64,000 nucleotides of DNA, from NCBI RefSeq assembly GCF_000019665.1, contig NC_010794.1, positions 744,001 to 808,000 of the forward strand, given 5' to 3'. Below, one piece after another: positions 1 to 64,000 of this stretch; the first letter of the stretch is position 1, and the number at the start of each line of letters is the position of its first letter. This DNA comes from Methylacidiphilum infernorum V4 (lineage in GTDB: Bacteria; Verrucomicrobiota; Verrucomicrobiia; Methylacidiphilales; Methylacidiphilaceae). Under the pieces are notes generated by a model. It had not been told where the DNA came from and did no database searches. It saw only the letters and a list, made by a program, of their open reading frames with translations. The position numbers and the translations under genes were made by a program.

Positions 1-468
1 ACTGTCGAAGAAAATGTGGCTTTTGCCTTGCGTGAAAAAGGGGGTATGAGTGAAAAGGAAATTAAAAAGGAAGTGGGCGAGATCTTGGAAAGACTCTTGT
101 TAAAAGGGCAGGAGAAGAAAATGCCCTCGGAATTGAGTGGAGGAATGAAAAAAAGGGTAGCGGTAGCCCGAGCAGTAATTGCTAAGCCTAAGATCATATT
201 TTTTGACGAACCTACGGCCGGACTGGATCCTATTGCTTCTGCCGAGCTTAACGCCCTTATTTGTTCATTAAATAAAGATTTTAATGTGACGACGGTAGTC
301 GTCACCCATGATATGGAGGCGGTCAGGCAACTAGGAAGAACCGTTGCCATGCTCTACAACGGAAAGATTTACAGTGTGGGCAGTCCGCAGGAGTTTGAAA
401 TTTCCAGTGATCCTGTGATCCGGAATTTTGTTCATGGAATAATAGAATCTGAAGTGAGGTGTAGTTGA
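1..468 (+). CDS. Mla-type ABC transporter ATP-binding protein, 5'-truncated by window edge
   Basis: Frame 1 is open from the first base, so the gene starts upstream and only the C-terminal 155 residues are visible. They contain the ABC signature LSGGMKKRVAVARA, a Walker B segment IIFFDEPTAGLDP and the switch histidine in VVVTHD. The Walker A motif must lie before the window. The MCE-domain gene begins 1 base after the stop codon, which is the arrangement of Mla/Ttg2 lipid transporters (MlaF followed by MlaD). In those systems the ATPase drives phospholipid movement between outer and inner membranes. The protein is cytoplasmic and would bind an MlaE-type permease, presumably encoded just upstream. 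The specific assignment rests on the neighbour rather than on the ATPase itself. Confidence 0.88.
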   Translation, partial: TVEENVAFALREKGGMSEKEIKKEVGEILERLLLKGQEKKMPSELSGGMKKRVAVARAVIAKPKIIFFDEPTAGLDPIASAELNALICSLNKDFNVTTVVVTHDMEAVRQLGRTVAMLYNGKIYSVGSPQEFEISSDPVIRNFVHGIIESEVRCS

Positions 469-469
469 C

Positions 470-1255
470 ATGGAACCAAAAAACTTGGAAATCAAGGTGG
501 GGCTTTTTCTCCTGATAGGCTTGGCGATTCTCGGGGGATTGATTATTTATTTTGGCCGCTACGGCGAAAAGTTTCGACCTTCTTATCAAATTACGGTTGA
601 ATTTCCCAATGCTTACGGCTTGATTAAAGGTGCGCCGGTGCAGTTTGCCGGTGCCCCCGTGGGAAGGGTTGTCAGTACTCCTAGGCAGATCCGAGAAGGA
701 AGGGCTGTTGAGGTGGATTTAAAAATTAATGCCGATGCAAAAATTCGAAAGGATGCCCTTTTCCAAATTGTTGACGTGGGAATGCTGGGAGACAAGGCCA
801 TAGCGATAACCCCTAAGGGAACGACCGCCCCTTTTTTGAGGAATGGAGACAAGGTCCGGGGAAGCCGGGCCTCGACCCTGAGCGATGTGACAAGCCAAAT
901 TGCTCCTTTGATTAGTTCTGCCACCCAACTGCTTGAAGGAGCGGGAACGATCGTAAACCGAATCAATCAGAATGTGCTTACCGACGAAACGGCAGCTGAT
1001 CTGCGGGCAACGATTAAAGAGCTTCGTATGGTTTTAACCCGCACCGATCAACTGATTGCGGATGCTCAATATGGCAAAGGCCCCCTGGCGAAACTCCTGA
1101 ACGATCCCGAAATATCTGAAAATCTTTCCGCTTTTGTTTTTAATCTTCGAAAAAAAGGGATTCTCTTTTATTCCGATGTTGCGGCTAAGCAAGAAGCAAA
1201 AGGAACACCGGTCCAGCACCCGGTTATAAAAGCCAAGTTGGAAAAGAGTAAATAA
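470..1255 (+). CDS. MCE/MlaD-family lipid transport protein
   Basis: The 261-residue protein has one N-terminal membrane anchor (about residues 11-28, rich in Leu, Ile and Gly). An MCE domain follows (about 39-117), including the GAPVQFAGAPVGRV-type stretch typical of MlaD. The rest is a helical periplasmic tail. MlaD-family proteins form hexameric rings that carry phospholipids in Gram-negative envelopes. The gene follows the ATPase gene by one base, so the two are almost certainly co-translated. The tail (about 130 residues after the MCE domain) is longer than in E. coli MlaD (183 aa) and may form part of a periplasmic tunnel; that is inference. No separate MlaB or MlaC gene is present downstream. 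Confidence 0.85.
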   Translation: MEPKNLEIKVGLFLLIGLAILGGLIIYFGRYGEKFRPSYQITVEFPNAYGLIKGAPVQFAGAPVGRVVSTPRQIREGRAVEVDLKINADAKIRKDALFQIVDVGMLGDKAIAITPKGTTAPFLRNGDKVRGSRASTLSDVTSQIAPLISSATQLLEGAGTIVNRINQNVLTDETAADLRATIKELRMVLTRTDQLIADAQYGKGPLAKLLNDPEISENLSAFVFNLRKKGILFYSDVAAKQEAKGTPVQHPVIKAKLEKSK

Positions 1256-1287
1256 TAGTCAATAAGAGTAGCCTACGGTAGAACGCT

Positions 1288-1995
1288 ATGAACGTTGCGA
1301 TGGGTTCAATTCTTGTAGCTGCGGGACAGAGCCGGCGCATGGGTTTTGATAAAATATTTAAGGCTTTTTCCAACGGGTTTTGTCCTTTAGAAATCTGTCT
1401 TTGTAGGATAAGTCGATCGCCCCTAGTTGAACAGATCGTGGTCGTGGTCTCTAAAGAGAATGTTGAAAAAGCAAAAGGAAAAATTTCAACTCTCTCTTTG
1501 GATAAAGAGATAACCGTTGTTGTTGGGGGTAAAGAAAGACAGGATTCTGTATATCAAGGATTATTGGCTTTAGATCGAAAATGTCGCTATGTCATGATCC
1601 ATGATTCGGCAAGACCGTTTATCAATGAAGAGCTCATTGAGAAGGTTTACCAGGCCGCCGTTGAAGTCGGGGCCGCGGTTTGCGGGAAGCCCTGTTCGGA
1701 TACTCTAAAAGAGGTGGATCCCGATGCCAAGGTGCTGAGAACCTTGGATAGGAGTAAAATATGGACGGTTCAAACTCCGCAGATTTTCCGCAGGACATTA
1801 CTCGAAAAAGCCTATTTAGAGCTCCATGCCCAAAGGAAGCTTGTTACCGACGATGCTTCGGCCATTGAACTTCTAGGCGAAGCGGTAAAGGTCGTCCCTT
1901 ATACGGGCACAAACATAAAGATGACCTTTCCGGAAGATTGGGAAGTGGCAAACCTCCTCATCGAAAACAACAGGCTTTCCCATCAAAAGCCGTAA
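1288..1995 (+). CDS. ispD: 2-C-methyl-D-erythritol 4-phosphate cytidylyltransferase
   Basis: The 235-residue protein shows the full IspD motif set: N-terminal nucleotide-binding loop AAGQSRRMGFDK, then GGKERQDSV, IHDSARPF, DTLKEVD, a WTVQTPQIF segment, TDDASAIE and the closing NIKMTFPEDWEVA. IspD transfers CMP from CTP to MEP in the non-mevalonate isoprenoid pathway, which feeds undecaprenyl phosphate (compare uppP later in the window). It starts 32 bases after the MCE gene and may share its transcript. Two in-frame ATGs (1288 and 1300) are possible; neither has a convincing Shine-Dalgarno. Length and motif spacing are normal for the family. Confidence 0.93.
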   Translation: MNVAMGSILVAAGQSRRMGFDKIFKAFSNGFCPLEICLCRISRSPLVEQIVVVVSKENVEKAKGKISTLSLDKEITVVVGGKERQDSVYQGLLALDRKCRYVMIHDSARPFINEELIEKVYQAAVEVGAAVCGKPCSDTLKEVDPDAKVLRTLDRSKIWTVQTPQIFRRTLLEKAYLELHAQRKLVTDDASAIELLGEAVKVVPYTGTNIKMTFPEDWEVANLLIENNRLSHQKP

Positions 1996-2309
1996 TGCCT
2001 ATCCCATGGAGGGTTTATTTTATTTCCCTATGGAGAGTATGTCGCCTTAAGAAAGGATTATACTTTCTCAGCTCTATTTTCCCTTGCTGCTGTTTTTTGT
2101 TCTTGGTTCCGTAATAACGGGAAGCGGGCTTTCCAAGTGCTTTTGCTTCCGTACATTCGAGGATAATCTGTTCTCTTGGCATCCCTTAATTATTATTTTT
2201 TGAAAAGCGAGTTGTCAATGTCCAGAATGAAAAGAAAAGAGAATCTTTTTTTATTCCTTAAAAATCGGATAATTTTTATTAATCTCTCATTATGGAAAAA
2301 GGGGATAGT
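1996..2309. other. Intergenic region, no gene recognised
   Basis: About 300 AT-rich bases separate ispD from the CHAD gene. Only short open frames are present. Two modest inverted repeats are visible: AGAAAG/CTTTCT near 2052-2072 and GGAAGC/GCTTCC near 2120-2152. Neither is followed by a convincing T-run. The region presumably carries the 3' end of the ispD transcript and the promoter of the CHAD gene, but no clear -35/-10 pair could be assigned. Confidence 0.4.
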
Positions 2310-3194
2310 ATGAAAATACAGGACCATCTCCCCGTAGTTTTTTGGGATAAGGCTTCTGAAAAGCTCTTAAAGTGGAAAAACCCGGAAAATTTTACCGACA
2401 AGATCCACGATCTCAGGGTATTAGGTAAAAAATTACGCGCTTTATATTATTTTTTTCAACCCCTTCTCGGCAAGGATTTTGTAAAGGGAGAAAAGCAAAA
2501 AGTCAAAAAAGCGATGTCCGATCTTGGAGCGGTAAGGGATTCCCATGTTTTTTTAAATATCTATAGAAAAATTGAACAGCAATATCCGAGGCTTATCCTT
2601 CCCAAGTCTCTCAAGACTCTTTTGGAAAGACGGTCCCAGCAATTAGAACAAGACCCGATGCTTGGAATAGGCAAAAGCTTGGGGACTCAAAAATACTTGG
2701 CTTTAGCCATGGATAGGATCTTGGCTGCAAGAGAAAAACTGCTTAAGAAGATCGCCGCAAAACCTTTTAGCAAGCAATTGGCCTTAGACAGGATGAAAAA
2801 AGGTCTTGAGGCGGTGACGAAAACGATGAAAGAAGCGCAAAAAGAAGGATCTGCCGATTCTTTTCACCGTTGGAGGATAAAAACCAAGCGATTTTATTAT
2901 CACTTGAGCCTTTGTTGGCATGGGAACGGTTCCAAGGAGTTAGAAAAAATCGTTAAAAAATTTAAACAGCTGGAGCAACATCTTGGACAGGCACACGATT
3001 TTCACCTCCTTGCCTCCTTTATAAATAGTTCTCATCCAGGGGACTTGAGGGATGGGCAAAAGGATGCCTTTAAAGAATTTCTCTTGTTGATCGGTAAGCT
3101 TCAAGAGGAGGAAGAAAAGGAGGCTCTTTGCTTGGCCAAGAAGCTCATGGACCGCGGATTGGAGGAAACGATAGAGAAAATTTTCAATCCATAG
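2310..3194 (+). CDS. CHAD domain protein (polyphosphate-associated)
   Basis: This is an almost entirely helical, Lys/Arg-rich protein of about 295 residues. It carries the conserved-histidine helices of the CHAD domain: HDLRVLGKKLRALYYFF near the N-terminus, then HRWRIKTKRFYYHLSL and HLGQAHDFHLLASF in the second half. CHAD domains bind polyphosphate and localise to polyphosphate granules (family knowledge). The presence of a PPK2 gene 3 kb downstream fits that role. I prefer the ATG at 2310, because GGGG at 2301-2304 gives it a Shine-Dalgarno; an in-frame ATG at 2292 lies 6 codons upstream. No CYTH domain is fused, so this is a stand-alone CHAD protein. The last 11 bases overlap the end of the convergent NamZ-like gene. 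Confidence 0.85.
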   Translation: MKIQDHLPVVFWDKASEKLLKWKNPENFTDKIHDLRVLGKKLRALYYFFQPLLGKDFVKGEKQKVKKAMSDLGAVRDSHVFLNIYRKIEQQYPRLILPKSLKTLLERRSQQLEQDPMLGIGKSLGTQKYLALAMDRILAAREKLLKKIAAKPFSKQLALDRMKKGLEAVTKTMKEAQKEGSADSFHRWRIKTKRFYYHLSLCWHGNGSKELEKIVKKFKQLEQHLGQAHDFHLLASFINSSHPGDLRDGQKDAFKEFLLLIGKLQEEEEKEALCLAKKLMDRGLEETIEKIFNP

Positions 3195-4476
3195 ATCGGT
3201 CGGTGAGGATTTTTACCTTTTTAGCTTTTTTTATAATGATTTTTTCTTTTCCAGGCTGTGGATAAGGATAAAGAAGGTAGTTTTTTCTTAGGGATAAAAA
3301 AGAGCTTAATTCGGCATCCCACCTTTGGGCGATAGACTGGGGAGATTTATAGCGGGCCAATTCAGTGTGAATCAAGGGACTTCCATACACTTTGAAAAAG
3401 AGGTTTCTTTGTGAAAACGAGGACCTGCTGTAAGGACTAGGAGTAGCCATTTGGTTTACCCTAGAGGTAATGAAAACGCCAAGGGCGGTAAGATTTGCGG
3501 GCGTTTTGGGGTCGATCTGGAGTTCTACGCCATAAAGCCCGTTGATGATCCTGGGAACGGCGAGTACTCCGGCTAAATTCAACGCATTGATTTCACTGGC
3601 AAGTCGATATCCATCAAGACCTTTTGTCGCTACGAGCCTAAAGGCTTCGGGTGTTCCTGTTCCCAGTTCCATTCCTGCAAGGCTGCCTATGAATCCGGTT
3701 ACGACATAATAAACGGGGGTATCTTCCCTGGGAATATTGGGCGAGGTAGGAATCCAACGCAAAGCGGTATCTTTCCATGTCATCGACCGGTTCCATCCCT
3801 TCAGGGGAATAACGTGCAGCTCGCAGGGATGCGATATAAATCCCCTTTCGTTAGCCATCTGGGCGATTTCTCCCACAGTCATTCCATGGACATAGGGAAC
3901 GGGAATAAAACTGACAAAAGATTTCCAACTGGGGTGGACCAAGGGTCCTTCAACGCGTAGCCCGCCCAGGGGATTAGGCCTATCGAGAACGTAAAAGGGG
4001 ATTCCGGCTTCTCCGCAGGCATCCATTGCACTCACCATGGTGCTGACAAAAGTATAGCTCCTGCAGCCGATATCCTGGACATCAAAGACCAGGGCATCCA
4101 GGTCCCTAAGCATAGCCGGGGTGGGTTTTCTTGTTTCCCCGTAAAGGGAATACACTTTTAACCCCGTCAACCTGTCCTTGTGGGAGGGAACATCACGGCC
4201 GGCCTTGATTTTCCCATCGATGCCATGTTCCGGAGCAAAAAGCCTGACCAGTTTTACTCCCGGTGCTCTTTGCAGTATAACCCGAGTGGCTTTGCCATGG
4301 GAATCGACTCCACTTTGATTGGTGATCAGTCCGATCCTTTTCCCCCTTAAAGGGGCGAAGTTTTCTTCTCTAAGAACGTCAATGCCCAAAAGCACTTCGG
4401 CATGGAGACAAACCACCGGACTGGCTAGAAAGATCAGGCAAAAAAAAGAAAGCCGTTTTAGGGCAGCCCTCTGCAT
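3184..4476 (-). CDS. DUF1343 / NamZ-like exo-beta-N-acetylmuramidase, exported
   Basis: From the ATG at 4476 the protein has about 430 residues. It starts with a typical signal peptide (KR then a hydrophobic run ending in CLHA before EVLLG). The mature part opens with GIDVLREENFAPLRGKRIG and carries ITNQSGVD, FAPEHGI, FDVQDIGCRSYTFVSTM, LDRPNPLGG and YVHGMTVGEIA, which are the hallmarks of DUF1343. Characterised members (NamZ, GH171) remove terminal N-acetylmuramic acid from peptidoglycan fragments. A periplasmic role in wall turnover or recycling is therefore likely. The frame extends upstream to a TTG at 4512, but the ATG has a GGGAT ribosome-binding motif just before it and gives a cleaner signal peptide. 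The 3' end overlaps the convergent CHAD gene by 11 bases. Confidence 0.88.
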   Translation of the reverse strand: MQRAALKRLSFFCLIFLASPVVCLHAEVLLGIDVLREENFAPLRGKRIGLITNQSGVDSHGKATRVILQRAPGVKLVRLFAPEHGIDGKIKAGRDVPSHKDRLTGLKVYSLYGETRKPTPAMLRDLDALVFDVQDIGCRSYTFVSTMVSAMDACGEAGIPFYVLDRPNPLGGLRVEGPLVHPSWKSFVSFIPVPYVHGMTVGEIAQMANERGFISHPCELHVIPLKGWNRSMTWKDTALRWIPTSPNIPREDTPVYYVVTGFIGSLAGMELGTGTPEAFRLVATKGLDGYRLASEINALNLAGVLAVPRIINGLYGVELQIDPKTPANLTALGVFITSRVNQMATPSPYSRSSFSQRNLFFKVYGSPLIHTELARYKSPQSIAQRWDAELSSFLSLRKNYLLYPYPQPGKEKIIIKKAKKVKILTDRSMD

Positions 4477-4645
4477 TATCCCTATTTTTCTTGAAGCATA
4501 AAATAAAGACAAGCCCTATTTTTATGTTAGATTGAGGGATAAAACTTGAAATTTTAAAAGAGCTATTAAAAACTAACCTTCAAGCTGATCCTTTTTATAT
4601 TATGGGTAGAGAAAAGGGGATGATGAACTTCACCCCCTTCAAAAA

Positions 4646-6367
4646 ATGAACCACTTTAAAAAGAATGCTTTAAGCCGGATTATCGCCTATTTTTCGATGG
4701 AAATTGCCGTCGATGAGAGGATCCCCACCTACAGTGGAGGCTTGGGGGTTCTGGCGGGAGACACCCTGAATGCTGCGGCGGCCGTCGGATTTTCCATGGT
4801 CGGAGTCTCTCTTTTATACCGTAAGGGCTACTTCTTTCAAAGAATTGATGAAAAGGGAATCCAGAGAGAAGAACCGGTGGAATGGATCGTGGATGATTTT
4901 CTCGTAGAACAGCCCCCGCGGGTGAAAATTCGGTTAGAAAAAAGGGAAGTCACTCTTCGGGCCTGGCTTTATGAAATTAAGCACAATGATCATACAGTCC
5001 CCGTCTATTTTCTCGATACGGATTTAGCCGAGAATGACCCTTACGATAGAACTTTAAGCGGGTTTCTTTATGGGGGGGATGAGCGCTACAGGCTTTGCCA
5101 AGAAGCCGTGCTTGGTATTGGTGGGGTAAAGATGCTGCGCGCCCTGGGGTATGAAAAAATAGACAGATTTCACATGAACGAGGGTCATTCCAGTCTTCTT
5201 ACCCTAGAGCTTTTACGAGAGCAGATGGCTGCAGTGGGCCATGAACAAGCCAGTTGGGAAGACATCGAAGCGGTAAGATCTCTTTGTGTTTTTACTACCC
5301 ACACTCCTGTAGCTTCAGGCCATGATAAGTTTCCCCTTGGCCTTGTAAAACAGGTTCTGCCTTTTTTCCCTGTCCATGGGGAATTGCGGGATATTTTTTG
5401 TTGTGGGGATTTTCTCAACATGACCTATTTGGCCTTAAACCTTAGCCATTACATCAACGGGGTCGCCAAGAGGCACTCGGAAGTCTCTCGAATGCTTTTT
5501 TCTCATTATGAAATCGACGCCATAACCAACGGGATCCATGTTCCATCCTGGCTAAGTAGCCCCATTCAAAAGCTCTTTGATGGGTATATCCCGAGATGGA
5601 AAGAGGACATCTTTAGCATTCGTTATGCTATTTCCATCCCTTTGAAAGAGATCTGGGAAGCTCATTTGATCAATAAACGACTGTTGTTGGATTTCGTGAA
5701 CCGAGAGAAAAATATGGGGATGGATATCGACAATTTTACCATCGGTTTTGCACGAAGAATGACCGCTTATAAAAGACCCGAACTGATTTTTACCCGCTTG
5801 GAAAGGTTAAATGCCATTGCCCGCTCCGTTGGTCCAATCCAGTTGATATTTGCAGGTAAGGCCCATCCCAAGGACGAGGAGGGAAAAAAGATCATTCAGA
5901 GGATTCATGCCATACGCCCTTCCCTTGTTCCTGAAATTAAACTCGTTTTTTTGGAAAACTATGATTTGGCCTTGGCCAAAAGAATCGTGGCCGGGGTTGA
6001 CCTATGGCTAAATAATCCCCAACCGCCCTTCGAAGCTTCGGGAACCAGTGGAATGAAAGCGGCGATCAACGGCGTTCCTTCCTTGAGTGTGCTTGATGGG
6101 TGGTGGATAGAAGGCTGCATTGAAGGGACGACCGGTTGGTCTATTGGCATGGATGTTTTCCAACTCAAAGAAGCAAAAGAGGGGGATTACAGCAACGACC
6201 GGGATGCCATGGCCCTTTACGACAAGCTTGAAAAGGTCATCATGCCCATATTTTATAAAAATCCCGAAGCCTATGCTTTGATCATGCGCTCCTGCATTGC
6301 CATTAATGGTTCTTTTTTTAATGCCCAGCGCATGCTTATGCAATATGTGCTAAAAGCTTATTATTGA
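4646..6367 (+). CDS. glgP: Alpha-glucan (glycogen/maltodextrin) phosphorylase, short form
   Basis: The 573-residue protein opens with [20 protein letters not shown], typical of the short alpha-glucan phosphorylase family rather than the ~830-residue muscle type. It retains [33 protein letters not shown] and the cofactor site [14 protein letters not shown], where Lys471 should hold pyridoxal phosphate. The enzyme releases glucose 1-phosphate from stored glucan with inorganic phosphate. Its stop codon shares one base with the ATG of the PPK2 gene (TGATG), so the two are translationally coupled. The intergenic region towards the divergent NamZ gene (4477-4645) should contain its promoter. Symbol glgP is used in the broad family sense. 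Confidence 0.9.
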
Positions 6368-7254
6368 TGAAAAAAAACTTGGAAGAACGGCTGAAAACGA
6401 TCCCTTATAAAATCAAAGAGGGAGCAAAGGTCCATTTATCCGATTTTGATCCTGCCGATACAGGACCTTTTAAGAGCAAGGAAGAAGCATTGCCGAGGCT
6501 TGCCCAAGACATTGAAAAGATGATCGTTTTGCAGGAAAAATTCTATGCGGCCGATAGTTTTTCTTTGCTGATCGTTCTTCAAGGAATGGACTGCTCGGGA
6601 AAGGATAGCTTAATCAAGCACGTGTTGTCGGGATTGAATCCTCAAGGGGTAGAGGTTCATAGCTTTAAACAACCCACCGCGGAGGAACTGGAGCATGACT
6701 TTTTGTGGCGTTATGTAAGAAAATTGCCTTCACGGGGCCGTATCGGGATTTTTAATCGTTCTTACTATGAAGAGGTGGTGGTTACCCGGGTGCATCCGGA
6801 ACTGATTAAAAAGGAAAAAATTGCCCAAGATCCTTATAAAGAAAAGTTTTGGGAGAAAAGGTACGAAGCGATAAATCGCTTTGAAAGCTATCTTGTGGAA
6901 AATGGATTTTTAATTATCAAATTTTTTCTCCACCTTTCGAAAAAAGAACAGGATAAACGGTTGGCTGAAAGAATCGAAAGGGAGGATAAACAGTGGAAAA
7001 TATCTCTTTCGGACCTCTTGGAAAGAGAACATTGGCAGGAATATATTTTTGCCTACGAACGGATGCTTGCTCATACCTCGACAGAACGGAGTTCTTGGTA
7101 TGTTTTGCCCGCCGACCATAAATGGTTTAGCCAACTGCTCGCTGCAAGCATCATCGTGGAAATCCTGGAGCAATTAAAGCTTGATTATCCCCGTTTGAAA
7201 GAGGAGGAAAAAGAAAAACTACGGGCTTTGTTTTACAAAAAAACCTCGTCTTAA
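6367..7254 (+). CDS. ppk2: Polyphosphate kinase 2 family protein, class III-like
   Basis: The 295-residue protein has the PPK2 Walker A-like loop GMDCSGKDS (family consensus GMDxxGKDG), the FNRSYYEEVVVTRVHPE segment and the basic lid region with ERIEREDKQWK. The N-terminal DFDPADTGPF element and overall length resemble class III enzymes, which use polyphosphate to phosphorylate both AMP and ADP; the class call is from pattern memory and is tentative. The Cys and Ser inside the P-loop are unusual substitutions of the common Ala/Gly. The ATG at 6367 overlaps the glgP stop by one base. A TTG one codon earlier is also in frame. Coupling to glgP suggests joint use of glucan and polyphosphate as reserves. 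Confidence 0.9.
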   Translation: MKKNLEERLKTIPYKIKEGAKVHLSDFDPADTGPFKSKEEALPRLAQDIEKMIVLQEKFYAADSFSLLIVLQGMDCSGKDSLIKHVLSGLNPQGVEVHSFKQPTAEELEHDFLWRYVRKLPSRGRIGIFNRSYYEEVVVTRVHPELIKKEKIAQDPYKEKFWEKRYEAINRFESYLVENGFLIIKFFLHLSKKEQDKRLAERIEREDKQWKISLSDLLEREHWQEYIFAYERMLAHTSTERSSWYVLPADHKWFSQLLAASIIVEILEQLKLDYPRLKEEEKEKLRALFYKKTSS

Positions 7255-7278
7255 TCTTAACTCAACTCCATTTCTACC

Positions 7279-8670
7279 ATGCAAAAATTTCGAATAGAGA
7301 GCGATTCCCTTGGTGAAGTCACTGTCCCTGCGGACAAGTACTATGGGGCACAAACGGCCAGGTCCCTTATGCATTTTGCTATTGGTGAAGACAAAATGCC
7401 CCTGGAAGTCATTAGGGCTCTAGCCTTGATCAAAAAAGCGGCCGCTATAACCAATGCCGAGCTGGGGCTTCTGCCTGAAGAGAAAAAAAAGTGGATTGTT
7501 GTGGCTTGCGATGAGATCTACCAGGGGCTTTGGGATGACCATTTTCCTCTTTATGTTTGGCAAACCGGCAGCGGGACCCAAACGAATATGAACTGCAATG
7601 AAGTGATCGCCAACCGGGCCAACGAGTTGGCGGGATTTCCCCTAGGGAGTAAAAGCCCTGTTCACCCCAATGATGATGTCAACCGCGGCCAATCTTCAAA
7701 CGATGTCTTTCCCACGGCCATGCATATTGCAGCGGCCCTTTCTATCCATAACCGGCTTCTTCCCGAGATTGCAAAACTCAAGGATGCCCTTGAAAAGAAA
7801 ACAAAAGAGTTTTTCCCCCTCCTTAAAATTGGTCGAACGCACCTGATGGATGCAACGCCTATTTCCTTGGGGCAGGAATTCAGTGGGTACGTTTGTCAAA
7901 TTGAAATGGGCTTATCGAAGATTCAGTCCAGTTTAACCGATATCTACGGCCTGGCTATTGGGGGGACGGCCGTAGGAACCGGGATTAACGCCCATCCTCG
8001 TTTTGGAGAAAAAGTGGCCGAGAAAATAGCCCAATGGACGGGCTTTCCTTTTTATTCCGCCCAGAATAAATTCGCCTACCTGGCGGGGCATGAGCCGCTC
8101 ATGGCATTGAGTTCTTCTCTCAAGGGACTGGCTGCTTCCCTTTTTAAAATTGCCTCCGATATAAGGTGGATGGGATCCGGTCCCCGGTGCGGCCTGGCAG
8201 AACTCATTCTTCCGGCCAACGAACCCGGCTCATCCATTATGCCCGGGAAAGTAAACCCGACGCAGGCAGAAGCCCTATCGATGGTTTGCCTTCAAGTGAT
8301 GGGCCATGACACCGCCGTAGCCATTGCGGGTAGTCAAGGAAACTTTGAATTAAATGTTTTTAAGCCCTTGATCATATGGAACATCCTGCATTCCATCCGA
8401 CTTCTTTCCGACTCGTGTAGAAACTTTAGACGATTTTGTATTGAAGGGCTCCAGGCCAACGTGAAGAAACTCAAAGAATATGTCGACCACTCCCTTATGT
8501 TGATCACGGTATTAACCCCAAAAATAGGATATGATCAGGCTGCGAAGATTGTAAAAAAAGCTTATAGCGAAGATCTTTCGTTGAAAGCGGCAGCCGTAGA
8601 ATTGGGAATATTAACTCCAGATGAATATGACCGCTTTGTCCAACCCGAAAAAATGGTTGGTCTTGACTGA
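7279..8670 (+). CDS. fumC: Class II fumarate hydratase
   Basis: The 463 residues match FumC in length and motif order: [58 protein letters not shown] and the fumarase/aspartase signature [13 protein letters not shown]. The catalytic Ser is in that last loop and the catalytic His in GRTHLMDA. It interconverts fumarate and malate in the TCA cycle and needs no iron-sulfur cluster. It lies 24 bases after the PPK2 gene on the same strand and may be read from the same transcript. Aspartase is an alternative within the superfamily, but the substrate-site residues fit fumarase. Confidence 0.95.
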
Positions 8671-8691
8671 TTCCTCAAGGCGAAACTTCTT

Positions 8692-9222
8692 ATGAATGAC
8701 TTGTCTATGCTTCCGCCAGCAGGGCAAAACTTCTGGTTTATACCCATGGAGCAGGTGGCTCTTTTTCGCCGGTTTCTCAAGGGGAAGAGGGTGGTTGTGA
8801 CCAATGGCTGTTTCGATCTTTTTCATGTTGGTCATTTGACCCTTTTGAACGAGGCGAAGAAGTTGGGAGATTTTCTCTGGGTAGGTATCAATGGAGATCA
8901 ATCGGTGAGGGAACTCAAAGGGGATAATCGACCCTTTTTCCCCGCCTGGGAAAGGGCGGCCATCGTCGGATCATTAAAGGGGATCGATGCGGTGACGATT
9001 TTTACCGAAAAGCGGGCTACGCGGTTTCTTTCGCTGGTCAAGCCGGCCGTTTATGTGAAGGGCGCCGATTATACCTCTCAATCCCTGGATCAAGAAGAAA
9101 AAGAAGTTCTCAGTAGCTGCCAGGCCCTTATCAAGTTCATCCCTCTTTATCCGGACAGGTCAACCTCCAGCACGGTGGAAAGAATTCGCAAAGGGAGCTT
9201 GATGGCCGAACAAAACAAGTAA
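8692..9222 (+). CDS. rfaE2: D-beta-D-heptose 1-phosphate nucleotidyltransferase-like (RfaE domain II)
   Basis: The core from about residue 32 has the cytidylyltransferase-type motif TNGCFDLFHVGHLTLL, then ELKGDNRPF, VKPAVYVKGADYT and the C-terminal RSTSSTVERI segment corresponding to STT.I in HldE. This is the nucleotidyltransferase half of HldE (RfaE domain II) encoded alone; the sugar-kinase half is not in the window. The reaction would attach AMP to heptose 1-phosphate on the way to ADP-heptose for lipopolysaccharide core. About 30 extra N-terminal residues precede the core; a later start is possible. Related cytidylyltransferases (glycerol-3-phosphate, ethanolamine phosphate) are less likely given the LKGD.RP motif. 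Confidence 0.85.
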   Translation: MNDLSMLPPAGQNFWFIPMEQVALFRRFLKGKRVVVTNGCFDLFHVGHLTLLNEAKKLGDFLWVGINGDQSVRELKGDNRPFFPAWERAAIVGSLKGIDAVTIFTEKRATRFLSLVKPAVYVKGADYTSQSLDQEEKEVLSSCQALIKFIPLYPDRSTSSTVERIRKGSLMAEQNK

Positions 9223-9252
9223 AAAAAAGAATGCATTTTTTTTAGTAGAGCA

Positions 9253-9861
9253 ATGACTCATCAGAGAAGATGGATAAACCTGGCGGTGCTGGGTTCGGGA
9301 AAAGGAAGCAATTTTTCAGCGATCGCCAAGGCCATTGCCCAGGGTGAAATAGCTGCTAAGATAGCCGTTGTGGTGTCGGACAATCCCAAGGCATTGATTT
9401 TGGAAAAAGCCCGGCAGTTGGCTATACCCGCGGTGGTATTGCCCCAGGGAAAATACAAGACTTGGCTTGAGCCTTGGATAGAGGAAGAACTGGTAAGAAT
9501 CTTAAAGCAATACAATACTGAGCTGGTTGTGCTGGCGGGCTTTATGCGCGTGCTTAAGGAAACTTTTCTTGCTTCTTTCGAGGGCAAAACATTAAACATT
9601 CATCCTTCCCTTTTACCCGACTTTAAAGGAAAGGAGGCATGGAAAGCAGCATTGAAGGCAGCGGTAAAGGAAACGGGTTGTACGGTGCACTGGGTGAGCA
9701 AGGAGCTGGATGGAGGTAAAATTATTGCCCAATCCAAGGTTCCCGTTTATCCCGCAGACAGCCCTGAAGAATTGCATGCACGGATACAGCAGGCAGAACA
9801 TGAGTTGTATCCTAGGGTGTTGAAAGAGATATGCTTGGATTGGATCAATCAAAAGTTGTAA
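9253..9861 (+). CDS. purN: Phosphoribosylglycinamide formyltransferase
   Basis: The 202-residue protein has the GART fold signatures: LGSGKGSNFSAI at the N-terminus for substrate phosphate binding, LAGFMRVL, the catalytic NIHPSLLPDFKG, and TVHWVSKELDGGKIIAQ, with the catalytic Asp in the last. PurN uses 10-formyltetrahydrofolate to formylate GAR in purine synthesis. One change stands out: the usual G.(D/N)AH after the NIHPSLLP loop is replaced by KEAWKAALKA, though the loop itself is intact. It sits between the heptose and xseA genes on the same strand, with gaps of about 30 bases on each side. Confidence 0.93.
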   Translation: MTHQRRWINLAVLGSGKGSNFSAIAKAIAQGEIAAKIAVVVSDNPKALILEKARQLAIPAVVLPQGKYKTWLEPWIEEELVRILKQYNTELVVLAGFMRVLKETFLASFEGKTLNIHPSLLPDFKGKEAWKAALKAAVKETGCTVHWVSKELDGGKIIAQSKVPVYPADSPEELHARIQQAEHELYPRVLKEICLDWINQKL

Positions 9862-9894
9862 GCTTTTTCTTTTGCTTGGAAGTTTTATTTTAAG

Positions 9895-11253
9895 ATGAAT
9901 GAAAGGGAACTTGACCTGTGGCAAACGGAAGTGGCAAGACAAAACGCGGCCGTTGAAGGACCACCCGAACCTTGGACGGTCAGCGGCCTGACAAAAAAGA
10001 TTCGGTTCCTTTTGGAAGGAAACATTGGCGAGGTATGGGTCATCGGAGAGGTTTCTAATTTAAGAATTCCCAGCTCCGGACATTGTTACTTTACACTGAA
10101 AGATGAAACGGCGGTGATTAATGCCGTTTTTTTTAGAACTGAAGCAGAAAAACTCGACTTTCCATTGAAAGATGGGTTGTCTATCGTGGTCAGGGCTTTC
10201 CTCACGGTATATGAAAGCAGGGGGCAATATCAACTTCGCGTGGTGGAAGCCAGAAAAAAAGGGGCCGGTTCTCTTTTGGAAAAGTTCGAGGAATTGAAAA
10301 GAAAACTGGCCCAAGAAGGTCTTTTCGATCTCTCCCGCAAGAAAAAACTTCCCCTTTTCCCTGAAAAAATAGGTATTGTTACTTCCCTGAAAGGTGCCGT
10401 TATCCAGGATTTTTCCAGGATTTTACAGCGAAGGGCTCCTGGAATAACCATCTATATCCGAGACGTAAGAGTACAGGGCAACGGAGCGGCACAGGAGATC
10501 GCCAAGGCCATCGAAGAATTCGGCGAGCTGGGCCTCGTGGATATCCTAGTCGTAGCCCGAGGAGGGGGAAGCTTGGAGGATCTGTGGGCTTTTAATGAAG
10601 AGATTGTTGCACGAGCCCTTTTCCGGTGCCCTATCCCGACAGTTTCAGCCGTGGGACATGAAACGGATTTTACTATAGCCGATCTTGTCGCCGACGTCAG
10701 GGCCCCTACGCCGTCCGCTGCTGCGGAGATCGTTTCTAGAGATTGGGAAGAGTGGCGTCAAGAACTCGAGCATTTAGAGCTGAGAATGCACCGGTTTTCT
10801 CTGCAATACCTTGAAATATGGAAAGAAAGATTGGAAAAAATAAAAAAAAGTTCGAGTCTTGCCGAACCTTCTCGCTACGTGGGACTGCTGAGACAGAACG
10901 CAGACATGCTTGAGCAGGCATTGGAAAAGGCAGTTTCCCTAGCTTTAGAAAGGGCCCGAACAAAATATACCGAGCTTGAGTTGCGGTTAAAATCGTTTAA
11001 CCCCCAGCTTGTGCTTGAGAGGGTTAGGGAGGAGCTCAAGCTCTGGGCTGCTAGACTGGCTTCGGTAAGTCCCCAAGTGGTTCTTGATAGGGGCTATTCA
11101 ATGACTTTCGACCGGCAAGGCAGGGTATTGAAAGAGGCTGAGAAGGTTTCAAGGGGAGAACAAATTGTTGTCGTTCTCTCGAAGGGGAGTTTATGGGCTG
11201 CTGTAGAGAAAACGCAGCAAGAGAAAGAAAGAAGTTCTTTTGAGTGGAAATAA
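9895..11253 (+). CDS. xseA: Exodeoxyribonuclease VII large subunit
   Basis: The 452-residue protein begins with the OB-fold domain (WTVSGLTKKIRFLLEGN, then SGHCYFTLKD). The catalytic domain follows with LFPEKIGIVTSLKGAVIQDF, VARGGGSLEDLWAFNEE and VSAVGHETDFTIADLVADVRAPTPSAAAE in two adjoining pieces. A long helical/coiled-coil region (about 285-400) and the C-terminal LDRGYSMTF motif complete it. ExoVII degrades single-stranded DNA in repair. The small subunit xseB, often adjacent, is not found directly downstream; the next 150 bases are noncoding before the tRNA-Thr. Confidence 0.95.
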   Translation: MNERELDLWQTEVARQNAAVEGPPEPWTVSGLTKKIRFLLEGNIGEVWVIGEVSNLRIPSSGHCYFTLKDETAVINAVFFRTEAEKLDFPLKDGLSIVVRAFLTVYESRGQYQLRVVEARKKGAGSLLEKFEELKRKLAQEGLFDLSRKKKLPLFPEKIGIVTSLKGAVIQDFSRILQRRAPGITIYIRDVRVQGNGAAQEIAKAIEEFGELGLVDILVVARGGGSLEDLWAFNEEIVARALFRCPIPTVSAVGHETDFTIADLVADVRAPTPSAAAEIVSRDWEEWRQELEHLELRMHRFSLQYLEIWKERLEKIKKSSSLAEPSRYVGLLRQNADMLEQALEKAVSLALERARTKYTELELRLKSFNPQLVLERVREELKLWAARLASVSPQVVLDRGYSMTFDRQGRVLKEAEKVSRGEQIVVVLSKGSLWAAVEKTQQEKERSSFEWK

Positions 11254-11277
11254 ATAGGCTTTATAGTATAGGAATCC

Positions 11278-11307
11278 TTGACTTAAGAAAAATTCTTATA
11301 TTATATT
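11278..11307 (+). promoter_or_regulatory. Putative sigma70-type promoter for tRNA-Thr/tuf transcript
   Basis: TTGACT at 11278-11283 and TATATT at 11302-11307 are separated by 18 bases. They lie in an AT-rich gap about 100 bases upstream of tRNA-Thr. The match is five of six at each box. Other -10-like hexamers overlap the same stretch, so the exact start is uncertain. Confidence 0.5.
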
Positions 11308-11404
11308 TCTAACTCTTTATTCGTAGAAACAAAAGGAATACGCTGAAAGCTTTGAATCTTTGTTTTTTGATTGGATTTGTTTAAAATATTTAAAGAAAGG
11401 CTTT

Positions 11405-11477
11405 GCCCATGTAGCTCAGTTGGTAGAGCACGTCCTTGGTAAGGACGGGGTCACCGGTTCAATCCCGGTCATGGGCT
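11405..11477 (+). tRNA. tRNA-Thr (GGT anticodon)
   Basis: A complete cloverleaf can be drawn. The acceptor stem is GCCCATG/CATGGGC, the D-arm contains AGCTCAGTTGGTAGAGCA, the anticodon stem CGTCC/GGACG surrounds loop TTGGTAA with anticodon GGT, and the T-arm has GGTTCAATCC. The 3' CCA is not encoded. It sits 49 bases upstream of tuf, the position of the thrU-group tRNAs before tuf in many bacteria. Confidence 0.97.
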
Positions 11478-11526
11478 CATGAAGAAAACTAATGATGAAT
11501 AACTGAACTAAAAAGAGGGAAGGTCA

Positions 11527-12711
11527 ATGGCAAAGGAGGCATTTTTACGAAAAAAACCCCATATTAACGTGGGGACGATTGGTCATGTCGATCATGGTAA
11601 AACCACTTTAACTTCCGCTATAACCTATGTTTTAGCGAAAAAGGGCCTTGCGCAAAAAATGGCTTACGATCAGATCGACAAGGCTCCGGAAGAAAAAGAG
11701 CGCGGAATTACAATCAATACGGCGCATGTTGAATACGAATCGGACAAAAGGCATTATGCTCACGTCGATTGTCCGGGGCATGCCGATTACATTAAAAACA
11801 TGATCACGGGGGCGGCTCAAATGGATGGGGCGATATTGGTGGTCAGTGCGGCTGATGGTCCAATGCCTCAAACGAGAGAGCATATCCTTCTTGCTCGCCA
11901 GGTTGGCGTTCCTTACATCGTCGTTTTCCTGAACAAAGTGGATATGGTTGATGATAAGGAGCTGCTTGAACTTGTGGAGCTTGAAGTTAGGGAATTGCTC
12001 AATCAATATGGCTTTCCGGGTGACAAAATCCCGATTATCAAAGGCAGTGCCCTAAAAGCCTTGGAAGGAGACCCTGAATACGAGAAAAATATCCTGGAGC
12101 TTGTCGAGGCGATGGACAATTATATTCCCATCCCGGAAAGGCCCAAAGATCAACCCTTCTTGATGCCCATCGAAGATGTATTTAACATTGAAGGACGAGG
12201 AACGGTAGTCACGGGAAGAGTTGAAAGGGGAACGCTGAAGAGAATGGAGGAGGTTGAGATTGTGGGGATCAGGCCGACGACCAAAACGGTTGTTACCGAT
12301 ATTGAAATGTTTAGGAAAACATTGGATACGGCCGAAGCGGGAGACAATGTTGGTCTTTTGTTACGGGGAATCAAAAAAGACGATGTCGAAAGGGGCCAAG
12401 TCGTAGCCAAGCCGGGAACGATCACTCCCCATCACAAGTTTAATGCCCAGGTTTATGTTTTGAAGAAGGAAGAAGGAGGAAGGCATACCGCGTTTTTCAA
12501 CGGTTATAGGCCTCAGTTCTTCTTTAGAACCACCGATGTGACGGGAACGGTGACGTTAAAGGAAGGGGTGGAGATGGTCATGCCTGGTGACAACGTGGAA
12601 TTCATGGTGGAGCTCATTTCCCCTATCGCCATGGAGAAATCCATGCGATTTGCTATCCGTGAAGGAGGGAAAACGGTGGGAGCGGGTGTTGTAACGGAGA
12701 TTATCGAGTAG
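11527..12711 (+). CDS. tuf: Translation elongation factor Tu
   Basis: The 394-residue length is standard. GTPase motifs are intact: GHVDHGKTT (G1), [13 protein letters not shown] (switch I/G2), [12 protein letters not shown] (G3), NKVDMVDD (G4) and [10 protein letters not shown] (G5). Domains II and III follow with [13 protein letters not shown] and the C-terminal [15 protein letters not shown]-Tu carries aminoacyl-tRNA to the ribosome. It lies between tRNA-Thr and tRNA-Trp and probably shares a transcript with both. Only this copy is in the window; a second copy elsewhere cannot be judged. Confidence 0.99.
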
Positions 12712-12745
12712 CTTCCCGGTTTTGAAAACGAACAACAAATTGAGT

Positions 12746-12818
12746 AGGGCAGTAGCTCAATTGGTAGAGTAGCGGTCTCCAAAACCGTCGGTTGGGGGTT
12801 CGAGTCCCTCCTGCCCTG
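12746..12818 (+). tRNA. tRNA-Trp (CCA anticodon)
   Basis: The acceptor stem is AGGGCAG/CTGCCCT with discriminator G. The anticodon arm has stem GCGGT/ACCGT and loop CTCCAAA, giving anticodon CCA. The T-arm contains GGTTCGAGTCC. No CCA tail is encoded. The gene lies between tuf and secE, the conserved bacterial order, and ends 4 bases before the secE start codon. Confidence 0.97.
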
Positions 12819-12822
12819 GTAA

Positions 12823-13131
12823 ATGAAAATGCCGGTTTCTTGGATTGAAATTGCTTACATCGTTTTCCTTGTTTTAAGCACGGGGCTTTTGGTATGGGTG
12901 TGGAAGAAAAAAGGCTCGTTCATCAAGGCCTTTATTGGAGAGGTAGTTGTCGAACTCAAGAAATGTTCTTGGCCTTGGGATCCCAAGGAAAAAGGGATAA
13001 GAAAATATAAAGAATTAATTGATTCTACTTTGGCTGTGACCATATATTCTATTATACTTGCAGCGGTGGTAACTTCTGCAGATTTTATATTGGTTAGATT
13101 GATAAATTTTTTAACGACGTTGCACTTTTAG
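12823..13131 (+). CDS. secE: Preprotein translocase subunit SecE, two-helix form
   Basis: The 102-residue protein contains the SecE signature ELKKCSWPW (consensus E.KKV.WP) followed by the essential C-terminal membrane helix (about residues 71-95). It also has an additional hydrophobic helix at the N-terminus (about 9-28), so two membrane segments are predicted rather than the single one usual outside proteobacteria. SecE clamps SecY in the translocon. The start is only 4 bases after tRNA-Trp; a second Met lies two codons later. Its position just before nusG is the conserved arrangement. Confidence 0.93.
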   Translation: MKMPVSWIEIAYIVFLVLSTGLLVWVWKKKGSFIKAFIGEVVVELKKCSWPWDPKEKGIRKYKELIDSTLAVTIYSIILAAVVTSADFILVRLINFLTTLHF

Positions 13132-13202
13132 TCAAAAGGCGACAAAGGAGAAGCTTTTTGGAAGGGAAGGCCGTTGGGGCTGCGGAAAGTTTTTAGGATA
13201 TG

Positions 13203-13805
13203 ATGAAAGCGGAATATTCAGACGTTGCGATGGATGAGATTACTGCAAAATCTCAGAACATGCAATGGTATGCCCTTCATGTTTTGTCGGGGCAAGAAGA
13301 AAAGGTAAAGAAAAATTTAGAAAAGAGGATCAAGACCGAGGAGATGCAGGATCTCGTCGGAGAGGTTGTCATTCCCGTGGAAAGAGTTTCAGAGGTGAGA
13401 AAAGGGAAAAGAATCGAGATAAATCGAAAGCTTTATCCTGGATATGTCTTTTTGCAAATTCAATTAAGGGATTCTTCGGGGAAGTTGATAGAAAGGGCCT
13501 GGTATTTTGTTCGAGAAACCTCCGGAGTTATCGGTTTTGCCGATGGAGATAATCCCTTGCCGATGCCTAGGGAGCAAGTGGAGGGAATGTTAAGGCAAAT
13601 TCAAGAAAGAACTTCTAGTGCTCTTCCCAAGACCGTTTTTTCAGTGGGAGACCGGGTCAAAGTTGGAGACGGTCCTTTTTTGAATTCCGAGGGGGTCATA
13701 GAGGAGGTGGACTTGGAAAGAGGAAAGCTCCGAGTATCGGTCAATATTTTTGGGCGCTCGACTCCGGTTGAACTGGAATACTGGCAAGTAGAAAAAGCCA
13801 GTTAA
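13203..13805 (+). CDS. nusG: Transcription termination/antitermination protein NusG
   Basis: The NGN domain ([35 protein letters not shown]) is followed by a linker and a KOW domain starting at [14 protein letters not shown] and ending in [15 protein letters not shown]. NusG binds RNA polymerase and couples it to Rho or the ribosome. About 20 residues precede the conserved WYALHV core. Two adjacent ATGs (13200 and 13203) are available; AGGA at 13195-13198 is better spaced for 13203. Length is normal for the short NusG type, with no extra domain insertion. Confidence 0.96.
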
Positions 13806-13873
13806 CGACGACTGCAGATAAGGAAGGTATTCATTTTCAAAGGCTCGAAATATTTATTGTAAAAGGAATAAAC

Positions 13874-14299
13874 ATGGCCAAGGAAGTTAGTGCTATCGTG
13901 CGGTTGCAAATCCCTGCAGGTCAAGCTAATCCGGCTCCACCTGTTGGTCCTGCGTTGGGCCAGCATGGGGTCAATATTATGGCTTTTTGCAAGGAATTTA
14001 ATGCGGCTACCCAAAAAGAAGCGGGCAATATATTGCCCGTGGTGATAACCATTTATAAAGATAAGACTTTTACATTTGTAACGAAATCTCCTCCTGCTTC
14101 TATTCTCCTTAAAAAGGCGGCTAATATTGCCAGTGGCTCCAAGGAACCGAATCGGACGAAGGTGGGGAAGGTCACAAAAGCCCAGGTTAAAGAAATTGTA
14201 AAGATAAAGTGGAAAGATCTTAATGCCTCCACCGAAGAAGCGGCGATGAGAATGATTGAAGGGACGGCAAGAAACATGGGTATAGAGGTTGTTGAATAA
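13874..14299 (+). CDS. rplK: 50S ribosomal protein L11
   Basis: The 141-residue protein starts with [20 protein letters not shown] and has [15 protein letters not shown] and the C-terminal RNA-binding [11 protein letters not shown]11 forms the GTPase-associated centre with 23S rRNA. The proline-rich hinge and the lysine-rich helices in the C-terminal domain are intact. It follows nusG by 68 bases and precedes rplA, the universal order. Confidence 0.98.
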
Positions 14300-14331
14300 C
14301 TCGAGGACAAAGGTTAATGGAGAACGCGCAA

Positions 14332-15030
14332 ATGGCAAAGAAACGAAGCAAAAGATATAGGCTTGCGGCTGAAAAAATAGATAGGAAAAAAACCTATTCT
14401 TTGACCGAGGCTTTGGAATTATTGAAAAGCATGCCTAAGGCCAAATATGACGAATCTGTCGATGTAGCCTTTCATTTGGGTGTTGATCCTAAGCAGAGCG
14501 ATCAGATGGTCCGAGGAATGGTCAGCTTGCCTTACGGTTCGGGTAAAACGGTCCGAATAGCTGTATTTGCCAAGGGAACGGTTGCCGATCAAGCTAAAGA
14601 GGCGGGAGCAGATATTGTCGGTTATGAGGATCTCATTAAAAAGGTCCAAGAAGGTTATACCGATTTTGACGTGGCGATTGCTACCCCGGATGCGATGCAG
14701 GAGGTAAGGAAGCTGGGAAAAATACTTGGTCCACGGGGACTTATGCCTAATCCTAGAACGGGAACGGTTACAGAAGACGTTGTAGGAGCTATAAGGGAAT
14801 TTAGGAAAGGAAGGGTTGAATTTAAAGTCGATAAAGCGGCCAATCTGCACGTGGTTGCAGGAAAAGCTTCTTTCCAAACCGAAGCATTGGAAGAGAACAT
14901 AAAAGCGGTGGTGGATGCCGTGGCCAAAGCAAAACCCCAGTCCTCTAAAGGCAAATATTTTCAATCCATGGCTGTTTCACTGAGTGTATCGCCGAGCATT
15001 CGGCTCGATCCTTATTCATTGATAAAATAA
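14332..15030 (+). CDS. rplA: 50S ribosomal protein L1
   Basis: From the ATG at 14332 the protein begins [17 protein letters not shown], the usual L1 start, with GGAG 8 bases upstream. An in-frame ATG at 14317 would add five residues. Motifs [23 protein letters not shown] and the signature [15 protein letters not shown] are intact. L1 forms the L1 stalk and often represses its own operon by binding the leader. No obvious L1-binding mimic was identified between nusG and rplK. Confidence 0.97.
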
Positions 15031-15042
15031 AGGGTATTTCCT

Positions 15043-15564
15043 ATGAGGATAGAAAAAGAACTGTTAAAGAATCATGTCGCTGAGGCGCTCAAGCGTTCCT
15101 ATTTTATTGTTTTCATCGATTTTACGGGGCTTAAGGTTTCTGTTTTTTCTGAGCTGAGGAAAAGGTTGAAAGCGGTCAACTGCCGTTGCCTGGTTTCAAA
15201 AAATACATTGATTCGGATGGCCCTTAACGAGATCAAGCCTGAAGCGGTCCTTGCAGAAAATATCTTTAAGGGGCCCACCGCGGTTTTGACCTCGGAAGAA
15301 AAGGATGCGACAGCGGTGGCTAAAATTTTAAAGAATTTTATCGCCGAATTCCAGTTGCCCAAAATCAAATCCGCGATCATAGAAAATGCTGTTTTATATG
15401 AAACTGACTTTTTGAAATTGGCTGATCTACCCGGACTTGAAGTCTTAAGAAGCCAGGTTCTTTTAACCCTTCAATCTACGGGGACAAGACTGGTGAGATT
15501 AATAAACGAGCCCGCTTCCGCGTTGGCCCGGTTAATCGAAAAATATTCAAAAAAGGAAAATTGA
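15043..15564 (+). CDS. rplJ: 50S ribosomal protein L10
   Basis: The 173-residue protein has the L10 N-terminal domain (FIDFTGLKVSVFSELRKRLK, CLVSKNTLIRMAL) and the C-terminal helix that binds L7/L12 dimers (LVRLINEPASALARLIEKY). It anchors the L12 stalk. It follows rplA closely (12 bases). The 274-base gap to rplL is unusually long for this pair and contains a structured leader. Confidence 0.97.
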   Translation: MRIEKELLKNHVAEALKRSYFIVFIDFTGLKVSVFSELRKRLKAVNCRCLVSKNTLIRMALNEIKPEAVLAENIFKGPTAVLTSEEKDATAVAKILKNFIAEFQLPKIKSAIIENAVLYETDFLKLADLPGLEVLRSQVLLTLQSTGTRLVRLINEPASALARLIEKYSKKEN

Positions 15565-15761
15565 TTTTTCTTTCTATCCTTTCAAACGGTTGAAAAGTGA
15601 CAAAAAGAACCAAGAAAGAGAATTTCTTCTCTTTAGAGATCAAAGAAAGGAAAATGCTTCGCTATTTAGTTTCATAAAGTTTTATCCTTTGTAAAGTATT
15701 TTTTTAAGAATATTCTAAAAAAATATGGAGTGGAGGATAATGATTGAATGAGGGCGAACAG

Positions 15762-15821
15762 CCACCTAGCCTTGGAGCCCTCCAGGGAGAATTGGCGGAG
15801 CGGGTGCCCGTCTCTAGGTGG
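15762..15821 (+). promoter_or_regulatory. Structured RNA leader immediately upstream of rplL
   Basis: A perfect 8-base-pair stem, CCACCTAG (15762-15769) with CTAGGTGG (15814-15821), encloses a GC-rich 44-base interior. The interior holds further short complementary segments (GGAG with CTCC, CCC with GGG). The right arm ends 5 bases before the rplL Shine-Dalgarno AAGGAGG (15827-15833). The surrounding gap is otherwise AT-rich, so the GC-rich island stands out. A weak promoter-like pair, TTGTAA and TATTCT 16 bases apart, lies near 15687-15716. A role in adjusting L12 output relative to L10 is inference; the structure matches no known leader that I recognise. Confidence 0.5.
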
Positions 15822-15838
15822 AATACAAGGAGGTCAAT

Positions 15839-16228
15839 ATGGCTGATCTAGATTCGATTGTGGATCAATTGAGTAAACTAACGATATTGGAAGCTTCTGA
15901 ACTGGTGAAGAAGCTTGAAGCAAAGTGGGGAGTCAGTGCTGCTGCTCCCGTTGCCGTGGCGGCTGCCCCGGCTGGGGCCCAACAAGGTGCTCCTCAAGCT
16001 CCGGTAGAGGAAAAAACGACCTTTGCCGTTCATTTGAAGGAGATAGGACCGAATAAAATTGCCGTAATCAAGGAAGTAAGAGCGGCTATATCGGGTCTTG
16101 GCCTGGCGGAAGCAAAGGCTCTTGTTGAAGGAGCCCCTAAGCTTCTCAAGGATGGATTATCGAAAGAGGAGGCTGAAGAGATAAAGAAAAAGATCGAAGC
16201 AGCCGGAGCAAAAGTAGAAATCAAGTAA
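15839..16228 (+). CDS. rplL: 50S ribosomal protein L7/L12
   Basis: The start at 15839 is set by a near-perfect AAGGAGG five bases upstream, giving a 129-residue protein beginning [15 protein letters not shown]. It has the N-terminal dimerisation helix, an Ala/Pro-rich hinge (about 38-60) and the C-terminal factor-binding domain with [21 protein letters not shown]12 is present in multiple copies on the stalk and recruits translation factors. The strong ribosome-binding site and the long separate leader fit its need for higher expression than L10. Confidence 0.98.
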
Positions 16229-16259
16229 CGATGGAAGATGTTGTGGAGCTTGAAGAGAT

Positions 16260-19200
16260 ATGAACGAAAAGATACAGAGAATCAATTTTGGGAAAATTCG
16301 GGAAGGATTAAGTTTACCCAATCTTATAGAACATCAAACTAAATCTTATGCCGATTTTCTCCAACTCTCGGTAGCTCCACAGGAACGAAAAGCCGAGGGG
16401 TTGCATGGAGTTTTCCTGGAGGTTTTCCCGATCGAAAGCTACGATGGGAAAGTCAAGCTTGAATATGTCAATTATGAGATTGGCGAAAGCAAGTTTAGCC
16501 CTATCGATTGCCTTCGCGATGGAAAGACCTATGCCGCCCCTCTTTATGTTACCTTTAGGCTCAAAGATGAAGAAGGGGTCAAGGAAGAGAAAGTTTACAT
16601 GGGTGAACTGCCGATGATGACGCCCCAGGGCAGCTTCATCATTAATGGGGCTGAAAGGGTGATCGTAAACCAACTCCACAGGTCCCCGGGTATCTGTTTT
16701 GAATCCTCTTTCCACAGCAATGGAAAGACGCTTTATTCCTTTCGGATTATCCCCGATAGAGGGAGTTGGCTGGAGGTTGCCTTTGATACCAACGATCTTC
16801 TCTACGTGTATTTGGATAGGAGAAAGAAGAGGAGGAAGTTCCTGATTACAACATTGCTCAGGGCCCTGGCGGCGGCTCTATCCGGTCCATCTTCTCCTTT
16901 AGGTAGCGGCGGGGATGAGGAAATTATAAGGCTTTTTTATACCGTTGAGGAACTTAATTTATCTGAAGGCATTGACGAGGACAAGGTTGCCACGAAAGTT
17001 CTCGTGAGCGAGGTCAAAGACCCTCATAATCCCGATGTGGTATTGGCTAGGGCCTATGAACCGGTCACAAGAAGCGTGGTAAGGCAGCTTTTGGACGTGG
17101 GTATCCAGTCCATCTCCGTAGTCGATGTGCAGTATGACGACACCCTCATTAAATGCCTTAAAAAGGATCCTACCAAAGATCCTGTAGAAGCTTTAAAAGA
17201 AATATACAGAAGGCTCAGGCCGGGAGATCCCCCTACGGAATCTAATGCAAAGCTCTTATTAAAAAGGCTGTTATTGGATCCAAAAAGGTACGACTTGGGA
17301 AGAGTGGGCCGGTATAAGCTGAACCAAAAATTGAACATCCAAGTGGATCCCGACATCCGTATTTTGACCTGGGAAGATCTCGTTGCGGCCACCCGTTACC
17401 TGATAAAACTAAGAAAGGGCGAGGGCATTACCGATGACATCGATCACTTGGGGAGTAGACGTGTCAGGACGGTAGGAGAACTTGTTGCCAACCAATGTCG
17501 GATGGGACTTGCTCGCACCGAGCGGCTTGTCAAAGAAAGAATGACTCTTTTTGATGTGAATACCGAGGGAATGACCCCTCAAAAACTCATTAATCCCAAG
17601 GCCCTTTCTGCAACGATAAGAGACTTTTTCGCCCGCAGCCAGCTCTCTCAGCTCATGGATCAAATCAATCCCCTTTCGGAATTGACCCACAAAAGAAGGC
17701 TTTCAGCTCTGGGACCGGGAGGGCTGTCAAGAGAAAGAGCCGGTTTTGAGGTAAGAGATGTTCACCCTTCCCATTACGGCAGGATTTGTCCCATTGAAAC
17801 GCCAGAAGGGCCCAACATCGGACTGATCGCCACGATGGCTTCTTATAGCCGGTTCAACGATTACGGTATTTTGGAAACCCCCTATCGCAAGGTTCTAAAC
17901 GGTAAAGTGACCAACGAAATTGTTTATTTTACAGCCGATCAAGAAGAAAACTACGTGATTGCGATGGCCAACACGGCGGTTTCCGAAGACGGAACCATAT
18001 TGGATCAGCGAGTCGCCGTGAGATTCCGCCGGGAATTCATGGAAGTGGAAAGGGAAAAAGTCGAGTACATGGATGTTTCTCCCAAGCAGATAGTTTCTGT
18101 GGCTGCGGGGTTGATTCCTTTCCTTGAACATGATGATGCGAACCGAGCCCTCATGGGCTCGAATATGCAGAGACAGGCCGTTCCCCTTATTCAGCCGGAA
18201 GCTCCGATAGTCGGTACGGGGATTGAGGAAAGGGTGGCCAGGGATATTCAAGCCGTAATTGTCAGCGAGGTGGATGGAACGGTCAGCTCGGTGACGGGTA
18301 AGGAAATTATCGTGACCCCGACCGGAAGCCCGGTTGAACAGAAAAAGAAGAAAAGCAAGCAGGGATCTGAACGGGAGGGAATAGTTTACAAGCTCAACAA
18401 GTTCATGAGATCGAATGCGGGGACTTGTATTAATCAAAAACCGATTGTGAAAAAAGGCCAGGTTGTAAAAAAGGGAGACGTCCTGGCCGATGGACCGAGT
18501 ACCCAGAATGGAGAACTGGCTTTGGGCAGAAACCTGCTTGTGGCCTTTATGCCCTGGAATGGGTATAACTTTGAAGATGCCATCATTGTTTCCGAAAGGG
18601 TGGTTAAGGAAGATTTGTTTACGAGCATCTATATAGATGAATTTGAGATCGTGGCCCGGGATACGAAATTGGGACCCGAGGAAATTACAAGAGATATTCC
18701 TAATGTGGGGGATGAAGCTTTAAAGAATTTAGGTCCAGACGGCATCATTCGGGTAGGGGCCGAGGTAAAGCCCGGAGATATTCTCGTGGGCAAAATTACA
18801 CCCAAGAGTGAAACCGAGCTTGCCCCTGAAGAAAGACTTTTGAGGGCCATTTTTGGGGAAAAGGCCGCTGATGTAAAGGATTCTTCCTTGAGAGTACCCT
18901 CTGGTACCTATGGGATCGTCATGGACGTTCGCGTCAGTTCGGGGACTGCCCGTGTTCGAAAAGAAAAAATCAATGCTTCCGAAGCGAAACAAAAAATTAA
19001 AGAGATCGAAGAAAGATACGATCAAAAAGAGGAAGAGCTCAGGGAGGAATTGACTCAAGCCTTATCCAACATCCTTTTAAATGAGAAGATCCCCCTGGAT
19101 GTGGTCAACGTTGAAACCGGGGAGATTATTATCCCGGCTAACCGGAAAATCACCAAGGTGCTGTTGAGGAAGATGGCCCAGGCTTATGACAAGATCGAGA

Positions 19201-20129
19201 TTGACCCCAGTCCAATTCGCTCAAAGATCTTCGAAATTATTGGTAACTTTGAAGCAAAATTTGAACAACTAAGGAATGATAGGGAGCTGGAGCTTGATCA
19301 AATTGAGAGTGGAGAAGATACAGAGCCTGGAATAATCAAACAGGTCAAGGTTTTCATCGCCAATAAAAGGAAACTTTCGGTTGGGGATAAAATGGCGGGT
19401 AGGCATGGAAACAAAGGGGTTGTTTCCAAGATCGTGCCGGTTGAAGATATGCCCTATCTTCCCGATGGAACACCGGTGGATATTGTCCTCAATCCCTTGG
19501 GCGTTCCTTCTCGAATGAACGTAGGGCAGGTGCTCGAAACCCACCTGGGTATTGCGGCAAAGAAATTGGGTTTTAATGTAGCCACCCCGGTTTTTGATGG
19601 GGTTAAAGAAGAAAAGATACGGGAATTTTTGGTCAAGGCGGGGATGGATGAAGATGGCAAGAGTATTCTTTACGATGGCCGAACCGGAGAGATGTTCAAC
19701 CAGAGGGTGGTCGTAGGGATGATCTACATGATGAAACTCAACCACATGGTTGCCGATAAAATCCATGCCCGGGCTGTTGGACCCTACTCGCTTGTTACCC
19801 AGCAACCCTTGGGAGGAAAGGCTCAATACGGTGGACAGCGATTTGGGGAAATGGAGGTTTGGGCAATGGAAGCCTATGGAGCGGCTTATATCCTGCAGGA
19901 GTTGTTGACCGTTAAATCGGATGATGTGCAAGGCAGAACGAGGATTTATGAAAGCATTGTTAAGGGAGAAAATTACTTGGAAACGACGACCCCGGAGTCG
20001 TTCAATGTTTTGATCAAGGAACTGCAAGGCTTATGCCTCGAGGTCAACATTGGTCAACGCTCGGATGTAATAGGACTGTCGGTAAAACCTACGACACCTA
20101 AGGCCTTGAGCGGTGGAGAAGCAGCATAA
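16260..20129 (+). CDS. rpoB: DNA-directed RNA polymerase subunit beta
   Basis: The 1289-residue protein begins with [19 protein letters not shown] and carries the conserved beta segments: [21 protein letters not shown], in two overlapping halves; the rifampicin-region [63 protein letters not shown]; and [18 protein letters not shown] at the end. A Glu/Lys-rich helical stretch around residue 910-945 marks a lineage-variable insertion. The rif-region residues look wild type (D, H and S at the usual positions). It follows rplL by 31 bases. Confidence 0.99.
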
Positions 20130-20152
20130 AACACTAAAGAAGGGGAAAAAGT

Positions 20153-23100
20153 ATGGAAGCCAAAAATTTGACAGCGCGCCAAGTACTCGGTTTTCAAAAA
20201 ACGATTGGATTTGATGAAGTCCGTATTTCCATTGCTTCACCTGAAACGATAGAGTCATGGAGCAAAGGTGAAGTGCGTAATCCCGAAACGATTAACTATA
20301 GGACATTCAAACCCGAAAAAGGGGGGCTTTTTTGCGAGAGAATTTTTGGACCTACCAAGGATTGGGAATGTGCTTGTGGCAAGTACAAAAGGATCAAGTA
20401 CAAGGGGGTAATTTGTGACCGGTGCGGGGTAGAAGTCACCTTGTCACGCGTCAGAAGAGAACGAATGGGGCATATAAAGCTTGCGGTTCCCGTTTCTCAC
20501 ATCTGGTTTTTGAAGTGCATGCCTAGCCGGCTTGGTTTGATCATGGATATGACCGCCAAGGACCTGGAGCGGGTCATTTATTACGAAGACTATCTGGTTG
20601 TTGATCCGGGTAAAACCCCTTTAAGATTCAAGCAGCTTCTTTCCGAACAGGAATACCGCGATGCTTTAGCCCAATATGGAGAGGAAGCATTTGTCGCGAA
20701 GATGGGAGCGGAAGCTGTAAGGGATATATTAAAACAGATCGATCTCCAAGCCCTGGCCAACGATCTGACGGCGGCGATGGAGGGAACGAGAAGCAAGCAG
20801 CTGAAGAAGAAGTTGGCCAAGAGGCTCAAGCTTGTCCAAGGCCTTATCAATTCGGAAACCAGGCCTGAATGGATGATTTTAGAAGTACTGCCCGTGATCC
20901 CTCCCGATTTAAGACCTCTTGTTCCCTTGGAAGGGGGAAGGTTTGCCACCTCCGATCTTAATGATCTTTATAGGAGGGTGATTAACCGGAATAATCGGCT
21001 GAAGAATCTCCTGCAACTGAAGACTCCCGATGTGATTATCCGAAATGAAAAGAGAATGCTCCAGGAAGCCGTTGACGCCCTTTTAGATAACGGCAGGCAT
21101 GGGAGAGCGGTAACAGGGGCGGGGAACAGGCCTTTGAAATCCTTATCGGATATGCTCCAAGGGAAAACGGGAAGATTCCGCATGAATTTGTTGGGCAAGA
21201 GAGTGGATTACAGCGGCCGGTCGGTCATAGTCATAGGGCCGGAGCTCAAACTTCATCAATGTGGTCTTCCCAAAAAAATGGCCCTGGTGCTTTTTGAGCC
21301 CTTTATGATCAGGAGGTTAAGGGAATTGGGGCATGTCCACACGGTGAGAACGGCCAAAAAGATGATTGAAAAACAGGATCCCCTTGTATGGGACGTACTT
21401 GAACAGGTAACGGCCGGTCACCTTGTGCTTTTGAATAGGGCTCCTACTTTGCACAGGCTTTCTATCCAAGCTTTTGAACCCATTTTGATTGAAGGTGATG
21501 CCATTCGCATTCATCCCTTGGTTTGTACAGCGTATAATGCGGATTTTGATGGGGACCAGATGGCGGTGCATGTTCCTCTTTCTATTGAGGCGCAATTGGA
21601 AGCAAGGCTGCTCATGCTCGCTCCCCTGAACATCTTCTCTCCCTCCAGTGGAAAGCCTATTACCACTCCCACCCAGGACATTACCCTGGGTTGTTATTAC
21701 TTGACCCAGCCTCCCCTCAAGATAAAAGTCCAAGAACAGAAGCGAAAACCGTTATTTTCGGACGCCCAGGAAGTCATCTTCGCCTACAATGATGGCCTTC
21801 TGCAGATGCATGATCTTATCCTTCTTAAGAATCCCGATTATGGTCGGAGCACTGTTTTTGGAGATAAAAACAAAAAGGTGATCGAAACCACCCCGGGGAG
21901 AGTCATTTTCAACCAGATATGGCCTCCGGAGCTTGGTTTTTATAACAAGCCGGCGGGTAAAAAGCAACTCGGAGAGATCATCCTTAAGTGTTATCAAACC
22001 GTTGGCCGGGAGAAAACTGTCCAATGCCTGGATAACCTTAAAGAGTTAGGCTTTGCAGAGGCTACAAAAGCGGGGATTTCCATCGGCATCGATGATATGA
22101 TCGTTCCTGCGGAGAAAACCAGGATTATCAGCAAAGCCTACGAGATGGTTAACGTGGTTGAACGTCAATACCGGTCTGGAGCGATCACCGACGGAGAAAG
22201 ATACAACAAGATAGTGGATATTTGGACCCAGGCTACAGAAGAGATCTCGGGTGTAATTTACAAGTCATTGGAGAACAACTTGGGCAGGCCTGAATATAAC
22301 CCCCTCTTTCTGATGGTCGATTCCGGGGCTCGGGGTAACCGCCAGCAGGTTCGCCAACTGGCGGGAATTCGAGGCCTGATGGCGAAGCCTTCCGGGGAGA
22401 TTATTGAAAGGCCGATAATTTCCAACTTTAGAGAAGGCCTTTCGGTGTTGGAGTACTTTATTAGCACTCATGGGGCGAGGAAAGGACTAGCCGATACGGC
22501 TTTGAAAACGGCTGATGCGGGCTATTTGACGAGAAAACTTCATGATGTCGCCCAGGACGTGGTCATAACGATGCAAGACTGCGGAACGAACAAGGGGATC
22601 ATCGTTCAAGCTATTTATGAGGGGGATGAGGAGATTGTTAAACTATCCGAGAGGATTTACGGCCGGGTATGTTGCGATGAAATTATCGATCCCATGACCG
22701 GAAGAATAGTGGTGAGGCCGGGTGAGCTCATCGACGAAAAGAAAGCCAAAGAAATAGAAGAAGCGGGAGCCGAAAAGGTAAAAATCCGTTCCGTCCTCAC
22801 CTGCGAGAGCAAGTGGGGCGTATGTGCCAGCTGTTATGGCCTGAATTTGGCTACCAACAGGATGGCCAGGTTAGGAGAATCGGTGGGGGTAATTGCGGCT
22901 CAATCTATTGGAGAACCCGGTACCCAATTGACCATGCGGACATTCCATATTGGAGGCACCGCTTCCCAGGTTTTCAAACAACCCCAGATAAGGGCGCGTA
23001 ACGATGGGATTGTTCAATATATCGACCTGAGAACGGTGAAAACCGTGGATAACCATTTCATTGTCTTAAGCAAGAGCGGATACCTGGCCGTTTTGGATCC

Positions 23101-24325
23101 ATCCGGAAGGGAACTGGAAAGGCATACGGTCATAGTCGGTTCGATCATCTTGATTCCGGATGGGGAAATGGTCAAAAAAGGCCAGGTTTTCGTCCAGTGG
23201 GATCCTTACAACGTGCCTATTTTAACCGAAAAAGGAGGCATAGTTGAATTTCGGGATATTATCGAAGGGGTTACGGTTAAGAAAGAACTCGATGAAACGA
23301 CAAAACAAATCAGCACGATTGTCATAGAGCATAAACATGACCTTCATCCTCAAATATTAATCCTTGACGAAAACACTCGGGAGGTGATCGCTTTTTACGG
23401 GATTCCGGCAGGAGCGAGAATCGAGGTTAAGCCAGGGGACAAGGTTGTTGCCGGTCAAAGAATCGCCCGAACACCAAGAAAAATGGTTCAAACCAAGGAT
23501 ATTACCGGGGGCTTGCCTCGAGTAGCAGAACTCTTTGAGGCGAGAAAACCCAAAGATTCGGCCGAAATTGCAAAGATCGACGGCATAGTGGAAGATGGAG
23601 GGATTATTCGGGGTAAAAGAAGGATCCTGATTAGGGATCCGCAGACGGGAAGCGAAGAAGAACATCTTATTCCTCTTTCAAAGCATCTCATCGTGTACAA
23701 GGGGGATGTGGTTAAAAAAGGACAGCAATTGACCGAAGGGCCTATAGTCCCCCAAGAAATTCTCGACGTTTGTGGGATCCAGGAATTGCAAGAGTACCTC
23801 CTTAACGAGGTTCAAGAGGTGTACCGATTGCAAGGGGTGGAAATTAACGATAAGCATATCGAAATCATCATTAAACAGATGCTTAAAAAGGTAAAAATCC
23901 TGGATGCGGGAGATACTTCTTTCTTGTGGGAAGAACAGGTTGATCGGCTGAAGTTTGAAGAAGAAAATAGGATCATCGAAGCAAAAGGAGGCAAACCGGC
24001 GGTAGGCATACCCGTCCTCTTGGGTATTACCAAGGCTTCCCTGGATACAGACAGCTTTATAGCCGCTGCGAGTTTCCAGGATACAACGAGGGTTTTAACC
24101 GAAGCCGCTACCTTGGGGAAGGTCGATCCTCTAAAAGGTTTTAAAGAAAACATTATTATGGGTAATTTGATCCCTTCGGGGACGGGATTTAGAACTTACA
24201 GAAATATCCGACTCGTGGAAGTGGCTCCCCCCGAGTTTAAAGAAGAGAAAAAAGAGCAAAAGATCTACGGTAATGGAGAAGAGCCCGCAAAGGAACAAAA
24301 ATGGATTCCCCAGGCAGGAACCTAG
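20153..24325 (+). CDS. rpoC: DNA-directed RNA polymerase subunit beta'
   Basis: The 1390-residue protein has the N-terminal zinc ribbon (ECACGKYKR then CDRCGVEV), the Mg-binding catalytic loop [14 protein letters not shown], the bridge-helix region and the second zinc site ([11 protein letters not shown]). The C-terminal part includes [20 protein letters not shown] and the conserved region just after it. The start lies 23 bases after rpoB. The gene ends the ribosomal/RNAP block: next comes convergent folD rather than the rpsL-rpsG-fusA genes often found there. Confidence 0.99.
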
Positions 24326-24358
24326 TTTCCTAGTTTTTAACTCATTTGAGGCTTCCAG

Positions 24359-24380
24359 TTCCCTTCCGTTGGGGAGGGGA
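24359..24380 (+). terminator. Hairpin between convergent rpoC and folD
   Basis: TTCCCTTCC (24359-24367) pairs with GGGAGGGGA (24372-24380) around a GTTG tetraloop, with two G-U pairs. It lies 34 bases after the rpoC stop and 53 bases beyond the folD stop on the other strand. No clear T-run follows on either strand, so it may be a processing or stabilising hairpin rather than an intrinsic terminator. Confidence 0.35.
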
Positions 24381-24432
24381 TAAGAGAGCGTCTGCAACAA
24401 GGGTGCTTGCGGAGAGTTGGTCCTGGCTTGGA

Positions 24433-25329
24433 TTAGAATGGATGGCCTAGGGAAAGTTCCGCGGCCTTAACGGTATTGGCTAAGAGCATGGCTATCGTCA
24501 TGGGACCCACTCCTCCAGGATTGGGAGTGATCCAAGAAGCTATTTTTTTGATCTCGGCAAAGTCAACGTCTCCGGCGATCTTAAATCCTTGTGGGGAAGA
24601 AGGATCGGCAATGCGGCTAACCCCCACATCTACTACCACAGCCTTCGGCTTGACGAAGTCCTTGGTCACAAAATGAGCTTTACCAAGAGCAGCAACGAGA
24701 ATATCGGCTTTCTGGCAGTGTTCTTTAATGTTTTGGCTTAAAGAATGAACGACGGTGACGGTGGCGTTGGCGTACTTGGATTTTTGAAGGAACAAGGCGG
24801 CCAAGGGTTTACCCACGATATTGCTTCTGCCGAGGATGACGACCTCTTTGCCTTCGGTTTCAATTTGATACCGCTTTAAAAGTTCTTGTATGCCTAAAGG
24901 AGTGCAGGGATAAAAGCAATCTTTTTCCCCCAAGAGCATTTTCCCTAAATTTAAAGGATGAAACCCGTCGATATCTTTTCGGGGATCAATGGCAAGGGCT
25001 ATTTTCTTTTCGGAAAGATGCTTGGGAAGAGGAAGCTGAACGAGAATTCCATGAATGGAGGGGTCCTGGTTCAATCTATCCAGGCTCTCCAACACTTCCT
25101 GCTGGGTAACATCTTCAGGAAGGGCAATGACTTCGGATTGAATCCCCACTTCTTGGGCTTTTTTCTGTTTCATCCTCACGTAAAGTTCGGAAGGAGGATG
25201 ATTGCCTACACGAATAAAAACAACGCAAGGCAAGATTCCTTTGCGGCGTAATCTCTGAACGGCTTCCCTTGTTTCCTTGTGAATCTCTTCTGCAACAAGT
25301 CTGCCGTCTAACAACTGGGCTTCTTCCAT
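24433..25329 (-). CDS. folD: Bifunctional methylenetetrahydrofolate dehydrogenase/cyclohydrolase
   Basis: The 298-residue protein has the FolD order of motifs: YVRMKQKKAQEVGI with the catalytic Lys region, VQLPLPKHL, DIDGFHPLNLG, the Rossmann GRSNIVGKPLAALFL and the signature TPNPGGVGPMTIAMLLANT. It oxidises 5,10-methylene-THF and hydrolyses 5,10-methenyl-THF to 10-formyl-THF, the donor used by PurN elsewhere in the window. It ends convergently to rpoC. The upstream minus-strand gene ends 18 bases before its start, so the two probably form one transcript. Confidence 0.96.
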   Translation of the reverse strand: MEEAQLLDGRLVAEEIHKETREAVQRLRRKGILPCVVFIRVGNHPPSELYVRMKQKKAQEVGIQSEVIALPEDVTQQEVLESLDRLNQDPSIHGILVQLPLPKHLSEKKIALAIDPRKDIDGFHPLNLGKMLLGEKDCFYPCTPLGIQELLKRYQIETEGKEVVILGRSNIVGKPLAALFLQKSKYANATVTVVHSLSQNIKEHCQKADILVAALGKAHFVTKDFVKPKAVVVDVGVSRIADPSSPQGFKIAGDVDFAEIKKIASWITPNPGGVGPMTIAMLLANTVKAAELSLGHPF

Positions 25330-25347
25330 TGAACCGGCGTCCTAAGC

Positions 25348-26187
25348 TTAAGAGGGGTTTTTATAGATTTGCACTAGGTTAGAGTATCCTTCCTTGAAGG
25401 TAGGAAAATCAAGCCTAAAACCCATGGATTTCGCTTTTTTGTTGGAAATCCTCTTGTTGGAATAGCCTCTTTTGGGATGGGGAGGTTTTTGCCCAAGGGG
25501 AGGAAAGGGAACATTGAGGTTTTGACACAGCCAAGAGTAAAAGTCTTCTTCAAGGGTGGGCAGATCATCGGAGATGTTGAACAAGCCCGGGACAGTTAAG
25601 AAATGTTCTATAGCCCGGGCAAGATCAAACCCGTGAACCTGGTTTATCCATTTTTTCCTCGGGTCTATCCGTACCCTCCTTTCAACTAATCCGGTGATGC
25701 GGTAGGCTCTTTGTGGACCATAAATGCCTGAAGCCCTTAATACCGTGCCACCTCGCTCAAGGACCTTTTGTTCAGCTTGTTTTAAAATTACTCCAGAAGG
25801 CGTTGTTGGAATCGCGGGGGAATCTTCGTTAACCCATTCTCCTTCAACTTGACTGTAGACAGAGGTGGAAGAAACAAGAAGCAAAGGAATCCCTTTTGCG
25901 GACTCTAGCACTTGATCCAGTCCTATAGAAAAGATTTTTCCGAAGAGTCCAGCTTCCGACCGGTTAGAAGAAGCAGAAAAGACAAGGGCTGAAGCAGGAG
26001 GGAGAACCCGGGGGAACCGGTTATCGGTGATATCGGCCGCGATGGCTGGAATACCCTGCTTTTCAAGATTGATACGGCTTTCCTCGGTTTTGACTATGCC
26101 CATGACCGCCTTTTGTTGGCTTTTTAGCCTTAGAGCCAAAATCCTTCCGATATAACCACAACCGATGATGACTACGGGGAGATCCAT
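25348..26187 (-). CDS. NAD-dependent epimerase/dehydratase-like protein (YeeZ-type SDR)
   Basis: The 279-residue protein begins with a Rossmann motif, VVIIGCGYIGRILALRL, and has LLLVSSTSVYS, a short conserved segment GTVLRASGIYGPQR and HGFDLARAIEHFL. These are features of atypical/extended short-chain dehydrogenases of the YeeZ type. The usual YxxxK active site is not evident, since Y112 is in SVYSQ with no Lys four residues later. The substrate is unknown. It precedes folD by 18 bases on the minus strand. The C-terminal region with KRGYSNKRISNKKAKSMGF is typical of the YeeZ subfamily. Confidence 0.75.
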   Translation of the reverse strand: MDLPVVIIGCGYIGRILALRLKSQQKAVMGIVKTEESRINLEKQGIPAIAADITDNRFPRVLPPASALVFSASSNRSEAGLFGKIFSIGLDQVLESAKGIPLLLVSSTSVYSQVEGEWVNEDSPAIPTTPSGVILKQAEQKVLERGGTVLRASGIYGPQRAYRITGLVERRVRIDPRKKWINQVHGFDLARAIEHFLTVPGLFNISDDLPTLEEDFYSWLCQNLNVPFPPLGQKPPHPKRGYSNKRISNKKAKSMGFRLDFPTFKEGYSNLVQIYKNPS

Positions 26188-26297
26188 CGCTGCTTTAAGT
26201 TGAATATAATCTCATAGGAAGGAAGAAAAAAGAGGATAGATCGCTTATTTATTCTTGTCGGTTTTCGGTTTTCTCGCTTAATTTGAAAGATTGTAAT

Positions 26298-27122
26298 ATG
26301 CGAGCGGAACGGTGGGTCGTAAAATTGGGAACGGGAGTTTTAAGCACGGCCGGAGGCTCTCTTGACCTGCATCAAGTGGAAAACTTGACCAGGCAGCTTA
26401 TCGAATTAAAAAAGAAAGATATCGAGGTTATCGTCGTTAGCTCTGGAGCCATAGGTTGTGGAATGGAAATATTAGGCTATTCTAAAAGACCGGATACCAT
26501 TGAGGAGCTTCAAGCCTGCTCGACGTTGGGCCAGCCTTTTCTCATGCATTATTACAAAAAGTTTTTCTCTTCTTATGGGTTTCACGTAGCCCAGATCCTT
26601 GTGACCTATTTTGACCTGGATAGCCTTTCTTTACGATCGAACATCAGGAAGCTGTTAGAATACTTGTTGCTTAAAAAGACGGTTATACCCATAATTAATG
26701 AAAACGATTGTGTGTCTTACGAAGAAATACGATTTGGAGACAATGACCGGCTGTCTTCCCACATCGCCGTGTTAACTAAGGCCGATAGGTTGGTGATCCT
26801 CTCGAATGTCTCCGGGCTCATGGACTATAGCAATGGAGAGAAGAAACCCATTCCTTTTGTCGATGAGATCGATAGTCGAATAGAAAAATTGGCGGAAGGG
26901 ACCCGGAGTGAAAGGTCGGTAGGAGGGATGATTACGAAGATTGAAGCGGCTAAAATAGCGGTTTTGGCAGGAATCCAGATGCAAATTGCCGATGGAAGAG
27001 AAAAAGACGTTTTGATTCGAATTCATGAGGGAGAAACTTTAGGAACTCTTTTCAGGGTAAAAAACGATGCAAGAACTTTCGGAGCAGATTCACAGCCTTT
27101 GCCAAAAAGCCAAAGAGGCTAG
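26298..27122 (+). CDS. proB: Glutamate 5-kinase, short form without PUA domain
   Basis: The amino-acid kinase fold is clear: VVKLGTGVLS at the N-terminus, VVSSGAIGCGM, the LGQPFLMHYY region, PIINENDCVS, FGDNDRLSSHIAVL and GGMITKIEAAKIA. The enzyme phosphorylates glutamate in the first step of proline synthesis. The protein has 274 residues and stops where E. coli ProB would continue into its PUA domain. I chose the ATG at 26298 over the TTG at 26283. The final 19 codons (27067-27122) overlap the start of proA in a different frame, an unusually long overlap of 56 bases. Confidence 0.92.
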   Translation: MRAERWVVKLGTGVLSTAGGSLDLHQVENLTRQLIELKKKDIEVIVVSSGAIGCGMEILGYSKRPDTIEELQACSTLGQPFLMHYYKKFFSSYGFHVAQILVTYFDLDSLSLRSNIRKLLEYLLLKKTVIPIINENDCVSYEEIRFGDNDRLSSHIAVLTKADRLVILSNVSGLMDYSNGEKKPIPFVDEIDSRIEKLAEGTRSERSVGGMITKIEAAKIAVLAGIQMQIADGREKDVLIRIHEGETLGTLFRVKNDARTFGADSQPLPKSQRG

Positions 27123-28329
27123 CCGCAAGTTGGCGGAAGTCCCTTCCAAGACTTTTGATCAAGCTTTAATGGCTATTGGAGAAGAATTGCTGCTGCAAAA
27201 AAAGCAGGTATTGGCGGCCAACGAGCAGGATGTAGATCGTGCCAAAAACGCCGGTCTTTCGGAGGCCATGATTGACAGGCTTTATCTAGGTGAAAAAAGA
27301 TTTGGAGCCCTCTTAAAGGCCTTGGAAGAAATCGTTTATTTGCCGAGCCCGCTCGGTGAGGTCATCGAGCAGTGGAAAAGGCCTAATGGGCTGTTAATTA
27401 AAAAAATCAGGGTTCCCATCGGCCTTATCGGGATTATCTATGAATCCAGGCCGAATGTTACGGTGGATTCTTCCGCATTGTGTCTCAAGTCGGGCAATGC
27501 GGTTATCCTGAGAGGAGGCAAGGAAGCCTTTAATACTAACCGTGTACTTGTCGATTCCATACGCGAGGGGCTAAAAAAAGCCAAGGTTGTGGAGGATGCG
27601 GTAGTCTTGATTCCCACCACGGACCGGCAAACCATTCCCATCCTTTGCAGCCAGAAAGGATTAATCGATCTGCTTATTCCGAGGGGAGGCAAAGGGTTGA
27701 TAGAAACGGTTGTCGATCATGCCAAGGTCCCTGTAATCAAGCATTATCAAGGTATTTGTCACGTTTATGTCCACTCCAAGGCTTCTTTTGAAAAGGCCTT
27801 GCGCATCGTATTGAATGCCAAGTGTCAAAGGCCTGCTGTCTGTAACGCGATGGAAACGCTCTTAATCGACGAGGAAATTGCTCCGGATTTCCTGCCCCTG
27901 GTCGTGGAGGAACTTCAAAAAAAAGGAGTGGAAGTCAGGGGAGACGCCCGCTGCCTCAATATTGTAGGAAACCGGATTACTCCCGCCGTTGAAGAGGATT
28001 GGGCGACCGAGTATCTCGATCTTATTTTATCGGTAAAAATCGTAAAAAACTTGGACGAGGCCATCGACCATATTCATAAATATGGATCCAATCACTCCGA
28101 TGCGATCGTTACCGAAGAGAGCGGTGCCGCGGAAGCTTTTTTGCATAGGGTAGATTCTGCAGCTGTCTATTGGAACGCTTCAACGCGCTTTACCGATGGC
28201 TTTGAATTTGGGTTTGGAGCGGAAATCGGAATCAGCACCGATAAGATCCACTCCCGTGGTCCCATGGGATTAAAAGAACTGACCACCTACAAGTACATTG
28301 TTTACGGAAACGGCCAGGTGCGAAGCTAA
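27067..28329 (+). CDS. proA: Gamma-glutamyl phosphate reductase
   Basis: The 420-residue protein has the ProA aldehyde-dehydrogenase signatures: VPIGLIGIIYESRPNVTVD, CLKSGNAVILRGG, LIPRGGKGLIETV, KHYQGICHVYVH and the catalytic cysteine in QRPAVCNAMETLL. The C-terminal FGAEIGISTDKIHSRGPMGL completes the family pattern. It reduces glutamyl 5-phosphate to the semialdehyde. Its start codon lies inside proB and is read in another frame, so its translation is likely coupled to proB. Confidence 0.97.
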   Translation: MQELSEQIHSLCQKAKEASRKLAEVPSKTFDQALMAIGEELLLQKKQVLAANEQDVDRAKNAGLSEAMIDRLYLGEKRFGALLKALEEIVYLPSPLGEVIEQWKRPNGLLIKKIRVPIGLIGIIYESRPNVTVDSSALCLKSGNAVILRGGKEAFNTNRVLVDSIREGLKKAKVVEDAVVLIPTTDRQTIPILCSQKGLIDLLIPRGGKGLIETVVDHAKVPVIKHYQGICHVYVHSKASFEKALRIVLNAKCQRPAVCNAMETLLIDEEIAPDFLPLVVEELQKKGVEVRGDARCLNIVGNRITPAVEEDWATEYLDLILSVKIVKNLDEAIDHIHKYGSNHSDAIVTEESGAAEAFLHRVDSAAVYWNASTRFTDGFEFGFGAEIGISTDKIHSRGPMGLKELTTYKYIVYGNGQVRS

Positions 28330-28335
28330 GTGTTT

Positions 28336-28367
28336 CTTTTCCGCAAAATGGAAGGGAAATCTTTTTT
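28336..28367 (+). terminator. Probable rho-independent terminator of proBA
   Basis: CTTTTCC (28336-28342) pairs with GGAAGGG (28350-28356) around a 7-base loop, including two G-U pairs. AAATC and six T residues follow. It begins 6 bases after the proA stop codon. Confidence 0.5.
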
Positions 28368-28419
28368 GCTGGTCCAAAAAAAGAAAGAATTTTTTAAAAG
28401 AGGTTGAACTTGAAGAACT

Positions 28420-29115
28420 TTATCCCTGTTTTTCCTTGCCGTTTTTCTTTTGGTTTTTGTCCTCTGTCCTTTCTTTTTCTCTAGATTCTTCTTCCTCCGA
28501 CTCTTTCGTCATTGCCTCTTCTTCTTGTTCTTCGCTTTCTTCTTCCTCTTCCCACTCTTCAAAAACCATTTCTTCAGAATAAATTTCTTCTTCCTCCTCC
28601 TCTCCTTCTTTTGCAGTTTCCTCTTCTCCTTCTTCTTCCTCTTCGGCTTCCTCTTCTTCGTCCAGCATTTCTAAGACCTCATACTTCAATACGCTGGTCA
28701 TCATGTCATCGAAATCTTTGAATTCAACCACCTCTTGGAGATCTTCTTCATCTAAAGCCAGGTATTTTTGCGTCGGGAAGTGATAAGCATACCAGAAAAG
28801 ATTGGAATATCCCAAAATAAGATAATCTTTGTTCTGGTCGAAGGTGCCTATGGATAGGTTTTCAGAGATCAACCCGGGTATGACCTGAAATTCTTCTTTT
28901 TCATGATCCGTGGAAAAAAAAACAACACCGTTATGGGCAAGCCCATCGGCCACTTTCAAAAACTCGAGATAGTCATCGGGGATTTCAATGCCGTATTGCT
29001 CTTTTACTTGGTCTCTGTAGGCTAAAATTTTTTCTGTGGGCCTCCCTCGAAAGGGTTCAAAGCCGGCGTCCATTTCTTCTTGATTGACCATTTCCAAATA
29101 TTCAAGGTATTTCAT
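28420..29115 (-). CDS. SMI1/KNR4 (SUKH, YrhA-like) protein with long polyglutamate tail; candidate immunity protein
   Basis: The first ~150 of 231 residues look like a SUKH-superfamily domain: YGIEIPDDYLEFLKVADGL, then NGVVFFSTDHE, DYLILGYSNLFWYAYHF and a closing FKDFDDMMTSVL. SUKH proteins are frequent immunity proteins against nuclease toxins (family knowledge). The last ~80 residues are over half Glu, with Lys only at the very end, giving an extremely acidic tail. It starts 12 bases after the predicted HNH nuclease gene on the same strand and has AAAGG (complement of 29121-29125) 5 bases before its ATG. The tail may mimic nucleic acid or neutralise the basic nuclease; that is inference. 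It is also possible that the domain serves a housekeeping role. Confidence 0.72.
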   Translation of the reverse strand: MKYLEYLEMVNQEEMDAGFEPFRGRPTEKILAYRDQVKEQYGIEIPDDYLEFLKVADGLAHNGVVFFSTDHEKEEFQVIPGLISENLSIGTFDQNKDYLILGYSNLFWYAYHFPTQKYLALDEEDLQEVVEFKDFDDMMTSVLKYEVLEMLDEEEEAEEEEEGEEETAKEGEEEEEEIYSEEMVFEEWEEEEESEEQEEEAMTKESEEEESREKERTEDKNQKKNGKEKQG

Positions 29116-29127
29116 AAAAACCTTTGC

Positions 29128-30255
29128 TTAGCGATAAAATATGGCTTCTTTTCTTTGCTTATTTTTTTTCGGGGCTACGGGAAAGCTATTACAACCCTCC
29201 TTTTGTATTCTATTTGCTCTATCCACGATTGGCAATATAAATTTTGGGTTGTGATTGAGGGGCAGGGGTTGACCGTTAACGACGGCTCCCGGGGGCAACC
29301 ATTCCTTGGCCAAGGGTCCGGCCTCTTGCGCAGCGGTGTTTCGGGCTTGAACGGCTTCGTTCTCTTCCTTGTTTTCCTTGGAATATATTCTTTGGTAAAG
29401 CTTGATGGCTTCCCGGTATCGGGCGGGAACCCGGTAGGGTTGATTTCCAAGGAGCCGGCTAAAGGCGATGATCTTGTTTTCCCAGGAGTGAGGCAGGGTC
29501 GCCTGCGGATCCAGTTTTTTGAGTTCCTCGCGGAGCTGTTCTATGGAATGGATCGGTTTTTGAACGGGAGGATAAACGGGAAACAAAGGTCTAGGGGCAT
29601 AATAAGGTTGGACGACCCCGGGATTACCGTTGATTTGGGGATGAAGGAAGAGAGCATGCCAGAAATGGTGGGGATTAAATTGGTTATTGTGGGTTCTAAA
29701 AGATTGAACTAAAACGAGGTTTTCAGGATCGTTCGGCGAACGGTGATGCTTTGCTTTTACGCTTTTTTGAATGATATGGTGACAGTTATAACAGTCCCGG
29801 CTGTTTTTTTGAGACTGTCCTGGCGGTTTCAGTCTCCTGACGTTGTAAAAGGCTATAGCGTTGCGCCGAATCCCATCATCATCGACAATTGTTCCTAAAT
29901 TCAGCTTGGGCACTTTGCCCTTTCTCATCATCTCTACGCCTTCTTTGCCTACGGCAAGAAGGCTAAGCGACTTGCCCACGGGGTGGTTGGCAAGGGCGGC
30001 AAGAAACTCGGGTCTTTTCTTCTCGTATTCCTTGAGTATCTTCTTGTACTCTTTGCCTTTTCTATCCAGGGGACTCACCATTGATCTTTCCAGGACAATT
30101 CCTGGAACTTCAGGATTTCCTTGAAGAATCGATTGGGGAGTGGAAAGCTTGTCCAGCTTTCTAATCATCTGGTCGACCTTGAAAAGCATCTCTTGAGAGG
30201 GGATAATATAGCCATGGGAGTTTCTGAGTAAGCTTCCTTTTTTTTTCTTGCTCAT
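29128..30255 (-). CDS. Predicted HNH/Endo VII-fold nuclease, candidate toxin of a toxin-immunity pair
   Basis: The 375-residue protein has no signal peptide or membrane segment and starts with the basic MSKKKKGSLLRN. Residues 155-205 form an HNH-like cluster: Cys155, Cys158, His159-His160 (CYNCHHIIQKS), His170-His171, Asn179 in PENLVLV, His189 (THNNQFN), His196-His197, His200 and His205 (HHFWHALFLH). This resembles His-Asn-His toxin nucleases, with the two cysteines as possible zinc ligands. The N-terminal 150 residues match no trafficking domain (no PAAR, LXG, RHS or prePIP seen). The C-terminal part is proline-rich and then basic. No Shine-Dalgarno precedes its ATG, only a run of eight U residues. 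The SUKH gene follows directly. The nuclease call is inferred from motifs; the cellular target and export route are unknown. Confidence 0.62.
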   Translation of the reverse strand: MSKKKKGSLLRNSHGYIIPSQEMLFKVDQMIRKLDKLSTPQSILQGNPEVPGIVLERSMVSPLDRKGKEYKKILKEYEKKRPEFLAALANHPVGKSLSLLAVGKEGVEMMRKGKVPKLNLGTIVDDDGIRRNAIAFYNVRRLKPPGQSQKNSRDCYNCHHIIQKSVKAKHHRSPNDPENLVLVQSFRTHNNQFNPHHFWHALFLHPQINGNPGVVQPYYAPRPLFPVYPPVQKPIHSIEQLREELKKLDPQATLPHSWENKIIAFSRLLGNQPYRVPARYREAIKLYQRIYSKENKEENEAVQARNTAAQEAGPLAKEWLPPGAVVNGQPLPLNHNPKFILPIVDRANRIQKEGCNSFPVAPKKNKQRKEAIFYR

Positions 30256-30364
30256 CGAAAAAAAAGGTGGGCCGACCGAAGAGAAAGAAACTCTAAAAAA
30301 CTAATGGGATCGCTTTAGGCTAAAGGACCTCAGGGATCCAAGAGAAAAACGCGAGCAGGAATCC

Positions 30365-31171
30365 CTACTGGGTTTTCCAACCCAAGGCAACAAGAGCGAT
30401 AAGAAAGAAGCCGAGCCCGACTCGGTACCAAACAAAGGGAATAAAGGTATGGGTTTGGATGTAGGAAAGAAGCCATTTTACCGAGATAAAGGCCACGACC
30501 GCCGACACGCAAAAACCGGTAGCCAACGTTAATGGGGAATCGAGAGAAGGGTTTTTTAAAAAATGAGTTTCTTCGATCCATGCAAAAAGACTGGCTGCAA
30601 ACATGGTCGGTATGCCCAAAAGAAAGGCAAATTCCGTAGCCGCCGGCCGAGAAACGCCAAGAAGGACGGCCATCAATATGGTTGCCGCTGATCTTGAAAA
30701 TCCGGGTAGAACCCCCGCTACCACTTGACTTGCTCCTACGGCGATCGCCGTTGGCCAACTGATTTCTTCCACAAAGGATTGTCTCTGGCTGGAAACTTTT
30801 TCAGTAAAGTAAATCCAAAAAGCACCGCCGAATATAGCTATGATAACCGGTCCAAGGTCCTTGGGAAGCTCCCAACCCATTTTTTTCACCCATAATCCGA
30901 GAATGGACGTGATGATAAAGGCCACGGAAAGTTTCAGAAAGTAGGGGAGTTTTTCCCTATCCTTCCACAAGAAAAGAAAGCTCGATAGACGTTCTTTATA
31001 GATCAAGCATACCGCAAGCACCGCTCCGAGTTGAATAAAGATGTTGAAGGTTTCAGACCTTTCCCCAAGCCAGTGTTCTGCAACGAGCAGATGACCGGTG
31101 CTCGATATGGGAAGAAATTCGCTCAGCCCCTCTATAATCCCTAAAAGAATAGTTGGCCAGAGATCGTGCAT
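30365..31171 (-). CDS. uppP: Undecaprenyl-diphosphatase
   Basis: The 268-residue polytopic membrane protein has the BacA/UppP motifs LGIIEGLSEFLPISSTGHL at the N-terminus and VLPGFSRSAATI in the middle. The catalytic Glu and Ser/Arg residues lie in these two motifs. It dephosphorylates undecaprenyl diphosphate in the periplasm to recycle the peptidoglycan carrier lipid, and overexpression gives bacitracin resistance. Around eight membrane helices are predicted by hydrophobicity. It precedes the candidate nuclease gene by 109 bases on the same strand and follows the carboxypeptidase gene, so envelope genes are grouped here. Confidence 0.96.
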   Translation of the reverse strand: MHDLWPTILLGIIEGLSEFLPISSTGHLLVAEHWLGERSETFNIFIQLGAVLAVCLIYKERLSSFLFLWKDREKLPYFLKLSVAFIITSILGLWVKKMGWELPKDLGPVIIAIFGGAFWIYFTEKVSSQRQSFVEEISWPTAIAVGASQVVAGVLPGFSRSAATILMAVLLGVSRPAATEFAFLLGIPTMFAASLFAWIEETHFLKNPSLDSPLTLATGFCVSAVVAFISVKWLLSYIQTHTFIPFVWYRVGLGFFLIALVALGWKTQ

Positions 31172-31215
31172 AAATAGAATGGAGTCAAATAGAGCTTAAG
31201 CTTTCTTTAGGCGGA

Positions 31216-32157
31216 TTAAAACTTTTCTTCTGCCGTATACCGGGGTTTTAGTTGAGCAAAACCATAATCGAAGAGAAGACGGGCATCATACCATTTATCC
31301 GGACTGTGTAACAGGGTAAGATAGAGGGTATGTCCGTTTCTTTCGCAGGCTGCAGCATAAGTATGCAAGGAAATCCTGGTCCATCCGGTTTTTGCCGGTC
31401 CCATTCCCATGTAGCGACCCAGCAACCGGTTATGGTTATACATCACTCGACTAATCCCCCCGTTTTGAAAGTGAATTTTGCGGGTTTGGCAAATCTGGTT
31501 AATGGCCGGAATTTTTATCGCCGCTTGGAAAATGCGCATAAGATCCCGTGCAGTCGTGTATTGGCCCGGCTCAAAAAGGCCATGGGGATTAACAAAATGC
31601 GTGTTTACGCAGCCTAGGGACTGCGCTTTTTGATTCATTTCTTCAACGAACTTCTCCACTGAACCGCTGCAAGCCCGAGCAAGGGCTAACGCCGCATCGT
31701 TGCAGGAGCCGATTAAAAGTTCTTCAACCAGCTGGTTGACCGAGATGACTTCTCCTGCAATGAGTGGAACATGAGAAGGTTGGACAAGGGTGTCTTCTTT
31801 TTTAATTCTTACATCCCCTTTAAAACCGGTTTTTTCATAGACGAGCAAAGCGGTCATCAGCTTGGTTGTGCTGGCAGGGGCAAAGGGAACGTCATCGTTT
31901 TTGGCAAAGAGAACCTTATGGGTGGTGGCGTCGTATAACAAGACCCCACTGGCTTGAACAAGTGCAGAAACTTGTTCGTAGCTCAGGTTGCGAGGATTGC
32001 TTTCATGGGAGAGGTGCCGATGGCTTCTGGCCAAAAGGCTTGCAGAAAGGCTAAAGAATAAGACCGCGGGAAGGCCAAGCGATAAAAGCGGAAAAGGGAA
32101 AGCCCCCTTTACTCTTTGCACGAGCGATTGAAAAGGAAAAGAAATGAAAGCCCTCAT
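31216..32157 (-). CDS. D-alanyl-D-alanine carboxypeptidase (peptidase S11 family)
   Basis: The 313-residue protein has an N-terminal hydrophobic export segment (about residues 20-43). The three serine penicillin-binding motifs follow: Ser96-Thr-Thr-Lys99 in FAPASTTKLMTALL, the SCN triad in GSCNDAALALARA, and KTG in GPAKTGWT. S11 enzymes trim the terminal D-Ala of peptidoglycan stem peptides. The C-terminal domain and amphipathic anchor of PBP5 are absent, so this is a short, single-domain type like some DacF/DacB relatives. It lies 44 bases upstream of uppP on the minus strand and probably shares its transcript. Confidence 0.92.
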   Translation of the reverse strand: MRAFISFPFQSLVQRVKGAFPFPLLSLGLPAVLFFSLSASLLARSHRHLSHESNPRNLSYEQVSALVQASGVLLYDATTHKVLFAKNDDVPFAPASTTKLMTALLVYEKTGFKGDVRIKKEDTLVQPSHVPLIAGEVISVNQLVEELLIGSCNDAALALARACSGSVEKFVEEMNQKAQSLGCVNTHFVNPHGLFEPGQYTTARDLMRIFQAAIKIPAINQICQTRKIHFQNGGISRVMYNHNRLLGRYMGMGPAKTGWTRISLHTYAAACERNGHTLYLTLLHSPDKWYDARLLFDYGFAQLKPRYTAEEKF

Positions 32158-32195
32158 AATTTACATTTTTGAACAATTATATTTATCTTGTGGCT

Positions 32196-32432
32196 TTACT
32201 GTCCAGAACTATTTTGAGCCGACAAACGATTGATTTTTTTTTGTACATCCCGCATCCCTATTTTCCCCTTTAAAAAAGACCGGTCTTCAGGCGATCCCAA
32301 CAAGAAGCTTTCAGTTCCAGTTTGATCGATAAAAAGGCAAAAAAAACAACTCCCCTCAACTGGATAACGCTGAGAGAATGTCCCCAGTTTTTCTTTCCTT
32401 GAATTCAATCCAAAAAGTTGCTCGGCCTTCAA
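32196..32432 (-). CDS. Small protein of unknown function, TTG start
   Basis: This 78-residue frame lies in the 339-base gap between the carboxypeptidase gene and the 34-residue ribosomal-type gene, in the same direction as both. A good Shine-Dalgarno, AAGGAG (complement of 32441-32446), sits 8 bases upstream of a TTG at 32432. The sequence has a CFFC motif, a GTESFLLGSPEDRSFLKGKIG stretch that reads like a folded domain (cited region about residues 41-61) and a basic helical end. I recognise no family. The ribosome-binding site and codon use argue for a real gene, but it could be chance. Confidence 0.42.
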   Translation of the reverse strand: MKAEQLFGLNSRKEKLGTFSQRYPVEGSCFFCLFIDQTGTESFLLGSPEDRSFLKGKIGMRDVQKKINRLSAQNSSGQ

Positions 32433-32496
32433 GTGCAAAACTCCTTAGCTTTTAAAATAACGGCTATAAACTTCCTGGATTAAAAAGGAATGCCCA

Positions 32497-32601
32497 CTAT
32501 GCCTTATATCGGAGTCTTTTTTTATGCCGGTTTTCACGCCTTCGCTTGCGGCGTTTATGCTTATTCATTTTTGCCTTGCGGCGTTTTTTAAGTGATCCCA
32601 T
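32497..32601 (-). CDS. AURKAIP1/COX24-domain small ribosomal protein (bS22-like), 34 residues
   Basis: The frame starts at ATG 32601 and stops at TAG 32497. It encodes a 34-residue peptide beginning MGSLKKRRKAKMNKHKRR, of which more than half is Lys or Arg. This is the pattern of the short bacterial AURKAIP1/COX24 family, related to mitochondrial mS38 and the bS22 protein seen on mycobacterial ribosomes. It probably binds rRNA on the small subunit. It follows hisG by 13 bases. It is easily missed because of its length. Family assignment is from the MG.KKRR.KM.KHK.RK pattern. Confidence 0.82.
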   Translation of the reverse strand: MGSLKKRRKAKMNKHKRRKRRRENRHKKRLRYKA

Positions 32602-32614
32602 GTGCTATAAATTT

Positions 32615-33493
32615 TTAGTAAATGATTTTGTTTAAAGAATATTCGATGATCCCTTCGGCTCCCATTTCTTTTAATTGAGGGGCCAGATCCCTCACCTTGC
32701 TTTCATCAAGGATCGTTTCTACGGCTACCCATTGACCATCAGCCAATGGAGAGACAGTAGGATTTCGCAGCGAGGGTAAAATCTTTAAAATAGCGCTTAA
32801 ATTTTCCTTGGGAACGTTCATCTTCAGCCCGACCTTGTTTCGGGCATTTAAAGCTGATTGCAAAAGAAGGGCCATGGAGGAAAGTTTTCTTCTTTTTTCC
32901 TGGTCAGCCCAAACCTTGTGTGAACAGATGAATTGGGGAAAGCTTTCCAGGATGGTGTCAACGATCCGCAAGTGGTTGGCTCTTAACGAAGAGCCTGTTT
33001 CGGTGATATCCACGATGGCATCGACCAGTTCGGGTACTTTGACTTCGGTAGCTCCCCAAGAAAATTCAACATGGGCTTCTACACCGATTTTGTTGAGATA
33101 TTGCTTAACCAGGTTAACCGCTTCAGTCGCTATCCATTTGCCTTGCAAGTCGGAGGGCTTGCGCACGGGTGAATTTTCATGAACGGCCAACACCCACTTG
33201 ACGGGAGAAGAGGTGGATTTGTTGTATTTTAATTCGCAAATAATATGCACATCGGCGTTGTTTTCCAAGATCCAATCTTTACCCGTAATCCCACAGTCCA
33301 AAAAACCTTGTTCCACGTACCGCGCTATTTCTTGGGGTCTCACAAGCCTGACCTCCAGTTCGTTGTCATCTATGGCTGGCCTGTAAGCACGGTTGCTGCG
33401 CGCAACGATATAACCGGCTTTTTCAAAAAGCTCCATCGTTGCTTCTTCTAAACTGCCTTTGGGCAGTCCAATCCTCAATTTCAAACCACTCAT
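32615..33493 (-). CDS. hisG: ATP phosphoribosyltransferase, long form
   Basis: The 292-residue protein is of the long, HisZ-independent type. The catalytic part has [52 protein letters not shown] in two adjoining pieces and [14 protein letters not shown]. The last ~75 residues form the ACT-like regulatory domain ([23 protein letters not shown]) through which histidine inhibits the long form. It makes N1-phosphoribosyl-ATP, the first step of histidine synthesis. No other his gene is adjacent. The small ribosomal-type gene follows 13 bases downstream. Confidence 0.95.
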
Positions 33494-33620
33494 AAACCAC
33501 TCATGGGAAAGACAAAAACTCTATTCAATCTTTAATTTTTGTAAAGATATTTTTGTTTAATTTTCTAGGCAACGCCAAAAACGGGGCAAAGGGGAGGCTT
33601 GGTAGGGTTAAATACCTGCA

Positions 33621-34124
33621 TCAGCCGGTTTCTTCGGGTTCTTCTTCCCGGGCAAGATCTTCTACAAGCAGCTTGTACACCGTGGGCAGGTCGTCAGGAT
33701 GAACGCGCGTATTCCCTATGATGGTAATGAAGTTGGTGTCATTGCGCCAGCGCGGGACAAGATGCCAATGCAGGTGGTTTTCTATTCCTGCGCCGGCTGC
33801 AGCTCCGATGTTTAATCCCACGTTAAATCCATGAGGAGAAAAGACTCTTTGGATGCTTTTGCATAATCTCTTAAGGGTATATAAGCATTCTAGGATTTCT
33901 GTTTCCGTCAATTCCGTGATGCTCTTGATGATTCTATAGGGGACAACCATGCAGTGGGCGGTGTTGTAAGGATAACGGTTCAGCAAAGAAAAAGTGACTT
34001 TTCCCCGGGTTAAAACAAAATTCTTTTCATCCTCCTGACTTTGAGCGATGATTTCAAAAAGATGATCTCTTTCCGTTTCTTTTCCAAAATAGGCTTTTCT
34101 CCAAGGCGCCCAAAGATATTCCAT
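33621..34124 (-). CDS. HIT-family protein, Ap4A phosphorylase-like
   Basis: The 167-residue protein opens with EYLWAPWRKAYF and contains NRYPYNTAHCMVVPYR, GFNVGLNIGAAAGAGI, the histidine triad HLHWHLVPRW and a DTNFI segment. This is the pattern of the bacterial HIT branch related to diadenosine tetraphosphate phosphorylase. The central His of the triad would form the nucleotidyl intermediate. The usual GD before TNF reads ND here. It is divergent from holA, with only 26 bases between the start codons, so the promoters must overlap or lie within the coding regions. Confidence 0.88.
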   Translation of the reverse strand: MEYLWAPWRKAYFGKETERDHLFEIIAQSQEDEKNFVLTRGKVTFSLLNRYPYNTAHCMVVPYRIIKSITELTETEILECLYTLKRLCKSIQRVFSPHGFNVGLNIGAAAGAGIENHLHWHLVPRWRNDTNFITIIGNTRVHPDDLPTVYKLLVEDLAREEEPEETG

Positions 34125-34150
34125 GGCATTTAGATTTTATTCATTAATCG

Positions 34151-35281
34151 ATGAAAGGTAAAGAGAACAAAAAGAGCCGGGTTTTTATTTTTGGAGGAGA
34201 AGATTTTTACGAAGCGCAGAAAAAAGCATTAGCCTTTGTTGAAAAATGTAAGCAACAAAACCCGAGCATAGAAATAGTGAGCCTTGCGGATGAGCCGGAA
34301 ACTGCCTCTAACTCCCTTGTCCTGCTTAGGCATTTGAAGGAAGAAATCTTAACCCCTCCCCTCTTTGAAGACTTGAAACTTCTCTTTTGGAAAAATGCGC
34401 GTTTTTTAGCTGTCGGCGGCTTAGCTGAGAAAACGATAGAACAAGAGGTTGGAGAAATTTTCAAAATCCTAAGGGAAAGCCCTCCCGACTATCTCATCGT
34501 TGTTATTCTTGCCGAATCCATAGACAAAAGAAAAAAACTTTTCCAAGAGCTCAAATCGAACTTTCAGCTGGAACTTACAGATAAGCTCGATCCTTCGGAT
34601 TCCTCTTCGATCATGGAGGTGATGAATAAGTTGGAAGAAAAGGGGATTGAAGGGGATGTAAACTTAGCACTCCAGCTTTTGATCGAATCGGGGTCTCAGC
34701 GTTCCCTCCTGGACATGGAAATGGAAAAGCTCTCTATCTATCTTGGAGGAAAGGGAAAAATAGACGAAAAAGCTTTATCCGACCTGTTTTGTGGGAGGAG
34801 AGAGACGGTGATATGGAGATTTTGCGATCTTGTAATGGCGGCGAAATTTGACTTGGCTTTTGTAGAACTGCAATACTTGTTGCAGGAAGGCGGTTCGGAA
34901 ATAGGCATTATCCTTGCATTAGCACAAAGAATTTTTTGGGCCTGCTTAGGCTTGCTTTTAATCGAAAAGGGCTTGCTCCAATTCCAAGCAAAAGGGAAAT
35001 ATTCGAAACTTCATATCACCGAAGAAGGTTATTTCTTTTACCCTAAAAAGAAGACCGGGGAGGAAGTCAACCAGTGGGTTTTTGGCCGCAACCTCGAACA
35101 GGCCCAGGGCTTGGGATTGGATTTTTGGTTGTGGGCTTTTCAGCAAACCTCTGAAACTTACAGGAAACTCATTTCGAGTAGTCTTTCTTTAGAACTTAAA
35201 GCCAAAGTATTAGAAAGGCTTATCATAAAAATGAAAAACCGCTTTGACGAATTTAAAACTTGTCCTTTGCCCGGGAATTGA
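34151..35281 (+). CDS. holA: DNA polymerase III subunit delta
   Basis: The 376-residue protein has HolA architecture: an N-terminal domain beginning VFIFGGEDFYEAQKKAL, a PPLFEDLKLLFWKNARFL segment equivalent to the clamp-contact strand, a middle domain with DMEMEKLSIYLGGKGKIDEKAL and a C-terminal collar helix region (FWLWAFQQTSETYRKLISS). HolA opens the beta clamp as part of the clamp loader. Sequence conservation in this family is low, so the call rests on motif order, length and the LxMEMEKL motif. Confidence 0.85.
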   Translation: MKGKENKKSRVFIFGGEDFYEAQKKALAFVEKCKQQNPSIEIVSLADEPETASNSLVLLRHLKEEILTPPLFEDLKLLFWKNARFLAVGGLAEKTIEQEVGEIFKILRESPPDYLIVVILAESIDKRKKLFQELKSNFQLELTDKLDPSDSSSIMEVMNKLEEKGIEGDVNLALQLLIESGSQRSLLDMEMEKLSIYLGGKGKIDEKALSDLFCGRRETVIWRFCDLVMAAKFDLAFVELQYLLQEGGSEIGIILALAQRIFWACLGLLLIEKGLLQFQAKGKYSKLHITEEGYFFYPKKKTGEEVNQWVFGRNLEQAQGLGLDFWLWAFQQTSETYRKLISSSLSLELKAKVLERLIIKMKNRFDEFKTCPLPGN

Positions 35282-35377
35282 TCCTTTTTTTTAAGAGTGC
35301 TATAAAAAAGGGGAGGAAAAATCTTTTCTATCCGGTTCAAATTGGAAATAGTAGATTTTTTATAGAGGATTAGGCTA

Positions 35378-36142
35378 ATGGCTGCGATTAAAGAGAAAAC
35401 GCAATCCGTAGATCTTTCCCTCATTATTCCCTTTCATAACGAGGCTGAAAATATTCCCGCTTTGCTTGCCGAGCTTGACCACTGCCTGGATTCTTTGGGG
35501 CTGCAGGTTGAAATCATCATGGTCAATGACGGCAGTACCGATAGTTACCCACGGCCATCCTCGACTCCGAGATTTCCCATAATATGGCTGGATCTGACGC
35601 AGAGAAGCGGACAGAGTGCAGCCATGTATTTTGGAATTAGCCAAGCTTCAGGTCGCTATGTGGCTTTTATGGATGCGGATTTGCAGAATGATCCAAGAGA
35701 TCTTAAAATACTGTACTCTCAATTAAAAGCCGAAGGGCTTGACCTGATTACCGGGTTGCGTAGGGATAGGAAAGACAGCTGGTTTAGAAAGATTTCTTCC
35801 AGGATTGCCAATACCATTCGTTCCTTGCTTTTGGCGGATAACACCAAGGACACGGGCTGTTCGTTGAAAATAATGACGGTGGAATTGGCCAGGAGACTTC
35901 CCGGCTGGAACGGAATGCACCGGTTTATCCCGGCCCTGGCCCTTGCCATGGGGTTTAAGGTGGGAGAATGCCCGGTCAATCACCGTCCTAGAAGAGCCGG
36001 GAAAAGCAAGGTTGTTTCATGGAGAAGGGCGATACAAGCCACCGTTGACCTGGTTGGCATGGTCTGGCTTAGTAAAAGACAATTTAAGGGTCGACTCCAT
36101 GTTCCCTCTCCGAGCGATCTGAAAAAGAATATTAATTCTTAA
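35378..36142 (+). CDS. Family 2 glycosyltransferase, polyprenyl-phosphate type
   Basis: The 254-residue protein has LSLIIPFHNEAENIPALL, the nucleotide-binding VNDGSTDS, SGQSAAMYFGI, the DXD-like MDADLQNDP and the TKDTGCSLKIM and NHRPRRAGKSKV segments. These match the dolichol/undecaprenyl-phosphate sugar transferase group (ArnC/DPM1-like). No C-terminal membrane helices are present, unlike GtrB or ArnC, so the enzyme is probably cytosolic or peripherally bound. The sugar is not predictable. It has an AGAGGAT ribosome-binding site and ends 22 bases before the convergent adk gene. Confidence 0.88.
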   Translation: MAAIKEKTQSVDLSLIIPFHNEAENIPALLAELDHCLDSLGLQVEIIMVNDGSTDSYPRPSSTPRFPIIWLDLTQRSGQSAAMYFGISQASGRYVAFMDADLQNDPRDLKILYSQLKAEGLDLITGLRRDRKDSWFRKISSRIANTIRSLLLADNTKDTGCSLKIMTVELARRLPGWNGMHRFIPALALAMGFKVGECPVNHRPRRAGKSKVVSWRRAIQATVDLVGMVWLSKRQFKGRLHVPSPSDLKKNINS

Positions 36143-36164
36143 AACTTGCAAAAGGAGCTTTTTC

Positions 36165-36749
36165 CTAGGGTAAAGGTTCTAAGATCTGGCGTAATACCTG
36201 GTAAGGCATCCTCGTGCAGTCGATCTCTTTCAGTCTTTCAGAGGGAAAAAGTTCTAACAGGGGTTTTGTTTCCTTTTCATAGACCTCGAAGCGCTTTTGG
36301 ATGACTTCTTCGGTGTCATCCACGCGATGATCGGAAGAGGCCCTTCCCTTAAGCCGGGCTTCCAGGATAGAACGGTCAGGACAATGGAGATGATAAACAT
36401 AAAGGACTTCAACCTGCTCCGAGAGGATGTGCCATTGGCTGACATTGCGGGGAAGCCCATCCAGGACCAGGTAATCGAGCTTGGGACGAAACCTTCCCTC
36501 GGTGATCACTTTCTCCATGTAAGAGCAAAAGAGCTGGATGGTGATTTCATCCGGCACGAGCAGTCCCTTGGAGGAATATTCCAGGAATGTTTTTCCTACC
36601 GGACTTTGAGCATTGACGGAACGGAAAAGTTCTCCAGAGGAAAAGTGGAAAAAACCGGGAATTGTTCCCAATATTTTACCTTGCGTTCCCTTCCCGGAAC
36701 CGGGAGCGCCTATGAGCAAAAGAGAGTTGTATTTCACCTTGGCTTTCAA
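36165..36749 (-). CDS. adk: Adenylate kinase, short-lid form
   Basis: The 194-residue protein has the P-loop LLIGAPGSGKGTQ, FHFSSGELFR, the AMP-binding LDYLVLDGLPRN and RVDDTEEVIQKRFEVYEKET. The usual lid domain with a zinc-binding or H-bonded insert is reduced to a short RLKGRASSDHRVDD loop, typical of short adenylate kinases. The frame starts at TTG 36749; a GTG four codons later is the alternative, and no ATG fits. It interconverts ATP, AMP and ADP. This is away from the ribosomal secY-adk position, so a second copy elsewhere is possible. Confidence 0.88.
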   Translation of the reverse strand: MKAKVKYNSLLLIGAPGSGKGTQGKILGTIPGFFHFSSGELFRSVNAQSPVGKTFLEYSSKGLLVPDEITIQLFCSYMEKVITEGRFRPKLDYLVLDGLPRNVSQWHILSEQVEVLYVYHLHCPDRSILEARLKGRASSDHRVDDTEEVIQKRFEVYEKETKPLLELFPSERLKEIDCTRMPYQVLRQILEPLP

Positions 36750-36907
36750 TCCAGTTTATTAAAATGCAAATATATAAAAAGCAAGCAATATTCAATCAAG
36801 GTTGCCAATGGCATTTTAATTAATAAACTTAAAAGAAATAATTCATGACTTTTCTCTCTAATTTTTTTTAAATTACCAGAGCGGGATACAAACATATTTT
36901 TTTGACT

Positions 36908-37699
36908 ATGAATTTAGACTTCTTTTTATATTATCGTTTACTTTTTTGGGCGGCAGCCGTGGAGGAGGGGACGGCAAAATCGATAACCGTCTTTGATCTT
37001 CTCAAATCCGGAGGATGGGTCATCATCCCCCTTTTTTTTATCTCTTTTCTCGTAGTCGCCTTGATATTCTATTATTTTATTTCCATCCGCATTTCTGCCG
37101 TGTGGACAAAGGATCTCGACAGGAGGGTGGAAAATGCCCTCCGGAAAGGGGACTTGTCCTTGGTTTCAGAAGCAATTAAAAATCGATCTGAAGGCTGTGC
37201 CCGCCTTTTAAAAGAAGTGATCGGTTTTTTATCGAAACACAAGGATGCCGACCTTCATTCGGTCATCTCGGTATCCGAGGCTTTTGGAAGTGGGTTTGCT
37301 TCACTGCTCAACCAGCGGATCCTTTACCTGCTCGATGCGGGTGTTATTGCCCCCATGTTGGGTCTTTTTGGCACGGTGGTGGGGATTTTAAGATCATTTG
37401 GTTCGATCGCCGCCGAACCCTCTCCCATGAGGACGCTGTTGCTTGCCGGTGGGGTTTCACAAGCCCTTGTCTCTACGGCTATCGGGCTTATTGTGGGCAT
37501 TACGGCCATGTTCTTCTATTCTTTCTTTAGGGGCAGGGTCCAGTATCTCATTTCTGTTTTTGAAGAGCGGTCCGCCTTATGGGTACAAGAAATTTTTCTT
37601 TTGAATAAAAAATATTTAAGTAAGTCTTCCACCGAACTGAAAGCGGTTGCTTCTTCGCCTTTTGACGAGGGCGAGGACAACGAGGAACACAAAGAATAA
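36908..37699 (+). CDS. MotA/TolQ/ExbB-family proton channel protein
   Basis: The ~263-residue protein has an N-terminal hydrophobic segment, a second helix (WVIIPLFFISFLVVALIFYYF) given here as residues ~39-59, a cytoplasmic domain and the paired C-terminal helices of the family. Those helices hold the signature GVIAPMLGLFGTVVGILRSF and ALVSTAIGLIVGITAMFFYSF (positions ~150-210). ExbB/TolQ pentamers conduct protons and energise TonB- or TolA-type partners. The Thr in GTVVG and the Thr in STAIGL, which line the channel, are retained. ATG 36908 is preferred over TTG 36902. The extra N-terminal segment is unusual for TolQ. Confidence 0.92.
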   Translation: MNLDFFLYYRLLFWAAAVEEGTAKSITVFDLLKSGGWVIIPLFFISFLVVALIFYYFISIRISAVWTKDLDRRVENALRKGDLSLVSEAIKNRSEGCARLLKEVIGFLSKHKDADLHSVISVSEAFGSGFASLLNQRILYLLDAGVIAPMLGLFGTVVGILRSFGSIAAEPSPMRTLLLAGGVSQALVSTAIGLIVGITAMFFYSFFRGRVQYLISVFEERSALWVQEIFLLNKKYLSKSSTELKAVASSPFDEGEDNEEHKE

Positions 37700-37720
37700 A
37701 AGAAAGGTCCCTTATAGCCT

Positions 37721-38149
37721 ATGAATTTTAGAAAAAGAGTAGCCACAGAACAAATAGGATTGCAACTGGCTCCTATGATAGATGTCATCCTGTTTTTGCT
37801 TTCCTTTTTCCTGTTGACCTGGAATTTGGCTAGATACGAAGCGGATCTCGAGGTGAAAATCCCAAAGGCCAAAAACGGAGAATTGCCCAAAAGACTTCCC
37901 GGAGAAGTCATCATCAACATAACCAAGGATGGCCAAGTCAATCTCAATCGGAGGGTGGTGTCTGCGCAGGAACTGGAAGAAATCATAAAAGGGGTGATTC
38001 AACAGTACCCGGACCAGGCGATCATTATCCGTGCCGATGAAGATACCTCTTACAAAGAAGTCATCAAGGTCTTGGATGTGTGTCGTGGAGTAAACGCTTG
38101 GAACATAGCCTTTGCCACGAACCGGCCGGATATGACCTCTTCCCGATAA
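37721..38149 (+). CDS. ExbD/TolR-family proton channel protein
   Basis: The 142-residue protein has one membrane helix near the N-terminus containing the essential aspartate (LAPMIDVILFLLSFFLLT). A periplasmic domain with VIINITKDGQVNLN and IIIRADEDTSYKEVIKVLD follows. This is standard for ExbD/TolR, which pairs with ExbB/TolQ to use the proton gradient. The gene lies 21 bases after the ExbB-like gene. The periplasmic domain is expected to dimerise and to bind the TonB/TolA-like partner or peptidoglycan. Confidence 0.93.
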   Translation: MNFRKRVATEQIGLQLAPMIDVILFLLSFFLLTWNLARYEADLEVKIPKAKNGELPKRLPGEVIINITKDGQVNLNRRVVSAQELEEIIKGVIQQYPDQAIIIRADEDTSYKEVIKVLDVCRGVNAWNIAFATNRPDMTSSR

Positions 38150-38195
38150 AGGATAAGAATGAATACTGGTTTTAAAGTCTCGGTAACTTAAAGGA

Positions 38196-40556
38196 ATGAA
38201 GCTTAGAAAGCTGTCCAGGAACAAAAAATTGGTTATGGGTTTGTTTTTTTCTTTCACGCTTTTTCAATACCTTGGCGTAGAAAGATTGACCTGGGCTCGT
38301 TCTGAAAAAGTCAATCCGTCGATTGAAATTGTTCCTACGGCCGACCTCGAGCTGGATAGAGCGATAGCCCTCTACAGGCAGGGCAGGTATGAAGAAGCCA
38401 TTCGGGTCTTTTACCGGATATTACCCCAGCTATCCCCGGGTAAAAAAACCGAAGCTCTTTTTTCAATGGCCGATTGTTATCGGCTGATAGGGAAAAAAGC
38501 TGAAGCGATCCGAATCTATCAGCTGCTGATTCAAAATGATCCCTCCAGTGCTTTCGTTCCCACAGCCTACTTTTGGGAGGGCAAGCTGTTGTCTGAACAG
38601 GGCGATTTTGCCAAAGCGGCACCAGCCCTCAAGATAGCCGTGGAAAAAGGAGATCCCCAAACCTCCCAGGCTGCAAGTTTTTTTCTCGCCTTGTGCCAGC
38701 TTCAGACGAAGGAAGAAGAAAAAGGGGTTTACAGGTTGCGGGAGCTGGTTGACAAGGCTCCGGATCTTAGAGTTGAGGCTGCCGGGGTACTTGCAACCTA
38801 TTATGAATCGATTTTGGACTGGGCGCATGCTCTCGAATATTGGTCGGTGGTAGTCCGTGAGACGAAGGATCCCCTGGCGAAGTCCAAGGCTTTGGCGCGC
38901 TGCGGTTGGGCAGCTTGGAAATCGGGTCAGCCGAAAGAGGCCGAACGCTTTTTCACCCAGGCTTCCGGAGGCCCCCCCTACACGGAAGGGAACAGGCTTG
39001 CCAACAGTGGACTTTTCCAATTTTACTTGTCTCAAAAAAGATACAAGGAGGCTATCCAATTTTATGAAAAACATAGCAATGGATTTATCGAAACTGAAAA
39101 GGAAAAACTCCTGCTTGACCTGGTCAATGCCTATTTGGAAATTAAAGATTATGCCAAGGCTCTAACCCTCCTTGATTCTTTTATAGCCGAATATCCTCGA
39201 TCCGCCCTTGTTGACCTGGCTGCTTACGAAAGGGTATTGGCCCATTATTATCTAGATAGGAGTTCCTTGGAAACCAATATTGAGCAGTTTTCCTTGCAAT
39301 ATCCTTCTTCTCCCTATCTCTATGCACTTCTTTATCTGAAAGCCGAAGATTACAATAGGACAGGGAGATTTTCACTCGCTCTTCCCCTTTGGGAAAAATT
39401 GGATTCCGTGCATTCTTCATTTGTTTCCCCGGAAGCGATTCTTATGGGCAAAGCCAATTCTAATTATGGGCTTGAAAAGTGGGCCGAGGCAGCTTCTCTC
39501 TACAAAAGTTTTTTAACTGGCTACCCGCATTCCAAGGAAGTGATCCCGGTAAAGATGCACCTTGCCAGTTGTCTTGAAAAAATGGAGGAAAAGAAAGAAG
39601 CCTTGAAATTGTGGAAAGAAGTTCTGCAGGCCCTAAACAAAACAGATCCTGAAAGAGAAACCTGTCTTGAACACGTGGGGGTTTTGGCCTTCGATCTCAA
39701 GGAAGAAAGCCTTGCGGCCGAGACCATGCTGAAGGTGCTGAACGAATACCCCCATTCTCCTTATCGAGGCATAGCGGCATGGATAGTCGGGCAGCACAAA
39801 TATGAAGAAAAACAGTATGAGGCTGCCAAGGAATACTTTTCCCTGGCCCGGGAGGCTGAGCCCGAAAAACTCTATTTAGCGGCTACCTTGATGCTTGCCT
39901 GGATAGCCTATCATCAAGGAGACGTTGAAAAGCTCTGTAGTTATGTCCAGTCTTACGAGGATAATTATAAGAGTGGGGCAGAAACAATTCCCACCGAGCT
40001 TTACTACTGGATAGCTTCTCAACTTCTCAAAAAGGAAAAACGGGAGCAGGCTGCACTTTATTTTAAAAAAGTCGTTCAATCGGCTAATCCCAAGGATAAA
40101 TATTACAGTTCAAGTTTATGGTTGTTGGCCGAAACGGAACGGAAGCTGATGAACTGGAAAGAAGCCAATACTTATTACCTGGAATTTCAGAAATCCGATC
40201 CGAATTCGGCGAGCAACTCCCCGGTTCTCTTGGGATTGGCCGAAACCCAGATTGCCCTGGGACAGTTTGCCGAAGCCCAGAAGAACTTGGAGGAAGTCAT
40301 GCTTAAGGAACCGGAGGGAGAAAATAACGCTAAAGCACGGATGTTGATCGGGGACAGTTATCTTGCTCAAAAAAACTATAGAGAAGCGGCTAAAGCTTAC
40401 ACCACTTTAAGCCTTATTTATCAAGATGATCACATTACCCCAAGGGCGATGCAAAAAGCCGCCTTATCTTTTTCCAAGGCGGGAGATAACGACCAAGCCG
40501 CTTTTTGGGAAAAGAAACTGAAAGAGAAATATCCTACCTTTAAACCGGATGCTTGA
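38196..40556 (+). CDS. Large exported TPR protein of the Tol/Ton-like operon
   Basis: The 786-residue protein has an N-terminal signal-type segment (LVMGLFFSFTLFQYLG, ending near WARSEK). Nearly all the rest is tetratricopeptide repeats from about residue 50 to the end (for example AIALYRQGRYEEAIRVFYRI and KNYREAAKAYTTLSLIYQDD). It sits between ExbD and the TonB-OmpA fusion gene, the position occupied by CpoB/YbgF in tol-pal operons, but is about three times longer. Its stop codon overlaps the next start by one base (TGATG). A scaffolding role in the periplasm is the likely function; the partner is unknown. Confidence 0.85.
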   Translation: MKLRKLSRNKKLVMGLFFSFTLFQYLGVERLTWARSEKVNPSIEIVPTADLELDRAIALYRQGRYEEAIRVFYRILPQLSPGKKTEALFSMADCYRLIGKKAEAIRIYQLLIQNDPSSAFVPTAYFWEGKLLSEQGDFAKAAPALKIAVEKGDPQTSQAASFFLALCQLQTKEEEKGVYRLRELVDKAPDLRVEAAGVLATYYESILDWAHALEYWSVVVRETKDPLAKSKALARCGWAAWKSGQPKEAERFFTQASGGPPYTEGNRLANSGLFQFYLSQKRYKEAIQFYEKHSNGFIETEKEKLLLDLVNAYLEIKDYAKALTLLDSFIAEYPRSALVDLAAYERVLAHYYLDRSSLETNIEQFSLQYPSSPYLYALLYLKAEDYNRTGRFSLALPLWEKLDSVHSSFVSPEAILMGKANSNYGLEKWAEAASLYKSFLTGYPHSKEVIPVKMHLASCLEKMEEKKEALKLWKEVLQALNKTDPERETCLEHVGVLAFDLKEESLAAETMLKVLNEYPHSPYRGIAAWIVGQHKYEEKQYEAAKEYFSLAREAEPEKLYLAATLMLAWIAYHQGDVEKLCSYVQSYEDNYKSGAETIPTELYYWIASQLLKKEKREQAALYFKKVVQSANPKDKYYSSSLWLLAETERKLMNWKEANTYYLEFQKSDPNSASNSPVLLGLAETQIALGQFAEAQKNLEEVMLKEPEGENNAKARMLIGDSYLAQKNYREAAKAYTTLSLIYQDDHITPRAMQKAALSFSKAGDNDQAAFWEKKLKEKYPTFKPDA

Positions 40557-41581
40557 TGAAAACCGAGCCGTTCTCTCCCCTTTCCGTCATTTTAGACAGG
40601 AAAACACTCAGCCTGGCGGTTATTCTTTCGCTCCTCCTTCATTTAGCTTTTATAGTCACCGTCGGACCTCTCCGGATAAAAAACCTCGCGTTGGCTTCCA
40701 CGGCCAAGAAATTTGACAGGAGGCTGGATCTAAAGAGAGCCGAACTTCCCGCTTCCATTTTTCAAGCTCGAGCTGATACCCAAAGCCCCTCCGTGACTCC
40801 CATTCCGGCTCTTGAAGCTCCAAAACAGATCAAAGCCATCAATCCCTTGGTCCAGGATGTTACACAAGCCAATCCCGTGAGGATACCCATGCCTTCCGTT
40901 GTCCCGGGAGGAGCTCCAGAGGTGGCCGTATTATCACCCACTCCTCCCACCGAGGTCAGTCCTTATCAAGAAGATCCCAAGTCCCATTTCCAAACCTTGA
41001 TTTCTCATTTATTGACCGGTCAAACTTCTCCCGGTGTTCCGAATACAAGCAACATCCTGCCTGCCGGACTGGGGCATGACCCGATCCCTGGGGCGAGTGC
41101 ACCGGGTCAAGCCGGAACCCATCCTACGGGGACCAGCGGAGGGGAAGGTATACCTGGAGTGGATGATATTCAAACCCAATTTAAAGCGGCGGCCAATTTC
41201 GATCCTCGCGTTCCCCAACCCGTTGTTTTACGCCTGCCCAGCGATATTCTTTTTGATTTTGATTCTGCAACCATAAAACCGAATGCCGAACCCCTCCTTT
41301 TCCAGGTGTTAGAAATCCTGAAAAAATACAACAGGGCTGATGTTGAGATTGGGGGACACACGGATACTTTTGGCGATGAGATGTATAACTTGCAACTCAG
41401 TGAACAAAGGGCCTTTGCGGTTCAGCAATGGCTAGAAGCCCATCTTCCTCAAGGCATGTATAACTTTCATGCTACCGGGTACGGCAAGAGCCATCCCATA
41501 GTCAATCCACGAGGTTCCATAGAAGAACAGGCGAGGAATCGTAGGGTAGAAATAGTGATTCGGGCCCTGGTAGAAGAATAG
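40556..41581 (+). CDS. TonB/TolA-like anchor fused to OmpA peptidoglycan-binding domain
   Basis: The 341-residue protein has a single N-terminal membrane helix (about 18-37) with Ser25 and His29 in the SxxxH spacing used by TonB and TolA to contact ExbB/TolQ (ILSLLLHLAF). A Pro/Thr/Gly-rich linker of about 190 residues follows. The C-terminal OmpA-like domain (about 225-341) includes LFDFDSATIKPNAEPLL, GHTDTFGDEMYNLQLSEQRA and RNRRVEIVI. Asp270 and Arg285 have the exact spacing of the diaminopimelate-binding pair of OmpA. The protein could link an inner-membrane proton motor directly to the cell wall, combining TolA and Pal roles. Start ATG at 40556 overlaps the TPR stop; no TolB gene is adjacent. 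Confidence 0.85.
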   Translation: MKTEPFSPLSVILDRKTLSLAVILSLLLHLAFIVTVGPLRIKNLALASTAKKFDRRLDLKRAELPASIFQARADTQSPSVTPIPALEAPKQIKAINPLVQDVTQANPVRIPMPSVVPGGAPEVAVLSPTPPTEVSPYQEDPKSHFQTLISHLLTGQTSPGVPNTSNILPAGLGHDPIPGASAPGQAGTHPTGTSGGEGIPGVDDIQTQFKAAANFDPRVPQPVVLRLPSDILFDFDSATIKPNAEPLLFQVLEILKKYNRADVEIGGHTDTFGDEMYNLQLSEQRAFAVQQWLEAHLPQGMYNFHATGYGKSHPIVNPRGSIEEQARNRRVEIVIRALVEE

Positions 41582-41656
41582 ACCCCCTTTTAAATGCGAA
41601 TGGACAAGCGTGGGATAGGGAGTTGTTTTCTTTTGCAAATACCCGTATAGTAGACT

Positions 41657-42220
41657 GTGAAAGTAAAGCTTTTTTTACTTTTTTCCATCTTTTTTTCTCT
41701 TTCTTTTTTAAGTCCCGCTTTCCCTGCTAAAAAAGGATCTTCGACTCCGTCAAACAGGGAAAAACTCTATATTTTGGCCGTTCCCGAAGCCTGGTTCAAC
41801 AGGCCCCCCGAGTTCGTCTTGTCCAGGTATGATTATCTTTCTCAAAGGGATATGCTCTACCAGGAAGCTATCGCCGCTTTTAAAAGGGCTTATCCATCCC
41901 TGGAAGTAAAAAGAATAGACAAGATTACCCAAGCCCAAGAGGGTGTTCCCATTGTCAGGATAGATTTGGGCCGGTGGAGATATTCTTTTATCGGAACAAA
42001 TGCCGCTACCGATATTGTCGTGCGGCTTTTTGCCGAATATTATCCTTCCAAGGGATCGAAAGGGATCCCCCTGGGTTCCTTCGGCAATCTCCAAAGGGCC
42101 CATGTATGGCTTTATGACGGTTACAGGGATTTCAACGAAGATTATCTGAATGCCATTCGACCGGCCCTGGACAAAATTGCCCATGCGGTAGGTCCCCATT
42201 TAAATAGCCAGGGGAAGTAA
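41657..42220 (+). CDS. Exported protein of unknown function
   Basis: The 187-residue protein starts with GTG and has a clear signal peptide (VKLFLLFSIFFSLSFLSPAFPA, cleavage near residue 24, region given as about 3-24). The mature part is mixed alpha/beta, with LYILAVPEAWFNRPPEFV near its start and IVRIDLGRWRYSFIGTN in the middle. No family is recognised. It lies 75 bases after the TonB-OmpA fusion and may belong to the same operon. A periplasmic or outer-membrane accessory role is possible but not shown. Confidence 0.7.
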   Translation: MKVKLFLLFSIFFSLSFLSPAFPAKKGSSTPSNREKLYILAVPEAWFNRPPEFVLSRYDYLSQRDMLYQEAIAAFKRAYPSLEVKRIDKITQAQEGVPIVRIDLGRWRYSFIGTNAATDIVVRLFAEYYPSKGSKGIPLGSFGNLQRAHVWLYDGYRDFNEDYLNAIRPALDKIAHAVGPHLNSQGK

Positions 42221-42339
42221 TCGGTCGGGATTGGTCTCTTCAGCTTCATTTTTCTCCATGGGATAAATCCGTTCGGGCAACGCCAGCGGTTTATTCTTTT
42301 AATTTTTTTAATTTTATAAATAAGTTTCTCTTTATTTTT

Positions 42340-42362
42340 TGAGCGGAATTTTGTATATAATA
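42340..42362 (+). promoter_or_regulatory. Possible promoter -10 for the trypsin-like/TPR gene
   Basis: TATAAT lies at the end of GTATATAAT around 42354-42362, in a very AT-rich gap 34 bases before the GTG start. A -35 box with good spacing is not obvious; TTGAGC is only 11 bases upstream. It is recorded as a -10 element only. Confidence 0.3.
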
Positions 42363-42395
42363 GCCGCAATTTCTCGATAATACGAATAGCCGGTC

Positions 42396-44183
42396 GTGAA
42401 ATATTTCCACCCGATTAAAGAGCTGCTTGTTGTTTTGATCTTTTGCTCCGCTTTCCTTGTCTTTTGGCTTCCTTTGTTGAAAGCCCAAGATGCAGATTTC
42501 GATGCCGGTTTTTGGACATCAAGGATCGTGGATTTTTCCGTGGTGGATTCTTCCGGCTCTACGCAGTGGATCAGGGGAATAGTCTTATCGGCGGATGGCA
42601 AAGTTCTTACCTTGTCGAATGTTTTTGATGGCAAAACGATCAAAGAAGCTAAGAGATGGGATTTTCGCCCCGTTCAATATTCCGGTTGGATAATAAGGGA
42701 ACCTGAGAAAGATCTGCTTTTGATCCAGGTGGAAGGTAAATCCCTTTCGGCCTTGAGGATCGTTTCACAGGATAGCTGGCCTCAAGGAGGAGGATCGGAA
42801 TTTTTCATCCCCACCCCCACTCCTGAAGAACCGAGAAAAATCGGCAAATACTCTCCTATTAAAGAAGGCTTGGAAACGGACAGGGATCACTTGTTCTTTT
42901 CAGGGGAGATTACCGGGGTATTACCGGGCAGTCCCGTCATTAACGAAAAAGAGCAAACCATAGGCATCGTGGACTGGATAGACCCACAGAAAAGACTTTT
43001 GAGAGCAAGATTGTTAAGTGGCCCGTTGGAAATTTTGGATAAAGCCGACAGGCTCATGGAGTTTGCTTTTTGGAAAGAAAATCTTGAAATGATTAGAAAA
43101 AAAGGGGAACTGGATCCCAAGCTTTCTTCTTCTCCCTACTGGGTGAACTTGTGGCAAAGTGTTCAAAAAACCGACATTGAAAAGAATGCGGACAAGCTCA
43201 TAGAAGTTTTTTCAAAGTCCGATGTAGCTTGGGCTACTGCTTCTGCAAACTACTTAAGAATATCCTTGCTTGATAAAGCCGATTTTGCCATTCGAAAAGC
43301 GGCTTCATTGAATGGGGAAGCCGATTACCATTATTCCATTTTGTTCGCCCAGATCATGATCTCCCGCAAGGAATGGAACCCGGCGATAGATGCTTTGCTC
43401 AAGGCAAGAGAGGAGGGGGCCCTTTCCAAGGAAATCGCCTATCCTTTAGGGATCTGTTTATATCAAATCGGCCAATTTGAAAAAGCTGTTGAAGAGCTCA
43501 AGAGTTACGTGGAATCCCGGCCTAGGCATGTCAGCGCCTGGTTGCTGATGGGAGAAATTTTTCAGAAAATGCACCAATGGGATAGGGCTGTCAATGCTTT
43601 TATGAAGGCGGCGAGATTGAATCCCCAATCTGTAAAAGCCTGGGTCGGGATTGCCGAGTCCTATAGTGCCCTGGCTAAATGGGACCTGGCATCGGAAGCG
43701 TACACGGAGCTGAGCCTTCTTGAACCTAAAAACCCTTCTGTATGGTATAACCTGGGTTTGGTCTTGTTGAAAACTGAACAGGAAAAGTTGGCCTTGGCCT
43801 GTTTTTTGCGGGTCATAGAGTTGAATCCAGCCGACCGGGATGGATGGTTTAATTTCGGGGTATTGAGCCAGAAGTCGGGAGAAAGATTGGTTGCTCTCAA
43901 TGCCTACAAAAAAGCGGTGAATATAGACCCTCGTTTTGGCATGGGATGGTTTAACTTGGGTTGTCTTTGTCAAGAACTGCATCTTTATCCCGAAGCCATT
44001 GATGCTTGGCGCAAGGCCGATGAAACCCTCCCCGGGGATATTCGACCTTTAATTAACCTGGTATTCCTGGAAAACCATATCCATGATTATGGGGAGCGGG
44101 ATAGAGATTTAACAAGGTTAGAAAGCCGGGATCCTCGGCTCGCCCAGCAAATTAAATATAAGCTAGTCCATAGCAATCGGTAA
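42396..44183 (+). CDS. Exported protein with degenerate trypsin-like domain and C-terminal TPRs
   Basis: The 595-residue protein begins with a signal segment (about 9-30). The next ~190 residues read like a trypsin/HtrA fold: RGIVLSADGKVLTLSNVF where HtrA has ...VLTNxHVV, then PEKDLLLIQVEG and VLPGSPVINEKEQTIGIVDW where active proteases have GNSGGPLxN...GQVIGI. The catalytic His is replaced (SNV) and the catalytic Ser position reads Pro, so the domain is predicted to be inactive. From about residue 270, seven or so TPRs follow (for example DRAVNAFMKAARLNPQS). It probably acts as a periplasmic binding scaffold. Start is GTG; the true start could be slightly downstream. Confidence 0.75.
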   Translation: MKYFHPIKELLVVLIFCSAFLVFWLPLLKAQDADFDAGFWTSRIVDFSVVDSSGSTQWIRGIVLSADGKVLTLSNVFDGKTIKEAKRWDFRPVQYSGWIIREPEKDLLLIQVEGKSLSALRIVSQDSWPQGGGSEFFIPTPTPEEPRKIGKYSPIKEGLETDRDHLFFSGEITGVLPGSPVINEKEQTIGIVDWIDPQKRLLRARLLSGPLEILDKADRLMEFAFWKENLEMIRKKGELDPKLSSSPYWVNLWQSVQKTDIEKNADKLIEVFSKSDVAWATASANYLRISLLDKADFAIRKAASLNGEADYHYSILFAQIMISRKEWNPAIDALLKAREEGALSKEIAYPLGICLYQIGQFEKAVEELKSYVESRPRHVSAWLLMGEIFQKMHQWDRAVNAFMKAARLNPQSVKAWVGIAESYSALAKWDLASEAYTELSLLEPKNPSVWYNLGLVLLKTEQEKLALACFLRVIELNPADRDGWFNFGVLSQKSGERLVALNAYKKAVNIDPRFGMGWFNLGCLCQELHLYPEAIDAWRKADETLPGDIRPLINLVFLENHIHDYGERDRDLTRLESRDPRLAQQIKYKLVHSNR

Positions 44184-44277
44184 ATCCCAGGGGGGGCCTT
44201 GGGGATCCAAGCTCCTTGATCCATGCAAGAATAAGCTTGTGGCCATCCTCTTTCGGTTATTTTATCTTAGATACGTA

Positions 44278-45123
44278 ATGCGTGAAAAGTGTGTCCAAGA
44301 GGATGCTTGTTTAAGAATTCATTTTTACCTGGGAATCGGCCTTCTGGTTTCTTCCTGGGTTGCAAACCGTTTGCTTGAAGGAGCTAGAACGCATTACTTT
44401 TTTTTCTTTTTATGGCTTGGCTATATCTTGACCATCGATGGAATCCTTGTTTTGAAAAGGGGGGATTCCCCACTGAGGAGGATGGGCATTTCCTACCTTT
44501 TCCTGTTTTTATTATCAATTCCATTCTGGTGGCTTTTTGAAGGAATTAACCTTCGGATGCATAATTGGGAGTATGTGGGCAGCCACCAATTTGGTCCCAT
44601 AAGTTACTTTTTATTTGCCTCGTTAAGTTTTTCAACGGTCATCCCCGCGGTTTTGACGACGGCTGAATGGGTGAGGCATTGGCAGTGGGTAGATAGGCTC
44701 AAAAAAGCAAAGGCCCTTCATATTTCATCCAAGAAAGGGGTATTTGTCTTGGGCTTAATTTGCCTCCTGCTTCTGTTGAGTTTCCCAACAATCTTTTATC
44801 CCTTTTGTTGGATTTTCCTTTTTTTGCTGACCGAACCCCTCAACGCCGTTTTCAAAAAAAGAACTTTTCTTTTTGGAGATTTAAAAAGAGGAGATTGGAG
44901 AGCGGTTATTTCTCTTTGGATTGGGGTTTTGATCTGCGGGTTGTGTTGGGAATTGTGGAATTGGCAATCCGATCCCCGGTGGGTATATAACATCCCTTAT
45001 TTAGGTTTTTTCCCCCTCTTTGAAATGCCCATCATGGGTTACCTGGGGTATTTGCCTTTTGCCTTGGAACTTTTTTCCCTCTCTAACCTGTTTTGGAAAG
45101 GCAAATTGCCCATAGACCTTTAG
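44278..45123 (+). CDS. Polytopic membrane protein of unknown function
   Basis: The protein (281 residues from ATG 44278; 294 from GTG 44239) has seven or eight predicted membrane helices. Conserved-looking polar/aromatic motifs occur in the middle and near the end: WWLFEGINLRMHNWEYVG and LCWELWNWQSDPRWVYNIPY, followed by FEMPIMGYLGYLPFALEL. The repeated 'W..(E)(G/L)xN/W.....W.Y' pattern suggests an internal duplication. I recognise no named family; membrane-bound carotenoid cyclases share some Trp/Glu-rich character but not a clear motif. The gene lies between the TPR gene and the RMD1-like gene on the same strand. Confidence 0.7.
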   Translation: MREKCVQEDACLRIHFYLGIGLLVSSWVANRLLEGARTHYFFFFLWLGYILTIDGILVLKRGDSPLRRMGISYLFLFLLSIPFWWLFEGINLRMHNWEYVGSHQFGPISYFLFASLSFSTVIPAVLTTAEWVRHWQWVDRLKKAKALHISSKKGVFVLGLICLLLLLSFPTIFYPFCWIFLFLLTEPLNAVFKKRTFLFGDLKRGDWRAVISLWIGVLICGLCWELWNWQSDPRWVYNIPYLGFFPLFEMPIMGYLGYLPFALELFSLSNLFWKGKLPIDL

Positions 45124-45187
45124 TAGGGAACCTTTTTCCTTCCCCGAGGTATAAAGCTAGGGTATATTTCAACACTTGGAGCTGATT

Positions 45188-46258
45188 ATGAAAGCGGAGG
45201 TCTCGATTCTTATCCCCTTTGACCTGGGGTTGGAGCTCGAGTTTGGCGATGAGGAGGCCAACCGGATAGTCAAGGAAATTTCAGCGCGTACGACCCACCT
45301 GGTTTCTTTTAAGGATAAATTCTCGACGAAAGCCCAGGTGGTTACCCAGATCTACAAGTTTGGCGTGGGACTGATCGAGGTGTCCTTTCCCATTGAAGCC
45401 GACATGGCCTTTTTAACGGCGTTGGCTATAGAAGTTCGGTCGATGAAGGTAGGATCCCTCGGCATATTGGCCTGGGTAAAAACATTCGTCAGTAGTCTTA
45501 TTGAACAAGCCAAGGAATTTGCCAGCTATCAGTATGTCTATCGGCTTGAAGAATTAGATCTTTTCCCCATATTTTCCTTGGAACCCGGGATCGTTACCGA
45601 TGCGGAATCCTTTATAGCTCAACATTATAAAAGACTATACGGTATTGTCTCCGGCGAACCCAACTATGATAGCCTATCCCCGTTTGTCCTGGAAAAAGAA
45701 AAACTCATTAATTTTGGGTATTATGAAAACGAACTGATCTTGATCAAGAGATTTGGAGCCGTCATCTCTTCATACGAATCCCAAGTCATATTGAACATTA
45801 TCCGGCTAGTTTATGCCCTTTACTGGAACTTGCGCTCCTATAATTTTTTGCTCGACAGGGAGCTTGACAAAGCCCAATCCATCCTAGCCCACTTGCCCCC
45901 ATGGTACAAGTTCTGGATGATGCCCCAGCGCTACCAGAAATTTTCTGAAGAGGGGATGAATTTCGTCCAGGACAAGCTGTCGATCGTCGAATCGATCTAC
46001 TCGGTCTTTGCCAATGTCCAACAGATCCTTTCGGATTGGCACCTGCGAACGATATACAAGTACGTGGAAAAAGAGTTTGACATCGATGATATCGCTTCGG
46101 CCGTGAAAACAAAGCTCGATCGGGTTGAACAATCCTACAATTCGGCAAGGGAATTTATATCCACCAATTTCTTTATCGCCGTGGAAATCGTCCTCATTTT
46201 ATCTCTTGGGTGGATGATCCTCGATACGGCTTTGCTTTATATTATTTCCAGGAAATGA
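45188..46258 (+). CDS. Membrane-anchored protein of unknown function, RMD1/DUF155-like layout
   Basis: From ATG 45188 (GGAG at 45178-45181, 6 bases upstream) the protein has 356 residues. It is soluble except for one C-terminal membrane helix (about 330-352, FIAVEIVLILSLGWMILDTAL, 21 residues by position). FGAVISSYE in the middle, the long helical second half with YWNLRSYNFLLDRELDKA, and the C-terminal anchor preceded by REFISTNFFIAVEI resemble the arrangement of RMD1/YagE (DUF155) proteins. Sequence identity cannot be judged here, so the assignment is tentative. Function is unknown even in that family outside mitochondria. Confidence 0.6.
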   Translation: MKAEVSILIPFDLGLELEFGDEEANRIVKEISARTTHLVSFKDKFSTKAQVVTQIYKFGVGLIEVSFPIEADMAFLTALAIEVRSMKVGSLGILAWVKTFVSSLIEQAKEFASYQYVYRLEELDLFPIFSLEPGIVTDAESFIAQHYKRLYGIVSGEPNYDSLSPFVLEKEKLINFGYYENELILIKRFGAVISSYESQVILNIIRLVYALYWNLRSYNFLLDRELDKAQSILAHLPPWYKFWMMPQRYQKFSEEGMNFVQDKLSIVESIYSVFANVQQILSDWHLRTIYKYVEKEFDIDDIASAVKTKLDRVEQSYNSAREFISTNFFIAVEIVLILSLGWMILDTALLYIISRK

Positions 46259-46796
46259 CTTTTCCTACGCTTTTTCTTTTTCCTCGGAGGAGAATAAAAT
46301 AAGAACCGGTTACTTCGATAACTCCACGCCCCAATTCAAGGATTGTAACAGGGCAAAGGCAAGCTGGTCCTCTCCCAGTACTGATATCCCGCCAAGATTC
46401 AACCGGTAAAGACCGACCCCCATGCTGGAAGAAGAGGGTGGGATTGAAGCTAACAGAAGGATGACCAATACATCAGCTCTACCCGGCACCGGGGTTTTCT
46501 TGCCCGGCACCTGGCCCTTCCTTGGGTGATCTCGGCTCCTCCTCCATCCCCGCGCTTGGACTCCGAGATTCTCATTAAGGAGGTTCTGATTGGTCCCTGT
46601 GCCGAGCCGCACATTTCTCTTGCAAATGTATGTAAACCCTTTAGCTCTAAAGGGTATACATGGCTGGAAATTCCTTTCTTGGGCCGCTTCTTTCCGTTCT
46701 GTCTAAGCCGACTTCCGGCACAGGGTGAGCTTGGTTCTTGACCTTCACTTTCATTGGCTAAAACAACCGGGAAAGAAAAGAGACTAAAAAATGAAG
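46259..46796. other. Unexplained GC-richer stretch with several inverted repeats next to tRNA-Gly
   Basis: No convincing gene fills these 538 bases. A minus-strand frame (46310-46612) has a plausible-looking C-terminal half but a low-complexity start, and could be a gene remnant. Structural signals are more striking. CCCTGTGCCG (46595-46604) pairs perfectly with CGGCACAGGG (46716-46725). Inside that, ACCCTTTA/TAAAGGGT with ATGTAT/ATACAT forms a hairpin near 46625-46662. ATCTCGG/CCGAGAT pairs near 46531-46569. The 9-base CCCGGCACC is repeated near 46480-46511. I looked for tmRNA, RNase P RNA and SRP RNA motifs and did not find them. It may hold a structured RNA or the relic of an integrated element. 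Confidence 0.4.
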
Positions 46797-46869
<73 letters not shown>

Positions 46870-46982
46870 AGGGGAGGATACAATAAAAATATATGTATTT
46901 TTTATAAATGAGCGTAATCGGGATAAAAAGCAAGCCTTAAGTCTTTCTATCTTTTTCCTATTTTACAGATTTCTTTTGATTG

Positions 46983-47007
46983 GTTACCGCTAGAAAAAAA
47001 TGGTAAC
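46983..47007 (+). promoter_or_regulatory. Inverted repeat just upstream of addB start
   Basis: GTTACC (46983-46988) and GGTAAC (47002-47007) form a perfect 6-base inverted repeat around 13 bases, ending 8 bases before the addB ATG. It could be an operator half-site pair or an RNA hairpin over the ribosome-binding site. Short repeats of this size also occur by chance. Confidence 0.25.
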
Positions 47008-47015
47008 ATGAAAAG

Positions 47016-49787
47016 ATGGTTTTTAGATGCCATTACTTGGGTTGGCAAGATCCTTTCCCCCTCCTTGTGGCCCAATGGCTCATCGCGAACTGCGGCCGAA
47101 ACTGGGAGCGCTGCCCGGACTTTTCAGATTGTCTTGTCCTTGTTCCCACGGCCCTTTCCGGAAAGATGCTCATCGAGGCTTTGAAGATTTCTTTAAAACG
47201 AGGGTTTGTTCCTCCCCTCACGCTTACTCCAATGGCCCTGTTCGAAGTCCATCCCGATTCCTGGCTTGATTTTAGGAAGGTGCCGACTCGACTGGAAAGA
47301 AAGCTTCTCTGGGTCAACGTGCTTCACCGGGCCTTTCAAAACCGACTCCTTGGGCCGTGGGCCCTGGAAGGGGAAGATTTTGAAAACCTTCTTTCCTTGG
47401 CCGGGGTTCTCGTTCGTGCTCAAGATGAGCTTGCCGAAAAAGAAATGACTCTCAAGGATCTTGCTTCTATCCATGAAGAGGAGCTTTTTAAAAATCTCCA
47501 ACTCCTTGAATCGATCTATTTTGAAACCTTGGAAAAGTGGGGCTTTTTGGATCCCCTCTCTCACCTCCGGTCTTTGTTGCAAGAGCCGAAACTTCCTCCG
47601 GGGATAAAAAGACTAATCGTTGCCGGCTGCCTTGATCCTCATCCCTTGGCCGTGAAATTCCTGGAAGGGTTAAAAGAGCTTCCTGCCATTGAAGTCCTTT
47701 TGCCTGGAGAAAAGAGCTGGGCCGGCCTTTTTGACGCTCAAGGCTTACCCGTTGAGGAACGGTGCAAGGAGCTTGAAATTCCTATCGATGAAGAGTTTAT
47801 CCATCTGCATGGAGATGAACTGTCGATGGCCGAAGGAATCGTCAAGCTTATTTCCGGGGAAAATTACGGGGAAGCTACGACTATCGGACTTTGCCGGAGC
47901 AAAGTCGTTTCTCTCCTGGCTTGCAAGCTAAGGAGCAGCGGGATTGATTTTTTAAATTACTCGGGGATTTCTTACAAGGAAACCCCTTTTTACGATTTTT
48001 TTCTCCAATTAAGGGAACTTTTGCAAGATCCTTCTTGGACGAAATTCTCTTCATGGGCAAGGAGTCCTCTTTCTTACGAATGGATCGGGAAAAAACAAAA
48101 AGGAAAATCCGAGGAGTTTTTATCTTTTCTAGATAGGGTAGCTACGCGGTCGATCGCCCCTTCCCTAAGCGATTTTTTCGAAAGCTCTCAGCAGTCCTCC
48201 TTTGAAGTGCTTGGGCTCATCCGCTCTTTTATAGAGGATTTAAGAACCCCTCAATGGCCGAAAAGACTATTGAACTTTCTTGCCGTGGTCCTGGAAGAGA
48301 GCTCTTCTTTTGCTGGGGAAATGGTGGAGCAGTGGGCTGATTTTATTGGCAAAAGAATCGATCGGTTCTGTTCGCTTGCCTCGGTCAATGCGTTTCATGG
48401 CTGCAGCCCTTTTTTATCCTTGATGCTGGATGAGATGAATGAAGAAAGCTTTTTCTTTGAAACCGAAGGCGATCCGAAGCTCGAGCTTAAGGGTTGGCTT
48501 GAGTTGCTCTGGGATGACTCCATGCACCTGGTTCTTGCGGGATTCCAAGAGAGAGATGTGCCAAAGGCAATAGAGCCGGACTTTATTTTGACCGATGAAA
48601 TAAGAAAAAAGGTCGGGTTAAAGACGGCCGAAAGACGCATGGCCAGGGATTCGCTTTTGCTTGCCTTTCTTGTGAACCGGTTAAGCAAAGGGGCTAGATT
48701 AGATGTTTTTTTGTCCAAGTTCGATCAGCAAGGAGAGTTGTTGTTGCCTTCCCGGCTGCTTTTCCGCCAAAAGGCAGAGCGGCTGGCCAGGCGCGTCGAT
48801 TTTCTATTCCGTTCCTTGCCCAGCAAAACCATTCCCAAGCCGAAAACAAGCCCCTTTAAATTAAAATTACCTTCTGTCGGTTGGAAAAGCGAGGAAAGTC
48901 TCTCGGTGAGTGCCTTAAACGATTACTTGAGCTGTCCTTTTTACTTTTATTTGAAACACAGGCTAGGGTGGCAGCCTGTTGTTTTACCCCAGGGAGAACT
49001 GCTAGAAGCGGATTTTGGAAAAGTCCTTCACGAGGTGTTGGCCGTTTTCGGAGAAAATTTCAAGGGAGTTGAACTCGAAGATCCCTCCTTGATCTTTTCC
49101 TTCCTTGAAGATCAACTCGAAAAGGTCTTAACAAAAAGCTATGGGAAAGATCGGACGCTTGGCTTGCAGTTTCAGCAAAAAGCCATGTGGGCCAGGCTTA
49201 AAAGTTTTGCTTCCTTCCAGGCCCAATGGAGCAGGGAAGGATGGCGAATATGGGCGGTAGAAAAAAAATTCGAGCTGGAAATAGAAAACGTGAAAGTTCG
49301 GGGTCGGATCGACCGCATAGATAAAAAAGATGAGCAATTCTTGATCATCGATTACAAGACCACCGAGCCCAGGGAACCTTTTGGAAGCCATTTAGGCATG
49401 CCCCGGTCAACTGAGCAGTGGCCCCCCGCCGAGGCCTACTTCTCCTTCCAAGGAAAGAAGTGGCGCTGGCTTAATTTTCAACTGCCCCTTTATTACCACG
49501 GCCTAAAATCGATGGGGTTGGCTAAAAACCCCCAGGTTGGTTTTTACTTTCTTTCTCAAAAAGAAGAAGGGGAGCTTCTTAAGCGCTGGCCGGCCGAATC
49601 ATCCTCCCTCCTCGAGGAGAGTCTGCCTGCAATAGCCCGAGTAATTCGAGCGATAAAGGAAAATAAATTTTGGCCTCCCAATCCGAAGGCGGAGTCGTGG
49701 CGTTATTCGCCCTGGGATTTCTGGTTTGATCGCAACCCTGCGGAGATTTTTGACCCTCCGTTTGAACTGTTTTTAAACGAAAAATGA
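47016..49787 (+). CDS. addB: AddB-like helicase/nuclease subunit, PD-(D/E)XK family
   Basis: The 923-residue protein has the inactive-helicase architecture of AddB: a first segment DCLVLVPTALSGKMLIEAL without a true Walker A, a middle helicase-like region (HLVLAGFQERDVP, LTDEIRKKVGLKTAERRMARD in pieces) and a C-terminal RecB-type nuclease domain. The nuclease domain has SVSALNDYLSCPFYFYLKH, ADFGKVLHEVL and the catalytic GRIDRIDKKDEQFLIIDYKT. Only one Cys is left in the nuclease domain; the C-terminal cysteines that hold the iron-sulfur cluster in Bacillus AddB are missing. Its stop overlaps the addA start by 4 bases (ATGA). Together they form the AddAB end-resection complex. Confidence 0.87.
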   Translation: MVFRCHYLGWQDPFPLLVAQWLIANCGRNWERCPDFSDCLVLVPTALSGKMLIEALKISLKRGFVPPLTLTPMALFEVHPDSWLDFRKVPTRLERKLLWVNVLHRAFQNRLLGPWALEGEDFENLLSLAGVLVRAQDELAEKEMTLKDLASIHEEELFKNLQLLESIYFETLEKWGFLDPLSHLRSLLQEPKLPPGIKRLIVAGCLDPHPLAVKFLEGLKELPAIEVLLPGEKSWAGLFDAQGLPVEERCKELEIPIDEEFIHLHGDELSMAEGIVKLISGENYGEATTIGLCRSKVVSLLACKLRSSGIDFLNYSGISYKETPFYDFFLQLRELLQDPSWTKFSSWARSPLSYEWIGKKQKGKSEEFLSFLDRVATRSIAPSLSDFFESSQQSSFEVLGLIRSFIEDLRTPQWPKRLLNFLAVVLEESSSFAGEMVEQWADFIGKRIDRFCSLASVNAFHGCSPFLSLMLDEMNEESFFFETEGDPKLELKGWLELLWDDSMHLVLAGFQERDVPKAIEPDFILTDEIRKKVGLKTAERRMARDSLLLAFLVNRLSKGARLDVFLSKFDQQGELLLPSRLLFRQKAERLARRVDFLFRSLPSKTIPKPKTSPFKLKLPSVGWKSEESLSVSALNDYLSCPFYFYLKHRLGWQPVVLPQGELLEADFGKVLHEVLAVFGENFKGVELEDPSLIFSFLEDQLEKVLTKSYGKDRTLGLQFQQKAMWARLKSFASFQAQWSREGWRIWAVEKKFELEIENVKVRGRIDRIDKKDEQFLIIDYKTTEPREPFGSHLGMPRSTEQWPPAEAYFSFQGKKWRWLNFQLPLYYHGLKSMGLAKNPQVGFYFLSQKEEGELLKRWPAESSSLLEESLPAIARVIRAIKENKFWPPNPKAESWRYSPWDFWFDRNPAEIFDPPFELFLNEK

Positions 49788-52700
49788 TCATAGGTCAGCC
49801 AAAAGAGACAAGGCGGTTGGTCGTCGTCGCTTCTGCCGGAGCGGGTAAAACGCACCAGCTTGTCGAAAGAGCCCTGGATTTGCTCCTCGAGGGGGTCGCT
49901 CCCCATTCTCTGTTGATCATTACTTTTACAAGGAAAGCATCCCAAGAAATCGTTGACCGGATCTTTTCAACCTTGGCCCAGCGGGTATTAGCTTCAAAAG
50001 AAAAGGTCGATCCCTCCCCGGAGGAGTCTTTGCTAAAGAGTAGGGCTTATCGGTGCTTGCAAACCCTTATCGAGGATCTTCCCTTTCTCCGTTTTGGGAC
50101 GATCGATTCCTTCTTGTACCACCTGCTGCGTTATATTCCTCCGGATAAAAAGCCGACCTTCGCCCCCTTTTCTTTGCTGGATGACAAGGGAAAAAAGAGC
50201 CTCCAGCAGGAGATTGTTCGCCGTATATTAACGGCGAGGGAATTTGAGAGCCCTTTTTTGGATTCCTTTGAAATGTTCTATTGGGGGGAGGATTATAAGG
50301 TCGTCTTTCCCTTGTACTTGGCGGTGGTGGAAAAGTATTACCCGTTTTTCCCCGATTTTCCGAGCACCGATTTTTGGGGAGAGCCTGGATCGTTCCAAAA
50401 GGAAGAAGAGTTGACCAAAGAAGCGGGTTTTCTTACCCTTCTTGAACGGATCGAGTCTTTGCTCAAAACCGCGGGCATTCCCACCAAGACATGGGAAGAG
50501 CAAAAGCTTAAAATCAGTTCTTTCCCAAGACTTTATCGTAACCTTTTGGAAGCTTATGACCCCCAAACCGGCCGATGCCCCCAAATCCGCTTGGAAAGAA
50601 AAAGGTACGATTTAAATGAGGAATTGGCTTCTTCCCTAGGGATGCTCGCCCAGAAAACCATCGATTTTTTCATAGAAAAGTCCCATCGGCGGACGAAGGC
50701 GGTAGCCCAACTCCTTTCTTTTTATGACCTCCTTTATCGCAAGACCGTCGAAAGACAAGCCATTTGTAGTTTTGAAGATATTCCTAGAATCATCCTCCAA
50801 GCCGTGGATCTGAATTGTCCCCAGCCCTTCTTGTACAAGCTAGATAGAAAATGGGACCATTTGCTCATCGATGAATTCCAGGACACAAGCCTTTTGCAAT
50901 GGAAGGTCATCAAGCTTTTTGTCGATGAGATCATTCAGCATGAAGATGGATCCCGATCTTTTTTCTGCGTTGGGGATCCCAAGCAGAGCATCTATGGATG
51001 GAGGGGGGCCTACAGCGGGCTTATCGATTCTCTCGAGGTGGAATACAGGATGGAAAAAAGGCAATTGAGCGGTTCCAGGAGGTCGTCCAAGGCTGTCCTG
51101 GAGCTGGTCAATAGGCTATTGGGTAACTTTGAAAAGATCGGCAAGCTTTTGCCGGAATCCTTGGAGAGGTGGAAAAAAAGGTGGGTTTACCAGGAGGCCC
51201 GGGATGAAGAGCTGGAAGGATACGGTTGTTTTTTGTGCGTGCAGCTCCCCCAGGGGGAAGCCAAGGGAGATAGCCCGGAGGAGGGGAATAACGGGGAAGA
51301 GAAGGAAACAGGGGGTAGTTTGCTGAGGTACGAGGCCATTAAAAAGCTCCTGGTCGATGAAATCAAGCCTCATCAAAGGGCTTTGAGTTGCGCGGTTCTT
51401 GTCCAAACGAACAAGGAAGCGGAAGCCATCTTTCAGTACCTGTCTTTGTGTTCGGCCCTGCGGGTTTCCTTGGAAGGGAAGATCTATCCTGGGAAAGATA
51501 ACTTGATGGCCAAGCTTTTTTTTGCCCTGGTCCAGTCCTTGGCCCATCCGGCAGACTCCTTGGCTTTGGGATGGCTACAAGCTTCTCCAATTGGTTCCAT
51601 TTTTAAGGATGAGCAGTGGAGAAAAGAGTTTTGGAGGGTATTTTCTCTGGCGGGATTCGAAGCTTTAGCATTCCGGTTCTTGGCCGCTCTTAAGGAAAAC
51701 TCTCCCGGGGAGGACTTCCAGAATGAGAGAATGGAGATGATCTTGCAGATCTGCCGCTCTTTTGACAACACCGGGAGTAGAGACTGCGATCAATTTTTAA
51801 ATTATTACAAGAACTATTCCCTACCCCTGTCTGAAGATCCTTCCTCTGTCCAAGTCAGGACGGTGCACAGCGCCAAGGGCCTTGAGTTTGACGTGGTCTT
51901 GGTGACCGAGCTTGCGGGTTCCAGGAACACGGCGATGAATCAACTCCGAGAGCTTCCCGTGGCCTATAAATCTTCTTCCAGAGACTGGAAGCTTTTTTTT
52001 CTTCCCAGAAGAGAGGTGGCCGAAAAAGTACCCCGCTTGTCTTGCTTGTACAAGGAGCTGCTGGCCGAAGAAGAGCTGGAGAAACTTTCCTTGCTTTACG
52101 TGGCCATGACGAGAGCAAGGCAGGGATTATACCTTTTGGGAGAAGTTCGCGAAAAAAAGTCCAAGCCCTCCACGCAAAAAAAATTGGTTTATTGGCAGGA
52201 CTTGCTCTTCGAGGTCCTGGGGAGGGGGGAGGATACTTCCCGGTGGTTTTTCCCCGACTTTCCTTTATTGACCGTTTTTGAGACGGGAAAGAGAAGGTGG
52301 ACTCCACGGCCAAGGAACGAACTGTTTAGGCGGGAAAAGTACAAAGCGATGGAAAGCCAAGATCTTCTTTTTCCCCCTAGAGCCCTCTCCCGGACTTCTT
52401 TTGTTTCTCCTTCATCGGTTGGAGTCCAAGCAGCCGAACTAGACCTTTTTTCCAGGGTAAAAGAAAAGGGGTTAGACTACGGTCTTCTCGTTCATAAGAT
52501 CTTGGCTCAAGTCGAACGGTTTTCCGAAGCTATAAAAGAAAAGTTGGAAAAGAGGGCCTTGGAGTACGCAAAGGGAGATGAAGAAAAAAACCCCTTCAAA
52601 GAGGTCTTGGAATGTTTGCAGTCTGCGGCAATCAAGCCCATATTCTCTCCGGAGGAAGGGACAAAGGTCTGGATCGAACGCAGTTTTTGTGTCGAGTTAG

Positions 52701-52951
52701 ACGGCCGGTGGTTGCGGGGAACTTTCGACAGGGTTCACATCAAGGAGGATCCAACCGGGGAGCTGATGTGTACCCTTTATGATTTCAAAACCGATTTTGT
52801 GACCGAGGATAGGAAAGAAGAACTCGCTCAAAAATACCGTTTGCAGCTTGAGTATTATCAAAAAGCCCTTTGCCGACTTCTCGGTATCCCCGCTTGGAGG
52901 GTAAAAGTTTTTATTGTCTCCTTGTCTCTAAAAGAGCTAATAGCCCTCTAA
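49784..52951 (+). CDS. addA: AddA-like UvrD-family helicase/nuclease
   Basis: The 1055-residue protein has all superfamily 1 helicase motifs: Walker A ASAGAGKTHQ (residues 16-25), TFTRKASQEIVDRI, GTIDSF, Walker B LLIDEFQDTS, GDPKQSIYGWRGA, VRTVHSAKGLEFDVVLV and YVAMTRARQGLYLLG. The C-terminal nuclease domain includes HKILAQVE, RGTFDRVHI and LYDFKTDFV. AddA unwinds and degrades duplex ends in recombinational repair. It is encoded directly after addB with a 4-base overlap. No recC/recD genes are present, which supports the AddAB rather than RecBCD reading. Confidence 0.93.
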   Translation: MIIGQPKETRRLVVVASAGAGKTHQLVERALDLLLEGVAPHSLLIITFTRKASQEIVDRIFSTLAQRVLASKEKVDPSPEESLLKSRAYRCLQTLIEDLPFLRFGTIDSFLYHLLRYIPPDKKPTFAPFSLLDDKGKKSLQQEIVRRILTAREFESPFLDSFEMFYWGEDYKVVFPLYLAVVEKYYPFFPDFPSTDFWGEPGSFQKEEELTKEAGFLTLLERIESLLKTAGIPTKTWEEQKLKISSFPRLYRNLLEAYDPQTGRCPQIRLERKRYDLNEELASSLGMLAQKTIDFFIEKSHRRTKAVAQLLSFYDLLYRKTVERQAICSFEDIPRIILQAVDLNCPQPFLYKLDRKWDHLLIDEFQDTSLLQWKVIKLFVDEIIQHEDGSRSFFCVGDPKQSIYGWRGAYSGLIDSLEVEYRMEKRQLSGSRRSSKAVLELVNRLLGNFEKIGKLLPESLERWKKRWVYQEARDEELEGYGCFLCVQLPQGEAKGDSPEEGNNGEEKETGGSLLRYEAIKKLLVDEIKPHQRALSCAVLVQTNKEAEAIFQYLSLCSALRVSLEGKIYPGKDNLMAKLFFALVQSLAHPADSLALGWLQASPIGSIFKDEQWRKEFWRVFSLAGFEALAFRFLAALKENSPGEDFQNERMEMILQICRSFDNTGSRDCDQFLNYYKNYSLPLSEDPSSVQVRTVHSAKGLEFDVVLVTELAGSRNTAMNQLRELPVAYKSSSRDWKLFFLPRREVAEKVPRLSCLYKELLAEEELEKLSLLYVAMTRARQGLYLLGEVREKKSKPSTQKKLVYWQDLLFEVLGRGEDTSRWFFPDFPLLTVFETGKRRWTPRPRNELFRREKYKAMESQDLLFPPRALSRTSFVSPSSVGVQAAELDLFSRVKEKGLDYGLLVHKILAQVERFSEAIKEKLEKRALEYAKGDEEKNPFKEVLECLQSAAIKPIFSPEEGTKVWIERSFCVELDGRWLRGTFDRVHIKEDPTGELMCTLYDFKTDFVTEDRKEELAQKYRLQLEYYQKALCRLLGIPAWRVKVFIVSLSLKELIAL

Positions 52952-53108
52952 ATCGTTGTTTTTTGAGTTGAGATTTAAACTTTGAAAAAGAAGTCATACA
53001 CTTGGTTTATGGAGATGGGATGGACTCGTGGGCAAGGATAGAGTCCTCTTCGATCGATAAAATTTTATTTTTTTCTTTCGTGCTCCCGGTATATTGAAAG
53101 GGCGTTGT

Positions 53109-53606
53109 ATGAAGAGAAGAGGCTTTGCAGTTTTTTATTTGACTTTGTGCTTAGGGCTATTGTTGCCGGTTTTTTCTTCTTTTGGCTTCGAAGATCCGGT
53201 TTTGCCCGATCCTCGATTAACTCCCGGCGACACCTTTGATGTGACCAAGGAAGACATCTGTGTGCCGGGGTATGCAAAGCGGGTGAGAGATGTGCCCCCT
53301 GCCCTCAAAAGAAAGGTATACCTCCGGTATGGAATCCTGAATCCTGAGCCCCACCATTACGAGATCGATCACTTGATCCCGCTGGGGCTTGGGGGATCGA
53401 ACTCGATAAAAAATCTTTGGCCTCAATCGTATTGGACCTCTCCCTGGAATGCTTACCTCAAGGATAAGCTTGAATATAAACTGCACAAGTTGGTTTGCTT
53501 GGGGATCGTTGATTTAAAAGAAGCCCAACAAGCCATTGCGACCAATTGGATTGAAGCTTATAAAAAGTACATGGGCAAAAAGCTGGATAGGGATTCCATA
53601 CACTAG
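53109..53606 (+). CDS. Exported HNH-motif protein, putative secreted nuclease
   Basis: From ATG 53109 the protein has 165 residues and a signal peptide (KRRGFAVFYLTLCLGLLLPV, cleavage about residue 28). The mature part contains DICVPGYAKRVRDVP and the HNH-like core YEIDHLIPLGLGGSNSIKNLWPQ (23 residues; key ones are D, H, N and the NLWPQ end), which resembles small exported HNH endonucleases. The catalytic Asp-His and Asn are present. Activity on DNA in the periplasm or outside the cell is inferred. An in-frame TTG at 53094 would add five residues. The gene lies between addA and a small unknown gene, with no clear functional link. Confidence 0.78.
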   Translation: MKRRGFAVFYLTLCLGLLLPVFSSFGFEDPVLPDPRLTPGDTFDVTKEDICVPGYAKRVRDVPPALKRKVYLRYGILNPEPHHYEIDHLIPLGLGGSNSIKNLWPQSYWTSPWNAYLKDKLEYKLHKLVCLGIVDLKEAQQAIATNWIEAYKKYMGKKLDRDSIH

Positions 53607-53657
53607 GAATAAAAAGATTGCCTTTTTTTCGTCTTTTAGTCTATCTTGACAGCGGTT

Positions 53658-53954
53658 ATGGGGTTGAACAGAAAACTCAGTCAAATCCTTTCGGGAAGGA
53701 CGGTTGAAAAGAAGGAAATCCAACCCGCTCTCTTCAAGCTTTACTTCACCGATGGCTCTTTTCTGCAGATCAAGATAAAGGGGGCTGTTTCAGGGGAAAT
53801 CCATCCGGGCCAAAAAATAGCCAAGGTCATAGAAACCGAAGAGCGCTTTGTCTTGGAGTTGATGGAAGGAGCAAGGGTAGAAGTAAGCCTAGCCGAAGCC
53901 GGGGCTTCGGTTTACCTGCGGGATAAAGAGGGACGGTTGGAATACCTGGGATGA
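53658..53954 (+). CDS. Small conserved-looking protein of unknown function
   Basis: From ATG 53658 the protein has 98 residues with a mainly beta pattern (FKLYFTDGSFLQIKIKG, GEIHPGQKIAKVIE, RFVLELMEGARVEVSL), suggesting a compact beta-barrel or Sm-like fold. No family was recognised. It ends 13 bases before the convergent tatC gene. A TTG at 53646 is also in frame. Composition matches neighbours, so it looks native. Confidence 0.6.
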   Translation: MGLNRKLSQILSGRTVEKKEIQPALFKLYFTDGSFLQIKIKGAVSGEIHPGQKIAKVIETEERFVLELMEGARVEVSLAEAGASVYLRDKEGRLEYLG

Positions 53955-53967
53955 TGAACCAAGCCGG

Positions 53968-54768
53968 CTAGGGAATAACATCACCCTTTTCGATTGCCCG
54001 GTCTTTTTGGGTTCTTTTCCTGGCTTCTATGGCTTTCAAGACCCAAAGGGAACATTCGTACAACAGGTACATGGGAGCGGCAAGAAGAAACAAGCTGAGG
54101 GGATCCGAGGTGGGAGTAATGCAGGCGGCGGCGACCACGATGATCACGATCGCATGCCTGCGGTAACGGCTCAGGGTTGCAGACTGGAGGATGCCGAGAA
54201 TACCCAGGAGAATGACCACCAGGGGAAGCTCGAAAGCGAGTCCAAATGAAATAAGCATTTGAACCACAAAATTGGAATAGTTTTGCAAGGTCCAATCCGT
54301 TTGCACTCCCATCCACTTGTTGTAGGCGGAAAAAAACTGCAAGGTTTGGGGTAAAAGAATAAAGTAGGAAAAAAGAATACCCCCGACAAAAAGGAGAGCC
54401 CCCACGCTGAATATGGGAAAGAGTAGCCTCAGTTCGGAAGGAGTAAGACCCGGGATAATGAATTGGGCCACAAAATAGAGAATGAAAGGAAGGCTTAATA
54501 CCAGTCCGCCGAGCAGGCTAAGCTGGAGTTGAACGCTAAAGGGATCCACGACACCAAGTACTCTTAAGACTTTTTGAGGATCTTCTCCTGCCGATTTAAG
54601 CGGCTTAAGAAGAATTGCCATCAAGGGCTTTGTCTCGATAAAGCAGATTAAAGATCCTCCCCCTAAAGCCAGCAGGGATTTTATAATTACCCACCTTAAG
54701 TCTTCTAAGTGTTCGAGAAAAGGTTTTTCTTCATAATATTTCATGGTTGTCAAAGGACTTTTTATCAA
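53968..54768 (-). CDS. tatC: Sec-independent protein translocase TatC
   Basis: The 266-residue protein has the TatC N-terminal motif [10 protein letters not shown] with the signal-recognition Glu, six predicted helices, the [15 protein letters not shown] segment and the [21 protein letters not shown]-terminal motif. TatC recognises twin-arginine signal peptides and docks TatA. TatA/TatB are not adjacent. A TTG start at 54768 with AAGGG five bases upstream overlaps the queH stop (TTGA), implying coupled translation; ATG 54744 is the alternative and would remove eight residues. Confidence 0.95.
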
Positions 54769-55457
54769 GGTGACCCTTCCTTGGGAAAAGACGACCGCTC
54801 TGATCCTTCAAAGCTGTAAAAAGTACCGCCAAAACTGATCTTAGGCTTTCCCCTCGATACCCTCCATTTATTCGTATCCCTCAAAGAGTAGATACAGCCG
54901 CAGTAAAGTTGCTGGTAGAAATTTTCCGCTTTAGAGATCAAGATCATCCTTTCTGATCCCCCTTTTTTCCTCCAGTTATAAGTCCAGTAGGTAAGCCCAT
55001 AGCGGCTAGCCGCCCTAATCCCGGCAGCGGTGACCTGGTCGAAATCTTTCCACCGGGAAATGCCCAAGCTTGTGCAGAATACCTTAAAACCCTTTTCATA
55101 GGCAAAAAGGGCCGTTCGTTCCATTCTCATGTCGAAACAAACCGTGCAGCGCTGGCCTCTTTCCGGTTCCCATTCCAGTCCCTTCACCCGCTGAAACCAA
55201 TTGTCCGTATCGTAATCCCCGTCAAAGAATTCGATCCCCTTTTTCTCGGCTAAACGGATGTTTTCTTTCTTGCGGATTTCGTATTCGATGCGCGGATGAA
55301 TATTGGGATTGTAAAAAAAGAGGGTAAGCTTAATGCCGGAGGAGATGATCGCTTCCATGATTTCAGCCGAACAGGGAGCACAACAGGAATGAAGCAATAC
55401 TTGGTCCACCCCGCCTGGAGGGATGAGTTTTTCCCTTTTGAAAGCCAGCTCTGTCAT
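54765..55457 (-). CDS. queH: Epoxyqueuosine reductase QueH
   Basis: The 230-residue protein has the QueH (DUF208) cysteine pattern: [12 protein letters not shown] near the N-terminus, [13 protein letters not shown] and [12 protein letters not shown]. It also has [17 protein letters not shown] and [14 protein letters not shown]. QueH reduces epoxyqueuosine to queuosine in tRNA and replaces QueG; it binds iron-sulfur/metal centres through these cysteines. It overlaps tatC by 4 bases. No other queuosine gene is nearby. Confidence 0.95.
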
Positions 55458-55522
55458 AATCTATTAACAAATCCAGGCCGTCTTTGATTGCAACAAGAAC
55501 GAAAAAATCTTTTCATTTTGGT

Positions 55523-56866
55523 TTAACCTTGGATTTCCTCTCTTTCAAGCTTGTCCTTCAGGTTGACGAGGGAGGGGGAAAACTCCACCGGGTAAAGGGT
55601 TTGTGCCGGCTGTAGGGTTTTGAGCTTTGAAGGCAGATTGCCTAGGCTACGAAGGGTTCTTCTTTGGATTTCCCCGAGATCTTCCTTGGGAAGGATCCTT
55701 TTGCCTTGGCGCATCACGGGTTGCAAGAGGGCTACGGCCGGATAGTTTTCTTCGGCCAAGCAAATCAGGTCCTTCTGCATTATCCCCGAGTCGTTGAAAT
55801 ACCTGAAGAGCTGCTTGCTTCCCGGCCAAGTGGCTTTACCGGTCGATCGTTTTCTTCTCGGTTTGCCTTCGTATTCTTGCAGCTTGTAAACACAATCCAA
55901 GTAGGGACAATCACTCGAAGTGTCTAAAGAAGTACCGATCCCAAAACCATCTATGGGAGCCCCGTTCTTGACGAGTTCCTCAAGCTTGTATTCATCGAGG
56001 CTGCCGCTGACAAAAATTTTCGTCTCCTTGAGTCCCCCCGAATCAAGAATCGATCGAACGCTTCTTGAAAGATAATCGAGATCCCCGCTATCCAACCGGA
56101 CGGCTTCAATGGTAATTCCCTTTTCTCTTAGCCTTGGGGCAAGACTTAAGACATGCTTTGCCGCTCTTTCCGTATCATAAGTGTCGATGAGAAGAGTGAC
56201 GTTACGCGGATTGGCCACCGCGTAGTTGTAAAAAGAAAGCTCTTCAACGTCGTGGGCCTGGATAAAAGAATGGGCCATGGTTCCGGTAACCGGGATGGAG
56301 AACATTTTCCCGGCCAGCACATTGGAAGTGGCACTAAAGCCGGCAATGAAGCTTGCCCGGGCTGCAAAAAGGGAGGCTTCGGAACCATGTGCCCTGCGCA
56401 AGCCAAATTCAACGAGTTTTTTTTCGGCTGCCGCAAGATAAAACCGGATAGCTTTTGAGGCGATTAAAGTTTGGTAGTGGATGATATTCATGAGCCTTGA
56501 CTCGAGTATCTGGGCTTGGGCAATGGGAGCGGTAATTCTCAAAACGGGTTCGAAAGGGAAAAAAATCGTCCCTTCGGCCATCGCATAGATGTCGCCTTGA
56601 AAACGGAAATTCTTGAGGTAATCCAAGAAGTCTTTTTTAAATCCTTGTTGGGCAAGCCAATGGATTTCTTCCTCCTCGAAACGGGCTTCTTCGACAAAAG
56701 AAAGGAGCTGTTCCAAGCCGGCAAAGACAAGAAAATTCCTATTCTTGGGCAATTTCCTTACGAACAGCTCGAAGGTGGCCAGGCCATCCATCCGGTGGTA
56801 GTGGTAGCCTTGCATCATGGTCAGTTCGTAAAGATCGGTCAAAAGCAAGCTTTTTTCTGGACTCAT
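55523..56866 (-). CDS. pncB: Nicotinate phosphoribosyltransferase
   Basis: The 447-residue protein has LLLTDLYELTMMQGYHYH, FELFVRKLPKNRNFLVFAGL in two pieces, LVEFGLRRAHG, the phosphorylatable His in GTMAHSFIQ, VRLDSGDLDYLSR and FGIGTSLDT. It makes nicotinate mononucleotide for NAD salvage. It is divergent from the N-ATPase operon, with 84 bases between start codons. The C-terminal ~90 residues after the barrel are longer than in the short bacterial form, consistent with the ~440-490 residue subgroup. Confidence 0.95.
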   Translation of the reverse strand: MSPEKSLLLTDLYELTMMQGYHYHRMDGLATFELFVRKLPKNRNFLVFAGLEQLLSFVEEARFEEEEIHWLAQQGFKKDFLDYLKNFRFQGDIYAMAEGTIFFPFEPVLRITAPIAQAQILESRLMNIIHYQTLIASKAIRFYLAAAEKKLVEFGLRRAHGSEASLFAARASFIAGFSATSNVLAGKMFSIPVTGTMAHSFIQAHDVEELSFYNYAVANPRNVTLLIDTYDTERAAKHVLSLAPRLREKGITIEAVRLDSGDLDYLSRSVRSILDSGGLKETKIFVSGSLDEYKLEELVKNGAPIDGFGIGTSLDTSSDCPYLDCVYKLQEYEGKPRRKRSTGKATWPGSKQLFRYFNDSGIMQKDLICLAEENYPAVALLQPVMRQGKRILPKEDLGEIQRRTLRSLGNLPSKLKTLQPAQTLYPVEFSPSLVNLKDKLEREEIQG

Positions 56867-56890
56867 GTTCTCGCTAAAATGGTTAGGGCT

Positions 56891-58405
<1,515 letters not shown>

Positions 58406-58418
58406 GGTTCTTTTCGAC

Positions 58419-58826
58419 ATGACTCCCTTTGAAATGCATTTGATCGATTCCAGGGAACAGTTAAGCTTAAGCGACGTGACCCTCTTTCACGGAAGAGACC
58501 GCAGTGGGCAATTTGGGATCATGGCCAGGCATGAGCCTTTCATGACCTCTCTGCTTCTAGGCCTCTGCTGGTTTTATGTCTTGAACGATCCCGATCCTCA
58601 TTACTTGGCCCTATCTGGAGGTATGCTCTACTTTAAGAAAAACGTCTTGTGGATCGTAACCCCCCATTTTTTCGTCGACAAGGATATCAAGAAGATATCT
58701 GTTAATCTTGAACAGGAGCTGAAAAAAGAAGAAGAGGAGAGAAAAGAGATGAAAGAGAGGGCAAAAAACCTTGAAAAGGAAATGCTAAAAAGAATGTGGG
58801 AAATTCAAAAGGAAGCCCCCAAGTAA
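58419..58826 (+). CDS. atpC: N-type F-ATPase subunit epsilon
   Basis: The 135-residue protein has the epsilon beta-sandwich (FEMHLIDSREQLSLSDVTLF, GIMARHEPFMT, YLALSGGMLYFKKN) and then a long, charged C-terminal helix, Glu/Lys-rich from about residue 95. Epsilon connects gamma to the c-ring. Its place directly after beta is conserved in N-ATPase and standard operons. The C-terminal helix is a single long coil rather than the helix-turn-helix of E. coli. Confidence 0.85.
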   Translation: MTPFEMHLIDSREQLSLSDVTLFHGRDRSGQFGIMARHEPFMTSLLLGLCWFYVLNDPDPHYLALSGGMLYFKKNVLWIVTPHFFVDKDIKKISVNLEQELKKEEEERKEMKERAKNLEKEMLKRMWEIQKEAPK

Positions 58827-58839
58827 AGCGTTTTATTTT

Positions 58840-59118
58840 ATGGAAAAGGATAAAAAAAAACTGGTTGAAAAAGTCCACGAGGATGTCAACAAGATCGAAG
58901 AAGCAAAGAAATTTAAGCCTACTCTTTTATCTCAAACCGTTTTTTTGGGCACCCTTGGCGTACTGTTTATCCTTCCGGTGGTAGTCGGGGCCTACCTGGG
59001 CAGGTGGCTGGATGAAAAACTTCCCGGCTATGCCCTCCACTGGACGATTTCCTTGATTATCTTAGGGGTGATCCTGGGGGCCCTAAACGTGTATATTTTT
59101 ATTCGCAACAAGATGTAA
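58840..59118 (+). CDS. atpQ: AtpQ (AtpI-like) accessory membrane subunit of N-ATPase
   Basis: The 92-residue protein has a charged N-terminal segment and two membrane helices (about 33-52 and 64-86) separated by GRWLDEKLPG, typical of the AtpI/AtpQ family. In N-ATPase operons AtpQ is followed by AtpR and the a subunit; here the a-subunit gene starts 12 bases later and AtpR is missing. It is thought to help assemble the c-ring. Assignment to AtpQ is by position and topology. Confidence 0.82.
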   Translation: MEKDKKKLVEKVHEDVNKIEEAKKFKPTLLSQTVFLGTLGVLFILPVVVGAYLGRWLDEKLPGYALHWTISLIILGVILGALNVYIFIRNKM

Positions 59119-59130
59119 GGGAAGGCTGCC

Positions 59131-59772
59131 ATGAGCTTTGAAAAATTTTTAACCGAATCCACCCTGACCTCTCTTTGTATCATGGCCATTTTGGTGTTGC
59201 TGTCGATGGTGTGCGTCCGTTCTTTTAAAATCGACTCCCCGAGTTATTTCCAGGTTATTATCGAAGATCTGCTCTCCTTTATCCAGCAGTCGGTCACCGA
59301 GGCTATTCCCAAGGATCCCCAAGCGGTTCTTCCCTTGATCGGCACCCTTTGGATCTATATCCTTCTCTGTAATCTTGTGGGGTTGATCCCCGGGCTGCAT
59401 TCGCCTACGGCGGATCTTTCCATTACTTCGGCTTTGGCCCTCATCGTTTTTTTTGCCGTTCCCTATTACGGTATCCGGGCTGAAGGGATCCTTGCCTACC
59501 TCAAGGAATATTTCGTGCCTTTTTTCTGGTTTTTCCCTTTTCATGTGATCAGCGAAATCACCCGTACCCTGACGTTGGCCGTCCGACTCTATGGCAACAT
59601 GTCGAGCATGGAAATAGGCATTGGAGTGCTGTTGGTCCTGGCGGGATTTCTTTCCCCGGTGGCTTTTTTATTGCTTCACTTCATTGAAGCCATTCTTCAG
59701 GCCTACATTTTCGGGATGTTGGCCTTGATCTATATTGCCAGCGGGATGGAAGCATTGGCAAAAAAAAGCTAA
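59131..59772 (+). CDS. atpB: N-type F-ATPase subunit a
   Basis: The 213-residue protein has five or six helices with NLVGLIPGLHSPTADLSITS and the essential arginine in TLAVRLYGNMSSME. A C-terminal helix EAILQAYIFGMLALIYIASG completes the proton/sodium half-channel. It forms the ion pathway against the c-ring. It starts 12 bases after atpQ. The length is normal for the N-ATPase a subunit (about 215-230) and shorter than the E. coli form. Confidence 0.93.
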   Translation: MSFEKFLTESTLTSLCIMAILVLLSMVCVRSFKIDSPSYFQVIIEDLLSFIQQSVTEAIPKDPQAVLPLIGTLWIYILLCNLVGLIPGLHSPTADLSITSALALIVFFAVPYYGIRAEGILAYLKEYFVPFFWFFPFHVISEITRTLTLAVRLYGNMSSMEIGIGVLLVLAGFLSPVAFLLLHFIEAILQAYIFGMLALIYIASGMEALAKKS

Positions 59773-59797
59773 AAATGGAACCATAAAAGGAGGAATC

Positions 59798-60064
59798 ATG
59801 ACAAATATCGGTTTGTTTTCAACCTTGGTTACGGCCATGGCCGTGTTAGCGATCGGATTGGGGGTAGTGGGGCCGGGTTTAGGGATGGGTATAGCTATTG
59901 CCAAGGCCTTGGAAGCTATAGCTAGGCAGCCGGAGTTGGAGAAATCGATAACGCGCTGGCTTCTGATAGGCCTGGCGATGATCGAATCGCTGGCCATCTA
60001 TGTTCTCGTTGTTGTTTTGATCGTTCTTTTCCGCAGTCCCATGCTCGAGTATTTGACCAAGTAA
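59798..60064 (+). CDS. atpE: N-type F-ATPase subunit c
   Basis: ATG 59798 with AGGAGG six bases upstream (59788-59793) gives an 88-residue two-helix protein. The polar loop ARQPE (42-46) and the ion-binding Glu63 in GLAMIESLAIY are intact. Compared with the sodium-binding c subunit of Ilyobacter, Glu63, Ser64 and Tyr68 are kept, but the Gln ligand of helix 1 is Met30 and the Thr after Ser is Leu65. The ion specificity is therefore uncertain. The strong ribosome-binding site fits the need for many copies per complex. Confidence 0.95.
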   Translation: MTNIGLFSTLVTAMAVLAIGLGVVGPGLGMGIAIAKALEAIARQPELEKSITRWLLIGLAMIESLAIYVLVVVLIVLFRSPMLEYLTK

Positions 60065-60079
60065 AGGCTCTTTCAAGGA

Positions 60080-60844
60080 ATGAACTGGAACAAGCTGACT
60101 TTCTTTCTCCAGATTTTTAACTTCCTGGTTTTTGTCTGGCTGCTTAAGAAGTTTCTCTACAAGCCCGTTTTCGATTTGATCAAGCAAAGAAAAGAGGCCG
60201 TTGCGGGGATGTGGCAAGAAGCGGAGCGGGCAAGGCAGGAAGCCCAAAAGCTCAAGGCCGATTATGAAAATCGGCTTCTCATTTGGGAAGAAGAAAAGAA
60301 GAAAGCCCGGGAAGAACTTGAAGAGGAGCTGAGGATACAAAGGGCAAAGCTTATAGCCGAAAACCAGAAGGCTTTAGAGCTGGAAAAAGAAAGAAACCGG
60401 GTACTGGAAGAAAAGAGGAAAAAGGAGATGGAGCTTGAAGCTGAAAATAGGGCTCTTCAAGTTGGGGCGCGGTTTGTCGCCCGTTTGTTGTCGAGCCTTG
60501 CCTCCGAAGAAGTGGAAAGAAAACTCATCGGCTTATGTCTTGAAAAGCTTCGTTCTTTACCGCAGGAAACTCTTGAATTGATTCGTCGATCCATGGAAAG
60601 GGAAGGGGTAGAGAAGGGAGTTGTGAAAAGCGTTTTTCCCATCGGGGAAGAACTCCGGGAGAGACTGCGCGAGACGATCAAGCAGGTCGTTGAAAAAGAG
60701 CTAGCAATCGAGTTTGACCAAGATCCCCAGCTTTTAGCAGGAATAAGGATTATTATCGGCAGTTGGATTGCTCGAGCAAGCATTAAAGATGAACTGGAAT
60801 TTTTCCTCCAGGGTAAAAAAGAGGACACCGAGGTAAGCTTATGA
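60080..60844 (+). CDS. atpF: N-type F-ATPase subunit b fused to a delta-like domain
   Basis: The 254-residue protein has an N-terminal membrane helix (about 6-24), a long charged coiled coil (about 30-135) and a C-terminal domain. That domain ends with DPQLLAGIRIIIGSWIARAS followed by IKDELEFF, the pattern of the C-terminal part of subunit delta. No separate atpH is present, so b and delta are combined, which fits N-ATPases. It is the peripheral stalk linking a to the alpha/beta ring. It overlaps atpA by 4 bases (ATGA). Confidence 0.9.
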   Translation: MNWNKLTFFLQIFNFLVFVWLLKKFLYKPVFDLIKQRKEAVAGMWQEAERARQEAQKLKADYENRLLIWEEEKKKAREELEEELRIQRAKLIAENQKALELEKERNRVLEEKRKKEMELEAENRALQVGARFVARLLSSLASEEVERKLIGLCLEKLRSLPQETLELIRRSMEREGVEKGVVKSVFPIGEELRERLRETIKQVVEKELAIEFDQDPQLLAGIRIIIGSWIARASIKDELEFFLQGKKEDTEVSL

Positions 60845-62331
60845 GCCCGATTGAAAAAGTCTCCCATTGGGTTGATCAATACCGGCTTGATCCCAAGGTA
60901 GAAGAGTTCGGCAGGGTAGTGGCCATAGGGGATGGAACGGCCTGGATAGATGGGCTGTCCATGGCCGCCATCGACGATCTGCTGGAGTGTGAAGAAGGAA
61001 GCGTGGCCCTTGTGTACAGCTTGAGCGAAAAGCTCGTTGGAGCCATCATGCTTATTCAAACAGAAAAAATCAGCTCTGGAACCCTGGTGCATAGAACGGG
61101 CCGAAGGTTGAGCGTCCCCGTTGGGGATGAGCTCCTGGGCAGGGTGATCGATCCCCTTGGCAATCCTCTCGACGGTAAAGGAGCCCTGAACTGTTCCAAG
61201 GAGCGCCTTCTGGAAGTCAAGGCTCCCGCGATAATCGACAGGGATTTTGTCAACGAGCCCCTTTATACCGGCAACAAGATCGTCGATGCGATGATCCCGA
61301 TCGGTAAAGGACAAAGAGAGCTTTTAATAGGGGATAACGGGCTGGGTAAAACCACCTTCGCCCTGGATACGATCGTCAATCAAAAGGATAAAAACGTGCT
61401 TTGCATTTATTGCCTTATCGGTCAAAAGAGATCGACCGTTGTCCACGTGATCGATACTTTGAAAGCAACCGGGGCATTGGACTATACGACCGTGGTGGTA
61501 GCGGAAGCCACCTCTTTGCCCGGCCTTCAATACATCGCTCCTTTTTCTGGTTGCACTATAGCCGAGGAGTGGATGGAAAGGGGCAAGGATACCCTTGTCG
61601 TATACGATGATTTAAGCCTCCATGCCCAAACCTACAGGGAACTTTCCCTGCTCTTGCGCAGGCCCCCGGGCCGGGAAGCCTATCCCGGGGATGTGTTCTA
61701 CCTCCACTCGAGGCTCCTGGAACGCTCCACCCACCTTTCCCCCTTGAAAGGGGGAGGGAGCATGACCACCCTGCCTATCGTGGAAACCCAACAGGGAGAA
61801 CTGGCCGCCTACATTCCCACCAACCTCATCTCCATAACCGACGGGCAGGTTTATTTTGAACAATTTCTTTTTTCCAGCGGCTTCCTTCCCGCCATCGACG
61901 TGACCCGCTCGGTTTCAAGGATCGGGGGTGCCGCGCAACATCCGCACTTGAGAAAAGAGGCGGGAAGGATGAAACTGGATTACTTGCAGTTCTTGGAGCT
62001 GGAAGTTTTTACCCGGTTCGGGACCAAGCTGGAAGCCTCCCTGGAAAAGAAAATAGCGAGGGGAAGGGTTTTGAGAGAACTCCTCAAGCAAGAAAGACTT
62101 TCCCCCATTTCTCCCCAGCAGGAATACTGTTGGCTGATCGCCTTTAACGAAGGGCTCTTTGACGATATCCCCATGGATTGCTTGAGGGAAGTTCAAGAAG
62201 AGCTTTTAAAGAAGTTTGAAAAGAGCCCCTTAAGCCTGGATGATCCGAGGGAAAAGTGGCTCAAGGAAATCAAGGAAGCTTTTAGTACCATCCAGGAAAA
62301 AACGAACAAAAAACTTCAAAAGGTGGCATGA
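60841..62331 (+). CDS. atpA: N-type F-ATPase subunit alpha
   Basis: The 496-residue protein has the alpha barrel (GRVVAIGDGTAWIDGLS), the P-loop GDNGLGKTTFALD in place of the usual GDRQTGKT, TGALDYTTVVVAEAT, RRPPGREAYPGD and the arginine-finger motif SVSRIGGAAQ. It is the non-catalytic subunit that also completes the active site. The RQT to NGL change in the P-loop is unusual and may alter the regulatory nucleotide site. It overlaps atpF and atpG by 4 bases on each side. Confidence 0.95.
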   Translation: MSPIEKVSHWVDQYRLDPKVEEFGRVVAIGDGTAWIDGLSMAAIDDLLECEEGSVALVYSLSEKLVGAIMLIQTEKISSGTLVHRTGRRLSVPVGDELLGRVIDPLGNPLDGKGALNCSKERLLEVKAPAIIDRDFVNEPLYTGNKIVDAMIPIGKGQRELLIGDNGLGKTTFALDTIVNQKDKNVLCIYCLIGQKRSTVVHVIDTLKATGALDYTTVVVAEATSLPGLQYIAPFSGCTIAEEWMERGKDTLVVYDDLSLHAQTYRELSLLLRRPPGREAYPGDVFYLHSRLLERSTHLSPLKGGGSMTTLPIVETQQGELAAYIPTNLISITDGQVYFEQFLFSSGFLPAIDVTRSVSRIGGAAQHPHLRKEAGRMKLDYLQFLELEVFTRFGTKLEASLEKKIARGRVLRELLKQERLSPISPQQEYCWLIAFNEGLFDDIPMDCLREVQEELLKKFEKSPLSLDDPREKWLKEIKEAFSTIQEKTNKKLQKVA

Positions 62332-63200
62332 GCAAGCGCAGGGACCTGATCAAGTACCGGGGAGCCCTCTTGGAAATCGGCGAGATCATGAAAGCCATGA
62401 AAAACATGGCCCTTGTCGAGCAGAAGAAAATGGCCAGGTACTACGAAAGCCAAAAAAGGGCGATCGACACCCTGCAAACCATCGCCGAGGATTTTTTCCC
62501 CGCTTTTCCCGAGCTTTTACCCCAGCCGCACCGCATAGACCGTCCACTCTACATCTTGATCGGCTCTGAAAGGGGATTTTGTGGCGACTTTAATTCGACA
62601 CTGGTGGGTTTTTGGGAAAACCTCGAAAACTCCGGCAATCTTGCCGATCGCTACGGGCTGATCTTGGTCGGGAACAAGCTGGAGAGCCGGGCAAGCCATC
62701 TCAAACAAATTATCCAAAGGGTCCCTGGCCCAAGCGTTGCCGAAGAAATTTACCCTTTTATCCTCGATTTTTTAGATACGGTAAGGAAAAGTCTTATCGA
62801 AGGGGAGCCTCCTACCTCCATCGCCGTGTTTTTTCACATGGCGGACAGTCTTGAAATCGAGAAAAAAACCCTTTTACCCATTCCCGTATCCGAAGAAAAA
62901 ATCCGCTCCGCCAGGAAAAGGTCGGCCGTAAGCCCCTTGCTCCACCTAAGTCCAAGGGAATTTTTCGTGGACCTGGTGGACAGTTTTCTTGTCTCCGGCC
63001 TTTTTTTTGCCTTTTATTCTTCCTTGCTCGCCGAAAGCAAGATCCGGATGCAGCACATGCAATCGGCCTTGGATCAACTCGAAAAAAAGGTTCAAGAACT
63101 AAACAAGCAGGCCAACAGGCTCAGGCAGGAAGAGATCATCGAGGAAATTGAAGTGATCCTCCTGGGAAGCGAAACCTTGATGAAGAAAAGATTGCGCTAA
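62328..63200 (+). CDS. atpG: N-type F-ATPase subunit gamma
   Basis: The 290-residue protein has the N-terminal helix IGEIMKAMKNMALVEQKKM (motif I..TkaMkmVa), the central fold with IGSERGFCGDFNS, and a C-terminal coiled helix ending in LLGSETLMKKR. Gamma forms the central shaft. The C-terminal helix retains the family's RMQHMQSALDQLEKKV-type sequence but without the usual A.xNA motif, which is common in N-type gammas. It is the last gene of the operon. Confidence 0.87.
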   Translation: MSKRRDLIKYRGALLEIGEIMKAMKNMALVEQKKMARYYESQKRAIDTLQTIAEDFFPAFPELLPQPHRIDRPLYILIGSERGFCGDFNSTLVGFWENLENSGNLADRYGLILVGNKLESRASHLKQIIQRVPGPSVAEEIYPFILDFLDTVRKSLIEGEPPTSIAVFFHMADSLEIEKKTLLPIPVSEEKIRSARKRSAVSPLLHLSPREFFVDLVDSFLVSGLFFAFYSSLLAESKIRMQHMQSALDQLEKKVQELNKQANRLRQEEIIEEIEVILLGSETLMKKRLR

Positions 63201-63211
63201 AGAGGAAATCC

Positions 63212-63236
63212 CATGCTTTTTGGTTTCGAAAGCATG
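63212..63236 (+). terminator. Hairpin after the N-ATPase operon
   Basis: CATGCTTT (63212-63219) pairs with AAAGCATG (63229-63236) around a 9-base loop, 11 bases after the atpG stop. Only CTTTG follows, so a true T-run is lacking; termination may be weak or Rho-dependent. Confidence 0.4.
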
Positions 63237-64000
63237 CTTTGAAAAGGGTAGGGAAGAAGCACCAGGCCAAGAAAGGGAAAGATCGGTATTTCTTTTGATC
63301 ATCGAGGCAGAAAAAAGGACGGGGATCTTAAACAGCCCTTGCCGGGTAAAACTTTTCTTTCTTGGCTAACAAAAAATTCAATTGCTTTTCAAACTTTCTT
63401 GCCTAGGAAATGCGGATGGGTGCGGCTGCGAAACCAAATCCCGGGTCAGCCCCAATAAAAATATGAACTAACCTATACTCTTTTATTGAAAGGGTTATGT
63501 ATTCGATTGCGGATCCTTTATCAATGCTGAAATCCCTTTAAAAATAAACTGCAAGTTTATATTTCTGACCAAGATAGCCAGGATCACTCAGGTAGGGCAA
63601 GGGATGCTCAAGCCGATCAGATCTTCAAAGCCGAGCTGAACAGCTTAAGCTCAAGACAAAGCCTCCTTGAGCAATGCCTAAAGGACCTGGAAATCGCAAT
63701 TACGGCTAGAACTTGTGAACTTTAAGTCCAAAATCCCATTATAGGCTTACCTGGGTAACTCTCCATCCTGGTTGGTTTGGTTTGGCCGAATATTATATAC
63801 CTTCTCCTTGTTGATTACCGTCCTTTTTCCACGGCCAAAACTGAAGGCTATATAGCTAGTCAAATGAAAAATAACAGGAAGGTAGCTTTTCTTGCCTTAT
63901 TTTCAATTGAAAGGGTAAAGGAGCATTGGTATAAAACTCAAGACAAGCGGGGTTGAGTTCCAAGCCTTTAGCCTCCTCGAAAATACCAGCTCAAAGGCTG
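63237..64000. other. Region without intact genes; possible gene remnant
   Basis: No frame longer than about 70 codons with a good start is present here. A frame open from 63531 to 63725 reads like the C-terminal end of a helical protein (DAQADQIFKAELNSLSSRQS then LLEQCLKDLEIAI), but it lacks an ATG start and is preceded by stops, so it may be a decayed gene. The rest is AT-rich. AAAGGGT motifs and GGTTGGTTTGGTTTGG are seen, but no repeats or terminal inverted repeats of an insertion sequence. Confidence 0.35.

Follow-up and report, generated by a model that had tools for sequence, protein, structure and literature searches.

A four-gene ExbB-ExbD operon of Methylacidiphilum infernorum ending in a candidate TonB/TolA-like transducer with an OmpA-type domain

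Introduction

All characterised TonB and TolA transducers, to our knowledge, pull on outer-membrane partners. Cryo-EM structures of these systems place a Ser and a His of TonB/TolA in contact with TM1 of ExbB/TolQ, as reviewed in PMC12905483, and the SHLS motif of TonB/TolA helices is used here as defined in that review. The main text of PMC12204202 (2025) describes inner-membrane vWA transducers with TPR, tolQ-like and tolR-like neighbours in PVC bacteria including Verrucomicrobia (Fig. 4 of that work), and also TolB-Pal fusions and PorE of Bacteroidetes. An inner-membrane transducer that joins a helix to an OmpA domain does not appear to be described in PMC12204202, and the open-access literature on TolA-Pal, TonB-OmpA and TolA-OmpA fusions yielded no published OmpA-ended version. 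Non-flagellar B subunits are without an OmpA-type extended domain (PMC12505986). Against that background, a transducer with an OmpA end deserves notice when its gene belongs to a non-flagellar motor operon.

Here we describe such an operon in a window of 64,000 nucleotides, the whole stretch of M. infernorum V4 DNA that was analysed; coordinates are those of the window unless a locus is named. A sequence-only reading had taken the operon for a condensed Tol-Pal system, lacking TolB, in which a TonB/TolA-OmpA fusion would link the proton motor directly to the wall.

Results

The operon lies on the forward strand at 36902–41581; exbB and exbD come first, followed by the gene for a large periplasmic TPR protein and that for the OmpA-ended fusion. 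The first gene (36902–37699, +) encodes an ExbB/TolQ-family proton-channel subunit (PF01618, 1e-21) of 265 aa from the TTG at 36902 or 263 aa from the ATG at 36908. Its best NCBIfam model is tolQ, with a score of 68.8 bits that lies below the equivalog cut-off, and in the alignment the channel Thr residues are kept, in LGLFGT and LVSTAIG. The ExbD/TolR-family stator subunit (37721–38149, +; 142 aa; PF02472, 7.5e-28) scores best to tolR models and carries the proton-binding Asp in APMIDV, as seen in an alignment with five M. infernorum paralogues and with relatives. The third gene (38196–40556, +) encodes a large secreted protein of 786 aa with YbgF/CpoB-type TPR repeats, which match TIGR02795 in four stretches at 158.9 bits (cut-off 90.1); its N-terminus is signal-like, with no lipobox seen. 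The fusion (40553–41581, +) consists of a transmembrane helix with an SxxxH spacing, a linker and an OmpA domain, as indicated by a PF00691 match (2.9e-16), the alignment and an AF2 model, and has 342 aa from the TTG at 40553 or 341 aa from the ATG at 40556. The intergenic gaps are 21 nt between exbB and exbD and 46 nt between exbD and the TPR gene, and the TPR stop codon overlaps the fusion ATG by one base (TGATG), or by 4 nt with the TTG start. Promoter and terminator scans gave no more than shuffled sequences. Open reading frames, domains and conservation in 29 homologues bear out the four-gene order and the fusion architecture of the sequence-only reading, and its residue numbers (Ser25, His29, Asp270 and Arg285) are exact for the ATG at 40556; the corresponding positions from the TTG, used below, are 26, 30, 271 and 286. 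The genes downstream, at 41657–42220 and 42396–44183, were rejected as parts of the system, being recognised beside the operon only in the same genus; the product of the latter is 595 aa long, with a protease-like look at its N-terminus and TPR repeats at its C-terminus.

The C-terminal part of the fusion (41219–41578, +) is an OmpA-type peptidoglycan-binding domain, matched by PF00691 at 2.9e-16 over residues 233–330. The pair that binds diaminopimelate (DAP) in OmpA, here Asp271 and Arg286, is invariant in the 29 fusion homologues. In a profile search the fusion matched PF00691 only, with no TonB/TolA C-terminal domain (PF03544, PF13103 and PF06519) and no vWA domain. The AF2 model was built from only two sequences and has a mean pLDDT of 53; values of 70–86 cover the greater part of the OmpA domain, and a Foldseek search with this domain returned the solved OmpA, OprF and MotB domains (best 3e-8). 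The fusion sequence shows neither a Cys lipobox nor an outer-membrane anchor.

The helix was analysed in an alignment of 29 fusion homologues across the order, for which per-column entropy was computed. It spans residues ~19–41 (40607–40675, +; LSLAVILSLLLHLAFIVTVG) and contains Ala-22, Ser-26 and His-30, which are its three most conserved positions, with neighbouring columns varying freely. His-30 is the sole invariant residue of the N-terminal half of the protein (29/29), Ala-22 is kept in all homologues except one (28/29), and position 26 is Ser in 23 and Ala in 6. The three residues are spaced i, i+4 and i+8 and so fall on one face of the helix, an unusual pattern that, judged from the alignment, is more than chance; the aligned sequences were trimmed around the His-containing helix, and an independent hydrophobicity scan of class-level sequences agrees. 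The full SHLS motif is not kept in these homologues, the position at His+7 being Phe, Val, Leu or Ser and that at His+11 mostly Arg, His or Lys. M. infernorum has a second inner-membrane-anchored OmpA-domain protein (L019:2336-3271), which adjoins a serine-protease-like gene; its helix has no His, and a transmembrane His is thus not general to inner-membrane OmpA-domain proteins.

The linker is enriched in Pro, as had been noted from the sequence, albeit moderately so (26 Pro in 182 residues, 14.3%). After the helix, residues 58–64 (40724–40744, +) form a low-entropy block with the pattern F-x-[LV]-K-R-x-E, which is a candidate motor box, or D-box, that may be equivalent to the D-box of TonB; it forms no strand in the AF2 model, which is of low confidence.

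Outside the order, class-level homologues have the His in nearly all cases with Ser or Ala at −4, and several stand-alone fusion lineages have replaced Ser with Ala. Within the order, orthologues retain the SxxxH helix, with an invariant His and with frequent replacement of Ser by Ala. Loss of the His is confined to g53 (L097 and L100, from G294 and G291), a distantly related genus within the class, in which the OmpA domain is retained. G294 still has a related ExbB-ExbD-TPR triad (L159), and the g53 proteins would offer a natural test of decoupling. A shorter class-level protein, L092, is without the helix.

The locus itself has no TolB, as the sequence-only reading had it, but the genome does: a complete tolQ-tolR-tolA-tolB-pal locus (L012) lies on the same chromosome at C1:2262897-2266831, 1.48 Mb from the operon. 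It encodes TolQ (TIGR02796, 1.5e-43), TolR (6.1e-24), a TolA-like protein with a TonB_2 domain (5.8e-13), TolB (TIGR02800, 6.5e-85) and Pal (TIGR02802, 1.7e-36) with a lipobox-like AAAGC. The matches are below the strict equivalog cut-offs, yet the classical gene order and the E-values leave little doubt that L012 is Tol-Pal. The canonical TolA (L012:4203-4991) keeps the transmembrane His and, unlike the fusion, has Val rather than Ser at −4 (FLLVLAVHFSL). With the M. infernorum TolB as query, TolB was matched in 38 of 40 relatives, the match in one of them (G029) being weak and fragmentary, whereas the Pfam model TolB_N (PF04052), which is nearly blind in these relatives (4 of 40), would falsely suggest its absence. 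These results contradict the proposal that the operon is a condensed Tol-Pal standing in for TolA-TolB-Pal. That the ExbB and ExbD score best to tolQ and tolR, that the TPR protein is YbgF/CpoB-like and that the OmpA domain is Pal-like would suit it, but with a complete Tol-Pal locus in the genome, TolB nearly universal among relatives and a fusion devoid of lipobox and outer-membrane anchor, we regard it as highly implausible. The operon instead looks like an additional envelope machine that exists alongside a normal Tol-Pal. The genome has seven ExbB-type loci or proteins and several ordinary TonB proteins, so that the operon motor is one among several. Where the M. infernorum TolQ has a Pro in TM3, the operon ExbB has Thr/Ala.

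Of nine families of the order that were sampled, eight have homologues of the fusion, the exception being f4, and the architecture is both old and conserved. All three genera of f1, the window's own family, carry the genes as ExbB-ExbD-TPR-fusion, as do f8 and f9-g11; f2 and f9-g14 have the set split as ExbB-ExbD plus TPR-fusion, and in a third arrangement ExbB-ExbD-TPR lie together elsewhere and the fusion gene stands alone. A phylogenetic profile of the operon showed that the fusion, its specific ExbB and the TPR protein co-occur. Both partners are present in every family that has the fusion. The specific ExbB was present in 32 and the TPR protein in 33 of the 34 fusion-positive genomes of the order, and among the three exceptions are genomes of 68% and of 86% completeness. 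ExbB and TPR protein were both absent from the six fusion-negative genomes, all of f4; this co-inheritance rests on few independent losses, f4 being a single clade whose genomes are small and in part incomplete. TPR orthologues (E<=1e-30) were found in 39 of 60 relatives and in no f4 genome. Candidates rejected as fusions were the f4 proteins L066, L067 and L070, with a short match and no transmembrane His, and L151–L157 from other classes (OmpA matches, 420–540 aa), with a signal-like N-terminus. A contig search with the operon ExbB returned only Methylacidiphilum sp. Yel.

At the level of the class, fusion homologues bearing [SA]xxxH reach several families, and the gene is there mostly alone, away from motor genes. 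The ExbB E-values are 1e-30 to 1e-52 in 16 genomes with the fusion versus 1e-13 to 1e-29 in 16 without it, two ranges that do not overlap but are only a factor of ten apart at the boundary; the genomes and the fusion-bearing families are related, and the rank-test p value is for that reason not to be taken at face value. The solitary genes, together with the loss of the His in g53, would fit an ordinary inner-membrane-anchored OmpA-like protein with no motor coupling, for which the His and the operon position are incidental. Such a protein is improbable in view of a His that stays invariant in 29 divergent homologues in which almost all other helix positions vary, of the joint inheritance with one particular ExbB and the TPR protein, and of a linkage to these partners that recurs in different gene arrangements.

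The same ExbB-ExbD-TPR triad is present, without the fusion, in a further class of the phylum (L162, G149; 1566-5032), followed by a 189-aa protein whose start is overlapped by the end of the TPR gene; the triad is thus older or broader than the fusion. In G017 (L062, 2259-5336), ExbB-ExbD, a short ordinary TonB-like protein (SILLH helix) and the fusion lie side by side.

The main rival to a transducer is a static anchor, in which the OmpA domain would serve simply to hold ExbBD or the TPR complex at the wall, in the manner of MotB, and the TPR protein or a TonB would do the work. It is favoured by the resemblance of the OmpA domain, closest to those of the OmpA/MotB/OprF type, by the fact that ExbD and MotB bind the wall too, and by the ordinary TonB-like gene between ExbD and the fusion in G017. 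In MotB-type stators, however, the helix itself supplies the proton-binding Asp, whereas the fusion helix contains no Asp, and hence none of the MotB/ExbD type, and a separate ExbD is present; the invariant His is a transducer residue and not a stator residue; and in the inspected triads to which the fusion is unlinked, no other transducer gene lies directly behind ExbB-ExbD-TPR. We therefore consider a static anchor unlikely, though it deserves more weight than an uncoupled protein.

Discussion

From the observed genes, their order, the domain fold, the conserved residues, the co-inheritance and the separate Tol-Pal we infer that the operon probably encodes a dedicated machine of Verrucomicrobiae that is powered by the proton motive force and distinct from both Ton and Tol-Pal, and in which the fusion is a TonB/TolA-like transducer coupling ExbBD to peptidoglycan. 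The link from motor to wall that the sequence-only reading had drawn is the best available reading, because the motor His and the DAP-binding Asp/Arg are kept and ExbB and the TPR protein are co-inherited; the coupling itself is a deduction. A more tentative proposal, for which the chances are slightly less than even, is that Ton and Tol are joined in Verrucomicrobiae by a third trans-envelope machine driven by protons, which applies inner-membrane energy directly to peptidoglycan.

In the transducer reading, ExbB and ExbD would form the inner-membrane proton motor, and the N-terminal helix of the fusion may dock on ExbB through its SxxxH face, by analogy with TonB and TolA. The extended linker would cross the inner periplasm, and the OmpA domain would grip peptide stems that contain meso-DAP in the wall. 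A periplasmic partner may be found in the secreted TPR protein, comparable to CpoB, which links Tol to wall synthesis. The wall itself would then be what the motor acts on or is anchored by, in place of TolB-Pal or a TonB-dependent receptor, presumably with transmission of force. The purpose could be remodelling of the wall, coupling of the wall or of inner membrane to wall in growth or division, or alternatively positioning of the TPR protein.

The tight operon, the A/S/H face of the helix, the lack of a His in the helix of the second OmpA-domain protein, the invariant Asp/Arg and the fold of the OmpA domain, the retention of the ExbD Asp and the ExbB Thr pair, the co-inheritance, the closer ExbB of fusion-bearing genomes of the class and the separate tol-pal locus all appear to favour a transducer. 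What seems to count against it is that only half of SHLS is kept, that the TM3 Pro is absent from the ExbB, that some lineages have changed Ser to Ala and g53 has lost the His, that the putative motor box is simply a conserved segment and that few independent losses lie behind the co-inheritance. If the transducer reading is true, the wall itself is a possible target of an ExbBD motor, and the helix that binds the motor is a module to which evolution has joined various periplasmic ends (TonB fold, vWA and OmpA). The reading also assigns genes that would otherwise be anonymous to a set of partners open to testing (the specific ExbB, ExbD and the TPR protein), in a phylum to which acidophilic methanotrophs belong.

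Compared with known systems, the fusion resembles TolA and TonB, with their TolQR or ExbBD, in its single N-terminal SxxxH helix, Pro-containing linker, C-terminal globular domain and ExbB-ExbD neighbour, and differs from them in that it ends in an OmpA domain, is missing the Leu and the second Ser of SHLS, and has no TolB or receptor target. With Tol-Pal the operon shares a TolQ/TolR-like motor, a CpoB-like TPR protein and an OmpA/Pal-type domain, but it is without TolB and a lipoprotein Pal, and a full Tol-Pal is present separately in the same genome. A single N-terminal helix joined to an OmpA peptidoglycan-binding domain is also the plan of MotB, PomB and MotS, from which the fusion is set apart by an SxxxH in place of the proton-binding Asp and by ExbD being a separate gene. 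Like PorE and the TolB-Pal fusions described in the main text of PMC12204202, it merges Tol-Pal domains in one protein with an OmpA-type end; PorE is there an outer-membrane lipoprotein with CpoB, TolB, carboxypeptidase and Pal parts, in contrast to the inner-membrane helix with a motor-contact motif of the fusion. The closest precedent, as far as the main text of PMC12204202 describes them, is the inner-membrane vWA transducers, which have the same TolA/TonB-like topology, a non-TonB C-terminal domain and TPR and tolQ/tolR-like genes nearby, whereas the fusion has OmpA as its end, one exbD rather than a tolR-like pair, and half of the SHLS motif kept.
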